From contig CACZXH010000005.1 of assembly GCA_902785065.1 (NCBI GenBank), forward strand, positions 141,108 to 205,107: a stretch of DNA of 64,000 nucleotides. Reading direction: 5' to 3'. Of this stretch, positions 1-64,000 are shown piece after piece. Position 1 is the first letter of the stretch; each line of letters begins with the position of its first letter. The stretch is from an uncultured Bacteroidia bacterium (GTDB lineage: Bacteria; Bacteroidota; Bacteroidia; Bacteroidales; UBA932). The translations under genes and the position numbers were made by a program. The notes under the pieces were generated by a model. That model had not been told where the DNA came from. It worked only from the letters and a program-made list of their open reading frames with translations, and did not search any database.

Positions 1-506
1 TACTCTTCCGCGGGCTTGGTCAGCGGACGCAGGGTGCAGTGGTTGCGGGAACGCTTGCCGATGAGGACGATCTCTTTCTTCTCCTTGTCGAAGGAGCTGA
101 TCTCGAACTCGAAGTCACCGCCCTTCGCCTGGTACTTCTTCTGGTCCGGCGTCGCATAGGCGTGGAGCACCGTGTTGTAGGTGTCGAACGACAGGACGGC
201 GCCGTCATCGGTCTTCAGGGCGTAGGAGGAAGTCTCGGAAACCGTGGGATTGGTCTCGAGGCGGGCAGTCACCTCCTGGTTGGTGAATTTGAGCGCATAG
301 GTGACGCCGGCATACTTGGACCCCGGGAAGTAATCCATCGTCCAGCCGTACTGTTCGGCGGCGAGGGTGGTGCGGATGTCTTCCAGGAAGTCGGACATGC
401 GGGCGGAGGAAGGCTTGTCGAACGCATCGGGTTCCAGCTGCTGGCAGGCAGGAAGGACCGCGAAGCTGACGGTAGCGAGGATGGAAATGAGTTTCAATTT
501 ACGCAT
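1..506 (-). CDS. DUF4302-type lipoprotein, 3' part outside window
   Basis: The reading frame is open from the ATG at 506 to the left window edge (168 codons), so the C-terminus is missing. The N-terminus is a lipoprotein signal ending in a VLPAC lipobox. It is followed by a region that fits the DUF4302 family of Bacteroidota: a predicted helix, then a YGWTMDYFPG-like segment and a YALKF strand. DUF4302 proteins are surface lipoproteins usually encoded behind SusC/SusD and a zinc metallopeptidase, which is the order here. It is the last visible gene of the operon and starts 13 nt after the metallopeptidase gene ends. Its ligand is unknown. Family call from remembered motifs; moderately sure. 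Confidence 0.72.
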   Translation of the reverse strand, partial: MRKLKLISILATVSFAVLPACQQLEPDAFDKPSSARMSDFLEDIRTTLAAEQYGWTMDYFPGSKYAGVTYALKFTNQEVTARLETNPTVSETSSYALKTDDGAVLSFDTYNTVLHAYATPDQKKYQAKGGDFEFEISSFDKEKKEIVLIGKRSRNHCTLRPLTKPAEE

Positions 507-518
507 GGTTCAGTCCTC

Positions 519-1463
519 CTACAGAATTTCTACGGTGTTGAGATCCACCTTGCCGGCGACCACGTCGCCCATGCGGCGGTTGATGATGTCCCGGAGCACA
601 TCGATGTCGATGTTCCAGGAATCCTGCATGTAGTTGCGCACGATGTCGATCTTGGACTCGATCAGGGTGGCGCCGTCCTGGGCGGACGGGTCGGTCTTGC
701 GGACCTCGGCCGTCTCCTTGGAGGCGGCAGAGATCTGATCGGCCCACCAGGCGGCGTTGTGCGTCACGTACTCGGAGAGCAACTCGGCGAAATCCTCGCG
801 GGGCTCGGACTGGGCGTAGGCAGTGATGTAGCCGCGGCCGCGCCAGTAGTCGTCCGTGTCGAAGCAGGCGTCCGCGACATAGGTGGCGGAGGTAATCTGC
901 TTGAACGAGTCGGAGAACGCCTTGGTCTGGTTCAGGATGTGCGTGAACTCGTGGTGGATGGTCTTGATATAATAGGTGTTCAGGTAGTCGTCCAGCTCGG
1001 CGCCTTCGTAGTACTGGAAGACGAGCGGGAGCTCGTTCACGCCGGCGAGCATGATCTTCTTGCCGGCCTCGGCGGTACCGAGGACGATGCTGCCGTTGTT
1101 GCGGTATTCCCAGGTGCCGATCAGGAAGAACATCTTGGGGAAGTAGGAACGGGTGAAGGTCACGCCGGCGATCTCGTCATACGTGTCGATGCACAGGTAC
1201 TTGACCAGGTGCGCATAGATGACGGACGAATTGACATCGGCCGGGACCGTGTAATAACCCATATCGGACTCGTTCAGCGCGTAGCGGTATTTGAACTCGA
1301 TGTTGTAGGGCTTCAGGAAGTTCACCTCCAGCCACCGGTCAAAATCGTTCATTTCCACCGTGGAATCCTTGATCACGCTCTCCGGCTCGATCACGTCACG
1401 CTGACAGGACGAGGCGGCGAGGGCGGCCAGGACGATGGTGATGCTGTATATCAATTTCTTCAT
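519..1463 (-). CDS. Putative zinc-binding metallopeptidase lipoprotein
   Basis: A lipoprotein signal (hydrophobic stretch, then ASSC) precedes a domain with an HEFTH zinc motif near residue 171 and a downstream REDFAELLSEYV segment whose Glu is a plausible third ligand. This fits the Bacteroidota SusD-linked putative zinc-binding metallopeptidase family (Peptidase_Mx1-like). It is probably anchored on the outer membrane, processing peptides or proteins for the adjacent SusCD complex. The ATG at 1463 (MKKLIYS) is preceded by GGAAAG and gives a normal lipoprotein signal; an in-frame ATG at 1475 adds four residues. It lies about 20 nt behind susD. The substrate is inferred, not visible. Confidence 0.8.
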   Translation of the reverse strand: MKKLIYSITIVLAALAASSCQRDVIEPESVIKDSTVEMNDFDRWLEVNFLKPYNIEFKYRYALNESDMGYYTVPADVNSSVIYAHLVKYLCIDTYDEIAGVTFTRSYFPKMFFLIGTWEYRNNGSIVLGTAEAGKKIMLAGVNELPLVFQYYEGAELDDYLNTYYIKTIHHEFTHILNQTKAFSDSFKQITSATYVADACFDTDDYWRGRGYITAYAQSEPREDFAELLSEYVTHNAAWWADQISAASKETAEVRKTDPSAQDGATLIESKIDIVRNYMQDSWNIDIDVLRDIINRRMGDVVAGKVDLNTVEIL

Positions 1464-1481
1464 AACTTTCCGCATTAAAGA

Positions 1482-3149
1482 TTAACGGGGATTCGGCGCG
1501 ATACCGGCGGTCTGGGTGTCCGGCGGGATCTGCATGGCGCGACGGGGGTCGTCGACCTTCAGCACATCCACGTCACCTTTGAGGATCTTGAAACCGGCGT
1601 CGTACTGGCCGGCAGCCGGATCCGGCTCGAGGGTACGGCGGGTGATTTCGATGCCGTACCGCTTGACATCCAGCCAGCGGAGACCCTGGGCCGCATTCTC
1701 GATGCGCTTGAACCCGAGCACGCACTGGAGCATGCTTTCGCGGAGCTCGCCTTCACCGCCGATGGAGAACGCCGGGTGGAGGTGCTTCTTGATGGTCGGA
1801 ACCTCGGGCGTCCAGTATTCGACGTTCTTGTAGAACTCGTGGATGAACTCGGGCGTCAGGGTCTCGGAGAAGTACTGCGTCTTGACGAGGTTGTGCGTCC
1901 AGGTGTCCAGGTCGGCGGCCGCTTCGTCATACCGGCCGAGCATGATGTAGGCTTCGGCGCGGCTGAGGAGGGTCTCGTCGGTGGTAAAGGCCGGATACAC
2001 CGCATGGGGGTAACCGATACGGGCCACGGGATCGGTGTACTCGAACAGGTACGGGATCTTCCAGAAGGCCATCTGGTCGAAGTTGGAACCGCTGTACCAT
2101 TCCGGCGATTCCCAGTACCAGGAAGACACGTTCCGCCAGCCGGTCTCGGTGTTGCCCCAGATGTTCTGCGCATAGTGGATCTCGGTGAAATTCAGGAAGG
2201 AATTGTGGGAGTACTTCGTGTAGCCGGGATAGCCCATGTAATAGCCGAAGGCGGTGTAAGCGGTGAGCAGCATCAGGTTCGCGTCATAGGAGGACTTGAT
2301 GAAGTCGTTGGACTTCACCTCGCGGTCCCTCTCCAGGCCGTTGCGGTACTTCCAGTTGCGGAGCACCTGCGCGGGCTGGGAACCCAGGCACTTGGTCGCA
2401 TATTCGGCCGCCAGGTCCCATTTCTCATAGAAGAGGTAGAACCGGCAGGCGAACGCGTAGGCCGCCTTGACGTTGAAGTGGTACTTGGGCACCTGATAGT
2501 AGCTGTCGCTGACATAGCGGAGGGCGATCTGGAGGTCCTGGTCGATCTTCTCGTAGACTTCCGCGACCGTTCCGCGGTCATACTTGGGGTTCAGCTCCAC
2601 GGGAACACGGTCGACGTAGGGGACGCCGAGGTCCTTGTCGCTGGTGTTGACGTTGTAGTTCAGGCTGAAGAAGTTGACCAGCATGAAGTGGTTGTAGGCG
2701 CGGCAAAGCAGTGCCTCGGCCATTTCCGCGGTCAGTCCCGCCTTCTCGATGGCGGAGACGGAAAGCTCGCCTTCGCAACCGGCCAGCTTCTCGATCGCCT
2801 CGAGGGCCTGGTTGGCGTGGTTGATCGCCTCATAGCCGCCTTCCCAGAAATATTTCGGACTGTCGTTTTCGACTTCTGTGACGTCGGCCCAGGTGTAGCA
2901 CTGGTCCACGTACCGATCCGTGCCGGGGTTGTCGTCACCCATGTTGTCCACGTTGTCCGACATGTACTCGCTGAAGAACAGGTAGGTTCCGGTGGAGTAG
3001 GCGGAGGTCAGCAGCGCGCGGATTTTCTCCACGGAGTTGATCTCGGCCCGGTTGTCGGGCATCTTGTCCAGGAACTTGTCGCAGGCCGTCAGGCCGACGA
3101 GAGCGATGACGGCGATGGTAGATTTGAGTAAGTTGTTCATTTTCAACAT
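1482..3149 (-). CDS. SusD/RagB family nutrient-binding outer-membrane lipoprotein
   Basis: This 555-aa lipoprotein has its lipobox LTAC with the acylated Cys near residue 23. A helical TPR-like body typical of SusD follows, for example the NHANQALEAI and AEALLCRAYNHFML segments and the C-terminal RWLDVKRYGIEITRR region. SusD proteins lie on top of the SusC barrel and capture the substrate. The start at 3149 is favoured because GGAGG lies 7 nt upstream; two in-frame ATGs further upstream (3155 and 3164) overlap that Shine-Dalgarno sequence. The gene starts about 18 nt after the end of susC, so the two are co-transcribed. The substrate cannot be read from sequence; the neighbouring peptidase hints at protein or peptide. 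Confidence 0.93.
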   Translation of the reverse strand: MLKMNNLLKSTIAVIALVGLTACDKFLDKMPDNRAEINSVEKIRALLTSAYSTGTYLFFSEYMSDNVDNMGDDNPGTDRYVDQCYTWADVTEVENDSPKYFWEGGYEAINHANQALEAIEKLAGCEGELSVSAIEKAGLTAEMAEALLCRAYNHFMLVNFFSLNYNVNTSDKDLGVPYVDRVPVELNPKYDRGTVAEVYEKIDQDLQIALRYVSDSYYQVPKYHFNVKAAYAFACRFYLFYEKWDLAAEYATKCLGSQPAQVLRNWKYRNGLERDREVKSNDFIKSSYDANLMLLTAYTAFGYYMGYPGYTKYSHNSFLNFTEIHYAQNIWGNTETGWRNVSSWYWESPEWYSGSNFDQMAFWKIPYLFEYTDPVARIGYPHAVYPAFTTDETLLSRAEAYIMLGRYDEAAADLDTWTHNLVKTQYFSETLTPEFIHEFYKNVEYWTPEVPTIKKHLHPAFSIGGEGELRESMLQCVLGFKRIENAAQGLRWLDVKRYGIEITRRTLEPDPAAGQYDAGFKILKGDVDVLKVDDPRRAMQIPPDTQTAGIAPNPR

Positions 3150-3167
3150 AGTCATTCCTCCCATTCA

Positions 3168-6100
3168 TTAAAGGCCGATCCGGAGGGTGAAGGTGAACTG
3201 CTTCGCGAGCGGAACAGCCACACCGCCGGTGTTGTAGAATTCAGGATCCTGGCCGTTCAGCTTCTTGTCGGCATACAGGAGGAAGAGGTTGGTCGCCTGG
3301 ACCTTGAGACCGAGGTTGCCGAGCTTCATCTTCTCGACGATCCGTTTCGGGAAATCATAGGAGAGGGAAAGCTCCTTGAGCCGGACGAAGTCGCCGCGGG
3401 CGATGCGGGCGTCGGAATAGTTGTAGGCGTTGTACGCGTAGCTCAGGTACGAGCCGGCGTTGGAATAGATGCGGTTCTGCCAGTAGCTGGCAATGACCGG
3501 AATGTTGGTCTTCTCCTCGTCACCGGGGATGGTCCAGCGGTTCTTGAATTCGCGCGGCATCGAGTTGAGGTCGTCGTACGAACTGCGGAACACGGGATCC
3601 AGACGGATCACGTTGCCGAAGGAATAGGTGATGTAGGCGTTGAGCCGGAAGCCCTTCCAGGAGAAGATGTTGCCCAGGGAACCGACGTCGGTGGGATCCA
3701 CGCTGCCGGAATAGAGCAGGTTCTCCTTCAGGAGGTCCTTGTCACGCTCCTGGAAGTACACGCCGGCCACGGTGGGTTCGCCCGCTTCGCTGATGAAAGT
3801 GGGGAGACCTTCCGAGTTCAGGCCGGTGAACTGGTAGGAGAACAGGCTCCGGACGGGATAGCCCTCGAAGGCGAAACCGGTGCCGGAGATCAGGTCGAAC
3901 GCGCGGACCTGGCTTTCCAGCTGGGTAACCTGGTTCTTCGTGTGGGAATAGATGAAGTTGGTCGTCCAGGAGAAATCCTTGGTCTGGATGTTCTTGGTCG
4001 TCAGGGAGATCTCGAAACCGTTGGAGGCCATCGAAGCGACATTGCCCAGGCGGACGCCGTACACGGTCGTGACGGGGCCGATCAGGTCGTAGTTGTTACG
4101 CTTGTACCAGTCGAAGGTGAGGTTGATCCGGTTGTCGAAGAAACCGGCCTCGAAACCGAGGTTCAGCTCGTGCTTCTTCTCGTAGGTGAGGGACTGGTTG
4201 GCCATGTCGGAGATGTACAGGGAAGACTCCTTGTCATCGGCGAACGGACGCCAGGGGTTCGTGGAACCGATGACCACTTCGGCGTTCGTGACGCTCGGGC
4301 GGTCGCCGGTCAGGGAATAGGAACCCTTGAGGCTCAGGTGGGTGATCGTCGGGTACAGGGACTTCATCCAGTTCTCCTCGTGCATGTTCCAGGCGGCGGA
4401 GACGTTCCACGTCGGCAGCCAGCGGGCGGTGCGGGCCTTGCCCAGACCGTTCGTACCCTCGTAGCGGTAGGTGCCGTTGAGGGTGTAGCGGCCCTTGTAG
4501 GAATAGGTGCCGTTCGCGAAGAAAGCGACGCTGCGGCTGCTGGTGTTGGAGATCGTGAAGTACTGGGTGTTCTCCTCGGAACCCTGCTTGAACACGTGCC
4601 AGTCGTAGTTGGCGATCTCGCCGAAATCGTACTGCATGCCCCAGCCGCGGAACCAGATGCTGTGACGGTCGATGTTGTTGACCTCGGCGCCGCCGAACAG
4701 GTTCACGATGTGGTCATTGAAGAACGTGTTGTTGTAGGTGGCCGTGGTACGGATGTCCCAGCTGTCCATGCTGTTGTCCGAACGCTCGTAGATACCGCCC
4801 ACGGGGAGGACCGTCACCGGGAGGGCGTACGGGTTCTCCGGGTCCGTGTACAGGAACGGGTTGACGTCACGGATGGAGGCGGTGGACATCTCGCGGTAGG
4901 CGAGGGCCTGGTTGGCTGCATCCTTGATGTAGTGCTCCTGGGAGGTGGTGGTGGCCTTGTAGGCGGCCAGGGCGCTCAGGTCCAGGTGCGCGAACGGCTT
5001 GTACTTCAGTTCGCCCTGCACGCGGAGGTCATGGACCTTCAGGTCGATGTAGTTGTTGTCGAGCTCGTGCAGGATGTTGAACTTCGCATAGTTGCGGGTG
5101 TAGAACTCATCCGGGTCCAAAGCGCGGGAAGTGTTCAGCGCGTAGGAGTACGGGTTGATGTCGAAGTCACGTTTCACCTCGCCGGAGACCACGTCCATTT
5201 CACTGTTGATGGTACCGGGCGCACGCTGGTTGCGGTAGGAGGCGTTGCTGATGAGGTTCGCCGTCAGCTTGTCGGAGAGCTTGTAGGTGACGTTCAGGTT
5301 GCCGGTGTAACGGCTGACCGAACTCTGCTTGGTCCAACCCGGATCGCCGAGGGCGGACAGGGAGGCGTAGTAGGTACCCTTGCCGGAACCGCCGGAAACG
5401 CTCACCGAGTGGTTGTGCTGGATCGTGTGGTTGAACAGGATGTCGAACCAGTCCGTGTTGCGGAACTCGGCGGCGCGGAGGTAGGCGTTTCTCGCCGCCT
5501 CGGTGTTCGCGAGGCCGAAGGAGCCGCTGGATTCGTCATACTGGGTGATCAGCTGGTACATCTTGCCGTAGATACCGCTGTTGCTGGCGTTGGCCGTCTC
5601 GGCGTAGTTCAGGTAACCCTTCTGCTGGAGCTCCTGGTAGATTTCCATCTGGTCCTGGGAGTTCATGATGTTGAAGGTGTTGTAGCTGGGCTTGAGCCGA
5701 TAGGTGTATTCGCCGGTGTAGCTGATCTTGCTGGATCCGGAGGTACCCTTCTTGGTCGTGATGACGATAACGCCCGCCATGGCGCGCGCACCGTAAATGG
5801 AAGTGGCGGAACCGTCCTTGAGGATGTCGAAGCTCTCGATATCGTCGGAGTTCAGGCCGGCGATGGCCGAGGAGATCAGGGTGTTGGCGTCACCGGACGA
5901 CAAGTCGTCCGCGCTCACGTCCACGACATCTTCCATGATCACGCCGTCCACGACCCACAGGGGCTTGGAGGAACCGTAGATGGAGGTGGCGCCGCGGACG
6001 CGGATCTTCGGGGCGGTACCGAACGTACCGGAGACGTTCTGCACGGACACGCCGGCCGCACGTCCCTCGAGGGAGCGGGAGATATCCGCCATACCGCTGA

Positions 6101-6497
6101 TGTTCGCTTCCTTGGCATCCACCTTCACGGCGGAACCGGTGTTCATGCGGCGGTCCACCGTGTACATACCGTTCACGACCGCACCTTCCAGGATTTCGGC
6201 ATCGTCCTCGAGGACGATCTTCATGTTGGGTGTGATCGCGACACGGGCATCTTTCGCGCCCATGAAGGACGCGACGACGTACTGGGCGCTTTCGGGAACG
6301 TTCTTGATCTCGAAGTTACCGTCCAGGTCCGTGATGCCGCCGAGTTTCGTGCCCTCAACGGACACGTAGCAGCCCGGGACCGGGGCCCCGTCCGCGGCGG
6401 CGGTCACATTGCCCCGGACCGTACGGTTCTGGGCCAGTGCGACCAACGCCGTGAACGCAAGCGCCAGTAGCGTGAGAATATATCTCAATTTATTCAT
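3168..6497 (-). CDS. SusC/RagA family TonB-linked outer-membrane transporter
   Basis: This 1,109-aa protein has a Sec signal peptide (about 1-22, ending ALAQ). A carboxypeptidase-regulatory-like beta-sandwich follows (about 26-95), then a TonB plug carrying the SusC hallmarks RVRGATSIYG, PLWVVDGV and IYGARAMAGVIVITTKKG. The long 22-strand-type barrel ends in FTFTLRIGL. It imports a ligand across the outer membrane using TonB energy with the SusD downstream. No N-terminal secretin/STN or sigma-regulator extension is visible, so regulation is probably not by an ECF/anti-sigma pair in this window. It lies 30 nt behind the DUF4988 lipoprotein gene and probably shares its promoter. Confidence 0.95.
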   Translation of the reverse strand: MNKLRYILTLLALAFTALVALAQNRTVRGNVTAAADGAPVPGCYVSVEGTKLGGITDLDGNFEIKNVPESAQYVVASFMGAKDARVAITPNMKIVLEDDAEILEGAVVNGMYTVDRRMNTGSAVKVDAKEANISGMADISRSLEGRAAGVSVQNVSGTFGTAPKIRVRGATSIYGSSKPLWVVDGVIMEDVVDVSADDLSSGDANTLISSAIAGLNSDDIESFDILKDGSATSIYGARAMAGVIVITTKKGTSGSSKISYTGEYTYRLKPSYNTFNIMNSQDQMEIYQELQQKGYLNYAETANASNSGIYGKMYQLITQYDESSGSFGLANTEAARNAYLRAAEFRNTDWFDILFNHTIQHNHSVSVSGGSGKGTYYASLSALGDPGWTKQSSVSRYTGNLNVTYKLSDKLTANLISNASYRNQRAPGTINSEMDVVSGEVKRDFDINPYSYALNTSRALDPDEFYTRNYAKFNILHELDNNYIDLKVHDLRVQGELKYKPFAHLDLSALAAYKATTTSQEHYIKDAANQALAYREMSTASIRDVNPFLYTDPENPYALPVTVLPVGGIYERSDNSMDSWDIRTTATYNNTFFNDHIVNLFGGAEVNNIDRHSIWFRGWGMQYDFGEIANYDWHVFKQGSEENTQYFTISNTSSRSVAFFANGTYSYKGRYTLNGTYRYEGTNGLGKARTARWLPTWNVSAAWNMHEENWMKSLYPTITHLSLKGSYSLTGDRPSVTNAEVVIGSTNPWRPFADDKESSLYISDMANQSLTYEKKHELNLGFEAGFFDNRINLTFDWYKRNNYDLIGPVTTVYGVRLGNVASMASNGFEISLTTKNIQTKDFSWTTNFIYSHTKNQVTQLESQVRAFDLISGTGFAFEGYPVRSLFSYQFTGLNSEGLPTFISEAGEPTVAGVYFQERDKDLLKENLLYSGSVDPTDVGSLGNIFSWKGFRLNAYITYSFGNVIRLDPVFRSSYDDLNSMPREFKNRWTIPGDEEKTNIPVIASYWQNRIYSNAGSYLSYAYNAYNYSDARIARGDFVRLKELSLSYDFPKRIVEKMKLGNLGLKVQATNLFLLYADKKLNGQDPEFYNTGGVAVPLAKQFTFTLRIGL

Positions 6498-6527
6498 AAA
6501 CTATTCGATAGGGTATAAGCGATCGGC

Positions 6528-9500
6528 TTAGAACTTGACGGCTTTCTCGAAGGGGTTTCCGCTCTTGCGGGCGGACTTGGGATCATTCTGCTTGGCAGCC
6601 GGCTTGGCGGCCTTGGTGGCCGGAAGGATCTGCAGGCTGTTGAGCGCTTTCACGGGACCGGCATACAGGGCACCGGTGCCCTTGACGCTGCTGGTGGCGG
6701 CGCCCGGGTTCGGATTCACGGAAGAAGAGGCGGCCTTGGCCATCGTCGTCGGCATCATGATCACCTTGGGATCATTGCTGACATTGTACAATTTGCCGGT
6801 GGTCGTGTCTTCAGCGATGATGAGCAGCTGAACGATGTTCTCATGGTAGGTCGTACCTCCATAGACAGCGTCAAATACCGCACCCGTCAGGCTGGCACTG
6901 GTACCTGCTTCGTTCAAGGTAGCCGTCGCGAGCAATCCGTCGTTGTTCGGGTCGCCATCCACGAGGTAGCCCTCGCCGTCGTCGTCCTTGCCGTACAGGT
7001 AGATCACATACGGATCCTGCTGGCCGACTGTCTGGAAGAAGAATTCCATCTTGCCATCCTTGAAACGAGTTTCGAAGTCGTAGCCATCCAAGTTCGAGAC
7101 GGTGTAGGTCTTGTTCAGGATACTCTGGCTGACCGTCAGCGTGAGATCACCCACCGTCCAGGAACCCAGCCACTTGGTGTAGTTGGGATCCGCTTCCTGC
7201 GAATTCTTGGAGAGCGTTCCGGGCATCTTGGTGGATTTATTGTAGCTGAGAGACAAGTCTTCTCCCGGGACATAGCCAATGTAGGCCAATCCCTCCAGCG
7301 GGCCATAGCTATCGTTGCTGGGAACGACTTCCACAGTACCGTCCTTGCAGAGATAGGCGGTCAGGATGAGCGGGTCAAGCATATACTCGGCATTGTCATT
7401 TGCTTTGCCGGCCGAGTTGTACCAGACGGCGGTCAGGTGGTCGACGATGTGGTAACCGGAATAGTCGAACTCGCCCAGCGCCTGGCAGGAGAGGGTGAAC
7501 GTGCCGTTCTCGGCATCGTACACGGCCTCCGGGTACACACCGCCCATCGGCTCAGTCTTGCTGATGCCTTCGATGGTGTAGGTGCTGCCATTCACTTTCT
7601 CCTTAATGGTCCAAACCTCGGAGCCGCTGGCGCCGGTGTAGGTCCATTCACCCAGGAAGTCTTCGTAGGCGGCCTTGGTATACGGGCTTTCTTTCTCGAA
7701 GGCGGTTACGGCATACTTGCCGCTGAGGCGGCCTTCTGAATCCAGGCCCACGGCGAGGATGTAGAACTTACCGTAGCCGAAGTCCTTGTAGGACTCTTCC
7801 GCGGATTCGGTGTGCGCGAACGCGTCGAAGATGAAATCATACGGATAGCCGCGGACATAAGAATAGTAGAACAAATCGTAGAGGAAATCGTCGGACGTCT
7901 TGTATGCGGCTCCTGCGACGAATTCTTCCAGGCTGGGATACTCGGCGGCAACTTCCTCCTTGACGACGGTAAGCATGTAGTAACTGCCGTCGGTCGGGTT
8001 TGCCACCTCGTTGCCGATAAGCTCGGGATAGCCGGGCTCGGTGGAAGTCATGCCGCCATAGTACGGCTTCCAGCCGGTTTCCTCGGCGAACACGATCTCG
8101 CGGATGTCGGTCAGGACCGTGACGATGTCTTCCTTCTCGCCATACGCGTAGTCGACGGCCTTGACCCAGCCGCTCATCGCAACGAACTTGCCCACCAGGG
8201 CGCTCAGATCCTGCGTCGGATTCTCAATCACGAACTGCTGGGGCTCCTCAAGACCGGTCACGTAGTACACGCCTTCATTCTCGGACACATAGCCGTTGTT
8301 GGCCGTGTAGAAGTAGGTGAAGCCATTGGAGCCGATTCCATAATAATAGTAGTAGTCGGTCTTGTTTACCTCGGCCGGCGTGGCCTCAGTGTTCACCTTC
8401 ACCTCAGTGGGTTCGACATAGCCGAGACCCAGGTTATCGGTCTTCTTGGTACCGGTGATGTCGATCACGGTGCCCGGGGTGCCGGTATAGCCGGCGACAT
8501 AGGAGAAGGCTTCGCCATCGGTGATGATGGTGCTGGCCTTGGACGCGGCGACAACCGTCACGGCGTTGACCAGGACCGGCTTGTCGTCCGGGAGGGCGAC
8601 GACAGAGGCGAGGTCGGTAGCGGCCTCGGGATGGGCATACTGGAGGACTTCGATTTCCTTGGCGGTGTTACCGCCCTCGTCGAGCACCTCGAGGGTGGCG
8701 GTGCGGTAGGAGCCGGTCTCGTTCTTGGCGACAGTGATCGTCAGGAAGTCTTCGTGGACGCGGGTGGCGGGAGCGACGGTGATCCATTCCCGGGCCGCCT
8801 GGGGGATATAGACCTCATAGGCCATGTTGGTACGGACGGTGAGGGCAAGCTCGCCGCCTTCCCATTCGATGTCGTGGGTCTCGATAATGGCTTCGAGGAC
8901 GCCGCCCTCGAACTTGAGGGTGCGGATGTCAGCCTTGCCCTTGTGGTTGGCTGCATAGACGGTGACCTTGGCGGACTCGCTCTCGGTAGCGGTGACCTTC
9001 AGGACGCCGGAAGCGTTGTCGGCGGGAACGACCTCGGCCGTCCAGTCACCGACGATGCCGATCACGTCGACATCAATCTCATCGGAAGCGTTGACACCGG
9101 CGATGGTGTAGGGGAAGGAAGCGGTCTGGCCGGCCTTGACGCCATTATTCTCGATGGTCGTGAAGGTGAGGGTAAAGGCCTTCTCCTTGGGGATCTGGAC
9201 CTCGGTCGCGCCGACTACGAGGACGATGTAGTCATCGGTCTCCTTGTCCGGGTCGATGTAGGCGGAGTAGTCGGTGTCGCTGGTGAGGCCGAGGGTTTTC
9301 CAGGTCTCGCCATTGTCATAGGATACCACCCAGTGACCGTCGAGGATGCCGAACTGCGGGGTGATGCCGTCCACGCCGTCCACGCCGTCCACACCGTCTT
9401 TGCCATTGTTGCCGGTGACGGGGATGGGCTTGCCGGCGTTGTCCTTCAGGATCGCGCCGTTCACGGTCCAGACATACACTCCGTCCACGAGGGTGATGCC

Positions 9501-9896
9501 GATGACGGGCGTCTGGCCGTCGACACCGTCCTTACCGTCCTTACCATTGGTTCCATTGATACCATCGATACCGTCGACACCGTCGCGGCCGTTCTGGCCG
9601 TCCTTGCCGTTCCGGAGGGTGGCGGTGGTCCCGTCGGAGAAGGAAATCACGTAACCGCTCTCGGTTTCCACCACGGCGGTGACGGTAATGTTGTCTTGAA
9701 TGGCGCGGACCAGAGCCTGGAGACCAGGAATGTCCTTCTCATTGAGCTGCTTGACAGCCTCTTCGAGAACGCTGACGCGATTCTCGATGCCATCCAGGCG
9801 CGAACTGACCTTGTCGAGCTCGCTCTGTTTGGCGCATCCGATCACGGCAAGCGCAGTGAGCGCAACCGCGATGATCGACTTAACAGATTTTCTCAT
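6528..9896 (-). CDS. DUF4988/PL29-N-like lipoprotein with collagen-like repeats and BACON-like domain
   Basis: This 1,122-aa surface lipoprotein has a lipobox ending at Cys21 (AVIGC). Residues 25-55 form a predicted coiled coil of heptads. Two collagen-like Gly-X-Y tracts rich in KDG/VDG follow, at about 97-128 and about 165-180. Then come the short strand-rich segments known as DUF4988 (N-terminal domain of PL29 lyases), a BACON-like Ig region around 330-420, and a long C-terminus without recognised catalytic motifs. No lyase active site is visible, so a structural or binding role is more likely. It is the first gene behind the promoter at 9962-9969 and leads the SusCD operon. Confidence 0.75.
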   Translation of the reverse strand: MRKSVKSIIAVALTALAVIGCAKQSELDKVSSRLDGIENRVSVLEEAVKQLNEKDIPGLQALVRAIQDNITVTAVVETESGYVISFSDGTTATLRNGKDGQNGRDGVDGIDGINGTNGKDGKDGVDGQTPVIGITLVDGVYVWTVNGAILKDNAGKPIPVTGNNGKDGVDGVDGVDGITPQFGILDGHWVVSYDNGETWKTLGLTSDTDYSAYIDPDKETDDYIVLVVGATEVQIPKEKAFTLTFTTIENNGVKAGQTASFPYTIAGVNASDEIDVDVIGIVGDWTAEVVPADNASGVLKVTATESESAKVTVYAANHKGKADIRTLKFEGGVLEAIIETHDIEWEGGELALTVRTNMAYEVYIPQAAREWITVAPATRVHEDFLTITVAKNETGSYRTATLEVLDEGGNTAKEIEVLQYAHPEAATDLASVVALPDDKPVLVNAVTVVAASKASTIITDGEAFSYVAGYTGTPGTVIDITGTKKTDNLGLGYVEPTEVKVNTEATPAEVNKTDYYYYYGIGSNGFTYFYTANNGYVSENEGVYYVTGLEEPQQFVIENPTQDLSALVGKFVAMSGWVKAVDYAYGEKEDIVTVLTDIREIVFAEETGWKPYYGGMTSTEPGYPELIGNEVANPTDGSYYMLTVVKEEVAAEYPSLEEFVAGAAYKTSDDFLYDLFYYSYVRGYPYDFIFDAFAHTESAEESYKDFGYGKFYILAVGLDSEGRLSGKYAVTAFEKESPYTKAAYEDFLGEWTYTGASGSEVWTIKEKVNGSTYTIEGISKTEPMGGVYPEAVYDAENGTFTLSCQALGEFDYSGYHIVDHLTAVWYNSAGKANDNAEYMLDPLILTAYLCKDGTVEVVPSNDSYGPLEGLAYIGYVPGEDLSLSYNKSTKMPGTLSKNSQEADPNYTKWLGSWTVGDLTLTVSQSILNKTYTVSNLDGYDFETRFKDGKMEFFFQTVGQQDPYVIYLYGKDDDGEGYLVDGDPNNDGLLATATLNEAGTSASLTGAVFDAVYGGTTYHENIVQLLIIAEDTTTGKLYNVSNDPKVIMMPTTMAKAASSSVNPNPGAATSSVKGTGALYAGPVKALNSLQILPATKAAKPAAKQNDPKSARKSGNPFEKAVKF

Positions 9897-9961
9897 AAGA
9901 TGATAGATTAATAAAAACTATAGTTGAAATATTGTCGTTCACATTTGGGTGCAATAGGTGG

Positions 9962-9969
9962 CAAAGTTA
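9962..9969 (-). promoter_or_regulatory. Promoter -7 box of the DUF4988-susCD operon
   Basis: TAACTTTG on the minus strand matches the Bacteroidetes -7 consensus TAnnTTTG and lies 65 nt upstream of the lipoprotein start at 9896. The -33 region is T-rich and lacks a clear TTTG. The expected transcript has a leader of about 60 nt. It sits between the mnmA terminator and the operon. Confidence 0.6.
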
Positions 9970-9991
9970 GAAAAAATTTTCAAAAACCGTT

Positions 9992-10023
9992 AAAAAATCC
10001 ACCAAATCATCTAGATTTGATGG
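9992..10023 (-). terminator. Intrinsic terminator after mnmA
   Basis: On the minus strand a 10-bp stem (CCATCAAATC pairing with GATTTGGTGG, one G-U) closes a 5-nt loop. It is followed at once by ATTTTTT. It lies 26 nt beyond the mnmA stop codon and separates mnmA from the DUF4988-susCD operon. Confidence 0.8.
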
Positions 10024-10048
10024 AGATGTGTGGAAAGAGGGTGGATTC

Positions 10049-11491
10049 TCAGGCGATGACGCCGCTGCCGATGAGTTCGTCGGCCGTGTAGAAAACCGCG
10101 AACTGGCCGGGGGAAATGCCGCGCTGGGGGGCGTCGAAGAGGACGTACAGCCCACCGGGGCGCATCAGCAGCGTCGCGCCCTGGAGGGGCTGACGGTAGC
10201 GGATGCGGACGCGGCAGCGGAGAAGGCCGCCTTCGACGAGCGCGAGGTCCGGACGGAGCCAGTGGATCTCGGCCGGGTCGATGCGGAGGCAGAACCGGCT
10301 GAGCCCCTTGTGGTCGTGGCCTTCGCCTACATAGACCGTGTTGGTCTCAGTGTCCGTGTCGATGACGAAGACGGGCTCCGCATGACCGCCCACACCGAGG
10401 CCTTTGCGCTGGCCGATCGTGTAGAACTGCGCTCCTTCGTGCAGGCCGACGATGGCGCCGTAGGGATTGGCCTTCAGGCGGGTCTTCTTGATATGCTTCT
10501 TGCCGCTGCGGTAGGTTTCATACTCGAAACAGATGTCGTAATGGAGCGGCGTGGCAAGACGCTGGAGCTCTTCGTCCGTGAGCGCGGCGGCTTTGTCCAG
10601 GTCGAAAGGGCTTTCGCCCAGGGGCTTGCCGTCCGAAGTCAGGACCTTCTCCTCCGGGGCATAGCGGACGGTGCGGTCCAGTGCGACGCCATCGCGGAGC
10701 AGCCCGTCCAGGACGTGTTGCTGCCACTGGTACAGCGTGTCATCGGCATACCATGCGTCGTAGACTTCAATGATGTCGCCTTCCACGGAACGGAGTTTCT
10801 GTTTCAGGAAGGTGGGAAGGTCCACTTTGCCCACGAAGCAGATGCCTTGGGAGTCCTTCTTCTCCGCCGAAGGGAGGTCCGCCTCCTTGGCGATACGCCG
10901 CACTTCCGGCTTGGCAATGTCGCCGATGGGGAAAAGCGCCTTCCGGAGCTGTGCCTGGGTGAGCTGGCACAGGAAATAGGACTGGTCCTTGTTCGGATCC
11001 GCCCCTTCCAGCAGGCGGAAGAGGGGCTCGCCGTCCGCGGTGAGAACCGGCATCCCGGCAGCGTCCAGGACGGGTTCCTTCCGGCAGTAGTGGCCGGTGG
11101 CGACATAGTCGGCCCCGTATTTTTCCGCGACGGCGAGGAAGGCGTCGAACTTGATTTCCCGGTTGCACAGGACATCCGGGTTCGGGGTGCGCCCCTTCGC
11201 GTATTCGTCGAACATATAGTCCACCACGCGCTGGCGGTACTGCCTGGACAGGTCCACGAAATAGAACGGAATGCCGATCTTGCGGGCGACGAGTTCCGCC
11301 ACGAACCGGTCCTCCTCCCACTCGCAGTCGCCGTGGAGGGTGGCGTCGGCCTCGTGCCAGTTCTGCATGAACATGGCGAAGACGTCGTAGCCCTGCTCCT
11401 TCAGGAGGAGGGCCGCGACGGAGGAGTCCACGCCGCCGGACAGGCCGACGCAGACTTTGATTTTGCCGTTTTCAGGACCGGAAACTGCCAT
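10049..11491 (-). CDS. mnmA: tRNA-specific 2-thiouridylase MnmA, with an internal insertion
   Basis: MnmA adds sulfur to U34 of tRNA-Lys, tRNA-Glu and tRNA-Gln in the cytoplasm, using ATP. The PP-loop GLSGGVDSS is at residues 16-24, the first catalytic Cys is C109 in PDVLCN, and the second is C218 in SQGICFVG. The C-terminal beta-barrel contains TIGQRKGLGVGG and GQFAVFY. At 480 aa it is about 100 residues longer than E. coli MnmA. The extra length is a block at about residues 244-345 between the catalytic and barrel domains. The reading frame is intact and both cysteines are present, so it is probably functional. It stands alone, divergent from cdd. Confidence 0.95.
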   Translation of the reverse strand: MAVSGPENGKIKVCVGLSGGVDSSVAALLLKEQGYDVFAMFMQNWHEADATLHGDCEWEEDRFVAELVARKIGIPFYFVDLSRQYRQRVVDYMFDEYAKGRTPNPDVLCNREIKFDAFLAVAEKYGADYVATGHYCRKEPVLDAAGMPVLTADGEPLFRLLEGADPNKDQSYFLCQLTQAQLRKALFPIGDIAKPEVRRIAKEADLPSAEKKDSQGICFVGKVDLPTFLKQKLRSVEGDIIEVYDAWYADDTLYQWQQHVLDGLLRDGVALDRTVRYAPEEKVLTSDGKPLGESPFDLDKAAALTDEELQRLATPLHYDICFEYETYRSGKKHIKKTRLKANPYGAIVGLHEGAQFYTIGQRKGLGVGGHAEPVFVIDTDTETNTVYVGEGHDHKGLSRFCLRIDPAEIHWLRPDLALVEGGLLRCRVRIRYRQPLQGATLLMRPGGLYVLFDAPQRGISPGQFAVFYTADELIGSGVIA

Positions 11492-11510
11492 TTGGTGCGA
11501 TTTTCACCTG

Positions 11511-11518
11511 CAAAAGTA
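11511..11518 (-). promoter_or_regulatory. Promoter -7 box of mnmA
   Basis: TACTTTTG on the minus strand fits TAnnTTTG, 19 nt before the mnmA ATG. No good -33 element is seen. It is divergent from the cdd promoter 22 nt away. Confidence 0.5.
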
Positions 11519-11539
11519 ATGATTTTCAAAAATATTTCC

Positions 11540-11547
11540 TATTTTTG
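11540..11547 (+). promoter_or_regulatory. Promoter -7 box of cdd
   Basis: TATTTTTG fits TAnnTTTG and ends 6 nt before the cdd ATG at 11554, which would make the mRNA leaderless or nearly so. The -33 region is AT-rich without a clear TTG. Confidence 0.5.
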
Positions 11548-11553
11548 AGAACT

Positions 11554-12036
11554 ATGACCGACAGACGCATTACCATCGATTACACCGAGTATTCCACCCC
11601 CGACGAGATGGAACCGCAGGACCGGGAACTGGTCGCCGCCGCCCTCCGGGCCCGGACCGGCTCTTATTCTCCCTACTCCAAGTTCCGCGTGGGCGCCGCC
11701 CTCCGCCTGGTGGACGGAACCATCGTCCTGGGCGCCAACCAGGAGAATGTCGCCTATCCCTCCGGCCTCTGTGCGGAGCGCACCGCCATGTTCGCCGCCG
11801 GCGCGAACCATCCCGGCGTGGCCTTCGACACGCTGGCCATCGTGGGTGCGAACGGGGACGACGTATGTGAACTGCCGGCCGCGCCCTGCGGCGGATGCCG
11901 CCAGGTGATGGCCGAGTACCAGCGCCTGTACGGGCACCCGCTGAAGGTCATCCTCATCGGCACGCACGCCATTTATAAGTTCGCCAAGGTGGATGACCTG
12001 CTGCCCCTGATCTTCGACAGTTTGAACGTGGAATAA
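11554..12036 (+). CDS. cdd: Cytidine deaminase
   Basis: A 160-aa cytidine/deoxycytidine deaminase of pyrimidine salvage (cytidine to uridine plus ammonia). The zinc site is complete: CAE at residues 73-75, with Cys73 as ligand and Glu75 as proton shuttle, and PCGGC with C112 and C115. SPYSKFRVGAAL forms the substrate-binding segment. The ATG at 11554 was chosen over an in-frame TTG at 11545 because the TTG lies inside the -7 promoter box. The gene is monocistronic and followed by the SRP RNA gene. Confidence 0.95.
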   Translation: MTDRRITIDYTEYSTPDEMEPQDRELVAAALRARTGSYSPYSKFRVGAALRLVDGTIVLGANQENVAYPSGLCAERTAMFAAGANHPGVAFDTLAIVGANGDDVCELPAAPCGGCRQVMAEYQRLYGHPLKVILIGTHAIYKFAKVDDLLPLIFDSLNVE

Positions 12037-12067
12037 TTTGGTAGTCGCGGAAAAATGACTACCTTTG
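12037..12067 (+). promoter_or_regulatory. Promoter of the SRP RNA gene
   Basis: A consensus match: TTTG at 12037-12040, a 19-nt spacer, then TACCTTTG at 12060-12067. The RNA probably begins about 5 nt downstream, where the first helix strand of the SRP RNA starts. Confidence 0.85.
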
Positions 12068-12071
12068 CAAC

Positions 12072-12170
12072 GGGAAAGTCTTACACGACCAGCTCCCTCT
12101 GAACTCCCCCAGGGCAGGAATGCAGCAAGGGTAGGAGGTCGTAGCGGTGCGATGTAATCAGCTTTCCCTT
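12072..12170 (+). ncRNA. ffs: Signal recognition particle RNA (4.5S type)
   Basis: The conserved SRP domain IV signature is present (CAGGGCAGGAATGCAGCAAGGGTA). It carries the asymmetric-loop bases that bind Ffh and the apical tetraloop region. The outer strands GGGAAAG (12072) and CTTTCCC (12162) pair to close the rod. The RNA is about 97-100 nt, as expected for the short bacterial type, and works with Ffh and FtsY in co-translational membrane targeting. A 16-nt copy of its 3' strand follows directly (12171-12186), then a T run that could end transcription. Confidence 0.92.
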
Positions 12171-12186
12171 TAATCAGCTTTCCCTT
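12155..12186 (+). repeat. 16-nt tandem duplication of the SRP RNA 3' strand
   Basis: TAATCAGCTTTCCCTT occurs at 12155-12170 and again at 12171-12186, followed by T residues to 12190. The second copy could pair with the 5' strand of the SRP RNA in place of the first. Because the T run follows it, it may serve as the terminator stem. Confidence 0.8.
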
Positions 12187-12201
12187 TTTTCGTATCCGAC
12201 C

Positions 12202-13395
12202 ATGAGCATCGCCGTCTATACCATCACGTCCGGCCTCCACGACGAGGCCTCCGTCACTCGTCTGTCCGACGCGTTCCTCCAGGGCGTCTTTCCGGAGGGG
12301 GATTTCGTATTCCGCGGGGCCGATTTTTCCGATTTCGGCACGCATACCCTGGACCTGATCTACGTCCGCACCGGCGGGGCGGAGGGCATTTTCAAGGCCC
12401 TGTTGCCGGAGATGCTGGCCCGCGGTACCGAGCGGTACTACCTTCTGACCTCCGGTAAGAGCAATTCCCTGGCCGCGTCGCTGGAAATCCTTTCCTACCT
12501 GCGCCAGCAGGGGCTCAAAGGCGAAGTCCTGCACGGCTCCGACGCCTATGTCGCGCGGCGGATCCAGGTGCTGGCCACGGTGCAGGAAGCCCGCGCCCGC
12601 CTGAAGGACATGCGCATCGGTGTCGTTGGCCAGCCTTCCGACTGGCTCATCGCCAGCCAGGCGGACCCGATGGCGGTATTGGACAAGCTCGGCGTCCGGA
12701 TGGAGGAAGTGCCCATGGAAGAGCTCCTGGTGGAGATCGGCAAGGTCGACGGCGCGCCTGCTCCGGCCGACGAGCCGATGGCATCGGAGGTCCGGGCGGC
12801 CTATCCCGGCGCCGTCAAGATCTACCGGGCCCTGAAGGCCCTCGTGGAGCGGCACCGGCTGGATGCCTTCACGCTCCGCTGCTTTGACCTCCTTACCACC
12901 GTGGGTAATACCGGCTGCCTGGCCTTGTCCTGCTTCAACTCGGAGGACGTTCCCGTCAGTTGCGAAGGCGACGTCCCGGCGCTTCTGTCAATGATGATTG
13001 CCCACGCCCTCACCGGCGTCTCCGGCTTCCAGGCGAATCCGGCGCAGATTGATGTGGAAACCGGCCGCATCCTTTTCGCGCACTGCACCATCCCGTTCAA
13101 CATGGTGGAGAACTGGCAGTTCGACACGCACTTCGAATCCGGCATCGGCGTAGGCATCCACGGCGTGTTCCCGGAGGGTCCGGTGACCGTGTTCAAGGTC
13201 TCCGGCGACCTCAAGCGTCACTTCGTTGCGGAAGGGGAACTCATTGGCAATCAGTACGAACAGAATCTCTGCCGCACGCAGGTCGTGCTCCAGCTCAAGC
13301 CCGAGGACGCCCGTTATTTCCTGACAGATCCCATCGGCAACCACCACATTATCGTGCCGGGCCGGTGCAAGGAACTGTTCGAGGAACTGCTATAA
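12202..13395 (+). CDS. L-fucose/L-arabinose isomerase-like protein
   Basis: A 397-aa cytosolic protein that looks like the L-fucose isomerase C-terminal-related family. It has an N-terminal Rossmann-like region, a GNTGCLALSCFNSED and CEGDVPALLSMM segment (the CEGD Glu/Asp being candidate metal ligands), and FAHCTIPFN near the C-terminus. Such proteins are common in Bacteroidota but are shorter than true FucI and have uncertain substrates. No fucose catabolic genes are adjacent; a GH29 fucosidase lies about 42 kb away. The 3' end overlaps the convergent DUF4249 gene by 6 nt. Confidence 0.78.
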   Translation: MSIAVYTITSGLHDEASVTRLSDAFLQGVFPEGDFVFRGADFSDFGTHTLDLIYVRTGGAEGIFKALLPEMLARGTERYYLLTSGKSNSLAASLEILSYLRQQGLKGEVLHGSDAYVARRIQVLATVQEARARLKDMRIGVVGQPSDWLIASQADPMAVLDKLGVRMEEVPMEELLVEIGKVDGAPAPADEPMASEVRAAYPGAVKIYRALKALVERHRLDAFTLRCFDLLTTVGNTGCLALSCFNSEDVPVSCEGDVPALLSMMIAHALTGVSGFQANPAQIDVETGRILFAHCTIPFNMVENWQFDTHFESGIGVGIHGVFPEGPVTVFKVSGDLKRHFVAEGELIGNQYEQNLCRTQVVLQLKPEDARYFLTDPIGNHHIIVPGRCKELFEELL

Positions 13396-14271
13396 GAAGG
13401 GGAGCATCCGCTTGAAATACGGCCGGAAAGGGTCTTCTATCTCGACGCTCGCGCGGGCGACGGGGCACACCGCGAAGTAGCCCAGCACGTGCTCGCCGCG
13501 GATGTTGGTGGGCACGTTCGCCGGCTGGGGCGTAAAGAGCGGGATGGAGACGCTGTTCATCGTCAGGGACAGGAGATAGTCATAGTATCCCTTGTCCAGA
13601 GTCCAGATTTCCAAGGTGATCTCGTCGCCCCGCTCCAGGTATTTGTAACAGTCACCGTACTGCTTCCGCAGGATTTCGGACTGCATCAGCGCCGTGATCG
13701 GGAAGCCTTTCACGTCGTTGTGGTTGAAGAATTTGTCGTCGGAGACCAAGGCCATCGAGAAAGGCTGGTAGTTGCCGTTCACGGCGTGCGTGAGCAGGTA
13801 ATAGCTGTCGATGTCCTTCTCCAATCCCCACACGCCCACCGTCCACAGGCTGTCGGAATCCATCGTCATCCCGCCGGCGAAGAGGTAGTCGATGGCGTCC
13901 ATCCGGAAGCCGGCCTCGGGCATCTCGGCCTCAGCCTCGTACGCGTCGCCGTCCGGGAGCCGGATCCGGAGTTTGTATTCTACGCCGGGTTCGCAGGCAT
14001 AACCTTCAGGAGCCGTATAGATACCAGGCTCTTTCTCGTTGAATGTCACGTCATTGACCTTCACCGACGCCCCCCTTACCATCGGCTGGGATTCGGTGTG
14101 GAAGTAGGAGATGGTCCGGGAGAGGACAATCTGCTGGGGGTCTTCGGGCCGGTCGGTGAGGGTGGCCTCGACCGCCAGATAGTCATGGTAGTCCGACCGC
14201 GAGCGGAGGTCGACCTTCTCCGTGCAGGCGCACAGGATGAATGCGAGGAGGGGGAGCAGGTACTTTCTCAT
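13390..14271 (-). CDS. DUF4249 lipoprotein, partner of the upstream TonB receptor
   Basis: A 293-aa lipoprotein (lipobox LCAC near residue 15). It begins with the typical DUF4249 pattern: a short linker, LAVEATLTDRPEDPQQIVLSRT, and a later VKVNDVTF strand. DUF4249 proteins are predicted Ig-like surface proteins encoded beside a FecA/CirA-like TonB receptor, as here: the gene begins 3 nt after the receptor ends. A role as an accessory lipoprotein of that receptor is inferred; the ligand is unknown. Confidence 0.8.
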   Translation of the reverse strand: MRKYLLPLLAFILCACTEKVDLRSRSDYHDYLAVEATLTDRPEDPQQIVLSRTISYFHTESQPMVRGASVKVNDVTFNEKEPGIYTAPEGYACEPGVEYKLRIRLPDGDAYEAEAEMPEAGFRMDAIDYLFAGGMTMDSDSLWTVGVWGLEKDIDSYYLLTHAVNGNYQPFSMALVSDDKFFNHNDVKGFPITALMQSEILRKQYGDCYKYLERGDEITLEIWTLDKGYYDYLLSLTMNSVSIPLFTPQPANVPTNIRGEHVLGYFAVCPVARASVEIEDPFRPYFKRMLPFL

Positions 14272-14274
14272 GGG

Positions 14275-16635
14275 TCAGAACTGGATGTTGCAGGACAGGG
14301 AAGGGATGGCGGTGAAGAGATAGACCTTCGCCGACTGCGCTTCCTCGTCCTTCTTGCTGTAGGTGAAGGCGATGGACCAGGCATTGTGCCGGGCATAGGC
14401 GTTGTACACCGAGAGATTCCATTCGGCGGACCAGCGCTTCCCGGCTGCGCGCCGCTTGGTGCGGTAGGTCAGGGACAGGTCCATCCGGTGGTAGTCCGGG
14501 AGCCGGTCCTCGTTGCGGCTCGAATAGACGGGCACCCAGCGGTCCATGTAGTTGAACCGGCCCACGGGATAGGTGGTGGGGGAGCCGCTGTAGAAGACCC
14601 ATTCGGTGGAGGCGGACCACCGCTTGGAGAAGTCGTAGGTGAGGACGAAGTTCACCGCGTGCTCGTGGTTCAGCGGGGAAGGATAGGGCTTGCCGCCGTT
14701 CAGTTCCGGAATGTCGTACCAGGCCCGGGACCAGGTGTAGGCCAGCCAACCGTTCCATCGGGCGAAATCGTACTTGAGCATGAGTTCGGCGCCGTAGGAC
14801 CAGGATTTCCCGAAGCGGAGGAGGCCTTCGCGGTCCGGATCGGCCAGGACGAGGCCGGGGTTGTCCACGAAATCCATGGTGTTCCGGTTGTTCTTGTAGA
14901 AGCCTTCCAGGGAAAGCTGGAGCGCCTCGCCCGACAGGAGGGCGTTCAGGCCCAGCGAGAACTGGTCCGAGCGTTGCGGCTTCACGTTGGGGGAGGCCGT
15001 GAACCAGGCGTCCACCGGGCTGCCGGTGATGCTGATGCGCGACTGCTGGAGATACTGGAAGGACCGAACCCAGGCCCCCTTGATGGAGAAATCGTCCGTG
15101 AAGGGGAGCGACGCGGAAATGCGCGGCTCGAGGCCGGAGAAAGTGGCGATGGCCTTGCCCTTCTCCACCTGCTCCGACCGGACCAGCTTGTGCGTTTCCG
15201 GGTCGAAGTACTTCTGCTCGGTGGGGCCGAGGGCGGTGAAGGTGGCGAAACGGAGACCGTAGCGGAGGGTCATCGGTCCGATCTTCTGCTCGTTCTGCAG
15301 GTAGGCGGCCGGCTGGAAGGCGAAGTTCTCGGGAATGGCGACTTCCTTGACCATGGACTCGTCGTTCCGGGGTTTCGTGTTGCCGGGGACGACCCCGTAC
15401 CAAGCGGCCTGGAGGCCCGCTTTGAGGGTGTTGTTCCCGTTGATGTACCAGGTCCAGGCGGCCTTGACGCCGCTCTCGCGGATTTCCTGCCGGGTGTCGA
15501 AGTCGGCGCTGTCCATTTCCGTGCCGATGTCGTTGCGGTACAGGGAGTTATAGAGGACGAGGTCGGAGGTGAGCTTGGGCGAGTACTGGTGGTTCCACCG
15601 CAGCGACTGGGTGTGGTTCGCAAAACCGAACACCATTTCCGTGAGGTTGAACTCCTTCATGCTGAAGCCGAACACGTCCTTGCCGCTGAAGGCGCTCAGG
15701 TATACACGGTCCTTTTCGCCGGCGATCCAGCTGAGTTTTCCGTTCAGGTCGTAGAAGTACATTTGCGTCCGGTCCGGCAGTTTGGCGCCGATGACCGGGA
15801 GCAGCAGGTCCATGTAGGTCCGCCGCCCGGCGAGCATGAATGAAAACTTGCCCGGGACAATGGGCCCTTCCAGGAACAGCTTGGACGTGATCAGGCCGAA
15901 GGACGCGTTCCCACCGAAAGTGCGGTTGTTGCCATCCTTGGTGGAAATGTCCAGCACCGAGGAGATACGGCCGCCGTAGGAGGCGGGGAAATCGCCCTTG
16001 TAGAGGTCTGCGCCGCGGATGGCGTCGCCGTTGAACATGGACAGGAAGCCCAGGAAATGGCCGCAGTTGTAGACGGGGGCGCCGTCGATGAGGATCAGGT
16101 TCTGGTCGATGCCGCCGCCCCGGACGCTGAAGCCGGTGGAGCCCTCGCTCGGGGTCTGGACGCCCGGCATCATCTGGATGACGCGGATGATGTCGTTCTC
16201 ACCCATGAGGGTAGGCATTTTCTTGACCAGGGCCGCATCGACCCGTTCCAGGCCCATTTGCGGAAGCTTGATCTCCTCCCGCTTGGAGCGCGAGAAGATG
16301 GTGGCGGCTTCCAGCTCGCTCCGGTCGAGCTTCAGGTTGAAATCCTGCTTGGCCGCTTTCGTGAGTTCCAGCGCGGTCTCTTCCGTCTCGTAGCCGAAGT
16401 ATGAGCAGTAAACGGTGTGTTTTCCTGCGGGAACGTGCAGCGAGTAGAAGCCGACGGCATCGGCGGCCACGCCCGTCTTCCGGTCTTCCAGGAAGACGAC
16501 CGCCTGTGGGAGCGGTTCCCCGCTCTCCGCGTCGCGGACGTAGCCAGACAGGACGACCGTCCGGGGCTGGGCCAGTCCCGTCAGGGACATGAGCGCCAGG
16601 AGGGCCGATCCGAGGATGCGCCGGATGGAAATCAT
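14275..16635 (-). CDS. TonB-dependent outer-membrane receptor with carboxypeptidase-like domain
   Basis: This 786-aa protein has a signal peptide (1-22, ending GLAQ). A CarboxypepD_reg-like domain follows (about 28-105, SGYVRDAESGEPLPQAVVFL), then a plug domain with MPGVQTPSEGSTGFSVRGG and QNLILIDGAPVYN. The barrel ends in an aromatic residue (CNIQF), as the BAM complex requires. It is smaller than SusC and lacks the SusC-specific plug motifs, so it belongs to the DUF4249-linked receptor group; metal chelates or small polymers are candidate substrates. It overlaps the BaiN-like gene by 4 nt and probably shares a transcript with it and with the DUF4249 gene. Confidence 0.9.
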   Translation of the reverse strand: MISIRRILGSALLALMSLTGLAQPRTVVLSGYVRDAESGEPLPQAVVFLEDRKTGVAADAVGFYSLHVPAGKHTVYCSYFGYETEETALELTKAAKQDFNLKLDRSELEAATIFSRSKREEIKLPQMGLERVDAALVKKMPTLMGENDIIRVIQMMPGVQTPSEGSTGFSVRGGGIDQNLILIDGAPVYNCGHFLGFLSMFNGDAIRGADLYKGDFPASYGGRISSVLDISTKDGNNRTFGGNASFGLITSKLFLEGPIVPGKFSFMLAGRRTYMDLLLPVIGAKLPDRTQMYFYDLNGKLSWIAGEKDRVYLSAFSGKDVFGFSMKEFNLTEMVFGFANHTQSLRWNHQYSPKLTSDLVLYNSLYRNDIGTEMDSADFDTRQEIRESGVKAAWTWYINGNNTLKAGLQAAWYGVVPGNTKPRNDESMVKEVAIPENFAFQPAAYLQNEQKIGPMTLRYGLRFATFTALGPTEQKYFDPETHKLVRSEQVEKGKAIATFSGLEPRISASLPFTDDFSIKGAWVRSFQYLQQSRISITGSPVDAWFTASPNVKPQRSDQFSLGLNALLSGEALQLSLEGFYKNNRNTMDFVDNPGLVLADPDREGLLRFGKSWSYGAELMLKYDFARWNGWLAYTWSRAWYDIPELNGGKPYPSPLNHEHAVNFVLTYDFSKRWSASTEWVFYSGSPTTYPVGRFNYMDRWVPVYSSRNEDRLPDYHRMDLSLTYRTKRRAAGKRWSAEWNLSVYNAYARHNAWSIAFTYSKKDEEAQSAKVYLFTAIPSLSCNIQF

Positions 16636-18128
16636 TTGTCTGTCAAGGCCTTGGCGGCAGACTGACCGGCCAGATAGCCGGTAGAGAAGGCGAGCTGGAG
16701 GTTGTAGCCGCCGGTGTCGGCGTCCATGTCCAGCACCTCGCCGCAGAAATACAGTCCGGGCTGCTTCTTGGACTCGAGCGTCTTCGCGACGACCTCGCCC
16801 GTGGCGATGCCGCCCGCGGTGACGACGCTGCGCTCAAAGCCCACGAAGCCGGCGATGTCCATCCGCCAGTCCTTCATGCGGGCCGCGAGCGTGTCCACGC
16901 TCACCTTGGAATTGGTCTTCAGGAACGCCAGCGTGAGGTTCCACGGCATGAGCTTGCCCAGCATGATGCGGAACAGGCGCTGGAAACTCTGGCCCTGGGA
17001 ACGCTCGTCGTGGATGACTTCCTCCCACTTCTGGTGGATGTCCTCATTCAGTTTCTCCAACTCCACGGCGGGTTTGAGGTCGATGGAAACGCTCACTTTC
17101 TGGCCGTTGTTGAGGGCGTTCACCGCCTTGCGGCTTACCATGAAGCCGAGCGGGCCTTCCAGGCCGCCGTCGGTAAACTCAATGTCGCCGAACTCGCTCT
17201 GGACCTCTTCGCCGTTGATGAAGAGGGTGAGCTGGACATTCTCCAGGTTGTTTCCGTTGAAGAGTTCACCGACCTCGGACAGGGGCTTGATGCGCTCGAT
17301 GTGCTTTTCGAACTTGGGATACCATTCCGGCAGGGGCGTGATCTTGCGTTCCTTCGTCTTGCCGTAAACGGTGCGGCCGCGGAAGGCCTGCTTGATTTCT
17401 CCCGCGAGGGCGCTCTGCTCCGTCTTGTAGCCCTCGGGGACGAGGGCGGTCAGGGACGGATAGCAAGGCTCGACGCTGTGGCCGAGTTCCTCGGCCCACA
17501 TGTAGCCGTCGCCGGTGGAGCCAGTGCCCGGATAAGACAGGCCGCCGGTGGCGATAATGAGCTTCGAGCAGGTGTATTCCTCAGTTTCGATCTTGGTTTC
17601 AACCTTGAACTGGGGTTTCTTGCGCGGGTCGTCGCTCGGGATGCGGCGCTCTTTGGTGATTGTTTTCACAGTGTCCAGGCTCCAGCCGCGGGCCGTCTTG
17701 TCTACGGTCTTGACCTCGCAGCCCGTGACGACCTTCACGCCCGCGAGCGTGCACGCCCTGAGGAGGGTATCGACCACGTCGCCTGCCATGTGGGACTCGG
17801 GGAAGGCGCGGTCACCGCGCTCCACGACACTCCGGAGGCCGTTGGCCTTGAACAGCTCGATGAGTTTTTCCGGGGTGAGGTTGTGCCACGCGGGGCTGAC
17901 GAAATTGGTGTCGGTACGGACATGGTCCGAGAAGTCGCCCCACTCCTTGACGTTGGTGAAATTGCACCGGCCCTTGCCGGTGATCATCACCTTCCGGCCT
18001 GCCTTGGGCATCTTCTCCAGCACGGTCACGGTTTCTCCGCTGCCCGTCTGCGCCAGCACTTCCGCGGCTCCGAGGGCCGCCACCAGGCCGGAGGCTCCTC
18101 CTCCGATCACAATGATATCCGATTTCAT
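16632..18128 (-). CDS. BaiN/RdsA-like NAD(P)/FAD-dependent oxidoreductase (HI0933 family)
   Basis: A 498-aa cytosolic flavoprotein. The N-terminal dinucleotide-binding motif is IIVIGGGASGLVAALGAA. The family motifs GRKVMITGKGRCNFTN, LSYPGTGSTGDGY and the C-terminal GEVLDMDADTGGYNLQLAFSTGYLAG are all present. The C-terminal motif marks the HI0933/BaiN family, whose members reduce bile-acid intermediates in some gut bacteria but have unknown roles in most. It is somewhat longer than the usual 400 aa because of a charged segment near residues 175-195. A promoter -7 box lies 21 nt upstream. Confidence 0.9.
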   Translation of the reverse strand: MKSDIIVIGGGASGLVAALGAAEVLAQTGSGETVTVLEKMPKAGRKVMITGKGRCNFTNVKEWGDFSDHVRTDTNFVSPAWHNLTPEKLIELFKANGLRSVVERGDRAFPESHMAGDVVDTLLRACTLAGVKVVTGCEVKTVDKTARGWSLDTVKTITKERRIPSDDPRKKPQFKVETKIETEEYTCSKLIIATGGLSYPGTGSTGDGYMWAEELGHSVEPCYPSLTALVPEGYKTEQSALAGEIKQAFRGRTVYGKTKERKITPLPEWYPKFEKHIERIKPLSEVGELFNGNNLENVQLTLFINGEEVQSEFGDIEFTDGGLEGPLGFMVSRKAVNALNNGQKVSVSIDLKPAVELEKLNEDIHQKWEEVIHDERSQGQSFQRLFRIMLGKLMPWNLTLAFLKTNSKVSVDTLAARMKDWRMDIAGFVGFERSVVTAGGIATGEVVAKTLESKKQPGLYFCGEVLDMDADTGGYNLQLAFSTGYLAGQSAAKALTDK

Positions 18129-18148
18129 AGACTTGACAAAGATTTCGG

Positions 18149-18156
18149 CAAAGGTA
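18149..18156 (-). promoter_or_regulatory. Promoter -7 box of the BaiN-like operon
   Basis: TACCTTTG on the minus strand fits TAnnTTTG, 21 nt before the ATG at 18128. The -33 region is not clear. Confidence 0.55.
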
Positions 18157-18381
18157 CTACTTTTTTGCGAGATAACGGACGGATATCGCCCATTTGCCAG
18201 GCATTCTGGACTATAACAAAAATGTTATTACTATTAACAATATTGTTTTATATGCTAATAAACATAACTTTAGCTGCTAATAGAATTGCTCAAGAGAAAG
18301 ACTACCTTCGGAGGCCTTCGGCCGACATGGGGGTGTTTGAGGGGGCGGAGCCCCTTCAATCAAGACGACAGTAAGTGGCAC
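18157..18381. other. Gene-free stretch with an AT-rich island
   Basis: No convincing gene. Positions 18210-18295 are far more AT-rich than the flanks and hold a perfect 12-bp palindrome, AACAATATTGTT (18236-18247). Next comes a GC-rich part with two small hairpins, GGCCTTCGGCC (18313-18323) and GGGGCGGAGCCCC (18342-18354). It may be the remnant of an inserted repeat; no function is assigned. Confidence 0.6.
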
Positions 18382-18414
18382 AAAAAAAGCCCGGAAGCAA
18401 TTCCGGACTTTTTT
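18382..18414 (-). terminator. Terminator of tRNA-Thr
   Basis: On the minus strand a GTCCGGAA/TTCCGGGC stem with a 4-nt loop is followed by seven T residues, directly downstream of the tRNA. The A run on the other side makes it usable in both directions. Confidence 0.85.
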
Positions 18415-18416
18415 GA

Positions 18417-18488
18417 GCCACTCAGGAGGCTCGAACTCCCGACCTGCGCGTTACGAATGCGCTGCTCTACCGACTGAGCTAAAGTGGC
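18417..18488 (-). tRNA. tRNA-Thr(CGU)
   Basis: A complete 72-nt cloverleaf on the minus strand. The acceptor GCCACTT pairs with GAGTGGC, the D-stem is GCTC/GAGC, and the anticodon loop TTCGTAA gives CGU (threonine, codon ACG). The T-loop is GTTCGAGCC. The last anticodon-stem pair (A31-C39) is a mismatch. CCA is not encoded. Promoter and terminator flank it. Confidence 0.93.
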
Positions 18489-18515
18489 AAGACCGATTAC
18501 GGTGAATCGGGACTG

Positions 18516-18545
18516 CAAATATAGGAATTATTTTTTGATTCCAAA
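18516..18545 (-). promoter_or_regulatory. Promoter of tRNA-Thr
   Basis: Minus-strand TTTG at 18542-18545, an 18-nt spacer, then TATATTTG at 18516-18523. The tRNA begins 27 nt further on, at 18488. Confidence 0.65.
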
Positions 18546-18576
18546 GAATTTTTCGTGATTCGACGGCACATCCGAC

Positions 18577-18903
18577 TCATTCGTCGCGGAGTTCGGCCTT
18601 GATCCGGTCCATGCGGCGCCAGGCCTTACGGGAGGGGAAGGGCCAGAGGACGCATCGGCACCGGTTGGCTTCCTGGAAGCTGGCCGCGTAACGGCCTTCC
18701 TCCGACATGGGCTCCACGACGGCGCGGACGACGCTGAAGAAGAAGGCGTCGGAGAAATCGGCCAGGAAGGCGCCGGAGGCGTATTCTTCCAGTTCCGCGC
18801 CCTGCAGCGCCAGGAGCACCCTGGCGACGGCGTCCTCCTGGCTAGCCGCCCGGAAGAGCACCGTTCCGCTGTCCATCAGTTTGACTTTGTCCACGTGGAT
18901 CAT
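18577..18903 (-). CDS. Small protein of unknown function (108 aa)
   Basis: I do not recognise this protein. It has no signal peptide or membrane segment; it is a mixed alpha/beta soluble protein with a hydrophobic DAFFFSVVRAVVE stretch and a basic C-terminus (SRKAWRRMDRIKAELRDE). The frame is open up to an ATG at 18951, but a TAGTTTTG -7 box at 18918-18925 falls inside that extension. I therefore place the start at the ATG at 18903 (MIHVDKVKL). It is divergent from the metallophore-binding lipoprotein gene; their promoters overlap. Confidence 0.6.
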   Translation of the reverse strand: MIHVDKVKLMDSGTVLFRAASQEDAVARVLLALQGAELEEYASGAFLADFSDAFFFSVVRAVVEPMSEEGRYAASFQEANRCRCVLWPFPSRKAWRRMDRIKAELRDE

Positions 18904-18913
18904 ATCGGTCGTT

Positions 18914-18945
18914 TTTGCAAAACTACGGACTTTTCCGTAATTTTG
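18914..18945 (+). promoter_or_regulatory. Promoter of the BtuF/FepB-like lipoprotein
   Basis: TTTG at 18914-18917, a 20-nt spacer, then TAATTTTG at 18938-18945. This is a full consensus match only 7 nt before the ATG, so the transcript is probably leaderless. It overlaps the opposite promoter (18918-18925). Confidence 0.75.
18918..18925 (-). promoter_or_regulatory. Promoter -7 box of the small 108-aa gene
   Basis: Minus-strand TAGTTTTG, 14 nt before the ATG at 18903. It lies inside the spacer of the divergent promoter, so the two probably compete for polymerase. Confidence 0.5.
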
Positions 18946-18952
18946 GAACACT

Positions 18953-20071
18953 ATGCTGTGCCGCGTTTGCAGAAAAGCCTCAATTCAACGCCTTCCAGGT
19001 GTTGACGCGGCGGCCTTTTCCCCCGTTTTGACGTTTTTCCGTGCCGCGTTTACAGCTGTATTGCGCTGTGCGGCTGTTTTATTGTTAACGTGGCAAGCCG
19101 TGTCCTGCCGGACGACCCGGCCATCGGCCGAAAGCGGCGGGATGGAGTACGCGCAGTGGTTCGACCTGCAAGGGGATCGTGCCGTCATCCTGTCCCCGTA
19201 CGGGGGCGCGCCGGACACGATCAAGGTCGATGCGCCCGTTCGGAGCATCGTGTGCATGTCCTCGTCCTATATCGGTTTCCTGGACGCGCTGGGATGCGAT
19301 TCCGTGGCGACGGCCGTGTCGGGCCTGGCCTATGTGTCGGACCCGGAGGTACGGGCCCATGCCGTCGATGTGGGCTATGACGCCGCACTGGATTACGAGA
19401 CCATCCTGAAGCTCCGGCCGGACCTGGTATTGACCTATGCCGTGTCCGCCGCGGAGCCACCGTACCTGCAGAAGCTCCGCGACCTGGGCATCCCGACGGC
19501 CGTCATCCACGAGCACCTGGAAAGCCATCCGCTGGCCCGCGCGGAATACATCAAGTTCTTCGGCCTCCTGACCGGCCGCACCGCGCTGGCGGACAGTCTC
19601 TTCGCCGACGTCCGCGACCGTTACCTTTCGCTGGTAAAAGAAACGGATGCGCCCAAGAAAATCCTGGTGAACATCCCCTATGCGGACCAATGGTACATTC
19701 CGGGCGGCGACAACTACATGACGCGCCTCATCCAGGACGCTGGCGGCGCGGTACTCGGCGCCGTCCCCGGCCGCTTCGAGTCCACCGTCATCTCGGTGGA
19801 AAAGGCCTTCTCATTGGCACAGGAGGCCGATTGCTGGCTCAACCCCGGCTGGTGCGCCACCAAGGCCCAGCTCCGCAGCGTCCACCCGCTCTTCGCCGAT
19901 TTCCCCGTCCTCGGGAAGTCCGTCTGGAACAATACGAAACAGGCTACCCCGGGCGGCGGCAACGCTTTCTGGGAAACCGGCCCCGCCCGGCCGGACCTCA
20001 TACTCGAAGACCTCCGCGCCATCTTCGACGGCACGGAGGTCCCGGGGTATTACTTTTTCGAAGTGGAATAG
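18953..20071 (+). CDS. Periplasmic metallophore/cobalamin-binding lipoprotein (BtuF/FepB-like)
   Basis: A 372-aa ABC-type substrate-binding protein of the helical-backbone class. VRSIVCMSSSYIGFLDALG, then DYETILKLRPDLVLTY and FFGLLTGR, are typical of the BtuF/FhuD/FepB fold. NPGWCATKAQL and FPVLGKSVWNN form the second lobe. The lipobox is QAVSC near residue 52, so either the signal is unusually long or translation starts at a TTG about 75 nt downstream. The promoter supports the ATG at 18953. It should bind iron-siderophore, haem or cobalamin for an ABC importer, but no permease or ATPase gene is adjacent. Confidence 0.85.
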   Translation: MLCRVCRKASIQRLPGVDAAAFSPVLTFFRAAFTAVLRCAAVLLLTWQAVSCRTTRPSAESGGMEYAQWFDLQGDRAVILSPYGGAPDTIKVDAPVRSIVCMSSSYIGFLDALGCDSVATAVSGLAYVSDPEVRAHAVDVGYDAALDYETILKLRPDLVLTYAVSAAEPPYLQKLRDLGIPTAVIHEHLESHPLARAEYIKFFGLLTGRTALADSLFADVRDRYLSLVKETDAPKKILVNIPYADQWYIPGGDNYMTRLIQDAGGAVLGAVPGRFESTVISVEKAFSLAQEADCWLNPGWCATKAQLRSVHPLFADFPVLGKSVWNNTKQATPGGGNAFWETGPARPDLILEDLRAIFDGTEVPGYYFFEVE

Positions 20072-20096
20072 ATTCCCGGTCAAGCCGGGAATGACG
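20072..20096. repeat. Short palindromic repeat, TTCCCGG type
   Basis: TTCCCGG, a short loop, then CCGGGAA and TGAC. The same unit occurs inside a coding region at 29147-29171. It sits between two convergent genes and may also help stop transcription. Confidence 0.7.
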
Positions 20097-20100
20097 CGGG

Positions 20101-21078
20101 TCAGAACAACTTCCCGCCCCACTTGGTGGCCAGGCCGGCGAGTTCGTCGGCCGTGGCGGGACGGTTCAGGGATTCCTTGCGTTCGCGCTGGAACTGCTGC
20201 TTGAGGCGGGCGAACTGGCGTTTGGTGTCCAGCGTGAAGTCGCCGTTCTCGATCCAGGCGAAATAGGAAGGCTCGTTCTCCCACACATCGCGGGCGGTGC
20301 GGCCTTTGTGCTTGCCGAAGCTGATGGTGGGCTCGCCCTCGTCGTTAAGGATCAGGCGGCCGGCGAAGTCCACGTTGCGGGCGCGGGCGCCGATCTTCGC
20401 CAGTGCATCCACGTCGTTCTTGAGCGCTTCCTGCTGAATCTCCGTCGGCTCCTTGTAGCGGTCCAGCTGTGCCTTGAGTACTTCGTAGGTGGCCAGGGTA
20501 TCGGCCTCCGCCGTATGGGCGTTCTCGAAGTCCTTACCGCCGCAGTAGAAGCGGTAAGCAGCGCGGAGGTTCCGGGGTTCCATGTGGTGGTAGATATTCT
20601 GGACATCGACCATCTTGCAGTCGTGGAGGTCGATCTTGTCGATGCAGTCGAGCATCGCTCGGGCCTTTTTCCGGGCCTCCTCACTGGCCTTCGCATCCGC
20701 GAGGCGGGTGTTGCAGTAGTCCCGCACGCGCTCGATCTCCTCCGCGAGGAGCGGGAGGTCGAACTTCGTGGAGTTGAAGCCGGCGAGGTCGCTCCCGGCG
20801 AGCCAATCGGCCACTTCGGGGAGCACCTCAATGAATTTCGGGCAGTCCACGAGGTCCTCGTCCTTCACCCCGTTCACTTCCGAGGCGCTCGGGTTGATGG
20901 GGATGACGCGGCGGTTCCTGTAATCCCAGGGCTTGATCTTCCAGGTCTTTACCTGGGGTGCGTCCCCTTCCGGAAGCACTTTGACGAAACTCAGTTCAAT
21001 GATGCCGTCCGTGGCAATATTAAGGCCGGTGCTCTCGATGTCGAAGAAGAGCAACGGCCTTTCCAGTTTCAGTTCCAT
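20101..21078 (-). CDS. DnaQ-like 3'-5' exonuclease
   Basis: A 325-aa DEDD-family exonuclease. Motif ExoI is FFDIESTGL (D13, E15), ExoII lies in LAGFNSTKFDLPLL, and ExoIII is AHTAEADTLATYEV with the catalytic His and Asp. After the nuclease domain comes a second part of about 100 aa with ISFGKHKGRTARDVWENEPSYFAWI, a small domain often fused to such exonucleases. It could be a proofreading or repair nuclease. It starts 6 nt behind dnaN, so it is co-expressed with the sliding clamp, which supports a replication or repair role. Confidence 0.9.
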   Translation of the reverse strand: MELKLERPLLFFDIESTGLNIATDGIIELSFVKVLPEGDAPQVKTWKIKPWDYRNRRVIPINPSASEVNGVKDEDLVDCPKFIEVLPEVADWLAGSDLAGFNSTKFDLPLLAEEIERVRDYCNTRLADAKASEEARKKARAMLDCIDKIDLHDCKMVDVQNIYHHMEPRNLRAAYRFYCGGKDFENAHTAEADTLATYEVLKAQLDRYKEPTEIQQEALKNDVDALAKIGARARNVDFAGRLILNDEGEPTISFGKHKGRTARDVWENEPSYFAWIENGDFTLDTKRQFARLKQQFQRERKESLNRPATADELAGLATKWGGKLF

Positions 21079-21084
21079 ACGCTG

Positions 21085-22206
21085 TTATGAAATCATGATC
21101 GGCATCAGGATGCCGCAGATCTTCTCGCTTTCAGCCTCTTCCTCGGACGGGAGGATGAGGGCGGCGCGGCGGGCGTCGGCAAACTTGATGACGATCCCGT
21201 TGCAGCCCATGTTGGAGAGGATTTCCGTCAGGAAGGTGGACTTGAAGCCGATGGTGAGTTCGTCGCCGGCATAGTCGCAGTTGATCTTCTCATAGGCGGC
21301 GAGGGCGAAGCCCAGGTCCTGCGCGGACACTTCCAGCTGACCTTCCTTGAGCGTGAACTTGATGTGGTTCGATGCCTTGTTGGAGCACACGGCCACGCGG
21401 CGGACGGTGTTCAGCAGGAGGGTGCGGTCGATCTTGAGGACGTTCGCGTTGTTCTGCGGGATAACGTCACGGTATTTCGGGTATTTGCCCACGACCAGGC
21501 GGCAGATCATCGTCGTCGCGCCGAAGGTGAACTGGGCGGAACTGCCGTCGAATTCCACGTCGACCTTCTCCACGTCCTTGCCGATAATGCTGCGGAGCAC
21601 GGCGGCGGGCTTCTTGTGGAGGATGAAGGAGGCCTTCTCGGCGGCCTTGACGTCGGTGGTGGTGTAGCAGATGAGCTTGTGGGAGTCGGAGGCGACGAGG
21701 GTGGTGGAGGCCGTGTCGATGTCGAAGAAGATACCGTTCATCGCCGGGCGGATCTCATCGTCCGCGGTGGCGTAGACGGTGCCCTGGATGCCTTCCACGA
21801 GGCTCGCGGCCGGGAATTCGACCTTCTGCGCATCCTCGCCGGTCCCCTTGATCTCGGGATAGTCGTCTGCGGGGAAGTAAGGGAGGACGGAATTACCGCT
21901 GGCCCATGCGCACTCGAAGGAACTGTCGCTGACCGTGCGGATGCGGACCGGCTGGTCCGGGAGCTCCTTGAGCAGGTCGATCATATGGCGGGCGGGGACG
22001 GCGATACTGCCGTCTTCCTCGGCGCCGTCCACCTCGAGGGCGGTGCGGAGCGTCAGTTCGGAGTCCGAGGCGGTCACTTCGAGCCGGTTGCCCTTCAGGA
22101 CGAACAGGAAGTTCTCGAGGATCGGAAGGGGAGACTTGGACGGGATGGCCTTCGAGACGTCCAGGAGGCCCTTCAGCAGGTCGGTACTGGAAATGTTCAG
22201 TTTCAT
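21085..22206 (-). CDS. dnaN: DNA polymerase III beta subunit (sliding clamp)
   Basis: A 373-aa protein, the normal length for DnaN. It forms the ring-shaped dimer that tethers polymerase III to DNA. It starts MKLNISSTDLLKGLLDVSKAIPSKSPLPILENFLF and contains VPARHMIDLLKELPDQPV and DVIPQNNANVLKIDR. The C-terminal clamp region (RRAALILPSEEE, then KICGILMPIMIS) keeps the conserved ILMP segment that binds clamp partners. A TATATTTG -7 box lies 26 nt upstream. It forms an operon with the exonuclease gene and is not next to dnaA here. Confidence 0.97.
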   Translation of the reverse strand: MKLNISSTDLLKGLLDVSKAIPSKSPLPILENFLFVLKGNRLEVTASDSELTLRTALEVDGAEEDGSIAVPARHMIDLLKELPDQPVRIRTVSDSSFECAWASGNSVLPYFPADDYPEIKGTGEDAQKVEFPAASLVEGIQGTVYATADDEIRPAMNGIFFDIDTASTTLVASDSHKLICYTTTDVKAAEKASFILHKKPAAVLRSIIGKDVEKVDVEFDGSSAQFTFGATTMICRLVVGKYPKYRDVIPQNNANVLKIDRTLLLNTVRRVAVCSNKASNHIKFTLKEGQLEVSAQDLGFALAAYEKINCDYAGDELTIGFKSTFLTEILSNMGCNGIVIKFADARRAALILPSEEEAESEKICGILMPIMIS

Positions 22207-22231
22207 ACTTCAGTCGCAATATTAATACTGA

Positions 22232-22239
22232 CAAATATA
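22232..22239 (-). promoter_or_regulatory. Promoter -7 box of dnaN
   Basis: Minus-strand TATATTTG, 25 nt before the dnaN ATG. The -33 region is AT-rich without a clear TTG. Confidence 0.55.
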
Positions 22240-22304
22240 ACAAAAATATCGCAAATGGCATAAAACTTGAAAATTTTAGGCCGGCAAATACAACTGTGTA
22301 CTAT

Positions 22305-23765
22305 ATGAAAAAAGGATTTTTAACCGTATTGCTTTCCATCCTCGCCGGCGGACTGACCGCCTACGGCGTCGTGAAAGCCAATGAGAACAACCTGATCCCA
22401 GCGGGAGCAAGCAGTGAAAACGGCAGCATCGAATACCGTACTGTCAATCTGGCAGACTCTGATTATCCCGACTTCACCTACGCGGCCGAATCCGCCGTGC
22501 AGGCGGTCGTCTATGTGGAAGTGACGGTCCAGCAGACCGCCCGCCGCGGCATCGACCCGTTCGAGTACTTCTTCGGCTTCGGTGACGGCTATGGTTTCGG
22601 CCAGCCCCAGTCCCGCGAGGCGAAGGGCAGCGGCTCCGGCGTCATTATCCGCCCGGACGGCTACATCGTCACCAACAACCACGTCGTCTCCGGCGCCACC
22701 AAGATCTCCGTGACCACGAACGACAACCAGAAGTTCGACGCCACCGTCGTCGGCACCGACCCGGCCACGGACGTCGCCATTATCAAGGTCGACGCGCAGA
22801 ACCTCCCGACCCTCCCGATGGGAGACAGCGACCAGCTCCGCCTCGGCGAATGGGTCCTCGCCATCGGCTCCCCGCTGGGCGAGCAACTCCGAAGCACCAT
22901 CACCGCCGGTATTGTCTCCGCCAAGGGCCGCTCCATGCCCGACGGCAGCGGCGAATTCAAGATCGAATCCTTCATCCAGACCGATGCGGCCGTGAATCCC
23001 GGCAACTCCGGCGGCGCCCTCGTGAACAAGAAGGGCGAGCTGGTGGGCATCAACACCGCCATCGTCTCCCAGACCGGTTCCTACACCGGCTATTCCTTCG
23101 CCGTCCCGGTGAACATCGTCAAGCGCGTCGCCGCCGACCTGATCGACTTCGGCTCCGTCAAGCGCGCCATGCTCGGCATCACCATGCAGCCCGTTTCGAC
23201 CCTTGATAAAAAAATTCAAGAAGATTTGAAACTTAATTCCATGAACGGCGTATATATAGTTGAGGTTTCGAAGGGAAGCGCCGCGGAAGAGGCCGGCCTG
23301 AAGCAGGGCGACGTGATTGTCGCCATTGGCGGCCAGAGGATTACGGACGGTGCCTCCGTCCAGGAAAAGGTGAACAACTACCATCCTGGCGACAAGGCGG
23401 TCGTCAACTATATCCGCGACGGAAAGGAACTCACGACCGAAGTCACATTCCATGCCGCCGCCTCGCAGAACGGTGAGACGGATGTGGACGGTTCTGTCGC
23501 CTTCTACGGAGCGCGCCTGAAAGAATTGAGCAGTGAGGAGAAGCAGGCGATGGGTCTCCGGGGCGGTGTCAAGATCGTCTCCGTGGGCCAGGGCAAGATG
23601 GCCGACGCCGGCGCGACCAGCGGTTCCGTGATCCTGTACGTGAACGACGAACCCGTTTCGAAACCCGAGGACGTGATCGCCAAGGCCAAGAAGGCCCAGC
23701 GCGGCATCTACATCGAGGGTGTCGATGCGAATGGACAAACCTTCTACTACGGCTTTGGCAAGTAA
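22305..23765 (+). CDS. HtrA/Deg family periplasmic serine protease
   Basis: A 486-aa trypsin-like protease that degrades or refolds damaged envelope proteins. An N-terminal signal/anchor (about 5-24) leads to the periplasm. The catalytic triad is visible: His126 in TNNHVVSG, Asp156 in PATDVAIIKV and Ser235 in NPGNSGGAL. Two PDZ domains follow, the first around residues 275-365 (VSKGSAAEEAGLKQGDVIVAIGG), the second near the C-terminus. A Tyr/Phe/Gly-rich loop lies at 85-100. The ATG at 22305 was preferred to an in-frame GTG at 22296. No clear -7 box is seen upstream. A strong hairpin follows. Confidence 0.95.
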   Translation: MKKGFLTVLLSILAGGLTAYGVVKANENNLIPAGASSENGSIEYRTVNLADSDYPDFTYAAESAVQAVVYVEVTVQQTARRGIDPFEYFFGFGDGYGFGQPQSREAKGSGSGVIIRPDGYIVTNNHVVSGATKISVTTNDNQKFDATVVGTDPATDVAIIKVDAQNLPTLPMGDSDQLRLGEWVLAIGSPLGEQLRSTITAGIVSAKGRSMPDGSGEFKIESFIQTDAAVNPGNSGGALVNKKGELVGINTAIVSQTGSYTGYSFAVPVNIVKRVAADLIDFGSVKRAMLGITMQPVSTLDKKIQEDLKLNSMNGVYIVEVSKGSAAEEAGLKQGDVIVAIGGQRITDGASVQEKVNNYHPGDKAVVNYIRDGKELTTEVTFHAAASQNGETDVDGSVAFYGARLKELSSEEKQAMGLRGGVKIVSVGQGKMADAGATSGSVILYVNDEPVSKPEDVIAKAKKAQRGIYIEGVDANGQTFYYGFGK

Positions 23766-23792
23766 GGAACTGCCGAAGGCCTGAACCATACC

Positions 23793-23833
23793 GTTACGGT
23801 CAGTTTCTTACCGAGACTGACCGTAACTTTTTT
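23793..23833 (+). terminator. Strong terminator-like hairpin between htrA and rpoD
   Basis: A perfect 12-bp stem (GTTACGGTCAGT with ACTGACCGTAAC) with an 11-nt loop is followed by six T residues. It ends only 8 nt before the rpoD ATG. It fits the end of the htrA transcript, but I see no promoter between it and rpoD, so it could also be an attenuator. Confidence 0.85.
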
Positions 23834-23841
23834 AATTAATA

Positions 23842-24384
23842 ATGAGACAGTTAAAGATTACAAAATCGATCACCAACCGCGAGAGCGCGTCCCTGGACAA
23901 GTACCTCCAGGAAATCGGCAGGGAAGAGTTGGTGACCCCGGAAGAGGAAGTGGAACTGGCCCAGCGCATCCGCAAGGGCGATCCCGTGGCCCTCGAGAAA
24001 CTCACCCGCGCGAACCTCCGTTTCGTCGTGTCTGTCGCGAAGCAGTACCAGAACCAGGGCCTGAGCCTCCCGGACCTGATCAATGAAGGCAACCTCGGCC
24101 TGATCAAGGCTGCCGAGAAGTTCGACGAGACCCGCGGCTTCAAGTTCATTTCCTACGCCGTGTGGTGGATCCGCCAGAGCATCCTCCAGGCCCTCGCCGA
24201 GCAGAGCCGCATCGTGCGTCTCCCGCTGAACCAGGTGGGCTCCCTGAACAAGATCAACAAGGCCCTCTCCAAGTTCGAGCAGGAGAACGAGCGCCAGCCC
24301 TCCAACGAGGAACTGTCCGAAATGATCGACGTCCCCAAGGACAAGATTTCCGATACCCTCCGCGCTGGACGTCCTCCCCAATGA
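23842..24384 (+). CDS. rpoD: Primary sigma factor RpoD, N-terminal part (frameshifted)
   Basis: This is the first 174 residues of the Bacteroidetes housekeeping sigma factor, followed by six out-of-frame residues and a stop. Conserved region 1.2 ([23 protein letters not shown]), region 2 ([56 protein letters not shown]) and the first part of region 3 are intact. After DTLR, where relatives continue with about 20 residues ending the region 3.1/3.2 link, one base (24364) is followed at once by the codons for [14 protein letters not shown] in another frame. The pattern equals a deletion of about 59 nt. As the gene is essential, a sequencing or assembly fault is the simplest reading. Confidence 0.85.
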
Positions 24385-24394
24385 CGACTCCCCG

Positions 24395-24643
24395 ATGGCC
24401 GACCGCGGCCTCGTGAACGAGTCCCTGAACACCGAGATCGAGCGCGCCCTGTCCACCCTCACGGACCGCGAGCGCGAGATCGTCAAGTCCTTCTTCGGCA
24501 TCGGCTGCCAGGAGATGACCCTCGAGGAGATCGGCGAGCGCTTCGGCCTCACCCGCGAGCGTGTCCGCCAGATCAAGGAAAAGGCCATCCGCCGGCTCAA
24601 GAGCCCGTCCCGGAGCAAACTCTTGAAAGGATACCTCGGATAA
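24395..24643 (+). CDS. rpoD: Primary sigma factor RpoD, C-terminal part (frameshifted)
   Basis: The remaining 82 residues of RpoD, in a different frame from the N-terminal part. The homologous frame can be followed back to 24365 ([10 protein letters not shown]), and the first ATG is at 24395. Region 4 is complete: IERALSTLTDREREIVKSFFGIGCQEMTLEEIGERFGLTRERVRQIKEKAIRRLK, with the helix-turn-helix that reads the -33 element. Together the parts give 266 residues against about 286 in relatives, so about 20 residues are missing. On its own this fragment could not be a working sigma factor. Its stop overlaps the argS start (TAATG). Confidence 0.85.
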   Translation: MADRGLVNESLNTEIERALSTLTDREREIVKSFFGIGCQEMTLEEIGERFGLTRERVRQIKEKAIRRLKSPSRSKLLKGYLG

Positions 24644-26424
24644 TGACACCGGAAAAATTCATCCAGAACAAGGCTGCCGAAGCCATCAAGGCCCTGTATG
24701 GGGCGGATGTCCAGGCCGATAGCCTCCAGGCCGCCGTGACCCGGAAGGAGTTCGAGGGCGATTACACCCTCGTGACGTTCCCGCTTTTGAAGATTACTCA
24801 CAGCGCCCCCGATGCGACGGGGAACGCGATTGGCCAGTGGCTCGTGGACAACGTCCCCGAGATTGCGGCCTTCAACTCCGTGAAGGGTTTCCTGAACCTT
24901 TCCTTCTCCGCCGTCTATTGGGACGAAACCTTCGCCGAGATCGCCGCTGACGACGCTTTCGGCCAGCTCGCCCCCACCGGCAAGCGCATCATGGTGGAGT
25001 TCTCCTCCCCGAATACGAACAAGCCCCTTCACCTCGGGCATATCCGCAACAACCTCCTCGGTGACAGCGTGTCCCGCCTGCTGAAGGCCTGCGGCAACGA
25101 GGTCATCAAGTCCACGATCGTGAACGACCGCGGCGTCCATATCTGCAAGTCCATGCTGGCCTGGCAGAAGGAGTTCCAGGGCAAGACCCCGGAATCCACC
25201 GGCATCAAGGGCGACCACCTCGTGGGCGACTGCTACGTGGCCTTCGACAAGATGTACAAGGCCGAGGTCAAGCAGCTCATGGAACAGGGGATGTCCGAGG
25301 ACGAGGCCAAGAAGGCCGCCCCTTCCCTGAAGGAGGCCCACGAGATGCTCGTCAAGTGGGAGAAGGAGGATCCGGAGGTCCGTGCCCTGTGGGCCATGAT
25401 GAACGGCTGGGTCTATGCCGGGTTCGACGAGACCTACGCCGCCCTGGGCATTACCTTCGACCAGGTGGACCACGAGTCTGAGACTTACCTTCTCGGTAAG
25501 GAACTGGTGCAGAAGGGTTTGGACGAAGGCGTGTTCGTGCGCGAGGCCGATGGTTCCGTGTGGTGCGACCTCACGGCCGACGGCCTGGACCGCAAGCTCG
25601 TGCTCCGCGGTGACGGCACCTCCGTGTATATCACCCAGGATCTCGGCACCGCTGAGCGCCGTTTCGCCAAGTACGACCTCGACTCCCACGTGTATGTCGT
25701 GGGCAACGAGCAAGACTACCACTTCCAGGTCCTGAAGCTCATCCTCAAGAAGCTCGGCTTCGACTGGGCGGACCAGATCTACCACCTGTCCTACGGCATG
25801 GTGGAGCTCCCGGAAGGCAAGATGAAGTCCCGCGAGGGAACCGTCGTCGACGCCGACGACCTCATCCAGAGCATGTACGAGGAGGCGAAGAAGACCTCCG
25901 AGGAAAGCGGCAAGCTCGCGGACCTGAGCGAGGAGGAGAAGGACAAGCTGTACCACATGATCGGCCTCGGCGCCCTCAAGTACTTCATTATCAAGGTAGA
26001 TCCAAAGAAGACGATGCTCTTCAACCCGAAGGAATCCATCGACTTCAACGGCAACACCGGTCCCTTCATCCAGTACACGCACGCCCGCATCTGCTCGATC
26101 CTGCGGAAGGCGACGGTGGAATTCGGCCCGGCCGACATCACCACCAGCCTTGTCCCTTCGGCGAAGGAAATCCGCCTCATCAAGCTGCTGGGCACGTTCC
26201 CGGCGAAGGTCGCCGAAGCCGGCGCGGCCCTGAGCCCCGCCGTCATCGCGAACTACGCCTACGACCTGGCGAAGGAGTTCAACCAGTACTACCATGACAC
26301 GCCCATCCTCCGCGAGGAGGACCCGGCCGTCCTGAAGTTCCGCCTGGAACTGATTTCCGTGATGGCCCGCACACTCCGCTGCGCCATGGGCATCCTGGGC
26401 ATCCAGCTTCCGGACCGGATGTAA
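24643..26424 (+). CDS. argS: Arginine--tRNA ligase
   Basis: A 593-aa class I aminoacyl-tRNA synthetase that charges tRNA-Arg. The HIGH signature appears as SPNTNKPLHLGHIRNN near residue 125, the KMSK-like loop as GKMKSREG, and the C-terminal anticodon-binding DALR domain ends with FRLELISVMARTLRCAMGILGIQLPDRM, the usual ArgS C-terminus. The length is normal. The start overlaps the rpoD stop by one base, so the two are translationally coupled. The gene is followed by repeat units and a terminator shared with the convergent mutase gene. Confidence 0.97.
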   Translation: MTPEKFIQNKAAEAIKALYGADVQADSLQAAVTRKEFEGDYTLVTFPLLKITHSAPDATGNAIGQWLVDNVPEIAAFNSVKGFLNLSFSAVYWDETFAEIAADDAFGQLAPTGKRIMVEFSSPNTNKPLHLGHIRNNLLGDSVSRLLKACGNEVIKSTIVNDRGVHICKSMLAWQKEFQGKTPESTGIKGDHLVGDCYVAFDKMYKAEVKQLMEQGMSEDEAKKAAPSLKEAHEMLVKWEKEDPEVRALWAMMNGWVYAGFDETYAALGITFDQVDHESETYLLGKELVQKGLDEGVFVREADGSVWCDLTADGLDRKLVLRGDGTSVYITQDLGTAERRFAKYDLDSHVYVVGNEQDYHFQVLKLILKKLGFDWADQIYHLSYGMVELPEGKMKSREGTVVDADDLIQSMYEEAKKTSEESGKLADLSEEEKDKLYHMIGLGALKYFIIKVDPKKTMLFNPKESIDFNGNTGPFIQYTHARICSILRKATVEFGPADITTSLVPSAKEIRLIKLLGTFPAKVAEAGAALSPAVIANYAYDLAKEFNQYYHDTPILREEDPAVLKFRLELISVMARTLRCAMGILGIQLPDRM

Positions 26425-26432
26425 TCCATCCC

Positions 26433-26482
26433 CTTGTCATTCTGAGCGTCCTTTGTCATTCTGAGCGAAGCGAATGAATCTA
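26433..26482. repeat. TGTCATTCTGAGCG repeat, two units
   Basis: TGTCATTCTGAGCG occurs at 26435-26448 and 26454-26467; the second copy continues AAGCGAATGAATCT. It is related to the block inside the methyltransferase-like gene at 29184-29220. Here it is intergenic, between argS and the terminator. Confidence 0.8.
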
Positions 26483-26485
26483 AAT

Positions 26486-26518
26486 AAAATCGCCAGCCTT
26501 GAACGGGCTGGCGATTTT
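26486..26518. terminator. Bidirectional terminator between argS and the phosphohexomutase
   Basis: AAAATCGCCAGCC and GGCTGGCGATTTT form a 13-bp stem with a 7-nt loop, with A and T runs on the two sides. It can end both convergent transcripts. Confidence 0.88.
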
Positions 26519-26537
26519 CGTTGGTGCACCGGAAGAC

Positions 26538-28202
26538 CTAGCTGATGAACTGGGCCTTGAGCAGTTCGATCTTCTGCGGGGCGTCGTCGCCCTTGGCGCC
26601 GAAGTAGAACTTGATCTTGGGCTCGGTGCCGGAAGGACGGACGGACACGACGTCGCCGGCCTCGTTGAAGAACTGGAGGACGTTGGATTTCGGGAGTCCG
26701 GTCTCCTCGGGCTTGTTGTAGTCCACGACCTTGGCGAGCGGGCTGCCGGCGATCTCCTTCGGCGGGCAGGCGCGGTAGTCGGCCATGATCTTCTGGATTT
26801 CCTCGGCGCCGGATTTGCCCTTGCGGACGATGTAGACCATCTTCTCCACGTACAGGCCATACTCCTTGTACACCTTCTGGAGGAGCTGCCACAGGGTCAT
26901 GCCCTGGTCGGCGGCCCAGGCGGCGCACTCGGCGACGGCGCAGCCGGCGACCTGCGCACACTTGTCGCGCACGAAGGAACCGAGATTGAAACCGTAGGAC
27001 TCTTCGCCGCCGCAAATGAACGTGGCCTTGCCTTCCTGCTGCTTCTGGATCTCAGCAATGTACTTGAAGCCGGTGAGGACGTTGTAGCATTTCACGCCGA
27101 AATGCTCGCAGATCGCGGCGAGCAGCTCGCTGGTGACGATGGTCTTGACGCAGTACTGGTTGCCGTCCAGCTTGCCGAGCTCCTGCCAGCGGGTCAGGAT
27201 GTAGTAGGTGAGGAAGCTCCAGGTCTGGTTGCCGGTGAGCTGGACCATCTGGCCTTCGTCGTTGCGGACGGCGATGCCCAGGCGGTCGGCGTCCGGGTCG
27301 GTGGCGAGGACGAGGTCCGCGCCGGTCTCGTCGGCCTTCGCCAGGGCCATCTTCATGGCCGCGGGCTCCTCCGGGTTCGGGGAGACGACCGTCGGGAAGT
27401 TGCCGTCGCTGACATCCTGCTCGGGCACGTGGATGACGTTCTTGAAGCCGATGCGGGCGAGGGCCTCGGGCATGAGCTTGACGCCGCAGCCGTGCAGCGG
27501 GGTGTAGACGATCTTGAGGTCCGCGTGGCGGGCGACGGATTCCGGGGACAGCATCAGGGAGAGCTGGTCCTTCAGGTAGCATTCATCGACCTCGGTGCCC
27601 ATCGGCTCGATACCGCCGGGAACGGTGCCGGCGACCGGGGCGAAACGGACGTCGGCCGGGTCCTCGATCTTCGCGACCTCGGCGACGATGTCCTTGTCCA
27701 CGGGCGCGGTGATCTGGCCGCCGTCGCACCAGAAGACCTTGTAGCCGTTATACTCCTTGGGGTTGTGGCTGGCGGTGACCATGATGCCGGCGGTCGCGCC
27801 TTTGAGGCGGATGGAATAGCTCAGTTCCGGGGTGGGGCGCAGGGCGTCGAACAGGTAGACGTGGATGCCGTTGTTGGAGAGGACGTCGGCGGAAATCTCG
27901 GCGAACAGACGGGAGTTGTTGCGGCTGTCGTGCGCGATGCACACGCTGGCGGCGCCGTCCACATGGGCCTTGATGTAGTTCGCGAGGCCCTGGGTGGCCA
28001 TGCCCACGGTGTACTTGTTCATGCGGTTGGTGCCCACGCCCATGATGCCGCGGAGGCCGCCGGTGCCGAACTCGAGGTTCCGGTAGAAGGCGTCTTCCAG
28101 GCCGACGGGGTCGGTTTCCTGCAGTTTCTTGATTTCTGCCTTGGTCTCGGCGTCGAAGTTCCCTTCGAGCCAGCTCTTGACCACATCCTTGTAATCTTTC
28201 AT
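26538..28202 (-). CDS. Phospho-sugar mutase (phosphoglucomutase/phosphomannomutase)
   Basis: A 554-aa member of the alpha-D-phosphohexomutase family. It moves a phosphate between C1 and C6 of glucose or mannose, feeding glycogen, nucleotide-sugar and glycan synthesis. Visible are FGTGGLRGIMGVGTNRMN near the N-terminus, the catalytic phosphoserine loop TASHNPKEYNGYK (Ser145), the metal-binding DPDADR loop around residue 290, the sugar-specificity loop GGEESYGF, and the C-terminal phosphate-binding RPSGTEPKIKFY. All domains are complete. Glucose versus mannose preference cannot be decided here. The gene is monocistronic with its own promoter. Confidence 0.95.
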   Translation of the reverse strand: MKDYKDVVKSWLEGNFDAETKAEIKKLQETDPVGLEDAFYRNLEFGTGGLRGIMGVGTNRMNKYTVGMATQGLANYIKAHVDGAASVCIAHDSRNNSRLFAEISADVLSNNGIHVYLFDALRPTPELSYSIRLKGATAGIMVTASHNPKEYNGYKVFWCDGGQITAPVDKDIVAEVAKIEDPADVRFAPVAGTVPGGIEPMGTEVDECYLKDQLSLMLSPESVARHADLKIVYTPLHGCGVKLMPEALARIGFKNVIHVPEQDVSDGNFPTVVSPNPEEPAAMKMALAKADETGADLVLATDPDADRLGIAVRNDEGQMVQLTGNQTWSFLTYYILTRWQELGKLDGNQYCVKTIVTSELLAAICEHFGVKCYNVLTGFKYIAEIQKQQEGKATFICGGEESYGFNLGSFVRDKCAQVAGCAVAECAAWAADQGMTLWQLLQKVYKEYGLYVEKMVYIVRKGKSGAEEIQKIMADYRACPPKEIAGSPLAKVVDYNKPEETGLPKSNVLQFFNEAGDVVSVRPSGTEPKIKFYFGAKGDDAPQKIELLKAQFIS

Positions 28203-28238
28203 GATGGTATCGGTGTTTTAGTGTTTTTCTCTATCGTA

Positions 28239-28246
28239 CAAATATA
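28239..28246 (-). promoter_or_regulatory. Promoter -7 box of the phospho-sugar mutase gene
   Basis: Minus-strand TATATTTG, 36 nt before the ATG. A weaker ATTG lies 20 nt upstream of it, in the promoter region of the divergent gene. Confidence 0.6.
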
Positions 28247-28258
28247 GCGAATAATGTG

Positions 28259-28266
28259 TATTTTTG
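28259..28266 (+). promoter_or_regulatory. Promoter -7 box of the methyltransferase-like gene
   Basis: TATTTTTG ends 2 nt before the ATG at 28269 and 8 nt before the ATG at 28275. This excludes the upstream ATG at 28254 as a start and implies a leaderless or nearly leaderless mRNA. Confidence 0.5.
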
Positions 28267-28274
28267 CAATGCCA

Positions 28275-29600
28275 ATGTCTTTCGCCGATTTCATATTGCA
28301 ACACGAGGGGGACGATCCCGTCCGCCTTCTCCTGGCCCGTGACAAGTACCCGGAGGTCGATATCGACCTGGCTGTCACGACGTTGGAAGTGCGGCGCAAG
28401 CTCCGGACGAAAGTCCCCGAGTGGTATGCGGTTCCGTCGCTGATTTATCCCTTCCGGCTCTCCGGAGAGCAATGCAGTTCGAGTGAAACCGCCAGGTATA
28501 AGGCAAGGGTTTGCGGGAGCAGTTTGGTCCCCGAACCGTCGCTTCGCGACCCCTCCCATAAATGGGCCCCTCCCTCTTATGCGGCCGAGGGTGGCCACAG
28601 GTTCGGGGACCAAACCGCTCCCGCAAATGAGCGTTTGAAAATTGCTGATTTGACGGGTGGTATGGGGGTCGATGCGTGGGCGTTTGCGCAGGTGGCGGAG
28701 GAAGTGCTTTATAATGAGATGCAGGTTGAATTGGCGCGGGCGACGGAGTTGAATTTCAGGGAGTTGGGGGTGGAGAACGTGCGGTTTCGGAACTGCCGGG
28801 TGGAGCCGGGGAAGGTTGCGGAGGTGCTGGACGGGTTTCGGCCTGATGTCATTTTCCTGGATCCGGCACGCAGGGCCGGGGACGGGCGGAAGGTGTTCCT
28901 GATCGAGGAGTGCCAGCCGGATGTGCTGGGGCTGCTTCCGGAACTGTTCGAGGCGAGCCGGTACGTGCTGCTGAAACTCTCGCCGATGGCGGACATTACC
29001 ATGGCCTGCAAGCGGCTGGGAGCGCACGTGAAAGAGGTGCACGTCGTGGCGGCGGGAGGGGAGTGCAAGGAACTCCTGTTCCTGCTGGACCGCGACTGGG
29101 AAGGGGCCCCTGCGACCTTCATCGTCGAAGGCGGCGCCGTGATGGAGATTCCCGGTCAGGCCGGGAATGACGGTCCCTCCCTTGTCATTTCGACCGGAGC
29201 GAAGCGGAGTGGAGAAATCTGGCTCTTCGAACCCGGGAAGTCCCTCCTCAAGGCCGGGGCGTTCGACCTGCCGTGCGAACGGTTCGGCTTGACCAAGCTG
29301 GGGCAGCATACGCATCTGTATGTGGGTGAGGCCATACCGGAGGCGTTGCGGCCGTTCGGGAAGGTGTTCGAAATCCTGGAGGTGCTGCCCTTGAACAACC
29401 GGACGATGAAGGAGGCGGGAAGGCGGTGGCCGCAGGCCGAGGTGACGGCCCGGAATGTGCCCATGACCTCCGACCTGCTGCGGAAGAAGCTCGGCTGCGC
29501 CTCGGGCGGGGACATCCACCTGTTCGGCGTCCGGATCGAGGCGGCCGCGGAAGCGGGTAACTACTTGATTGTAACTAAGAAACAATATGGAACAGATTGA
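28275..29600 (+). CDS. Class I SAM methyltransferase-like protein (THUMP-like) carrying two in-frame repeat inserts
   Basis: A 441-aa protein of the Bacteroidota family annotated as class I SAM-dependent methyltransferase with a THUMP-like C-terminal domain. The N-terminus (LARDKYPEVDIDLAVTTLEV, SGEQCSSSETARYKA), the SAM-binding IADLTGGMGVDAWAF near residue 122, and DVIFLDPARR are typical. The RNA substrate is unknown. Two stretches look foreign: residues about 78-122 come from a palindromic element, and residues about 290-315 (PGQAGNDGPSLVISTGAKRS) from a dispersed repeat. Both keep the frame open. The start is ATG 28275 (MSFADF) or ATG 28269, because the -7 box covers anything earlier. The 3' end overlaps the next gene by 14 nt. 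Confidence 0.82.
   Translation: MSFADFILQHEGDDPVRLLLARDKYPEVDIDLAVTTLEVRRKLRTKVPEWYAVPSLIYPFRLSGEQCSSSETARYKARVCGSSLVPEPSLRDPSHKWAPPSYAAEGGHRFGDQTAPANERLKIADLTGGMGVDAWAFAQVAEEVLYNEMQVELARATELNFRELGVENVRFRNCRVEPGKVAEVLDGFRPDVIFLDPARRAGDGRKVFLIEECQPDVLGLLPELFEASRYVLLKLSPMADITMACKRLGAHVKEVHVVAAGGECKELLFLLDRDWEGAPATFIVEGGAVMEIPGQAGNDGPSLVISTGAKRSGEIWLFEPGKSLLKAGAFDLPCERFGLTKLGQHTHLYVGEAIPEALRPFGKVFEILEVLPLNNRTMKEAGRRWPQAEVTARNVPMTSDLLRKKLGCASGGDIHLFGVRIEAAAEAGNYLIVTKKQYGTD
28511..28628. repeat. Palindromic element inside a coding region, 27-bp inverted-repeat arms
   Basis: The left arm 28511-28537 and right arm 28602-28628 are inverted copies matching at 26 of 27 positions. They enclose 64 nt that contain a smaller palindrome, GTCGCTTCGCGAC (28539-28551). 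The element is read through in frame and lies just before the SAM-binding motif. No second copy was noticed in the window. Confidence 0.9.
29147..29220. repeat. Dispersed repeat inside the same coding region
   Basis: The first half is the TTCCCGG/CCGGGAA hairpin also seen at 20072-20096. The second half (CTTGTCATTTCGACC, then GAGCGAAGCGGAGTGGAGAAATCT) is related to 26433-26482. It is translated in frame as part of the methyltransferase-like protein. Confidence 0.85.
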
Positions 29601-29892
29601 ACGGATTCAGCATTTCGAGATGCTGCTGGACCGGGTCGCTCCCGTCCTGGGAAGCCTGACGGAGGCGCTGGACGCCTTCGACGGCATCCAGGAGGACGTG
29701 CGGGAACTGTCGGCCTACTATGAAAGCGACGAATGGCGCGATGACTTCGAGGCCGACGAGGCCGGGAAACTGCCCGCGGACCTCAAGCGCGGCGTACTGT
29801 CCGAGGACGGCATCTACGACGCCCTCTCCGACCACTACGCCCTGACCGTCCGTCTGTTGGACACCGTTTCTGCCATCCTCAAAGACAGATAG
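29587..29892 (+). CDS. DUF4298 domain protein
   Basis: A 101-aa acidic, helical cytosolic protein. It begins MEQIERIQHFEMLLDRV and ends GIYDALSDHYALTVRLLDTVSAILKDR, matching the small DUF4298 family. No function is known for the family and no catalytic motif is visible. It overlaps the end of the methyltransferase-like gene by 14 nt and is 3 nt from the CPBP gene, so all three are probably one transcript. Confidence 0.85.
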   Translation: MEQIERIQHFEMLLDRVAPVLGSLTEALDAFDGIQEDVRELSAYYESDEWRDDFEADEAGKLPADLKRGVLSEDGIYDALSDHYALTVRLLDTVSAILKDR

Positions 29893-29895
29893 ACC

Positions 29896-30729
29896 ATGAC
29901 ACGGACGGATACCCCTTTCTGGAAATGGCTCCTGCTGCTGATTGCAGGCTCTTTCCTGTTCATGCTGGCGTATGGATTCTCCGGGATTCCGGCAGCCCTG
30001 GATGAAACGTTGCACATGCCGCTCTGGTTGCAGGCGCTCCTTTGCGTGCTCGCTTCCGCGGGTGTGCTGGCGCTGTATGGGTGCTGGTGGCAATGGACTG
30101 AAAAGCAGAAGGCCCGGGACATCCCGATGCGCCGGCTGGCCGGGGACACCGCCATCGGCTTCGGCGTGGGCATCTTCTTTTTTGTCCTGGTGACGGGTTG
30201 CATGGCGCTGATGGGTGGCTATCGCATCGACAGTGTCAAGTGGGACTGGAACGCGCTGATCAGTAGCCTGTTCACGTTCCTTGTCGTCGCCGTCGGTGAA
30301 GAAGTCCTGTTCCGCGGCATCGTGTTCCGGATGATCGACGACCGGTGGGGGACTGTCGTCGCCCTCATTGTTTCGGCCCTGATCTTCGGCTTCGTCCATA
30401 TCTCCAACAACAACGCGACGGTGTGGTCTTCCGTGGCCATCGCCGTCGAGGCCGGCCTCCTGCTGGGCGCCGCCTACAAATGGTCCGGCACCCTGTGGGT
30501 ACCCATCGGCATCCACTGGTCCTGGAACTACTTCCAGGGCCCGGTTTTCGGTTTTGCTGTTTCGGGAAACGGGACACAGTCCCTTATCCACCCGGTCATC
30601 CAGGGCTCCGACTGGCTTACCGGCGGCTCCTTCGGCGCCGAAGCCTCCATTCCCGCCTTCGTCCTGGGCCTCTCCCTGGCTATCGTGTTCCTGCTGCTTC
30701 CTCGGCGTACTGCTTGCACCAGTCGATGA
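29896..30729 (+). CDS. CPBP family intramembrane glutamic protease
   Basis: A 277-aa membrane protein with about seven or eight hydrophobic segments. The CPBP (CAAX protease and bacteriocin-processing) motifs are in order: GEEVLFRG (the EExxxR glutamates), FGFVHISNN and GIHWSWNYFQG. These enzymes cleave substrates within the membrane; bacterial substrates are mostly unknown, with roles in peptide maturation or immunity proposed for relatives. It follows DUF4298 by 3 nt. Its 3' end overlaps the convergent nth gene by 50 nt. Confidence 0.9.
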   Translation: MTRTDTPFWKWLLLLIAGSFLFMLAYGFSGIPAALDETLHMPLWLQALLCVLASAGVLALYGCWWQWTEKQKARDIPMRRLAGDTAIGFGVGIFFFVLVTGCMALMGGYRIDSVKWDWNALISSLFTFLVVAVGEEVLFRGIVFRMIDDRWGTVVALIVSALIFGFVHISNNNATVWSSVAIAVEAGLLLGAAYKWSGTLWVPIGIHWSWNYFQGPVFGFAVSGNGTQSLIHPVIQGSDWLTGGSFGAEASIPAFVLGLSLAIVFLLLPRRTACTSR

Positions 30730-31327
30730 GGCCGCAGGCGACGCATTTGGGGGTGCGGGCGGTGCAGGTGTAGCGTCCGTGGAGAATCAGCCAGTGGTGG
30801 GAGCGGGCGCGAAGGTGCTCCGGAATATGGCGCTCCAGGTCGCGCTCGACCTCCAGGGGCGTCTTGCCGTTCGATAGACCCAGCCGGTGGGACACACGGA
30901 AGACGTGGGTGTCCACGGCAATGACGGGCTTGTCATAGACGACGGAGGCGATGACGTTCGCGGTCTTGCGGCCGACGCCCGGAAGGGTCATCAGCGAGTC
31001 GATGTCGGAAGGAACCTCGCCGCCGAAATCGGCCAGGAGCTTCTGCGCCATGGCGATCAGGTGCTCCGTCTTGGAATTCGGGTAGGAAACGCTTTTCACA
31101 TAAGGATATACCTCGTCGAAGCTGGCGGAGGCCAGGTCCTGCGGGGTGGGGAAGCGTTCGAACAGGGGCGGGGTGACGATGTTCACCCGCCGGTCTGTGC
31201 ACTGGGCCGACAGGATGACGGCCACGAGCAGCTGATACGGATTCCCGTAGTGGAGTTCGGTCTCGGCGATGGGGACGTTCCGTTCGAACCAGTCGACAAT
31301 GCCCGCGAAGCGTTCCTTGCGTGTCAT
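30680..31327 (-). CDS. nth: Endonuclease III
   Basis: A 215-aa DNA glycosylase/AP lyase that removes oxidised pyrimidines in base excision repair. The helix-hairpin-helix motif is LPGVGRKTANV with catalytic Lys121, the catalytic Asp is D139 in VDTHVFR, and the four cysteines C188, C195, C198 and C204 (C-X6-C-X2-C-X5-C) hold the 4Fe-4S cluster. The start is the ATG at 31325-31327, which overlaps the ftsE stop (ATGA). The frame is open further upstream, but that stretch is the ftsE gene read out of frame. Convergent with the CPBP gene. Confidence 0.95.
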   Translation of the reverse strand: MTRKERFAGIVDWFERNVPIAETELHYGNPYQLLVAVILSAQCTDRRVNIVTPPLFERFPTPQDLASASFDEVYPYVKSVSYPNSKTEHLIAMAQKLLADFGGEVPSDIDSLMTLPGVGRKTANVIASVVYDKPVIAVDTHVFRVSHRLGLSNGKTPLEVERDLERHIPEHLRARSHHWLILHGRYTCTARTPKCVACGLIDWCKQYAEEAAGTR

Positions 31328-32025
31328 ATCGTCAGGTCCAGTTCGAAGGTGTCGTCCTCGATGATTTCGGTGCAGTGCTCGTCGGCGCAGGAGAAGACGC
31401 GGCCGGGATAGCGCTCGAATATGGAGCGGTTGTGCGTGACCATGATGATGGCCGTGCCTTCCTCGTTCAGCTTGCGGAGGAGTTTCAGGATGCCGTCGGC
31501 GGTTTCGCCGTCCAGGTTGCCGGTGGGTTCGTCGGCGAGGATGGCCTGGGGGCGGTTCAGCAGGGCGCGGGCGATGGCGATGCGCTGCTGCTCGCCGCCG
31601 GAGAGCTGATGCGGCATCTTGTGGGCCTTCGTGCCCATGCCGACATCTTCCAGTACCTCCTGGATACGGGTGTCGATGGCGGTGCGGTCCTTCCAGCCCG
31701 TGGCGCGGAGGACGAACTCGAGGTTCGCTTCCACGGAACGGTCCATTAGCAACTGGAAATCCTGGAACACGACGCCCAGGCGCCGGCGCAGCATCGGTAT
31801 GTCTTTTGTACGGATGTCGCGGAGGTTGAACCCACAGACGGATCCTTCTCCCTGGGTGAGCCGGTTTTCGGCCGTCATCGTCCGGATGATGGAGGTCTTG
31901 CCCGAGCCCACCTTGCCGACGATGTACACGAAATCGCCCGGGTTGATGGCCATGTCGAGGCCGTAGATGACGACGCTGTCCCCGCCCAGGATGTCTGCGC
32001 CGCTGAATTGGATAATGGGTTCCAT
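31324..32025 (-). CDS. ftsE: Cell division ATP-binding protein FtsE
   Basis: A 233-aa ABC ATPase. Walker A is GKVGSGKT (37-44), the signature is LSGGEQQR (141-148), Walker B is [12 protein letters not shown], and the H-loop is MVTHN. The GKVGSGKTS form of Walker A and the length fit FtsE of Bacteroidota, which with FtsX controls septal peptidoglycan hydrolases. No ftsX gene lies next to it; in this phylum the two are often apart. LolD-type ATPases are the main alternative. Its stop overlaps the nth start, so nth is probably translated by coupling. Confidence 0.85.
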
Positions 32026-32047
32026 TGCGTTTTTGGACTGGATTACA

Positions 32048-32055
32048 CAAAGATA
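32048..32055 (-). promoter_or_regulatory. Promoter -7 box of ftsE-nth
   Basis: Minus-strand TATCTTTG, 22 nt before the ftsE ATG at 32025. No clear -33 element. Confidence 0.5.
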
Positions 32056-32069
32056 ATCAGAAAAATTCG

Positions 32070-32077
32070 TAAATTTG
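32070..32077 (+). promoter_or_regulatory. Promoter -7 box of the TPR protein operon
   Basis: TAAATTTG, 19 nt before the ATG at 32097. It is divergent from and close to the ftsE promoter. No clear -33 element. Confidence 0.5.
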
Positions 32078-32096
32078 TAAAATAATCTACGCGAAG

Positions 32097-35036
32097 ATGA
32101 AGAAAAGACTGATCCTGGCCCTGGCGGCCGTCCTCCTTGCAGGAGCCGCCTCCGCCCAGACTCCGGAATACGACCGCGCCCTGGACCTTTACGGGCACGG
32201 AATGTACGCGGAGGCCGCCCGGCTGCTGGAGCGCATTCCCGGCAGCGAAGCCGAAGGTTACGCGGCCCTCTGCGCCCTCGAACTCCAGACCCCCGGCTAT
32301 GAGCAGCGCGCCGAAGCCTTCCTGGACCGCTGGCCCGAATCCCTCCTGGTCCCGCAGGTGAACTTCCGCTGGGCGCAGGACCTGTTCGACCGCGGGCTCT
32401 ATCGGGAGGCCTCGTACCGGTTCAGCTGCGTCACGCAGGACGAGTTGATGCCCGGCCAGGTGGCCGAATACGCCTACAAGAAGGGCTACAGCGCCTTCGG
32501 CAGCGGCGACCTCACCCTCGCCCGGACGCTCCTGGAGAAGGTGCAGAGCCTGCCGCCGTCCGACTACACGGCCCCGTCCCAGTACTCGCTGGGCTACGTG
32601 TGCTACTCGCTGGGCGACTTCCGCGAGGCGGCCGACTGGTTTGCCAAATCCGCCGTGGACCCGCGCTTCACGCAGCTTGCGAACTACTATATCCTCGAAT
32701 GCCGTTTCAACGAGAAAGATTACAACTACGTGATCAAGTTCGGCGAGGATATCTACGACAAGATTCCGGCGGACCGCCAGCCGCACTTCGCCCGCATCAT
32801 GTCCGAGTCCTACCTCGTGCTCGGCGACAAGGAGAAGGCCCGTTCCTACTACCAGAAGAACCTGGCGGACAACACGGCCCGCAACCGGTCCGACTGGTTC
32901 TACGCCGGCTCCGTCCTGTATGCCGTCGAGGACTGGCAGGGCGCCGTGGAGAGCTTCAGCCAGATGCCTGAACGCACGGATTCCCTGGGCCAGATCGCGA
33001 ACTACCAGCTGGGCTACAGCTACATCCAGCTGCGCAACAAGGTGGCCGCCCTGGATGCGTTCAAGGACGCCGCCGCCCTTCCGTTCAACAAGGACATCCA
33101 GGAGGACGCATACTTCAACTACGCGAAACTCGCCTTCGACCTGAACAACGATGTGTCGGCCTTCAACGACTACATGAAGCGGTATGACGCCCTTTCCAAG
33201 GGGGACCAGATCTACAGCTACATGGCGATGGCCGCCCTCGCGAACCATGACTACGAGGCCGCCGTCGCGGCTTACGACAACATCGACGAACTGGACCCGC
33301 GGATGCAGTCCAACTACATGAAGGCCTATTTCCTCCGCGCGAACCAGCTGATCCAGAACGGATCCTTCCGCGATGCGGTGCCGCACCTGAAGGCCGCCGC
33401 CTACTACAGCCCCCGGCAGGATCCCTTCAACCAGCTCTCCCGCTACTGGATCGCCGAGTCCTACTACCGGGACGGCAAGTACGCCGACGCCCGCGCCGTC
33501 CTCATGGACCTGTACAACCTGTCCGCCCTGGATGGCAAGAAAGAAGGGAACCTGATCCCGTACGACCTCGCCTATACGTTCTTCAAGGAGGAGGACTATC
33601 CCGCCGCCCTGAAATGGTTCAACAACTACCTCGCCGGCAACCATAACGACCGGGGTGCCGATGCCGAAACCCGCATCGGCGACTGCTACTTCTTCCAGAA
33701 GGACTACACGACCGCCATCGCCGCCTTCGAGCGCAAGCTGGCCGATTATCCTGATCCCGACGACATCTACCCGTACTACCGTGCCGGCGTGGCTTGCGGC
33801 CTGGTGCGCGACTTCCCGCGCAAGGTCCAGTTCCTCGAGCGCGTGAAGAAGGCCTCCCCGGGTGTCCCGTACTATGCCGATGCCATGTACGAACTGGGCC
33901 GCGCCTATGTCTCCGTGGGCGAGCCGGAGGACGCCGTCCGGACGTTCCGGACCCTCCGCGCCACCACCGACGATCCCGACTATGCCACCCGCGCCCTGCT
34001 GGAGCTGGGCATGATCGCCCGCAACGCCGGGGACGACGCCAAGGCCCTGGAGTACTACAAGGAAGTCGCCGCCCAGGGCGGTGATTATGCCGATGACGCC
34101 CTCCTCGCGGTCGAGTCCATCTACCGCACCCGCCAGGAGCCCGATGCCTACCTCGCGTTCGTGAACAGCCTGGGCGACAAGGCCGCCCGCACCGACGCGC
34201 AGAAGGAGGAAGTCTACTTCGGCACGGCCGAGGAAATCTACCTCGGCGGCAACTACGCGAAGGCGGAAAGCACGTTCAAGAGCTATCTCGAGAAATATCC
34301 CGAAGGCGCCAAGGTGGCGGAAGCCGCCTTCTACCTGGGCGAATGCTACCGCGGGATGGGTGACAAGGAAAAGGCGGCCGATGCCTATGCCGACGCCCTC
34401 GAACGCGGCCTGGAAGGCTCCTTCCTGGAGACCGCCTGGTTGCGGCTCGGCGACCTTTCCTACTCCATGCAGCGCTATCCCAAGGCCTATGCCGCATACC
34501 TGAAGCTCCGGGACGCCGCGCAGCTGGACGACAACAAGGCCGCGGCTGCCGTAGGCATGATGCGTTCCGCGTTCAAGGCCCGTGAGTTCGAGGACGCCGT
34601 CGCTGCCGCGCAGTCCGTGCGCGGGATCCGCGGCGCCTCCGACGACCTCCGCCGCGAGGCCGACTACGTCCGCGCGAAATCCTGCCTCGGCATGAGCCGC
34701 CGCGCGGAAGCCTACGGTCTCTTCGAGCAGCTTGCCAAGGATCCTTCCACCGACGAAGGCGCCGAAGCCGCGTACCTGATCATCCAGGACAAGTTCGACC
34801 GCGCCGAGTTCGCCGGCATCGAGGACAAGGTGTACGACTTCGCGGCCAAGGCCGGCGGCCAGAACTACTGGCTCGCCAAGGCCTTCATCGTCCTGGGCGA
34901 CACCTTTGCCGAGAACGGCAACATGACCCAGGCCAAGGCCACCTTCGACAGCATCAAGTCCGGGTACAAGCCGTACGGTCCCGAGGACGAAGTCCTGGAC
35001 CAGGTGGAACTGCGGCTGAGAAAACTTAACAAGTAG
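32097..35036 (+). CDS. Exported tetratricopeptide-repeat protein (979 aa)
   Basis: A signal peptide (MKKRLILALAAVLLAGAASAQ) is followed by TPR-type helical pairs along the whole length, for example YALNLYGHG-like YDRALDLYGHGMYAEAARLL, YSLGYVCYSLGDFREAADWF, AEKYPEGAKVAEAAFYLGECYRGMGDKEKA replaced by local variants, and AKATFDSIKSGY at the end. It should be periplasmic or held at the inner face of the outer membrane, acting as a scaffold. It is followed by an outer-membrane barrel gene only 7 nt away, so the two probably work together. The exact role in Bacteroidota is not established. Confidence 0.87.
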   Translation: MKKRLILALAAVLLAGAASAQTPEYDRALDLYGHGMYAEAARLLERIPGSEAEGYAALCALELQTPGYEQRAEAFLDRWPESLLVPQVNFRWAQDLFDRGLYREASYRFSCVTQDELMPGQVAEYAYKKGYSAFGSGDLTLARTLLEKVQSLPPSDYTAPSQYSLGYVCYSLGDFREAADWFAKSAVDPRFTQLANYYILECRFNEKDYNYVIKFGEDIYDKIPADRQPHFARIMSESYLVLGDKEKARSYYQKNLADNTARNRSDWFYAGSVLYAVEDWQGAVESFSQMPERTDSLGQIANYQLGYSYIQLRNKVAALDAFKDAAALPFNKDIQEDAYFNYAKLAFDLNNDVSAFNDYMKRYDALSKGDQIYSYMAMAALANHDYEAAVAAYDNIDELDPRMQSNYMKAYFLRANQLIQNGSFRDAVPHLKAAAYYSPRQDPFNQLSRYWIAESYYRDGKYADARAVLMDLYNLSALDGKKEGNLIPYDLAYTFFKEEDYPAALKWFNNYLAGNHNDRGADAETRIGDCYFFQKDYTTAIAAFERKLADYPDPDDIYPYYRAGVACGLVRDFPRKVQFLERVKKASPGVPYYADAMYELGRAYVSVGEPEDAVRTFRTLRATTDDPDYATRALLELGMIARNAGDDAKALEYYKEVAAQGGDYADDALLAVESIYRTRQEPDAYLAFVNSLGDKAARTDAQKEEVYFGTAEEIYLGGNYAKAESTFKSYLEKYPEGAKVAEAAFYLGECYRGMGDKEKAADAYADALERGLEGSFLETAWLRLGDLSYSMQRYPKAYAAYLKLRDAAQLDDNKAAAAVGMMRSAFKAREFEDAVAAAQSVRGIRGASDDLRREADYVRAKSCLGMSRRAEAYGLFEQLAKDPSTDEGAEAAYLIIQDKFDRAEFAGIEDKVYDFAAKAGGQNYWLAKAFIVLGDTFAENGNMTQAKATFDSIKSGYKPYGPEDEVLDQVELRLRKLNK

Positions 35037-35043
35037 CACGAAC

Positions 35044-36798
35044 ATGAGACAGCATATCCTTGCGACGGCCTTTGCGGCGGCGGTGACCGCCCTGGCCTAT
35101 GGACAGAACCTGAATCCCACCGTGGAGGTCACGAACGCCTACGAAGGCGGCCCCTCCGCGATCGCCAAGCCCGCCCAGCAGCTGGCGGTGCCGGATTCCG
35201 TGACCCGGTTCAACCTGGATTTCGACTATTCCGTGTTCGAGAAGCCCTATCAGGGCGCCTATGAGTTCACGCCCTACTACGTGCAGCTCAAGCCCACGCC
35301 CAAGCCCTCCACGACGGAGAAGTTCTATCTCCGCGCCGGCGCCGGATTCACCCTCCATCCGGAACTGGACTTCGTCTGGACGCCGCTCCAGAAGGAGAAG
35401 TACCGGATGAGCGTGTACGCCACGCACCAGTCCTATTTCGGAAGGTATCACGATTTCGCACTGGGAACGCCCCAGGACGGCATTATCCCGGTCGTCAAGT
35501 CTGGCGGGAAAATGAATGGCTACCTGGCCGATACGAAGGCCGGCATCGACGGCACTTTCAACTGGGACGGCGGCCTGGTCACCCTGGACCTCGGCTTCCG
35601 CAACCGGATGGCCAATGATGCCTATCACTACCAGAAAATGAGCGGTCTTGAGGCCAAGGCCCGCGTCCGTTCCCTGCCTTCGGACGAGCCGCATCTGCTG
35701 TATGATGCCGCCATCGACTACTCTCTCCTGGGCGGAGACCTGTCCAGTTTCTCGCGGGTCGCGAAGGATTTCCGCGAGAGCAAGTTCGACCTGGTCGGCG
35801 AGTTCGGCCCCGTGCTGGATGCCGACCGCCGCATCCTCGTGGGCGTGAACCTGGACCTGGCGCGTTACATGGGCGATTTCGCCGGCTATACCGGCCGGAT
35901 GGCCGTCACGCCCAAGTACCAGTTCAACCTGGACCGCTGGCGCTTCAGCCTGGGCGCGAAACTTTCCTGGCTCATCTATTCGGAGGACTTCAACCTTTGG
36001 ACGAAGGACTTCCAGCACAAGTCCGGCTTCATTTTCCCGGATGTCCACATTGACTTCCACGCGGTGGACGACCGGCTGGTCCTCCAGACCTCCGCGACGG
36101 GCGGCGACCGGTTCAACACCCTGTCCGGCCAGTTCTTCTCGCATCCGTTCTCCTATGACGCCCTGTACGGCCATTCCGTGGAACGGGTCCGCGCCATGAT
36201 CGGCGCGCGCGGCAACTTCGCCGGCCGCTTCCGCTACGACCTGCAGGGCGGTTATGCCCGCTGGACCTATGCGCCCGTGGAGGGAATGGCCTCGTATCAC
36301 ATCAGCGTTGTCGATCCGAATCCTTCCGACACTTTCACGACCGGGCTTACCGAGATCCTGGTCCTGAGACCCTCGCTGGTTGAAAAGGGCTTCAACCTCC
36401 TGTTCGTCGACTTCGACTACGGCTGGAAGTCCGAGAGCGTGACTGTCGACGGAAAGCTGTCCTACCGGCATACCAACATCGCCGACAGCGCAGCCTTCGG
36501 TCCTGCGGCCTTCACCGGTTTCATCCGGCCTGCGTACAACTACGGCACACGGATGAAGGGCGGCCTTGACATCGCCTGGTCCACCGGCCGGAAAGCCTCT
36601 GTGACCATCCCCAATGAAACCGGGGAGGTTACGAAGGTGTACCGCGTCCCCGGCTGGGTCGATCTCGGCGTCTTCGCGGAGTACCGTTTCACCCACCGTT
36701 TCGGCTTCTGGGCCAAGGGTGGCAACCTGCTCGACCAGGTGGTCCAGCGCACCCCGCTCCACGCCGAGGCGGGAATGTATTTTACGGCCGGTATCGTA

Positions 36799-36810
<12 letters not shown>
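35044..36810 (+). CDS. TonB-receptor-like outer-membrane beta-barrel protein without plug
   Basis: A 588-aa exported protein (signal MRQHILATAFAAAVTALAYG). It has alternating-residue strands throughout (RFNLDFDYSV, KFYLRAGAGFTL, YRFTHRFGFWAKGGNLLDQ) and a terminal aromatic residue (GIVLNF), the mark of an outer-membrane barrel. No plug domain or TonB box is visible, so an energised transporter is unlikely despite resemblance to TonB receptor barrels. It shares a transcript with the TPR protein 7 nt upstream, suggesting a two-part envelope complex. Confidence 0.8.
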
Positions 36811-40897
<4,087 letters not shown>

Positions 40898-40918
40898 TAA
40901 CAAAAACCTAACGATACA

Positions 40919-42235
40919 ATGAACATTACCAAAAACCAGCCCGATGCCCTGAACTACCAGGTCACCATCGACATCACCCCGGACGATTACGCCGAGGCTC
41001 TCAACGCCAGACTGAAAGAATACCGCCGCCGCGCCGATATCAAAGGCTTCCGCAAGGGAATGGCCCCGATGTCCCTGATCCAGCGCCTCTATGGCGACCA
41101 GTCCCTGTATGAGGCCGTGAACCGGCTCGTTTCCGAGCAGCTCGACACCTTCATCCGCGACGAGAAGATCCGCGTCGTCGGTGAGCCCCTCCCGTCCGAA
41201 GACCAGCCCCAGCTGGAATGGAAGTCCGGCGCCGACTTCACCTTCAAGTTCGACATCGCCCAGACCCCGGAACTGAACTTCGAGGTGGGCGAGGGCGACA
41301 AGATCCCGTACTACGAGATCAATGTCACCGAGGACGCCAAAAAGGCGATGAAGGCCCAGATGCTCCAGCAGTACGGCTCCCTCCAGGAAGGCACCAAGGC
41401 CGGCGAGAACGACTACATCATCGCCGACATCGCCAACGAGGCCCACAGCGCCGAAGGCGTGTATATCTCCGTCGCCCACGTCGCCGAGATCGCCCGTCCG
41501 CTGTTCGTCGGCAAGAAGGCCGGGGACAAATTCACCTGTGACGTGAGCGTGGCCTTCGAGAACGAGACCGACCGCGCCTCCATGCTCAAGGTGGACAAGG
41601 CGAAGCTCGCCCCCCTGGATCCCGTCTTCAACTTCACCGTCGTGAACGTCAAGACCTTCAAGGCCGCCGAATCCAACCAGGAGACCTGGAACCAGATGTT
41701 CGGCGAAGGCGCCGTGACCAGCGAGGAGCAGTTCATGGAGAAGGTCGTCGAACGCATCCGCGCCAACCACACCCAGGAGGCCAATTACCGCTTCGCCGCC
41801 GACGTCCGCAAGTACTTCGTGGACAAGGCCGGCATCCAGCTTCCGGAAGCCTTCCTGAAGCGCTGGCTCGTCTATGCCAATGACGGCAAGTACACCACCG
41901 AGGAGGTGGAGAAGGAATTCCCGGGCTTCGTCGAGGACTTCAAGTGGCAGCTCACCCGCGGCTACCTGATGCAGAAGCTCGGCCTGAAGGTCGAGAAGGC
42001 CGATATCGAGCAGGCCGCCGAGAGCTACGTCGCCTACCAGTACGCCATGTACGGCATGGGCAACGTGCCGCAGGATCTGATCAAGAGCTCTGCCCGCAAC
42101 GTCCTGGAGGACGAGAACCAGGTGCGCCGCCTCGAGGAGCAGGTAGAGGACAACAAGACCATCGGCACCCTGCGCGAGAAGGTCTCCCTCCAGACCAAGA
42201 AGATTTCCGAGGAAAAGTTCCGCGCCCTGAAATAA
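40919..42235 (+). CDS. tig: Trigger factor
   Basis: A 438-aa ribosome-bound chaperone. The N-terminal ribosome-binding domain has a KGFRKGMAPMSLIQRLYG segment in place of the usual GFRpGkvP loop. The central peptidyl-prolyl isomerase-like domain is short and divergent (about 150-250), as in other Bacteroidota. The C-terminal helical substrate-binding arms end in REKVSLQTKKISEEKFRALK. It heads the tig-clpP-clpX cluster that couples folding of new proteins with proteolysis; the spacing to clpP is 46 nt. Confidence 0.92.
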   Translation: MNITKNQPDALNYQVTIDITPDDYAEALNARLKEYRRRADIKGFRKGMAPMSLIQRLYGDQSLYEAVNRLVSEQLDTFIRDEKIRVVGEPLPSEDQPQLEWKSGADFTFKFDIAQTPELNFEVGEGDKIPYYEINVTEDAKKAMKAQMLQQYGSLQEGTKAGENDYIIADIANEAHSAEGVYISVAHVAEIARPLFVGKKAGDKFTCDVSVAFENETDRASMLKVDKAKLAPLDPVFNFTVVNVKTFKAAESNQETWNQMFGEGAVTSEEQFMEKVVERIRANHTQEANYRFAADVRKYFVDKAGIQLPEAFLKRWLVYANDGKYTTEEVEKEFPGFVEDFKWQLTRGYLMQKLGLKVEKADIEQAAESYVAYQYAMYGMGNVPQDLIKSSARNVLEDENQVRRLEEQVEDNKTIGTLREKVSLQTKKISEEKFRALK

Positions 42236-42281
42236 ACCGGCCTTTTTCCCGTATTCCCAGGTGTTACCAACATTGACTGAC

Positions 42282-42950
42282 ATGAACGAATTCGAGAAAT
42301 TTGCCGTGAAAGGCCAGGGGATCGGCTCCGCCACCCTGTCCCGCTATGCGTCGGCCCTCGACGCCTATATCAACCCGACGATCACCGAGGAGCGCAAGCT
42401 GAACGTGGCCCAGATGGACGTGTTCAGCCGCCTGATGATGGACCGCATCATTTTCCTGGGCGTTCCCATTGACGACGACGTCGCGAACATCGTGATGGCC
42501 CAGCTGTTGTTCCTGTCTGCGAACGACTCCGCCGCCGACATCACCATGTACCTGAACACCCCGGGCGGCCAGGTGTCCTCGGGCCTCGCCATCTATGACA
42601 CGATGCAGATCATCCAGCCCGACGTGGCCACGGTCTGCACCGGCATGGCGGCGTCGATGGGCTCGGTGCTCCTGTGCGCCGGCGCGGCCGGCAAGCGCAG
42701 CGCGCTGCCGCATTCCCGCGTGCTGATCCATCAGCCGCTGGGCGGCGCCCAGGGCCAGGCCAGCGACATCCTCATCGCCGCCCGCGAGATCGAGAAGACC
42801 CGCACGGAACTCTTCCGCATCATCGCCGAGCACTCCGGCCAGAAGATCGAGCGCGTCGCCGCCGACGGCGACCGCGACTTCTGGATGACTGCCGAGGAGG
42901 CCAGGGAGTACGGCATGGTGGACGAGGTCCTGTACAAGAAAGGCAGGTAA
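42282..42950 (+). CDS. clpP: ATP-dependent Clp protease proteolytic subunit
   Basis: A 222-aa serine peptidase that forms the double-ring proteolytic chamber with ClpX. The catalytic Ser125 is in [11 protein letters not shown], His150 is in [11 protein letters not shown], and the third residue (Asp) lies in the following helix region. INSPGG is replaced by [11 protein letters not shown], a normal variant. The ATG at 42282 (MNEFEKF) gives the usual Bacteroidota N-terminus; an ATG-independent extension upstream is not conserved. Its stop codon overlaps the clpX ATG (TAATG). Confidence 0.96.
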
Positions 42951-44173
42951 TGGCCAAGCGGGAGAACCACCAGAACCGCTGCGTCCTCTGCGGCCGGACC
43001 GATGCCGAGGTCCCGTTCATGCTTCAGGGCATCGACGGGTACATCTGCTCGGACTGCGCGAAGATGGCGGCGGAATACGTGGCGGAGCTGGAGAAGCGGC
43101 CCGCGAAAGGGGACACCTCCGTGGGCTCGCTGGACAAGGCCCCGAAACCGAAGGAGATCAAAGCCTACCTGGACCAGTACGTCATCGGCCAGGACCGGGC
43201 CAAGACCGTCCTCGCCGTGGCCGTGTACAACCACTACAAACGCATCAGCCACAACCTGATCGGCCAGGCCGATGACGGGGTGGAACTGGAGAAGTCCAAC
43301 ATCCTGCTGGTGGGGCCCACGGGAACGGGCAAGACGCTGCTGGCGAAGACCATTGCCAAGCAACTGGACGTGCCCTTCACCATCGTGGACGCCACCGTCC
43401 TCACCGAGGCCGGCTACGTGGGCGAAGATGTCGAGAGCATCCTGACCCGGCTGCTGCAGGAGGCCGATTTCGACCTGCAGAAGGCCGAGCGCGGCATCGT
43501 CTTCATCGACGAGATTGACAAGATCGCCCGCAAGTCCGACAACCCCTCCATCACCCGCGACGTGTCGGGCGAGGGCGTGCAGCAGGCGATGCTCAAGCTC
43601 CTGGAAGGGAACGTGGTGAACGTCCCGCCGAAGGGCGGCCGCAAGCACCCCGAGCAGGAGTTCATCCATGTCAATACGCAGAACATCCTGTTCATCTGCG
43701 GCGGCGCCTTCGAGGGCATCGAGCGGCACATCGCCCGGCGCAAGAACACCCGGATCATCGGCTTCAACGCCGAGGAGAAGCAGCGCGTAGGCCAGGACAA
43801 TCTCCTGCAATACGTTGATGCCCAGGATCTTCGGTCTTACGGTCTCATTCCCGAGATCGTGGGCCGTCTTCCGGTCGTCACCTATCTGGACCAACTGGAC
43901 CGCGACTCCCTCCGCCGCATCCTGACCGAGCCCAGGAACGCCATTATCCGGCAGTATCAGAAGCTCTTCGAAATGGATGGCATGAAGCTCGAGATCGAGC
44001 CGGAGGTCCTGGATCTGATCGTGGACACGTCCCTCGAGCGGAAACTTGGCGCCCGCGGGCTCCGGAGCATCTGCGAGGAACTGATGAATGACGCCATGTT
44101 CGAAGCGCCATCGTCCAGGAAGAAGACCTTCAAACTCACGTTGGAATATGCGAAGGAGCGTCTGGCTGACTAG
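42950..44173 (+). CDS. clpX: ATP-dependent Clp protease ATP-binding subunit ClpX
   Basis: A 407-aa AAA+ unfoldase that feeds ClpP. The N-terminal zinc-binding domain has C11, C14, C33 and C36. Walker A is GPTGTGKT (122-129), Walker B is [10 protein letters not shown], and the pore-loop GYVGEDV is intact. ClpX-specific [28 protein letters not shown] follows. The start is the ATG overlapping the clpP stop; the longer open frame upstream only reflects the clpP gene in another frame. The next gene begins within its last 26 nt. Confidence 0.97.
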
Positions 44174-46298
44174 CCTGACGCTCTTTTGCGTTCTGGCCTG
44201 CGCGGGTCCCGTCCGGGATTCCGTGAAGACGACGTTCCAGACGGGGCAGGGGTGGCGGCCGTCCATCGACAACCGCGCCGATGCCGTGATGGTGTACGGC
44301 GTCGGCGGGAATCCGACGGACAGGAACGCCCCCGGCAGCGTGGAGGCCCGGCTCGCTTCCTGGCGGGAAAAGGGCTATGTCACGCATTTCATGACGGGCA
44401 TTGCCTGGGGCGGCTATCAGGACTATTTCACCGGCGGTTGGGACGGCGAATGGCACCTGGACGAAGGCCAGGTCCAGATGGACGGGGATACGATCTGGCA
44501 CGGGCCGATGGTTCCGTATATCGTTCCGACGGAGAACTACCTCGCGTATTTCAAGGAGCGGCACATCAAGCGCGTCATCGACGCGGGTGTGGACGCCATT
44601 TTCCTGGAGGAGCCCGAGTTCTGGGCCCATGCCGGGTATTCCCAGGCGTTCAAGCGCGAATGGAAGGCCTTCTACGGGGAGGACTGGCGTCCGCAGGACG
44701 AGTCGCCGGAAGCCACCTATCTGTCCTCCAAACTCAAATATCACCTGTATTACCGGGCCCTGGACGAGGTCAGTTCCTATGCGAAGGAATATGGACGCTC
44801 GCTGGGCCGGGACATCCGGTGCTATGTTCCTACACACTCGCTGGTGAACTATTCCGCCTGGCAGATCGTCTCCCCGGAAGCCTCGCTGGCCTCGTTGGAC
44901 GGGGTCGACGGATACATTGCCCAGGTATGGACCGGAACCTCCCGGGTGCCGGACTATTTCAACGGCGTCCGCCGCGAGCGGGTGTTCGAGACAGCATATC
45001 TGGAATATGGATGTCTGGCCTCGATGACGGCTCCGACCGGCCGCCGCGTCTGGTTCCTGACCGATCCGATCGAGGACGCCACCCGCGACTGGGTCGATTT
45101 CCGGCGGAACTACCAGGCCACCTACGCGGCCCAGCTTCTGTACCCGCAGATCGACTCCTACGAGATCATGCCCTGGCCCGAGCGCATTTACGAACGGCCG
45201 TACCCGGCAGGCCCTGGGTCGGACGAGCGCATCAGCATCCCGCAGGATTTCGCGTCGATGATGCAGGTGATGACGAACGCCCTGCAGGAAATGCCCGTCT
45301 CCCGGAACACCCTGGACGGCTCGCAGGGCATTTCCGTCCTGATGGCCAACTCCCTGATGTTCCAGCGTTTCCCGGTCCATGAAGGGTATGACGACCCGCA
45401 GCTCTCGAACTTCTTCGGCCTGGCCCTGCCGCTGCTCAAGCGCGGCGTTCCCGTGGGCATTACCCATATTGAGAACCTGGGCTATCCGGAGGCGCTTGCC
45501 GGCGTGAAGGTCCTCCTGATGACCTATGCCAACATGAAGCCGATGGACCCGTCCGCGCACCGCCAACTGGCTGACTGGGTGCGCAAAGGGGGACGGCTCA
45601 TCTATAGCGCTACGGATACCGACCCCTTCCAGGACGTACACGAATGGTGGAATACGGGGGAGTGCTCCTATGACGCCCCGTCCGACCATCTGTTCGCGTT
45701 GCTGGGCTTGGGACCGTATCCCGGCGGAGGCGTGTATCCCTGCGGCAAAGGGTGCGTATGCGTGCTGCGGTCCGACCCGAAAGAGTACGTCATGACAGCA
45801 GGCGGCGATGCGATGCTGCTGTCTGCCGTCGAATCGCTGTACGGTCCACTGCAGTGGAAGAACCACTTCCTGCTGGACCGCGGTCCCTACAAGATCGCCG
45901 CCGCGCTGGACGAAAGCGTCTCTGATGAGCCGTACGTCCTGGAAGGATCGTTCATTGACCTGTTCGATCCCACGCTCTCCATTGTTACGCGCAAGGAACT
46001 CACACCCGGCTCCCAGGCTTTCCTCTACGACCTCCGCAAAGCCCCCAGGGCTCCTGCCATCCTCGCCGCAGCCAGCCGCTCCTACGACCTCCACCGCACC
46101 GCCCGCACCTTCTCCTACTTGTGCAAGGCCCCCGCGGAAACCTATAACGTCACCCGCATCCTTCTCCGCCGCCAGCCCACGAGTGTGCTCGTAGACGGCG
46201 AACCGGCTTCGGATTTCTCCTGGGACCCCGCCACCCGCACCCTCTTCCTCCGCTTCCCCAACAACCCTGACGGCGTCCACGTGGAAATCCGATGGTAA
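44148..46298 (+). CDS. Lipoprotein resembling a glycoside hydrolase with GATase-like domain, family not assigned
   Basis: A 716-aa lipoprotein (signal [18 protein letters not shown], lipobox near residue 18). The N-terminal half looks like a TIM barrel with [23 protein letters not shown], a candidate acid/base Glu, and [11 protein letters not shown]. Residues about 400-540 resemble the GATase-like trimerisation domain of GH42-type enzymes ([40 protein letters not shown]). A small C-terminal beta domain follows. I cannot place it in a named family, so glycosidase activity is inferred. It begins inside the 3' end of clpX, an unexpected position for a secreted protein, and ends before tRNA-Val. 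Confidence 0.65.
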
Positions 46299-46323
46299 TT
46301 CGTGAAAAAGTGAAGCTCGACTC

Positions 46324-46354
46324 TTGCGGGAATGAAAAAAAGTTTCTACCTTTG
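46324..46354 (+). promoter_or_regulatory. Promoter of tRNA-Val
   Basis: TTG at 46324-46326, a 20-nt spacer, then TACCTTTG at 46347-46354, 16 nt before the tRNA. Confidence 0.8.
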
Positions 46355-46370
46355 CAATCCCAAAATGAAT

Positions 46371-46445
46371 GAGGGCTTAGCTCAGTTGGTTTAGAGCGCT
46401 TGCTTGACAGGCAAGAGGTCGGCAGTTCAAATCTGCCAGTCCTCA
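46371..46445 (+). tRNA. tRNA-Val(GAC)
   Basis: A 75-nt cloverleaf. Acceptor GAGGGCT/AGTCCTC with discriminator A, D-arm GCTCAGTTGGTTTAGAGC, anticodon stem CTTGC/GCAAG with loop TTGACAG giving GAC (valine), and T-arm GGCAGTTCAAATCTGCC. CCA is not encoded. Confidence 0.95.
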
Positions 46446-46457
46446 CAGAACGAAAGG

Positions 46458-46486
46458 CACTTGCAGGAATGCAGGTGCTTTTTTTG
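46458..46486 (+). terminator. Terminator of tRNA-Val
   Basis: GCACTTGC and GCAGGTGC form an 8-bp stem with one G-U pair and a 6-nt loop, followed by seven T residues. Confidence 0.85.
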
Positions 46487-46517
46487 TTGAAACCTGTCAA
46501 TTAATTGTCTATCTTTG
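46487..46517 (+). promoter_or_regulatory. Promoter of the GH5 gene
   Basis: TTG at 46487-46489, a 20-nt spacer, then TATCTTTG at 46510-46517, directly behind the tRNA terminator. Leader of about 27 nt. Confidence 0.75.
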
Positions 46518-46548
46518 ATTCTTGGAGAACAATCAAATCGCTAAGACC

Positions 46549-47538
46549 ATGAGAAAGAGTATCCTGACCCTATTGGCCGCCACCCTGATCGCCGCCGCGT
46601 GTTCGGCGGGCGAGGGATGGGTGAAGGTGGAAGGAAACAAGTTTGTGGACCCGCAGGGGAACGAGCTGGTTTTCCGCGGACTCTGCTTTTCGGACCCCGT
46701 GAAGCTGGTCCGGGCGGGGCAGTGGAACGAGCGGTATTTCGCCGAGGCCGCCGACTGGGGCGCGAACGTCGTCCGTTTCGCCGTGCATCCGACGAACTTG
46801 AATGCGATGGGCTGGGAGGAGACCTTCCAGGCCATGGACCAGGGCGTCGCCTGGGCCAAGCAGTACGGGATGTACGTGATCATGGACTGGCATTCCATCG
46901 GCAATCTCAAGGAGGAGAAGTACACCTCGCCCATGTACAACACCACCCAGGCGGAGACCTTCAAGTTCTGGCGCACCGTCGCGGAACGCTATAAGGACGA
47001 GCCCACGGTGGCGCTGTACGAGCTCTTCAACGAGCCAACGGTGACCGGTACCGGGGAGTGTACCTGGGAAGAGTGGAAGGAACTGCAGGAGCAGATCATC
47101 GACACGGTCCGGGTCCATAACCCCAACGCGGTGTGCCTGTGCGCCGGTTTCAACTGGGCATACGACCTTACGCCGGTGGCGGAAGCGCCCATCGACCGGC
47201 CCAATGTCGCCTACGTCTCCCATCCTTACCCCATGAAGCGTTCCGAGCCTTGGGAGCCGCAGTGGGAACAGGACTTCGGCTTCGTGGCCGACACCTATCC
47301 CGTCATCTGTACGGAAATCGGTTTCTGCCTCGAGGATGAACCCGGCGCCCATATCCCGGTGATGTCCACGGATGTGTACGGCGAGCACATTACAAAGTAC
47401 TTCGAACAGAAGGGTATCTCCTTCACTGTCTGGTGCTTCGACCCCAACTGGGCCCCGATGCTGTTCAGCGACTGGGATTTCACGCCCACCACGCAGGGGC
47501 GTTTCTTCAAGGCGTACCTGCAGGATCAGGCGAAATAA
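46549..47538 (+). CDS. GH5 family cellulase/endoglucanase-like lipoprotein
   Basis: A 329-aa lipoprotein (lipobox AAAC near residue 18) with a single GH5 TIM barrel. The acid/base Glu162 is in YELFNEPT and the nucleophile Glu256 is in VICTEIGFC. NVVRFAVHP and MDWHS are the usual GH5 barrel motifs. It should cut beta-1,4-glucan or a related beta-glycan outside the cell; GH5 is very broad, so the exact substrate is open. No carbohydrate-binding module is attached. The ATG at 46549 (MRKSILT) fits the promoter spacing. It stands alone between tRNA-Val and the convergent HAD gene. Confidence 0.9.
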   Translation: MRKSILTLLAATLIAAACSAGEGWVKVEGNKFVDPQGNELVFRGLCFSDPVKLVRAGQWNERYFAEAADWGANVVRFAVHPTNLNAMGWEETFQAMDQGVAWAKQYGMYVIMDWHSIGNLKEEKYTSPMYNTTQAETFKFWRTVAERYKDEPTVALYELFNEPTVTGTGECTWEEWKELQEQIIDTVRVHNPNAVCLCAGFNWAYDLTPVAEAPIDRPNVAYVSHPYPMKRSEPWEPQWEQDFGFVADTYPVICTEIGFCLEDEPGAHIPVMSTDVYGEHITKYFEQKGISFTVWCFDPNWAPMLFSDWDFTPTTQGRFFKAYLQDQAK

Positions 47539-47539
47539 A

Positions 47540-48178
47540 TCATCGCAGCCCGAGGAGGCCGAGGGCGTCCGTGTAGTTCGGAATCTGGAAATGGGACAGA
47601 TCCATGACCTCGGCGGCCGGGTGCGCGGTCGTCAGGGCGACGACCGTCGTGCCGGCGGCGAGGGCGGACCGCAGGCCATTGAAACTGTCTTCGAAGGCGA
47701 TGCAGTCGGCCGGGTCGGCGCCTAACAGTCCGGCGGCCTTCAGGTAGCAGTCCGGGGCCGGCTTGCTGCGGGTGATGTCCTCCGCGGTGATGATCCGGTC
47801 GAAGAGGGCGGTGAATTCCGGATGGGTCCGGAAGACATTGCTCATTTTGGGCTGGTTGCTGCTGGTGACGACGGCGGTCCGGATGCCCATTTCCCGGAGG
47901 GCGCGGATGAACGCGACGGTCCCTTCCACATAGGGAAAGTCCATCTGCGCCTCGAAGGCGTCCAGGCGGGCCGTCAGACCAGCGCGCTCCGCCTCGAGCG
48001 GGCCGCTGAACCACTTGTCGTAGATCTGGGTCAAAGTCTGTCCTTTGATTGCATTCTCCAGGCCCGGCCGGTCCGGATAGTACCGGCGGAACTCGCTTCC
48101 CCAGAAGCGGGTGTACTGCGGCTCCGTATCGAAAATGACCCCGTCCAGGTCGAAAAGTGCGGCTTTGAATCTCGTCAT
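47540..48178 (-). CDS. HAD-superfamily sugar phosphatase/beta-phosphoglucomutase-like
   Basis: A 212-aa cytosolic HAD hydrolase. Motif I is ALFDLDGVIFDTE with the nucleophile Asp and the second Asp two residues on, motif II is VVTSSN, motif III is around KPAPDCYLKAA, and motif IV is CIAFEDSFNG. The helical cap follows motif I, as in beta-phosphoglucomutases and sugar-phosphate phosphatases. The start at 48178 (MTRFKAALF) places motif I at the usual distance; earlier in-frame ATGs give an unlikely basic extension. It is convergent with the GH5 gene, one base apart. Confidence 0.88.
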   Translation of the reverse strand: MTRFKAALFDLDGVIFDTEPQYTRFWGSEFRRYYPDRPGLENAIKGQTLTQIYDKWFSGPLEAERAGLTARLDAFEAQMDFPYVEGTVAFIRALREMGIRTAVVTSSNQPKMSNVFRTHPEFTALFDRIITAEDITRSKPAPDCYLKAAGLLGADPADCIAFEDSFNGLRSALAAGTTVVALTTAHPAAEVMDLSHFQIPNYTDALGLLGLR

Positions 48179-48222
48179 GGGACCGATGCTTTTGAATCCG
48201 GCTGCGAAGATACGGTTTTTCG

Positions 48223-48252
48223 TTGGAATATTGCGGTTTCTGCTTATATTTG
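48223..48252 (+). promoter_or_regulatory. Promoter of the GH28 gene
   Basis: TTG at 48223-48225, a 19-nt spacer, then TATATTTG at 48245-48252, which ends only 5 nt before the ATG at 48258. A leaderless mRNA is expected. Confidence 0.75.
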
Positions 48253-48257
48253 TCCGT

Positions 48258-49649
48258 ATGGCTAAAAGATTATTCCTTTCCCTTCTGTACCTTGTCGCCG
48301 CCCTCACTGCGTGGGCCGGCCCCTACGGGACCTATTACCGCAACCTGCCGGCCGCCGTGGCCGGGAAAATGGCGGAACCGCAGTTGCCGGTGATTCCGGA
48401 CAACTCGATAAGTCTCACGGAGTTCGGCGGCGTAGGCGACGGCGTCACGGACAACACCGCCGCCTTCCAGAAGGCGATCAGCGCCTTGCAGAAGCAGGGC
48501 GGCGGGCATCTCGTCGTGCCGGCCGGTATCTTCGTCACCGGGCCCATCTCCCTGAAGGACCATATCGACCTGCATCTGGAGCGGAACGCGGTCGTCCTCC
48601 TCACGCCCGACCGGGCCGCGCACCTGAAGGACGGCAAGGCCGTACCGGGCATCACCGCCAGCAAGCGGACGGACATCAGCATTACGGGTGAAGGCATCAT
48701 CGACGGAAACGGCGAATGGTGGCGCGGCGTGAAACGCAGCAAGGTGAGCGACACGGAATGGAACGCCTTCAAGCGCATGGGCGGCACCGTCACCCCGAAG
48801 GGCGACCTCTGGTATCCCTTCAACCTCAAGGCTTTCGACAACATTGCCGATACCTACGAGGCCCAGGAGAAGATCCGGACGCACCTCGTCCGCTTCACGG
48901 ACTGCGAGCGCGTCCTCGTCCAGGGCGTCACCCTCCAGAACTCCCCGAAGTTCCACCTCGTGCCCCAGCGCTGTAAGGACGTGATTATCGACGGTGTCAC
49001 GGTCCGTTGTCCCTGGAACGCGCAGAACGGCGACGGCATCGACATCGGCCAGTGCAAGAATGTCCTCATTGTCCGGAACACCGTGGACGTGGGTGACGAC
49101 GGCATCTGCATGAAGGGCGGTGCGGGCGCCGCGGCGCTCAAGGACGGCCCCTGCGACAACATCTTGATCGAGGACAATACCGTATTCCACGCCCATGGCG
49201 GCTTCGTCATCGGCTCCGAATTCTCCGGCGGCATGGTCAACATCGTCGTGCGGAACAACACCTTCTCCGGCACGGATACCGGCCTGCGGTTCAAGTCTGC
49301 GCCCGAGCGTGGCGGCAAGACCGAAAACATTTGGATTTCAGACATCTACATGTCCGATATCCAGGGCGAAGCCGTCGTCTTCGAGACATCCTACGCGGAC
49401 CGTCCCGTCGGCCGGGACGACGCCATGGCGGCTGCGACGGAGAACTTCCTGCCCGACTTCCAGGATATCCACATTGCCCGCGTGACCTGCCGCGACGCCC
49501 GCGTCGGCGTCAAGGCCTCCGGCACGCTCCAGATGATCCACGACATTACCCTGGAAGACTGTCTCTTCTTCTATACGGAAGAAGCATCCCAGGTCGATGA
49601 CGCCGGGATGCTTCAGCTGAAAAACGTCCGTTTCGAGACCTACAGGTAG
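48258..49649 (+). CDS. GH28 family polygalacturonase-like enzyme
   Basis: A 463-aa exported protein (signal about 1-20, ending AWA) with the right-handed beta-helix of GH28. TEFGGVGDGVTDNTAAFQKAI is the family N-terminus. The catalytic aspartates lie in NGDGIDI (D259) and GDDGICMK (D280, D281), and the conserved His/Gly segment is HGGFVIGSEFSGG. It should hydrolyse galacturonan or rhamnogalacturonan of pectin in the periplasm. It is not in a SusCD locus. The ATG at 48258 is fixed by the promoter. Its 3' end overlaps the convergent peptidase gene by 10 nt. Confidence 0.92.
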   Translation: MAKRLFLSLLYLVAALTAWAGPYGTYYRNLPAAVAGKMAEPQLPVIPDNSISLTEFGGVGDGVTDNTAAFQKAISALQKQGGGHLVVPAGIFVTGPISLKDHIDLHLERNAVVLLTPDRAAHLKDGKAVPGITASKRTDISITGEGIIDGNGEWWRGVKRSKVSDTEWNAFKRMGGTVTPKGDLWYPFNLKAFDNIADTYEAQEKIRTHLVRFTDCERVLVQGVTLQNSPKFHLVPQRCKDVIIDGVTVRCPWNAQNGDGIDIGQCKNVLIVRNTVDVGDDGICMKGGAGAAALKDGPCDNILIEDNTVFHAHGGFVIGSEFSGGMVNIVVRNNTFSGTDTGLRFKSAPERGGKTENIWISDIYMSDIQGEAVVFETSYADRPVGRDDAMAAATENFLPDFQDIHIARVTCRDARVGVKASGTLQMIHDITLEDCLFFYTEEASQVDDAGMLQLKNVRFETYR

Positions 49650-51622
49650 TCCTCGAAATACATCGTCACCTTGTCCATCAGATGGATCCGGCGGCGACCC
49701 GACACGTTGTGCGGGTCCGTCGGATAGGGGAAGTAGTCCACCTGCACGTTGTTCTTGATGCACTCCTCGATGAAGCTGAGCGAGTGCTCCCACACGACGG
49801 TGTCGTCCACGGCGCCCTGGCAGATCAGGAGCTTGCCCTTTAGGTCCTTCGCCTTGTTGATGAGACTCGTTTTCGTAAAGCCCTCCGGATTCGTCGCTTC
49901 CGTGTCCATGTAGCGCTCGCCGTACATGATCTCGTACCATTTCCAGTCGATGACCGGACCGCCGGCGACGGCCACCTTGAACACGTCAGGATAGTTGGTA
50001 ATGAGGCTGATGGTCATGAAGCCGCCGTAGCTCCAGCCGTGGACGCCGATGCGGGAACTGTCCACATACGGTTTTTCCATCAGCAGGCGCAGGCCGGCGA
50101 TCTGGTCGGCCATCTCGGCCTGGCCGCACTGGCGGTTGATGGCGCGTTCGAATTCCGCACCGCGGTTGGAGGTGCCGCGGTTGTCCTGGACATACACGAG
50201 GTAGCCCTTCTGGGCCATGAGCATCTCCCACATCCGCACGCCGCCCAGCCAGCTGTCCTGCACCATTTGGGAGTGCGGGCCGCCATAGACGTACACGATG
50301 ACCGGGTACTTCTTCTCCGGGTCGAAATCCTTCGGATAGTACAGTCGGTAGTAGTTGTCGAACTTCCCGTCGGCGCTCGGGACGGTGCCCAGCTCCACGG
50401 CGCAGGACGCGAAGTCCCGGAGCGGGTCTCCCGCCTCGAAGAGCTTCTGCGTGGTCATGCCGTCCGTGCTGCGGAGCATCGTCACACCCGGGGTGTCCAG
50501 GTTCGAGTAACGGTCGAAGAACCAGGTGCAGGCGCCGTTCATGGACACATTGTGCCAGCCGCGTTCCGGCGTGAGGGCCACCGGCTTGCCGATCTTCGCC
50601 TTCGCGAGGGCCTTCTTCGCCGGCGCCTTGACACTCACCTTGTAGAGGTGGTTCTCCACGGGCGAGACTTCGGCGGAGGTGTAGAACACGTTCACGCCGT
50701 CGTTGCCCACGTACTCGACGTCCGCGTCGACGGGCGTCAGGCGGCGGATATTGCCCAGGGTATCAAGCAGATACAGATTGCGGTAGCCGTCGCGGAGATC
50801 CGTCCGGTAGACCATGAGATCCTTGCGGCCCTTCAGGAACCGGACCGGGTCCAGCGGCTCCACCCAGCGCTCGTCGTCTTCCGTCAGGAGCGTACGGACG
50901 AACTCGCCGGTGGCGGCGCAGTACTGGTTCAGCTTCATATGGTGCTGGGTGCGGTCCAGGACCTGCACATACACGGACTTGTCGTCCGGGGACCAGCTGA
51001 TGTTCGTGAGGAAGCGCTCCGGGGTGAACTCCGGGACGTTCAGGTACACGGTGCTGCCCTTGTCCAGGTCATAAATGCCCAGGGATACGATTTCCGAGTC
51101 CATTCCGTTCATCGGGTACTTCAGGAGCCGCAGGTCACCGGTCCGGGTGCGGATATCCAGCAGCGGGAAATCCGTCACCCGGGACTCGTCCTTGCGGTAA
51201 AAGGCAAGTTTCCGGCCGGACGGGGCCCAGAAAATGCCGCCGTTGATGCCGAACTCGTTCCGGCTCACGGACTTTCCGTAGACGATCTCGCGGTCGTTGG
51301 AGACGGCCACGGCGATGGTGTCCTTGTAGTCGGTGATATACAGGCTGTTGCCCACATTGAAGGCGGTCCAGCCGGTTTCCTGCGGCAGTTCGACGCTGTC
51401 ATCCAGGCGGGCGGAATCCCACTTCTTGCCGTCGTAGAAGCGATATTCGTTGTCATTGACCCAGGTGTAATACCGGTTCTCCGGGGACAAGCGGCCAACG
51501 ATGGCATTCTCCATTGTCAGCATCTTGCCGTCGTGGGCCGGGTGTGTGCCGATCACGCGCGGCTGGGCAAAAAGAACGCCGCCCACGAGGGTGGCGCTCA
51601 GCAGGAGGAGGGACTTTCTCAT
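49640..51622 (-). CDS. S9 family prolyl oligopeptidase / dipeptidyl peptidase IV-like
   Basis: A 660-aa exported peptidase (signal MRKSLLLLSATLVGGVLFAQ). An eight-bladed beta-propeller covers about residues 40-400. The alpha/beta-hydrolase domain carries the nucleophile Ser in GVHGWSYGG (about 535), Asp in GAVDDTVVW and His in DPHNVSG. The fold matches DPP-IV of subfamily S9B; these remove X-Pro dipeptides in the periplasm. The downstream 147-aa gene upstream on this strand overlaps its start by 4 nt, so both are probably on one transcript. Confidence 0.93.
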   Translation of the reverse strand: MRKSLLLLSATLVGGVLFAQPRVIGTHPAHDGKMLTMENAIVGRLSPENRYYTWVNDNEYRFYDGKKWDSARLDDSVELPQETGWTAFNVGNSLYITDYKDTIAVAVSNDREIVYGKSVSRNEFGINGGIFWAPSGRKLAFYRKDESRVTDFPLLDIRTRTGDLRLLKYPMNGMDSEIVSLGIYDLDKGSTVYLNVPEFTPERFLTNISWSPDDKSVYVQVLDRTQHHMKLNQYCAATGEFVRTLLTEDDERWVEPLDPVRFLKGRKDLMVYRTDLRDGYRNLYLLDTLGNIRRLTPVDADVEYVGNDGVNVFYTSAEVSPVENHLYKVSVKAPAKKALAKAKIGKPVALTPERGWHNVSMNGACTWFFDRYSNLDTPGVTMLRSTDGMTTQKLFEAGDPLRDFASCAVELGTVPSADGKFDNYYRLYYPKDFDPEKKYPVIVYVYGGPHSQMVQDSWLGGVRMWEMLMAQKGYLVYVQDNRGTSNRGAEFERAINRQCGQAEMADQIAGLRLLMEKPYVDSSRIGVHGWSYGGFMTISLITNYPDVFKVAVAGGPVIDWKWYEIMYGERYMDTEATNPEGFTKTSLINKAKDLKGKLLICQGAVDDTVVWEHSLSFIEECIKNNVQVDYFPYPTDPHNVSGRRRIHLMDKVTMYFEDYL

Positions 51623-52062
51623 AGGAAGACCTGTTCTGCGGACGCGTCGATGGGCAGCCGGTTGGCCGGCTCCGTCACGGGCTCGCTGTTGTCGATGGTG
51701 TCCACGATGGCGCGCTCATAGCCGCGCCAGGGGAGGGCGCCCTTGTATTCCTTGTAATGGACGGTCACCCGCTGGCCTGTGAGCTGCTGGAGCTGCTCGG
51801 CGACGGCCTTGTCGGACACGGAGAACTTGAAGATCTTGGACTGGACGGAACCGTTCACAGAGCCTTTGGCGCCGTAGCCCGAGAGGATCATTTCGCCCTC
51901 GTAGGTTTTCCAGATGTAGCCGGTGTAGGTCAGGGAGTTCAGCTCGCCGGTCTTGGTGCCGTCGCTGAACACCCAGAAGAACTTGTAGTAGCCGAAGGCC
52001 GCGCCCACCAGGAGGAGGATCACGATGACCCAGGCGATGATTTTACCTGCTGTCTTTGCCAT
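51619..52062 (-). CDS. Small membrane-anchored protein of unknown function
   Basis: A 147-aa protein with one N-terminal transmembrane helix (about 8-27, IIAWVIVILLLVGAAFGYY) and a small soluble domain outside, containing WKTYEGEMILSGYG and LQQLTGQRVTVHYKEYKGALPWRG. Similar short proteins are common in Bacteroidota, sometimes under misleading enzyme names. I assign no function. A consensus promoter precedes it and the S9 peptidase start overlaps its end by 4 nt, so the peptidase is coupled to it. Confidence 0.8.
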   Translation of the reverse strand: MAKTAGKIIAWVIVILLLVGAAFGYYKFFWVFSDGTKTGELNSLTYTGYIWKTYEGEMILSGYGAKGSVNGSVQSKIFKFSVSDKAVAEQLQQLTGQRVTVHYKEYKGALPWRGYERAIVDTIDNSEPVTEPANRLPIDASAEQVFL

Positions 52063-52085
52063 AGTAAAAGTGTTTATTCAATCTA

Positions 52086-52116
52086 CAAATATAACGAATC
52101 GGGGCGGAAACGCCAA
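52086..52116 (-). promoter_or_regulatory. Promoter of the small membrane protein and S9 peptidase
   Basis: Minus-strand TTG at 52114-52116, a 20-nt spacer, then TATATTTG at 52086-52093. Leader of about 20 nt to the ATG at 52062. Confidence 0.75.
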
Positions 52117-52125
52117 GCGCACGGC

Positions 52126-53679
52126 CTAGAATCCGCGTCCATGCTTGATCCATAGCTTTTCCTCCAGCTCGTTCCAGCGCTTCGCGCACTGCTCGTAAAA
52201 CTGCGCGGTATAGGCATTGAGGGCGGTCGGGGACGGGTTGTTCTCCAGGACGGGCAGGCCCTCGAAGGCGATGTCCTCCATCTCGAGGATGAGCTTCTCG
52301 AAATCGTCCTTGTTCTTCTGCCAGGCGACGGTGCCGAGGCGGTTCGGACGGCGGAAGGTCCACAGGACGCAGTCCGGGACATACTGCTTCTGGCCGCAGT
52401 TGTCGAAGGCCGCCGGGAGGGCCGTGCCACCTGCGAAGATCGGGATGCGCGGGCTCTCGGCGGGGTTGTCCACGCCGTACCAGAGGATGCCGCCCAGGGC
52501 GTCCGGGAGCCAGTTCCGGAGCTGGATCACCGTGGAGTAGGAGCACCAGCACACGGCCAGGGTGCGGACGAATTCGACCGTGCCCGGGGCGATGGTGTTC
52601 AGCGTGTTGCGGGTGTCGGCGACGAGCCACGGGTTCGCGACCGGGCTCACGAGGGTGTCGCCCTTGGCATTGACCATCTTCCAGTCCTTGCACATGTCGT
52701 ACTCCGTGCCCTCGTAGGTGCCGCGGAGAAGCTTGAACACCTCGCGGGCGCTCACCTTGTGCTCGGGTTTGATGCTGAAGGGGAGGTCGGGATCGTCCAT
52801 GGACAGGCCCAGGGACGGCGCCAGCTCGTTGAAGACGAACCAGTCGCGGATGGCGAAGTTCTTGCCCTTCGCGCGGGGTACATTGTAGGCTTTGAACCAC
52901 ACGAAATCCCCCTGGCCGTCCCAGAGGCCGTATTCCTTCGCCACGGCTTCCACATTGTCGGAGGCCATGAAATGGTCCTTGTCCTTCCGGTCGATCCTGC
53001 CGATGCGCGGGATGTTGCAGGAGATGGATACCTCGTCGTCCGGGACGCGCTGGGCCACCCACACGGCGCCCACCTTGTCGCGGCCGCAGCCGACGATCTC
53101 GAAGGCCCACACTTCGTTCTTGTCCGCCACGGTCAGGCACTCGCCGGTGTCGCCGTAGCCGTATTTCTCGGCGGTTTCGCCCATCAGGCGGATGGCGTCG
53201 CGGGCGTTGTCGCAGCGCATCAGCGCGAGGCGGGCGAGTTCCTCGATGAGGAACATCGCATCCTTGTTGATAAGGGTGTCCGGACCCGTGAAGGTGGACT
53301 CGCCCATGGCGAGCTGTTTCTCGTTCAGGCAGGGATAGCCCGTATTGACATAGGCGTAGGTATGGCGGACTTCCGGAATCTCGCCCACCTTCCTGACACC
53401 GGTGGTGTCGCCCTTGAACTTCGTGTGCCGGAGGCCCTTGAAGACCTCGAACACGTCGCCTTTCTTATGGTCGACGGCGGGTTCCATCGAGATCCAGGTG
53501 TGCGAGACGCCGTCGCAGGTGTGGGAAGTGATGACGGAACCGTCCGTGGAGGCGAGCCGGCCCACCATGATGCTGGTGCAGCTTTCGGGCTCGTAGCAGT
53601 CGGGGTAGATGCTTTGCGCCCGGGCGCCTGCGGAGACGGCCAGCGCCGCCAGGAGAAGGATAAAACGGGTGGTTTTCAT
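52126..53679 (-). CDS. C69 family dipeptidase
   Basis: A 517-aa exported Ntn-type peptidase of family C69 (formerly U34). After a signal peptide (about 1-22) comes the hallmark ESCTSIMVGRLASTDGSVI; Cys34 becomes the N-terminal nucleophile after processing. The GLRHTKFKGD and CNIPRIGRID segments are typical, and the C-terminus is helical. It should cut dipeptides in the periplasm. With the S9 peptidase next to it, it forms a small peptide-degrading group. Its promoter looks like a TTCG-ending variant. It is divergent from the next gene. Confidence 0.92.
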   Translation of the reverse strand: MKTTRFILLLAALAVSAGARAQSIYPDCYEPESCTSIMVGRLASTDGSVITSHTCDGVSHTWISMEPAVDHKKGDVFEVFKGLRHTKFKGDTTGVRKVGEIPEVRHTYAYVNTGYPCLNEKQLAMGESTFTGPDTLINKDAMFLIEELARLALMRCDNARDAIRLMGETAEKYGYGDTGECLTVADKNEVWAFEIVGCGRDKVGAVWVAQRVPDDEVSISCNIPRIGRIDRKDKDHFMASDNVEAVAKEYGLWDGQGDFVWFKAYNVPRAKGKNFAIRDWFVFNELAPSLGLSMDDPDLPFSIKPEHKVSAREVFKLLRGTYEGTEYDMCKDWKMVNAKGDTLVSPVANPWLVADTRNTLNTIAPGTVEFVRTLAVCWCSYSTVIQLRNWLPDALGGILWYGVDNPAESPRIPIFAGGTALPAAFDNCGQKQYVPDCVLWTFRRPNRLGTVAWQKNKDDFEKLILEMEDIAFEGLPVLENNPSPTALNAYTAQFYEQCAKRWNELEEKLWIKHGRGF

Positions 53680-53700
53680 GCGTGTTACAGTAGGTCCTTG

Positions 53701-53731
53701 CGAATGTACGCTTTTTCTTGCACTTGACCAA
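53701..53731 (-). promoter_or_regulatory. Possible variant promoter of the C69 dipeptidase
   Basis: Minus-strand TTG at 53729-53731, a 20-nt spacer, then TACATTCG at 53701-53708, differing from TAnnTTTG in one base. It is 21 nt before the ATG at 53679. Confidence 0.45.
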
Positions 53732-53748
53732 TGAATTGGCTACATTTG
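53718..53748 (+). promoter_or_regulatory. Promoter of the 222-aa unknown gene
   Basis: TTG at 53718-53720, a 20-nt spacer, then TACATTTG at 53741-53748. It ends 6 nt before the ATG at 53755, so the mRNA is probably leaderless. It interlocks with the divergent C69 promoter. Confidence 0.75.
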
Positions 53749-53754
53749 CGTGTC

Positions 53755-54423
53755 ATGGGCGAGAAAGCGGAACATATCCGGGAGTTCGGGACGTGCTTCT
53801 TCGAGAAGTACGCGCAGATTGTGCTCTCCACGGTGCTGGGACCAGCGTTCGAGCCGCTCGTGAACCGTGACCGCCCGGACCTCCAGTCGCCCGCCGGCCG
53901 CGCCGTCGGCATCGAGGTCACCCGGGCGATGGAGGAGAGCAAGGCCGCCGGCCTCGCGCTCATGCAGGACATCGCCGGCCTCACGCGCGGTCTTCCCGCT
54001 GACGACCGCGACACCATCCTCGAAAGCGGCTACTCCTTCGGCCTCCGCACCGGCAAGTACGTGGGCGTCAATGAATTGCCATATTGGCGGATGGCCCTGC
54101 CCATGCGCCGCATCCTGGAAAGCAAAGTCTCCAAGGCCGCCAGCGGCTTCTACGGCCGCTGGGACAGCCTGGGCCTGTTCGTCTTCAGCAAGGACAACCT
54201 CTCGGAAGGGGAAGCCCTCAAGGCGATGAACTACACCATCAGCCTCCAGAAGTACCAGGACATCCGCTACAACCGCCTCTTCATCGCCGATATCGACGAC
54301 CTCTTCGTCTGCAATCTCGACGACGGCCTGGCCGCTTCCTCCCGCCTCGCCCGCTACCGCCTCACCCAGGACCAGCGCCGCACCTTCTTCCTCGAGGCCA
54401 TCCGCAAGCAGCAGGGGAGGTAG
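53755..54423 (+). CDS. Unknown protein, possible PD-(D/E)XK nuclease fold
   Basis: I do not recognise a family for this 222-aa protein. It is soluble, without signal peptide. An N-terminal helical part (HIREFGTCFFEKYAQIVL) is followed by DRPDLQSP, a short loop, then AVGIEVTRAMEESK. The spacing of Asp and the IEVT strand resembles the core of PD-(D/E)XK nucleases, but the lysine of the motif is not obvious. Late in the protein, NRLFIADIDDLFVCN looks like another strand of the fold. The ATG at 53755 is set by the promoter, because the earlier in-frame ATG at 53731 overlaps it. It lies alone among hydrolase genes. Confidence 0.6.
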   Translation: MGEKAEHIREFGTCFFEKYAQIVLSTVLGPAFEPLVNRDRPDLQSPAGRAVGIEVTRAMEESKAAGLALMQDIAGLTRGLPADDRDTILESGYSFGLRTGKYVGVNELPYWRMALPMRRILESKVSKAASGFYGRWDSLGLFVFSKDNLSEGEALKAMNYTISLQKYQDIRYNRLFIADIDDLFVCNLDDGLAASSRLARYRLTQDQRRTFFLEAIRKQQGR

Positions 54424-54440
54424 ATTTCCCAGGAATTTGC

Positions 54441-54448
54441 TATATTTG
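54441..54448 (+). promoter_or_regulatory. Promoter -7 box of the GH8-GH29 operon
   Basis: TATATTTG, 25 nt before the GH8 ATG at 54474. No good -33 element at the expected spacing. Confidence 0.55.
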
Positions 54449-54473
54449 TAGAAACTACAAAAAACCGAGCGAT

Positions 54474-55781
54474 ATGTCAATGTCAGTTTTCGGGCGGGCC
54501 TTGGTGTCCGCCGCGGCCGTGGCCGTGGGCCTGTGTGCGGCGGGGGCCGCGCAGGCGCAGAATCAACTCAAACCCTGGACCAAGGGCGGGTTCGAGACGC
54601 ACCAGTACCGGAGCGTGTTCGCCGAGATGGGCTATCCGCAGGCGGAGGTCGATGCGAAACTGGAAGCGATCTTCCAGGAGGTTTTCCATGGGCCCGACAA
54701 GGTGTATTTCGAGGTAGGGGACGACATGGCCTACATGTCTGACGTCAAGAACTTCGACGCGCGCACGGAGGGCATGTCCTACGGGATGATGGTCGCGGTG
54801 CAGCTGGACAAGAAGGAGGAGTTCGACCGTCTGTTCCGGTGGGCGAAGAATTATATGCAGTATCAGGACGGGCCCATGAAGGGGTACTTCGCCTGGAGCC
54901 TGAGCCCGGACGGGACCATCCGCGGCAAGGGCCCGGCCTCCGACGGCGAACTGTACTTCATCACGGCGCTCGTCTTCGCCTCCAACCGTTGGGGCAATGA
55001 CGGCGACATCAACTACCTCAAGGAGGCTCAGTTCATCCTGAACTCGTCCTGGGAGAAGGACGGCACGGACGGGATCAAGCCGTTCATCGACAAGGAGAAC
55101 CATCTGATCACCTTCACACCGGACGGACGCGGTGTCGGGTATACGGACCCTTCGTACCACATTCCCGCGTTTTACGAGGTGTGGGCCCGCTGGGCGGGGG
55201 ACGGCCGGGCCGATTTCTACCGCGCCTGCGCGGCGGCCAGCCGGGAGTACCTGCACAAGAGCATCAACCCGGAGACCGGCCTGAATCCGGACACGAACAA
55301 TTTCGACGGATCCGTCATCGAGAACGCCTTCTTCGGCCGTCGGATGAAGCCTTCCTTCCGCTTCGACTCCTGGCGCGTGCCGATGAACATCGCCCTGGAT
55401 TATTCCTGGGCCTGCGCGGACCGTGAATGGCAGACGAACTATGCCAATACCATCCAGAACTTCTTCTATTCCAAGGGGATAGATACGTTCGTGGACCAGT
55501 ATAACGTGGACGGAACGGATGTCGATTTCGCGATGCCGGCCGGGCAGGGCGAGTTCCGCGGGACGGGCACGCGGCATTCCGTGGGCCTGGTGGCCACGGT
55601 CGCCGCCGCGACCCTCGCCGCGGACCACGCCATCGCCCGCGAATTCGCCCAGCGCCTCTGGGACAGCGAGAACAAGCCCTACGAGGACGGCTACTTCGAC
55701 GCCTACTACGACGGCCTGCTCCGCCTGTTCGCCTTCATGCACCTAAGCGGTCATTACCGCGTCATCGAACCTACGAAATAA
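54474..55781 (+). CDS. GH8 family exo-oligoxylanase-like enzyme
   Basis: A 435-aa exported enzyme (signal about 1-29, ending AAQAQ). The GH8 signature RTEGMSYGMMVAVQL holds the acid Glu99; GPASDGELYFITAL provides the other catalytic-site Asp region. DPSYHIPAFYEVWARWAG and the late RLFAFMHLSGHYRVI are as in reducing-end xylose-releasing exo-oligoxylanases (Rex8A type). It should trim xylo-oligosaccharides in the periplasm; cellulase or chitosanase activity of other GH8 members is less likely. A second ATG 6 nt later is possible. The GH29 gene follows one base after the stop. Confidence 0.9.
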   Translation: MSMSVFGRALVSAAAVAVGLCAAGAAQAQNQLKPWTKGGFETHQYRSVFAEMGYPQAEVDAKLEAIFQEVFHGPDKVYFEVGDDMAYMSDVKNFDARTEGMSYGMMVAVQLDKKEEFDRLFRWAKNYMQYQDGPMKGYFAWSLSPDGTIRGKGPASDGELYFITALVFASNRWGNDGDINYLKEAQFILNSSWEKDGTDGIKPFIDKENHLITFTPDGRGVGYTDPSYHIPAFYEVWARWAGDGRADFYRACAAASREYLHKSINPETGLNPDTNNFDGSVIENAFFGRRMKPSFRFDSWRVPMNIALDYSWACADREWQTNYANTIQNFFYSKGIDTFVDQYNVDGTDVDFAMPAGQGEFRGTGTRHSVGLVATVAAATLAADHAIAREFAQRLWDSENKPYEDGYFDAYYDGLLRLFAFMHLSGHYRVIEPTK

Positions 55782-55782
55782 T

Positions 55783-57510
55783 ATGAAACGCTTCCCGATC
55801 CTCGCGGCGGCGACCCTCCTTCTTTTGGCCGGTTGCCACCAGGTGGAGCCGTATGGGGCCGTGCCTACCCAGCAGCAACTTGCCTGGCAGGACATGGACA
55901 TGTACGCATTCATCCACTATTCCTTGAACACGTACACGGACCAGGAGTGGGGCTTCGGCAACGAGGATCCCGCCCTGTTCAACCCTTCCGACCTGGACTG
56001 CCGCCAATGGGCGCGCGTATGCAAGCAGGCGGGGATGAAAGGTATTATTTTCACGGCCAAGCACCACTGCGGGTTCTGCATGTGGCCGTCGGCCTATACG
56101 GAATACAGCGTGAAAAACGCGCCGTGGAAGGACGGGAAGGGCGATGTGGTCCGTGAACTGGCCGATGCATGCCGCGAGGAAGGGCTCAAGTTCGCCGTGT
56201 ATCTCTCGCCGTGGGACCGTAATTACGCGGAGTACGGCAGGCCGGAGTACATTACGTATTTCCGCAACCAGTTGCGGGAACTCCTCACGAATTACGGCGA
56301 CATCTTCGAGGTCTGGTTCGACGGAGCCAATGGCGGCGACGGCTGGTACGGCGGCGCCAACGAGACGCGTCGGATCGAGAAGACCTACTACGAGTGGCCG
56401 GAGACTTACCGGCTCATCCGCGAACTCCAGCCCGACTGCGTGATCTGGGGCGACAACGCGAACCGCGCCGACCTCCGCTGGGTGGGCACCGAAGCGGGTT
56501 ATGTGGGCGAGACCAACTGGAGCACGATGCCCAGCGAAGGCCAGGCCGACTACGCCATGCTGCATTACGGCGTGGAGGACGGCGACGTCTGGTGCCCCGG
56601 TGAGACGAACACCAGCATCCGCCCGGGCTGGTTCTACCACGAGACGGAAAACGCCCATGTGAAGAGCCTGTCCAAGCTGATGGACACGTATTACAAGTCC
56701 GTGGGACGCAACTCGACCCTCCTGCTGAACTTCCCGGTGGCCCCGAACGGCCGCATCCATCCTGTCGACAGCCTCCGGGGCATCGCCTTCAAGAGCATGA
56801 TCGACGAGGCATTCAAGACCAACCTCGTGGACAAGGCGCGCGTCTCGAATAAAGGCCTGACGACCACCATTTCCTTCCGCCGTCCGACGAACTTCAACCG
56901 CTTCGTCGTGGAGGAGGACATCGCCCTGGGCCAGCGCGTGAAGAAGTTCACGCTGGAGGCCCTGGTCGATGGCGCCTGGCTACCGCTCACGGACGAGCTC
57001 GCGGAGGACGGCGACGGCCTCACCACCATCGGCCATCGCCGCATCATCTGCTTCCCGACGGTGAAAGCCTCGAAGCTCCGTTTCACGATCGTCGACACGA
57101 AGGCCGAGCCCGTGATCAAGAAGATCGGCCTGTACCTCGCGCCCGTCCTGACCGCCGACATCCCGAACAGCGGCGAGAAGCGCTCGTCGGGCCTGCATAT
57201 TTTCTTCAGCAGCCCGACGCAGATGCTCATGGACTGGGATTCCGAGCAGACGGTGACCGGGTTCCGGTACCTTCCGCCGCAGGACGGCACGAGCGGTACC
57301 ATCACCCACTACACCCTCTGGGGCTCCACCGACTGGAACAACTGGACCAAGCTCGCCTCCGGCGAATTCTCCAACATCGTCAACAATCCTATCTGGCAGA
57401 ACCTGACCTTCCCGGCCACGAAGGTCCGCATGCTCAAGTTCGACGCGGACCGGCTGGCTTCCGGGGAGCGGATGGGGTATGACGATATCGAAGTGGTGAC
57501 GGGCGAGTAG
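55783..57510 (+). CDS. GH29 family alpha-L-fucosidase lipoprotein
   Basis: A 575-aa lipoprotein (lipobox LLAGC, Cys18). The GH29 catalytic barrel contains MYAFIHYSLNTYTDQEWGFG, IFTAKHHCGFCMWPS and the nucleophile Asp180 in EVWFDGANGG. LLLNFPVAPNGRI is another family mark. The C-terminal 230 residues form two beta-sandwich domains; the last (GYDDIEVVTG) looks like an F5/8-type discoidin fold. It removes alpha-linked fucose from plant or host glycans. It is co-transcribed with GH8, which points to fucosylated xyloglucan or similar plant polymers, an inference. Confidence 0.92.
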   Translation: MKRFPILAAATLLLLAGCHQVEPYGAVPTQQQLAWQDMDMYAFIHYSLNTYTDQEWGFGNEDPALFNPSDLDCRQWARVCKQAGMKGIIFTAKHHCGFCMWPSAYTEYSVKNAPWKDGKGDVVRELADACREEGLKFAVYLSPWDRNYAEYGRPEYITYFRNQLRELLTNYGDIFEVWFDGANGGDGWYGGANETRRIEKTYYEWPETYRLIRELQPDCVIWGDNANRADLRWVGTEAGYVGETNWSTMPSEGQADYAMLHYGVEDGDVWCPGETNTSIRPGWFYHETENAHVKSLSKLMDTYYKSVGRNSTLLLNFPVAPNGRIHPVDSLRGIAFKSMIDEAFKTNLVDKARVSNKGLTTTISFRRPTNFNRFVVEEDIALGQRVKKFTLEALVDGAWLPLTDELAEDGDGLTTIGHRRIICFPTVKASKLRFTIVDTKAEPVIKKIGLYLAPVLTADIPNSGEKRSSGLHIFFSSPTQMLMDWDSEQTVTGFRYLPPQDGTSGTITHYTLWGSTDWNNWTKLASGEFSNIVNNPIWQNLTFPATKVRMLKFDADRLASGERMGYDDIEVVTGE

Positions 57511-57530
57511 GGGAGTTCGCGGAAAACGCG

Positions 57531-57570
57531 AAGGCGCCGCCAGGAAAGACTGGCGGCGCCTTCCGTTTAC
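57531..57570 (+). terminator. Terminator-like hairpin after the GH29 gene
   Basis: AAGGCGCCGCCAG and CTGGCGGCGCCTT form a 13-bp stem with a 6-nt loop. The T run after it is poor (TTCCGTTT). It can also serve the convergent gene. Confidence 0.7.
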
Positions 57571-58082
57571 CAGCGTCCGAAATGGAACGCTCGGTTCGCG
57601 CGGCATTCGCGCTGGACAATCCTCCGCTCTTCGGCGAAGGGGGCCTCCAGCGCCCGGAAGCGCGCCAGCAGGCGCTGCCACTCGGGCAGCCGCGCCAGCG
57701 CCGGGCGCTCCTCCAGCATCTCCTCGCAGAAGGACTTCGCGTAGTGGAAGCGCTTCGGGAGCGCGCCCACGAGCACGTACCCGTACTCGCTGTCGACCTC
57801 GAAGCGCTCGTCCAGGCACACGGCGGCCGCGTCGGTGAACGCCTCGAAAGCCTCCTGGCACTTTCCGTGCAGCCGCAGGAACCGGCCGTAGGCCTCGTAG
57901 CTGCGGCTGAGCGCGATGACATCCTGCTCCGTCAACCGGCCCTGCCCGTCATCCCAGCCTTCGTCGTAGAAGGCCTTGAGGCTTTCAATCCGGTCGATGT
58001 AAGGCTGCGCGTACTCGCGAAGCAGTTCCGGGAGCAACTTGACCTGGCCCTTGTCGGTCCAGGCTACCAATTGATAAACCAT
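57567..58082 (-). CDS. Unknown helical protein (171 aa)
   Basis: I do not recognise this protein. It is soluble, mainly helical and TPR-like (LSRSYEAYGRFLRLHGKCQEAFEAFTDAAAVC, then FHYAKSFCEEMLEERPALARLPEWQRLLARF), with no signal peptide. The frame is conserved-looking and GC-typical, and it has a consensus promoter about 150 nt upstream. The transcript would carry a long, strongly structured leader (58083-58233), so its translation is probably regulated. Confidence 0.7.
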   Translation of the reverse strand: MVYQLVAWTDKGQVKLLPELLREYAQPYIDRIESLKAFYDEGWDDGQGRLTEQDVIALSRSYEAYGRFLRLHGKCQEAFEAFTDAAAVCLDERFEVDSEYGYVLVGALPKRFHYAKSFCEEMLEERPALARLPEWQRLLARFRALEAPFAEERRIVQRECRANRAFHFGRW

Positions 58083-58110
58083 GGCAACATGATTTTATGA
58101 CAAAGAACGA

Positions 58111-58177
58111 CCCGGCCCCCCGGTCCTCCCGTGCGTCAGGGTATAATGCGCCCTGTCGGGGTGGACCTTCGTCCGGG
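58111..58177 (-). promoter_or_regulatory. Rod-like RNA hairpin in the 5' leader of the 171-aa gene
   Basis: Four stacked helices read on the minus strand: CCCGG/CCGGG (58173-58177 with 58111-58115), GGTCC/GGACC (58163-58167 with 58122-58126), CCCG/CGGG (58158-58161 with 58128-58131) and CAGGG/CCCTG (58151-58155 with 58137-58141). A 9-nt loop closes the top and small internal loops separate the helices. It could be a riboswitch-like or protein-binding leader, or an independent small RNA. I cannot assign it to a known class. Confidence 0.6.
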
Positions 58178-58238
58178 AATGATCATAAACCGTGTTGTCT
58201 GGAAAATGCTATCTGTGCATAAGAATCGCTTCGGTCGG

Positions 58239-58268
58239 CAAAGATACGACGAATAACTGAATTCCCAA
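58239..58268 (-). promoter_or_regulatory. Promoter of the structured leader and 171-aa gene
   Basis: Minus-strand TTG at 58266-58268, a 19-nt spacer, then TATCTTTG at 58239-58246. Transcription should start near 58233, giving a leader of about 150 nt. Confidence 0.75.
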
Positions 58269-58319
58269 GGGCTGCGCAGCTGAATTATTTACGGAAACCC
58301 CGTACTGCGGCCGTCGGTG

Positions 58320-58399
58320 CCCCGGGGGTTGGGAATCTTCTGTTTTGTAAGTTTCTGATTATTATTTTGTTGTGTGGTGTATGGTTCCCAACCCCGGGG
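58320..58399. repeat. Inverted repeat with 15-16 bp GC-rich arms
   Basis: CCCCGGGGGTTGGGAA (58320-58335) and TTCCCAACCCCGGGG (58385-58399) are inverted copies apart from one extra G. They flank 49 nt rich in T and G. There is no T run at the end, so it is not a standard terminator of the yfiH-like gene that ends at 58428. Confidence 0.8.
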
Positions 58400-58427
58400 T
58401 GTGCTTGGGGATAGACTTGCCCACTTT

Positions 58428-59114
58428 TTATTTGAGCCGAATCGAATTGATGATCCGCCCGCAGGCCACGCCTTCGCGGCGGGCGGAAAAGAGGGAAGAG
58501 GTCGTGTAGGTGTCAATGCCGAGGACTTGGATGGACTCGGGCGGGATGCCGAGCTGTTCCAGGAGCCAGCGGTTGGCCTTCCACAGGTCGATGTGATGGC
58601 CGCCGGACATGGGGGTACCGTCCCCGGGGCCGCGGAACGACCAGATCCCGTCCATCGGAAAACCGGCCTCCTTGAACTTCTCGGCCACCTCTTCGCCCAC
58701 CTGGAAACTGTCCGGGCCGATGGACGGGCCAATGACCGCCAGCAGGTTCGCCGGCCGGCTGCCATACTCCTGGCCCATCGCCTCCAAGACTCCCTCGGAG
58801 ATATGCAGCACCGTGCCCTTCCACCCCGCATGGACCGCCGCCACCACCCGTTCCACCGGGTCATACAGCAGCACCGGCACGCAGTCCGCTGTCCGTACGC
58901 CGATGGCGACGCCCGGCAGGTTGGTCACGAACGCGTCATACCCTTCCAGCTCTTCCCGCGTCATCCCCGGCCGGTCCACGATGGCCACCCGGCTCCCATG
59001 GACCTGATGCCCCTGGATAACCGGATAAGGGAGCGCCGCTTTCCTTTGGGTATAGAACGCTTCGACCCCAGGCTCGTCCTGGAAAAGCTTGATTATCTGG
59101 TTGTTATCATGCAT
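58428..59114 (-). CDS. YfiH/PgeF-like multicopper polyphenol oxidase-family protein
   Basis: A 228-aa cytosolic protein of the laccase-domain family (YfiH, YlmD, FAMIN). Signature segments are QVHGSRV, TADCVPVLLYDP, HAGWKGTV and GPSIGPDSFQVG; the His and Cys residues are the metal or catalytic-site ligands. Studied relatives act on purine nucleosides or correct peptidoglycan-precursor errors (PgeF) rather than oxidising phenols. The length is typical. The DUF5655 gene lies directly upstream (11 nt). Confidence 0.93.
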   Translation of the reverse strand: MHDNNQIIKLFQDEPGVEAFYTQRKAALPYPVIQGHQVHGSRVAIVDRPGMTREELEGYDAFVTNLPGVAIGVRTADCVPVLLYDPVERVVAAVHAGWKGTVLHISEGVLEAMGQEYGSRPANLLAVIGPSIGPDSFQVGEEVAEKFKEAGFPMDGIWSFRGPGDGTPMSGGHHIDLWKANRWLLEQLGIPPESIQVLGIDTYTTSSLFSARREGVACGRIINSIRLK

Positions 59115-59125
59115 AGTTTCGGTGT

Positions 59126-59497
59126 TTATCGCTGCGCGAACTGATGGGCCCGGTCGATCCAGGCCAGCAGCTCGGAATCAATCTCGTCAGGGGAGGCGAG
59201 CACGATATGGTGGGTCCATCGGCCCGGATACGGCTCGCATTTCACGGCGATCCGGGGCGAATCGACCGGCTCCGGCAGGCCCAGGGTCAGCGTGAGGAAA
59301 TGCGCGGGCATCTCCGCCTTCCGCCGCACCCGGGTGAACGACACGCAGCCGAACATCAGCCGATCGAAGAAGGACACCTGCGTCTTCGCCACCCGGACCT
59401 CCATCTCCGGATACCGCCACACCAGTTCCTTCTTCAAGGCTTCATACAGCCCCCACGCCACCGGCTTCCCGGCAAAGAAATCTTCCTCCGTTGCCAT
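59126..59497 (-). CDS. DUF5655 domain protein
   Basis: A 123-aa soluble protein with the DUF5655 pattern: FSVTRVRRKAEMPAHFLTLTLGL-like VSFTRVRRKAEMPAHFL, then PRIAVKCEPYPGRWTHHIVL. The basic, aromatic core suggests nucleic-acid or nucleotide contact, but the family has no known function. It starts one base after the DUF1801 gene ends, so the two are coupled and possibly linked to yfiH. Confidence 0.82.
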   Translation of the reverse strand: MATEEDFFAGKPVAWGLYEALKKELVWRYPEMEVRVAKTQVSFFDRLMFGCVSFTRVRRKAEMPAHFLTLTLGLPEPVDSPRIAVKCEPYPGRWTHHIVLASPDEIDSELLAWIDRAHQFAQR

Positions 59498-59839
59498 CTA
59501 TTTGCGATTGTGTTCGTAACTCCATCGGGCCAGGTCGGCAATCAACCCCAGTGGAAGCGGCCGGTCGACGGGAATCTGGATGGTCCCTTTGCTGGTCTTG
59601 TATCCCTTCAGCCGCTCTGCGAACGCCACGATGGCATCCGGCCCGGGGTAGAGGCCGATATGCTTGCTCGCCGCCGCGAAGTGGATGAGATTCCGTCCCT
59701 TCCAGAATGTCGGCATCGACCAACTGATCCGCTCCTCCGCCTCCGGAATGGCCGCCCGGATGCAGGCATACACCTCCTGCAGCAAGGGGCGCACGTTCTC
59801 GTCCTGCGTCTGTATATAGTCTGGAATCGTTGTCATCAT
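59498..59839 (-). CDS. DUF1801 (YdhG-like) small protein
   Basis: A 113-aa soluble protein with the DUF1801/YdhG pattern: IPEAEERISWSMPTFW, NLIHFAAASKHIGLYPGP, KGTIQIPVDRPLP and a C-terminal helix. Relatives are sometimes called iron chaperones by similarity to frataxin-like folds; this is not established. The start is ATG 59839 (or 59836); an upstream ATG adds seven unlikely residues. First gene of a likely three-gene unit with DUF5655 and the YfiH-like gene. Confidence 0.85.
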   Translation of the reverse strand: MMTTIPDYIQTQDENVRPLLQEVYACIRAAIPEAEERISWSMPTFWKGRNLIHFAAASKHIGLYPGPDAIVAFAERLKGYKTSKGTIQIPVDRPLPLGLIADLARWSYEHNRK

Positions 59840-60070
59840 GGCAGTCCTCCCGGCTTCCAATCACGAAGATAGTGATTTTTCCCCGCCCGGACAACGTCCG
59901 CCGCCAAACAGCCGCACCGGAATGCCGTTCCTGTGCGCTGTGTCAATGGTTGCCGTGCGCCACTGGCCGATTACTGCCTTCGGCGCACAGCAGGTGTCCG
60001 CGAAAGGCTTCCGGGGCACATCAATGTGCGCCAGTTTGGCGGAAGGGGCAGCGGAAAGCTTGCTGCATAA
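59840..60070. other. Gene-free stretch before the tRNA remnant
   Basis: No supported gene. Two plus-strand frames stay open but have no start signal and run through the terminator and tRNA fragment. It is probably the former downstream flank of the interrupted tRNA gene. Confidence 0.5.
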
Positions 60071-60103
60071 AAAAGAGGACAGCGATTGGCTGTCCTCTTT
60101 TTG
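60069..60103 (-). terminator. Terminator of the interrupted tRNA gene
   Basis: On the minus strand AAAAAGAGGACAGC and GCTGTCCTCTTTTTT form a long stem with a short loop and a T run, starting directly after the tRNA 3' fragment. Confidence 0.85.
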
Positions 60104-60123
60104 TGGAGCATAGGAGATTCGAA
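60104..60123 (-). other. tRNA 3' fragment, likely attachment site (att) of an integrative element
   Basis: On the minus strand TTCGAAT, CTCCT, ATGCTCC and A read as T-loop, 3' half of the T-stem, 3' half of the acceptor stem and discriminator base. The matching 5' halves (AGGAG and GGAGCAT) are absent. The terminator follows at once. This is the pattern left when an element integrates into a tRNA gene. The original tRNA, rebuilt with the other copy, should lie beyond the right window edge. Confidence 0.78.
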
Positions 60124-60151
60124 AACCAACAATTACCCCCTGTACAAACCC

Positions 60152-60182
60152 TTGCAGGAATGCTTTCTATTGCGTATCTTTG
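60152..60182 (+). promoter_or_regulatory. Promoter of the integrase gene
   Basis: TTG at 60152-60154, a 20-nt spacer, then TATCTTTG at 60175-60182. Leader of about 70 nt to the ATG at 60258. Confidence 0.75.
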
Positions 60183-60257
60183 CCTGTCACGTTGCTCGAC
60201 TATGTGCAAAAATGGGATATTTTTGGGATATTTTCAATACGGCAGAGACCTTTAGAA

Positions 60258-61622
60258 ATGAAAATTAAACGCAATGCAGCATTCCGCCTTTTCGCTTATG
60301 GAAAGGAAAAGAGCAGGTATCAGATCAGATTCCGGGTTACTTTCAATGCTCAACGGCTGGATCTGAAGACAGGATGCCAACTTGTTGACTCTAATGCCTG
60401 GGATGATGATGCCCAACTGGTTAAACCTGGATACAAAGGCCCCAAAGGGGAGACCTCCCTGTCCATCAATAATGAGCTCCGAAACATCAAAGACCAGATG
60501 GATGCTACTTTCAAGTTTTTCGAAGCGACGGACAAAATCCCTACACCGAGTGAACTTCAAAAGAAATACGAGGATCGTTTGAATGGAACTGTACCTCAGC
60601 GACCGGAACCTGAACCTAAGAAGGAGCGTAAACCCAAAGCCCCCGATTTCTTTGAGGTTTATGATAAGTTCATCAAGGAAAGCGGGGAGAAAAACGCTTG
60701 GACAAAGGCAACATATGCGAAGATGGAGACGATGCGGAGGGACCTTAAAGCCTTCAAGAAAAACCTTAAGTTCTCAGACCTAACTGAGTCTACCTTAGCG
60801 GAATTCGTGGCTTATTTTCGTGATGTGAAAACGCTTCGGACTCCCCGCAAAAAGAAAGGCGATAGGGAAGAGTACGACCACGATGACATCATTGGCCTGA
60901 AGAACTCTTCCATCGAAAAGAAACTGCGCTTTTTGCGCTGGTTCCTGAATTGGGCCACCGAGAAAGGCTACAATACGAACATGGCATACAAGTCATTCAA
61001 GCCAACCTTGAAGACCACCCAGAAGAAAGTCATTTATCTTACCAAAGAAGAGATGGGCCGCATCCGTAACCTTCAGTTATCCGAAGCCCAGGCATACCTT
61101 GATCCGATCCGTGACGTTTTCCTGTTCTGCTGTTTCTCCGGCCTCCGTCATTCAGACGCCAATAACCTACGCAAAAGCGACATTAAAGGCGACCATATTG
61201 AAGTTACGACGGTCAAGACGGCAGACAGTATATCTATCGAACTAAACGACGTCACAAAGGCTATTCTGGAGAAATACAAGGATGCCCCTTTCAACGACAA
61301 TAAGGCCCTGCCGAACTACACAAACCAAGCGATGAACCGGGACGTCAAGGAACTGTGCCGACTCGCCGATATCAATGAGGAGATCCGAATTACGACCTAC
61401 AAGGGTAACGTCCGCACTGACGAAATCCATCCCAAGTGGAAACTCGTCGGCACCCACACTGGACGTCGCACTTTTATCGTCACCACCCTGTCCCTGGGCA
61501 TCCCGCCGAACGTCGTGATGAAATGGACAGGCCACAGCGACTATTCATCCATGAAACCTTACATTGACATCGTAGACGACATCAAGGCAACCTCAATGAC
61601 GAAACTCAATGGGTTGTTGTAG
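60258..61622 (+). CDS. Tyrosine recombinase (phage-type integrase) of an integrative element
   Basis: A 454-aa site-specific recombinase. The N-terminal Arm_DNA-bind-like part (RLFAYGKEKSRYQIRFRVT) and a core-binding helical domain (about 140-240) precede the catalytic domain. The active-site set is visible: Arg in CFSGLRHSD, HTGRR, the His in WTGHSDYSS, and the Tyr nucleophile in MKPYIDI. It should insert and excise the element at the tRNA fragment 134 nt upstream. GC is clearly lower than in the flanking genes. The ATG at 60258 (MKIKRNAAF) gives the usual start of Bacteroidota integrases. Confidence 0.93.
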   Translation: MKIKRNAAFRLFAYGKEKSRYQIRFRVTFNAQRLDLKTGCQLVDSNAWDDDAQLVKPGYKGPKGETSLSINNELRNIKDQMDATFKFFEATDKIPTPSELQKKYEDRLNGTVPQRPEPEPKKERKPKAPDFFEVYDKFIKESGEKNAWTKATYAKMETMRRDLKAFKKNLKFSDLTESTLAEFVAYFRDVKTLRTPRKKKGDREEYDHDDIIGLKNSSIEKKLRFLRWFLNWATEKGYNTNMAYKSFKPTLKTTQKKVIYLTKEEMGRIRNLQLSEAQAYLDPIRDVFLFCCFSGLRHSDANNLRKSDIKGDHIEVTTVKTADSISIELNDVTKAILEKYKDAPFNDNKALPNYTNQAMNRDVKELCRLADINEEIRITTYKGNVRTDEIHPKWKLVGTHTGRRTFIVTTLSLGIPPNVVMKWTGHSDYSSMKPYIDIVDDIKATSMTKLNGLL

Positions 61623-61656
61623 AAAATGTTTAACTTCGCAGAAAAGGAAAAAAGTT

Positions 61657-63192
61657 ATGGCACTGCCGATAAGTATAGAAAGACTTCTGGATGGCCGGAC
61701 CGTTGAAGGTCACCGTATTGAATTCAAAGAAGGATGGAACCCGGCTCCCATCTATCGGACCATCTGTGCTTTCGCAAATGACTTTTCGAATGAAGGCGGT
61801 GGTTATATCGTTGTCGGTGTTGAGGAGAAAGATGGCCGTCCAATCCGCCCTGTCAAAGGTGTATCTCTGATCGAGATCGAGCCCATCGGCAAAGAAATGT
61901 TGGGGTATAATAACCTGATCAATCCCGTGTATCACCCCAAGACAAGCGTTGAAGAGATTGATGGGAAGACGGTATTTGTCATATGGTGTCCGGCTGGAAT
62001 GGAAAGGCCCTATGAAGTCCCAGATGACGTTACGGTCAAAGACAAGAAATACAATTACCGCGTACGATACAACTCTTCATCTATCGTCCCCAAAGGGGAG
62101 ATGAAGACGGAACTGCTTGAACTTGCGAGCAATATCCCATTTGATGACCGCCCCAATATGACGGCATCCATTAACGACATCTCCATTACCCTGGTCAGGG
62201 ATTATTTGGTGAAGACCGGAAGCAAACTGGCCGATCAGATTGAAACCGAGCCTTTCCAATCCATTTTGGAGGCGATGGATCTTCTTGCCGGACCGAAAGA
62301 GGCTCTTCATCCGAAGAATGTAGCTTTGTTGATGTTCAATGACCATCCGGAGAAGTTCTTCCCATACACCCAGGTCGATATAACCGTTTTCCCTAAGGGC
62401 AAGCTTCAGGATCCGGACAACTTCATTGAAGTCCCTTCTATTAAGGGGCCGATTGACAGTATCTACAACAAAACGATGGCTTACCTCCAGACGAACATCG
62501 TCAAGGAGAATGTTCAGAAAGTGGATTATAAGCCGGAGGCTGAACGGTCCTTCAACTACCCGATTCATGCCCTGGAGGAAATTGTCGGGAACTGCCTTTA
62601 CCACTATGATTATCGGAAGAGGGAACCGATTACCATTGAAATTGAACCTGATGCGATGTATATCAGCAATCCGGGCGGTCCTGACCGTTCCTTGAAACCG
62701 GAAGATTTTGCAAAGGGTTTTGTCCGTCCCCGTCAATACCGGAACCGAAGGATTGGGGACTTCTTCAAAGAATTGGAGATTACCGAAGGGAAATCGACGG
62801 GAATCCCGACGATCAAGCGCGCCATGGAGCATAATGGCTCACCTGAGGCTCGATTTGAATTCGATGACAGCTATTCCTGGTTCATGGTGACTTTGCCGAT
62901 TCATCCGGTGTTCTTAAGTATCATCGGCAATGATACAGAAAATGATACAGAAGATGATGCAGAAAATGACACTGTAATTCTTGCGGAACTTCCTAAAAGA
63001 CAACAAGATGTATTGCTTGCGATTAGTAAGAATGAGCGAATAACTGAAAAACAAATGATGCAAATGTTTTCTGTATCACGTCCGACAATTTCACGGGCAA
63101 CCACAGCTTTGAAAGGGCGACGAATACTTATTCGTATCGGCTCTGATAGGAACGGATCCTGGTTAATCGTGAGAAAAGTTAAAGGACTCTGA
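61657..63192 (+). CDS. AlbA_2 (Schlafen-like) and ATP-binding-domain regulator with C-terminal winged helix
   Basis: A 511-aa cytosolic protein. The N-terminal AlbA_2 domain has EFKEGWNPAPIYRTICAFAND and GGGYIVVGVEEKDG. A central HATPase_c_4-like domain has ALEEIVGNCLYHYDYRKREPI, NPGGPDRS and STGIPTIKRAMEHNGSPEARFEF. An acidic repeat (NDTENDTEDDAENDT) links it to a C-terminal helix-turn-helix (ITEKQMMQMFSVSRPTISRATTALKGR). Such proteins are common in mobile elements and are predicted ATP-binding transcription or defence regulators; the target is unknown. The start is the ATG at 61657 (MALPISIER). A terminator follows. Confidence 0.88.
   Translation: MALPISIERLLDGRTVEGHRIEFKEGWNPAPIYRTICAFANDFSNEGGGYIVVGVEEKDGRPIRPVKGVSLIEIEPIGKEMLGYNNLINPVYHPKTSVEEIDGKTVFVIWCPAGMERPYEVPDDVTVKDKKYNYRVRYNSSSIVPKGEMKTELLELASNIPFDDRPNMTASINDISITLVRDYLVKTGSKLADQIETEPFQSILEAMDLLAGPKEALHPKNVALLMFNDHPEKFFPYTQVDITVFPKGKLQDPDNFIEVPSIKGPIDSIYNKTMAYLQTNIVKENVQKVDYKPEAERSFNYPIHALEEIVGNCLYHYDYRKREPITIEIEPDAMYISNPGGPDRSLKPEDFAKGFVRPRQYRNRRIGDFFKELEITEGKSTGIPTIKRAMEHNGSPEARFEFDDSYSWFMVTLPIHPVFLSIIGNDTENDTEDDAENDTVILAELPKRQQDVLLAISKNERITEKQMMQMFSVSRPTISRATTALKGRRILIRIGSDRNGSWLIVRKVKGL
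62929..62964 (+). repeat. 12-nt tandem repeat in the regulator gene
   Basis: Three units of AATGATACAGAA type (62929-62940, 62941-62952 exact, 62953-62964 with two changes) encode NDTE-like blocks, with a degenerate fourth unit after them. Confidence 0.85.
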
Positions 63193-63201
63193 ACATCATC
63201 G

Positions 63202-63233
63202 TCCCTCGGTTACCTCCGAGGGATTTTCTTTTT
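63202..63233 (+). terminator. Terminator after the AlbA_2-type regulator
   Basis: TCCCTCGG and CCGAGGGA form an 8-bp stem with a 6-nt loop, followed by TTTTCTTTTT. Confidence 0.85.
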
Positions 63234-63392
63234 CCAGGTTCCGGTAGCGTTATTTCCCTTTTGCCACTCAAATGGGGTGGCATTTTATGTACAAAGCTGC
63301 CGGAATGCAGTGGCAGAATGCATCAAAAACACATACCTTTCTAGGCATTCATCTTATACATCTAAAAGGACGATTTGAGGCTAATCATAACG

Positions 63393-63418
63393 TTCAGAGT
63401 ACCATTTCAGAGTACCAT
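63393..63418. repeat. 13-nt direct tandem duplication
   Basis: TTCAGAGTACCAT occurs at 63393-63405 and again at 63406-63418. It may be an operator or iteron. Confidence 0.8.
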
Positions 63419-63545
63419 TTTCAAAAACACTCACTTTTTTTCGAGAAAAACCCCGGAAATCCGTAAAAAGTGGCGCGTGGGCTCTTGCAAGTAAGATTTT
63501 CTTCCTAACTTGAATCAGGGAGTTGACCCATAATCCCTAGGTTTA

Positions 63546-63618
63546 TGGCACATTGCCGGTTGAGAAAGCGGCAAAAACGGACTAAAACCCATCCGGCAAA
63601 ACTACTGGTAATGTGCCA
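63546..63618. repeat. Inverted repeat before the DUF3853 gene
   Basis: TGGCACATTGCC (63546-63557) and GGTAATGTGCCA (63607-63618) are inverted copies matching at 11 of 12 positions, 49 nt apart. They lie 28 nt before the DUF3853 start. Confidence 0.75.
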
Positions 63619-63646
63619 CTGTTTAACGCTAAAAACTGTAAGCGAA

Positions 63647-63991
63647 ATGAGTACTGAAATAAACATCAACGGGCTTCTTGAAAAGCCCCTTTGGCAGATG
63701 ACTGGGGAAGAGTACTGCCAGCTCACACAATATGCTCTTTCCCTTTCCAATGGAACGGGAACTGCACCCTCTCCGTCAGGACAGAAGGCCCTCGGCGTTC
63801 ACGCCCTGGCCGTGGAACTCGGCTGTTCCGATTCCACTATCTATGCCCTCATGAGGACACCGCGAGAGGAGGATGGATCCTCAGAAGGTGGTGGAGTCCT
63901 TAAGGATGCGATAGTTTCCCGTATCGGGCGACGGATCGTTTTCGATGTCGACAAGGCGCGTGAACTGGCCAAGCAAAGCCAACAGCGATGA
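63647..63991 (+). CDS. DUF3853 family DNA-binding protein of the integrative element
   Basis: A 114-aa protein with the DUF3853 pattern: NINGLLEKPLWQMTGEEYCQL, then a helix-turn-helix of excisionase type (HALAVELGCSDSTIYALMRT) and DAIVSRIGRRIVFDVDKARELAKQ. DUF3853 genes are found in mobilisable and conjugative elements of Bacteroidota, near integrases and primases. A role in excision or transfer control is inferred. The ATG at 63647 (MSTEININ) matches the family start; earlier frame extension runs through the inverted repeat. Confidence 0.87.
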   Translation: MSTEININGLLEKPLWQMTGEEYCQLTQYALSLSNGTGTAPSPSGQKALGVHALAVELGCSDSTIYALMRTPREEDGSSEGGGVLKDAIVSRIGRRIVFDVDKARELAKQSQQR

Positions 63992-64000
63992 GTCAGTTCA
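63988..64000 (+). CDS. Start of a further gene of the element, cut by the window edge
   Basis: An ATG at 63988 overlaps the DUF3853 stop (ATGA) and reads MSQF before the window ends. The overlap suggests a coupled downstream gene, often a primase or helicase-like protein in such elements. Too short to identify. Confidence 0.4.

Follow-up and report, generated by a model that had tools for sequence, protein, structure and literature searches.

Translated palindromic elements are best known from Rickettsia, and the question raised by this locus is what a long palindrome inside a protein gene of a Bacteroidales bacterium represents and how its two arms have stayed complementary. The window, i.e. 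the whole 64,000-nucleotide stretch of DNA that was analysed, contained a methyltransferase-like gene on the forward strand (28254 bp–29600 bp in the ORF list, 448 amino acids) which matched the PG_1098 ferredoxin-like (PF22013, E 4e-14) and THUMP-like (PF18096, E 2e-13) domains of Pfam. A repeat search located two 28-nt arms in this gene (28510 bp–28537 bp and 28600 bp–28627 bp, + strand) that were complementary at 27 of 28 positions and 62 nt apart, giving an element with a total length of 118 bp. The maximum for near-perfect inverted repeats in the window was 28, and ten mononucleotide shuffles reached 15 at most. The preliminary description had given 27-bp arms, alike at 26 of 27 positions around a 64-nt centre; the repeat is real, with positions off by one or two bases. 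Its reading of the palindrome as translated was confirmed, as the whole palindrome lies in frame within the open reading frame.

An alignment with relatives showed that the residues of the insert were missing in eight proteins with a short linker (L096, L100–L104, L108 and L107), as the preliminary description had suggested might be found. The linker of the window protein was, by count, about 28–37 residues longer than five of these short ones, not the 45 residues first proposed. The remaining relatives at the methyltransferase site carried the element or other repeats; in L097, L098, L099 and L109 the loop contained tandem or other repeats, e.g. PESPTCPPKHPVSVDK units. In named assemblies, the relatives were nearly all from uncultured Bacteroidales or Bacteroidia, many of them from the ruminant gut or rumen, with Cytophagaceae and Spirosoma accounting for two of the 27 loci. 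An AlphaFold2 model of the window protein, built from 17 sequences (mean pLDDT 80.7), had its longest run of pLDDT below 50 at residues 91–124, which is the insert, between a helix (77–89) and a strand (129–132). The element in the window gene is thus predicted by the model to encode an unstructured loop. Further low-pLDDT residues were 1–5, 302–309 and 315–319. A second, unrelated dispersed repeat of the GAGCGAAGCGGAGTGGAGAAATC type was also translated in this gene (29160 bp–29230 bp, + strand), in a region that was likewise poorly modelled (residues 302–309 and 315–319); it matched the source genome 49 times at E≤1, itself included.

The window palindrome is one copy of a dispersed repeat family that occurs mostly within a single Bacteroidales family. 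The core motif GGGCCCCTCCCTCT occurred exactly 15 times in the source genome and between 2 and 12 times in each of six near relatives, whereas the reversed motif, used as a control, occurred 0 times in these seven genomes. BLASTN of the 136-bp block against the source genome returned 23 matches, some being fragments or the block itself, and a covariance model gave at least 22 hits. At least 39 of the 61 genomes in the genus sample (source genome counted) had a match at E≤0.01. With the covariance model, at least 47 of 149 genomes in the family sample, from 11 of 25 genera, and at least 5 of 295 in the order sample were positive, the last being the source genome, one more genome of the same family and one from each of three other families. 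These counts are lower bounds because the filters were strict. BLASTN against plasmids and phages gave no match to the element, and IMG/VR contained 0 exact pattern matches. Copies elsewhere in the source genome and in relatives, for which the preliminary description had proposed a search, are therefore present. The search by arm sequence that it had put forward would, on the other hand, have failed, since none of the 15 source-genome copies has arms that match well elsewhere in the genome; it is the 62-nt centre that is conserved.

To judge from open frames, nine of the 15 exact-motif copies interrupt protein genes without breaking the reading frame. The hosts were the window gene and genes encoding a TrmB-like protein, a radical-SAM protein, an ABC ATPase (its ORF truncated at the end of the locus), a family-2 glycosyltransferase, a YggS-like protein (Ala_racemase_N), MurB, RibF (Flavokinase, FAD_syn) and a protein with APH and RapZ C-terminal domains; domains are those of Pfam, and the names TrmB, YggS and RibF are our reading of the hits. 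The other six copies were placed as intergenic from the ORF maps alone, and at least two of these overlap the final codons of a gene. Copies in other genes and in intergenic DNA, both anticipated by the preliminary description, thus exist. Among 66 non-redundant copies from the sampled genomes, 209 of 396 frames were open compared with 134 in shuffles, so that open frames are enriched, yet not universal. The in-frame element may be tolerated owing to its short length and to the several reading frames that are frequently open in it, and in the window gene also because it forms a loop that is predicted to be unstructured. Unrelated repeats of the GTCATTCCGAGCGAAGCGAAGGAATCT kind lay, apparently in frame, at L083, L142, L144 and L227, where other species carry the element, and several repeat families are apparently accepted by the same protein loops. 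None of the 66 copies had a target-site duplication of at least 4 bp. Direct repeats of 3 bp immediately outside the arms were present in seven of the 66, compared with 1.5 in shuffles, and their letters differed.

Most copies shared the ends AAACC and GGTTT; in the core between these, constant linkers connected three hairpins (H1, H2 and H3). In the window the 62-nt core (28538 bp–28599 bp) matched the first copy of L002 (G000:C6) at every base. It was bordered by AACC (28534 bp–28537 bp) at the inner end of the left arm and GGTT (28600 bp–28603 bp) at that of the right arm; both ends were common to copies, and the outer part of the left arm was site-specific and complementary to that of the right arm. 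H1 (GTCGC-TTC-GCGAC, 28538 bp–28550 bp) existed as several types among copies, and H2 (CCCAT-AA-ATGGG, 28555 bp–28566 bp) was the most variable in length and sequence with its pairing retained. H3, or P5 (TGCGGCC-GAGGGT-GGCCACA, 28580 bp–28599 bp), bore in its loop the strand GAGGG (28587 bp–28591 bp), which was complementary to the linker CCCTC (28572 bp–28576 bp); we refer to this pairing as P4. All of these features are on the + strand. Alignment A1 comprised 60 of the 66 non-redundant copies, one having been dropped by the script and five odd copies (L015, L062, L127, L134 and L197) excluded by hand. In A1, 87.6% of the cells of this structure were paired, compared with 72.6% in shuffles and 35–50% when the structure was slid, and 359 cells were altered on both sides compared with 114 in shuffles. 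Pairing was 79 and 83% in the arms, 95% in H3, 99.7% in P4, 98.3% in H2 and 74.5% in H1, the types of which are poorly aligned in A1. Four of the seven H3 pairs were changed on both sides. P4 varied in few rows of A1; over a larger set of copies the loop/linker combinations, given for the strand opposite the core and excluding unrelated parses, were CCCTC/GAGGG in 85 cases, CCCGT/ACGGG in 3, CCCGC/GCGGG in 2 and CCCAT/ATGGG in 0. In a set of 44 hits of the covariance model in wider relatives, the same four variants were perfectly paired in 28, 7, 1 and 5 cases respectively, P4 was imperfect in L285 and L288, and one hit was unparsed. The copies with P4 variants are not independent because several are orthologous or sister copies. 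The core therefore has covarying helices, and P4 together with H3 implies a pseudoknot or two alternative states; we do not claim that both form simultaneously because the loops are tight.

A fold of this kind could be a functional structured RNA or a single-stranded-DNA binding site, in which case the fold would be selected and the arms would covary since the stem is needed. The helices, P4 among them, covary around conserved unpaired linkers, and these linkers are retained in orthologous TrmB copies. It is because of this conservation at old sites that selection on a structured RNA is the main rival to the explanation favoured below, although we consider it unlikely. No Rfam family reached its gathering score across eight loci, the weak hits to the window stretch being led by one of 19.5 bits (E = 1, gathering score 69.1), and the copies lie in unrelated genes and have been deleted in several sister species. 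Six of the TrmB-locus copies (L248–L250 and L252–L254, from six species) had altered linkers GAGGGGGGACC in common and, by eye, form a site-bound subfamily.

Analysis of the arms revealed that it is mainly the core that is common to copies, the arms being mostly site-specific. Arm identity was 0.94 within a copy and 0.32 between copies for the 66 non-redundant copies, which were retained from 92 after removal of near-identical arms and arms shorter than 16 nt. A set of 47 copies, two of them without detectable arms, gave arm complementarities of 0.90 and 0.28 respectively. Beyond about 5 bp (AAACC/GGTTT) the arms were not common to most copies, and there was a weak consensus of GGG near positions 17–19. 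In the source genome, L001 and L002 had identical 62-nt cores and unrelated arms. In genome G014, six of the 11 copies seen had cores that were identical at 64–69 of 69 positions and arms that matched at 2–8 of 18; the comparison covered these six, the cores of the other copies being more divergent. By eye, L281 and L286 of G744 had the core and an inner GGAATAAC in common and differed in their outer arms. The two adjacent copies of L183 had the same arms, and several copies in each of G714 and G404 also had the same arms, so that the whole unit spread there.

These last copies fit an element that spreads whole, together with its arms, as a MITE or as a REP or REPIN moved by a RAYT-type transposase, with old arms having diverged and cores kept alike by selection or gene conversion. 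The TrmB copies, which are old and have fully diverged arms, are also as expected if this were so. The unrelated arms around near-identical cores in the six G014 copies, and around identical cores in L001 and L002, argue against it, and as a general account we find it quite improbable.

Mismatches between left and right arms, over 1554 positions, were A>G 39, C>T 12, T>G 6, G>A 6, T>C 6 and others 9. They were one-sided, the left arm having A against the equivalent of G in the right arm in 39 of 78 cases. On the strand opposite the core, A>G and C>T together (51) are G.U/G.T-type mismatches, compared with 12 of the reverse type, which is a further point for a selected RNA or single-stranded-DNA fold. 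No A>G mismatch was present at stem positions 1–8, i.e. within 8 bp of the core. A-to-G copying errors were considered and rejected as the origin of the bias (39 A>G against 12 C>T). Relatives suggest left-arm G-to-A changes in ribF and at one trmB position; at the other trmB mismatch position they suggest a change in the right arm. Copying of the arms from elsewhere in the genome was likewise rejected. A search of the source genome with 15 left arms found no outside source: all hits down to the 29th (E 0.006) were the elements' own arms and the next best hit had E 0.15.

Two loci suggest where arm sequence may come from. At L004 the outer left arm was the end of a FUR-family gene ending in CPDCR; the Pfam match (PF01475, E 1.7e-7) spans residues 37–133 of 161 and so falls short of the very end. 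The right arm mirrored the left, including a TGC/TGT difference in a Cys codon in L173 and L226. At L215 (G394:C22) the outer right arm encoded MALLL, which aligned to LAFLL of the neighbouring gene in the source genome, where the matching segment had no mirrored copy upstream. The element of G394, the nearest genome, is located where a gene begins, and the source-genome copy lies approximately 90 bp upstream. As both the core and the arms of L215 differed from those of the source-genome copy, L006, this is possibly an independent insertion or a case of rebuilt arms. L004 and L215 suggest that arms are built, or rebuilt, from the native DNA of one side, although neither is a clean pair of filled and empty sites. 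The idea that insertion makes an inverted copy of the left flank was fitted exactly by trmB locus L143 (G148), but a deletion is the better reading of L143, because the more distant G068 has the full element (L231) and L143 has a left-arm change in common with the source-genome copy; L143 therefore no longer counts as evidence for that idea. The window-gene identity was 75% for G068 and 89% for G148. The deletion in L143 possibly occurred between GAAAA repeats.

Orthologous sites were compared to follow how the element changes in place. At trmB the element was present at one position in several distant congeners, with differing arms. Across 14 orthologous pairs (295 positions), some with a member in common and with two planned pairs absent, there were 30 compensated differences and 12 in one arm only, compared with 4.9 compensated differences expected if the arms changed independently. 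The arms therefore drift jointly at orthologous sites. Additionally, the core was reversed relative to its flanks at seven of 13 comparable sites. Five of 11 were identified by script (the radical-SAM gene, L206; ABC, L205; GT2, L169; L009, in L163; and L014, in L170–L172) and two by eye (L004, in L226, and the methyltransferase site, L094); the trmB core was not reversed. At six of the seven sites, L094 being the exception, the reversed core had retained its telling H1 or H2, and inversion in place is therefore favoured. The occurrence of both orientations at one site counts against a selected RNA or binding site. The yggS core of the source genome has an H1 type that differs from those of G003 and G216; some sites may therefore represent independent insertions and not drift.

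Elements were also lost by deletion. The products were short hairpin feet (L140, L174, L178 and L116), a partial left arm (L141, L145, L146, L220 and L143) or the GAGGGT of the arm joined to that of H3 (L159 and L224). No young insertion facing a clean empty site was found, in comparisons that included a wider but weak search of 29 loci, with two candidates scored per genome. Short hairpins without a core, at the orthologous positions L140, L174, L178, L116/L090, L095, L221 and L222, could alternatively be the target, with the core inserting at the tip of a pre-existing hairpin whose stem becomes the outer arms; the similar cores seen inside unrelated arms would fit this. Relatives carry the element at trmB, at L004 and at the methyltransferase site, however, and the short hairpins can therefore be remnants of deletion. 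Moreover, the arms of L004 and L215 are partly coding and are unlikely to have been a ready-made palindrome, and the source genome had no palindrome at the L215 position. We consider insertion into existing hairpins improbable.

The explanation that we favour, and to which we give about an even prospect of being correct, is a family of non-autonomous mobile hairpins in which template switching makes, repairs and flips the palindrome during replication. The mobile unit would be the folded core of approximately 60–90 nt with its short complementary ends, AAACC...GGTTT, landing either between genes or in frame within protein genes. The long arms would mostly not belong to the spreading unit and would be built at each site when DNA polymerase switches templates at the hairpin, a switching that would then keep them complementary. 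The same switching would flip the core in place, and bypass of the hairpin would delete it. That a putative enzyme mobilises the core, and that template switching both makes the arms and keeps them paired, is what we infer from the comparisons above. A mobile core with replication-built arms is preferred because reports on template switching describe homogenised arms with an inverted spacer, for yeast, in parts of PMC8604942, and the creation and maintenance of hairpins in parts of PMC8794818. Several points count against it. The linkers are conserved at old sites (TrmB), for which template switching alone is insufficient; no clean young insertion was found in which the making of arms could be seen directly; and the appearance of site-specific arms could also result from gene conversion of cores. 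The common arms in G714, G404 and L183, the differing H1 type at yggS, the FUR match that stops short of the gene end and the lack of target-site duplications of at least 4 bp in the 66 copies weigh against it as well. A variant in which the core makes its own arms, its ends snapping back and priming the copying of adjacent DNA before template switching takes over maintenance and flipping, seems to us rather doubtful.

MITEs such as ERIC, BOX and RUP form hairpins, and MITEs have terminal repeats common to copies together with target-site duplications. REPs and REPINs are short dispersed palindromes that are possibly moved as single-stranded hairpins. In the parts of PMC10969869 concerned, ERIC, BOX and RUP are described as small, dispersed and non-autonomous elements that sometimes lie within genes; unlike MITEs, most copies of the present family lack long terminal inverted repeats in common, G714 and G404 being the exceptions. 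REPs are described in parts of PMC3733652 as having a GTAG or CGTC tag at one end. At the hairpin foot neither tag was found, GTAG occurring in 0 of 66 copies and CGTC in 55 of 66 but inside the core. Template-switch (quasipalindrome) mutation likewise yields homogenised arms and an inverted spacer, according to parts of PMC8604942, but it is a process of mutation, whereas a mobile element is what is proposed here, as a dispersed family on which that process would act. The perfect inverted repeats within protein genes of Nematomorpha, as reported in parts of PMC6649704, resemble the element in lying inside coding sequence, but are mitochondrial.

A close likeness is to the Rickettsia palindromic elements, which are described in parts of PMC10969869 as palindromes of approximately 150 bp in unrelated genes, many being in frame and translated. 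The element is comparable in size (118 bp) and dispersal (15 exact-motif copies and 22 model hits), and in being inserted in frame into unrelated protein genes in nine of 15 copies. The Rickettsia elements differ in the phylum of their host and, as far as their description allows comparison, the present element differs from them in its site-specific arms, common core, loop–linker helix and reversed cores. The Rickettsia-like translated palindromic element envisaged by the preliminary description is supported by the copies elsewhere and by the residues missing in relatives; by analogy, the element would work like a Rickettsia palindromic element, and membership is not claimed. Among the titles and abstract openings listed by searches of one open-access library, none showed a comparable element in Bacteroidales.

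With a second lineage whose copies are resolved site by site across dozens of sampled genomes, it becomes possible to compare how proteins tolerate such elements. Whether stems are kept paired by selection or by template switching is a question that has been raised for RNA genes in parts of PMC8794818, and a conserved core next to site-specific arms that drift together provides a natural test of the two. It also serves as a caution that covariation of the arms is, by itself, no proof of a functional RNA.
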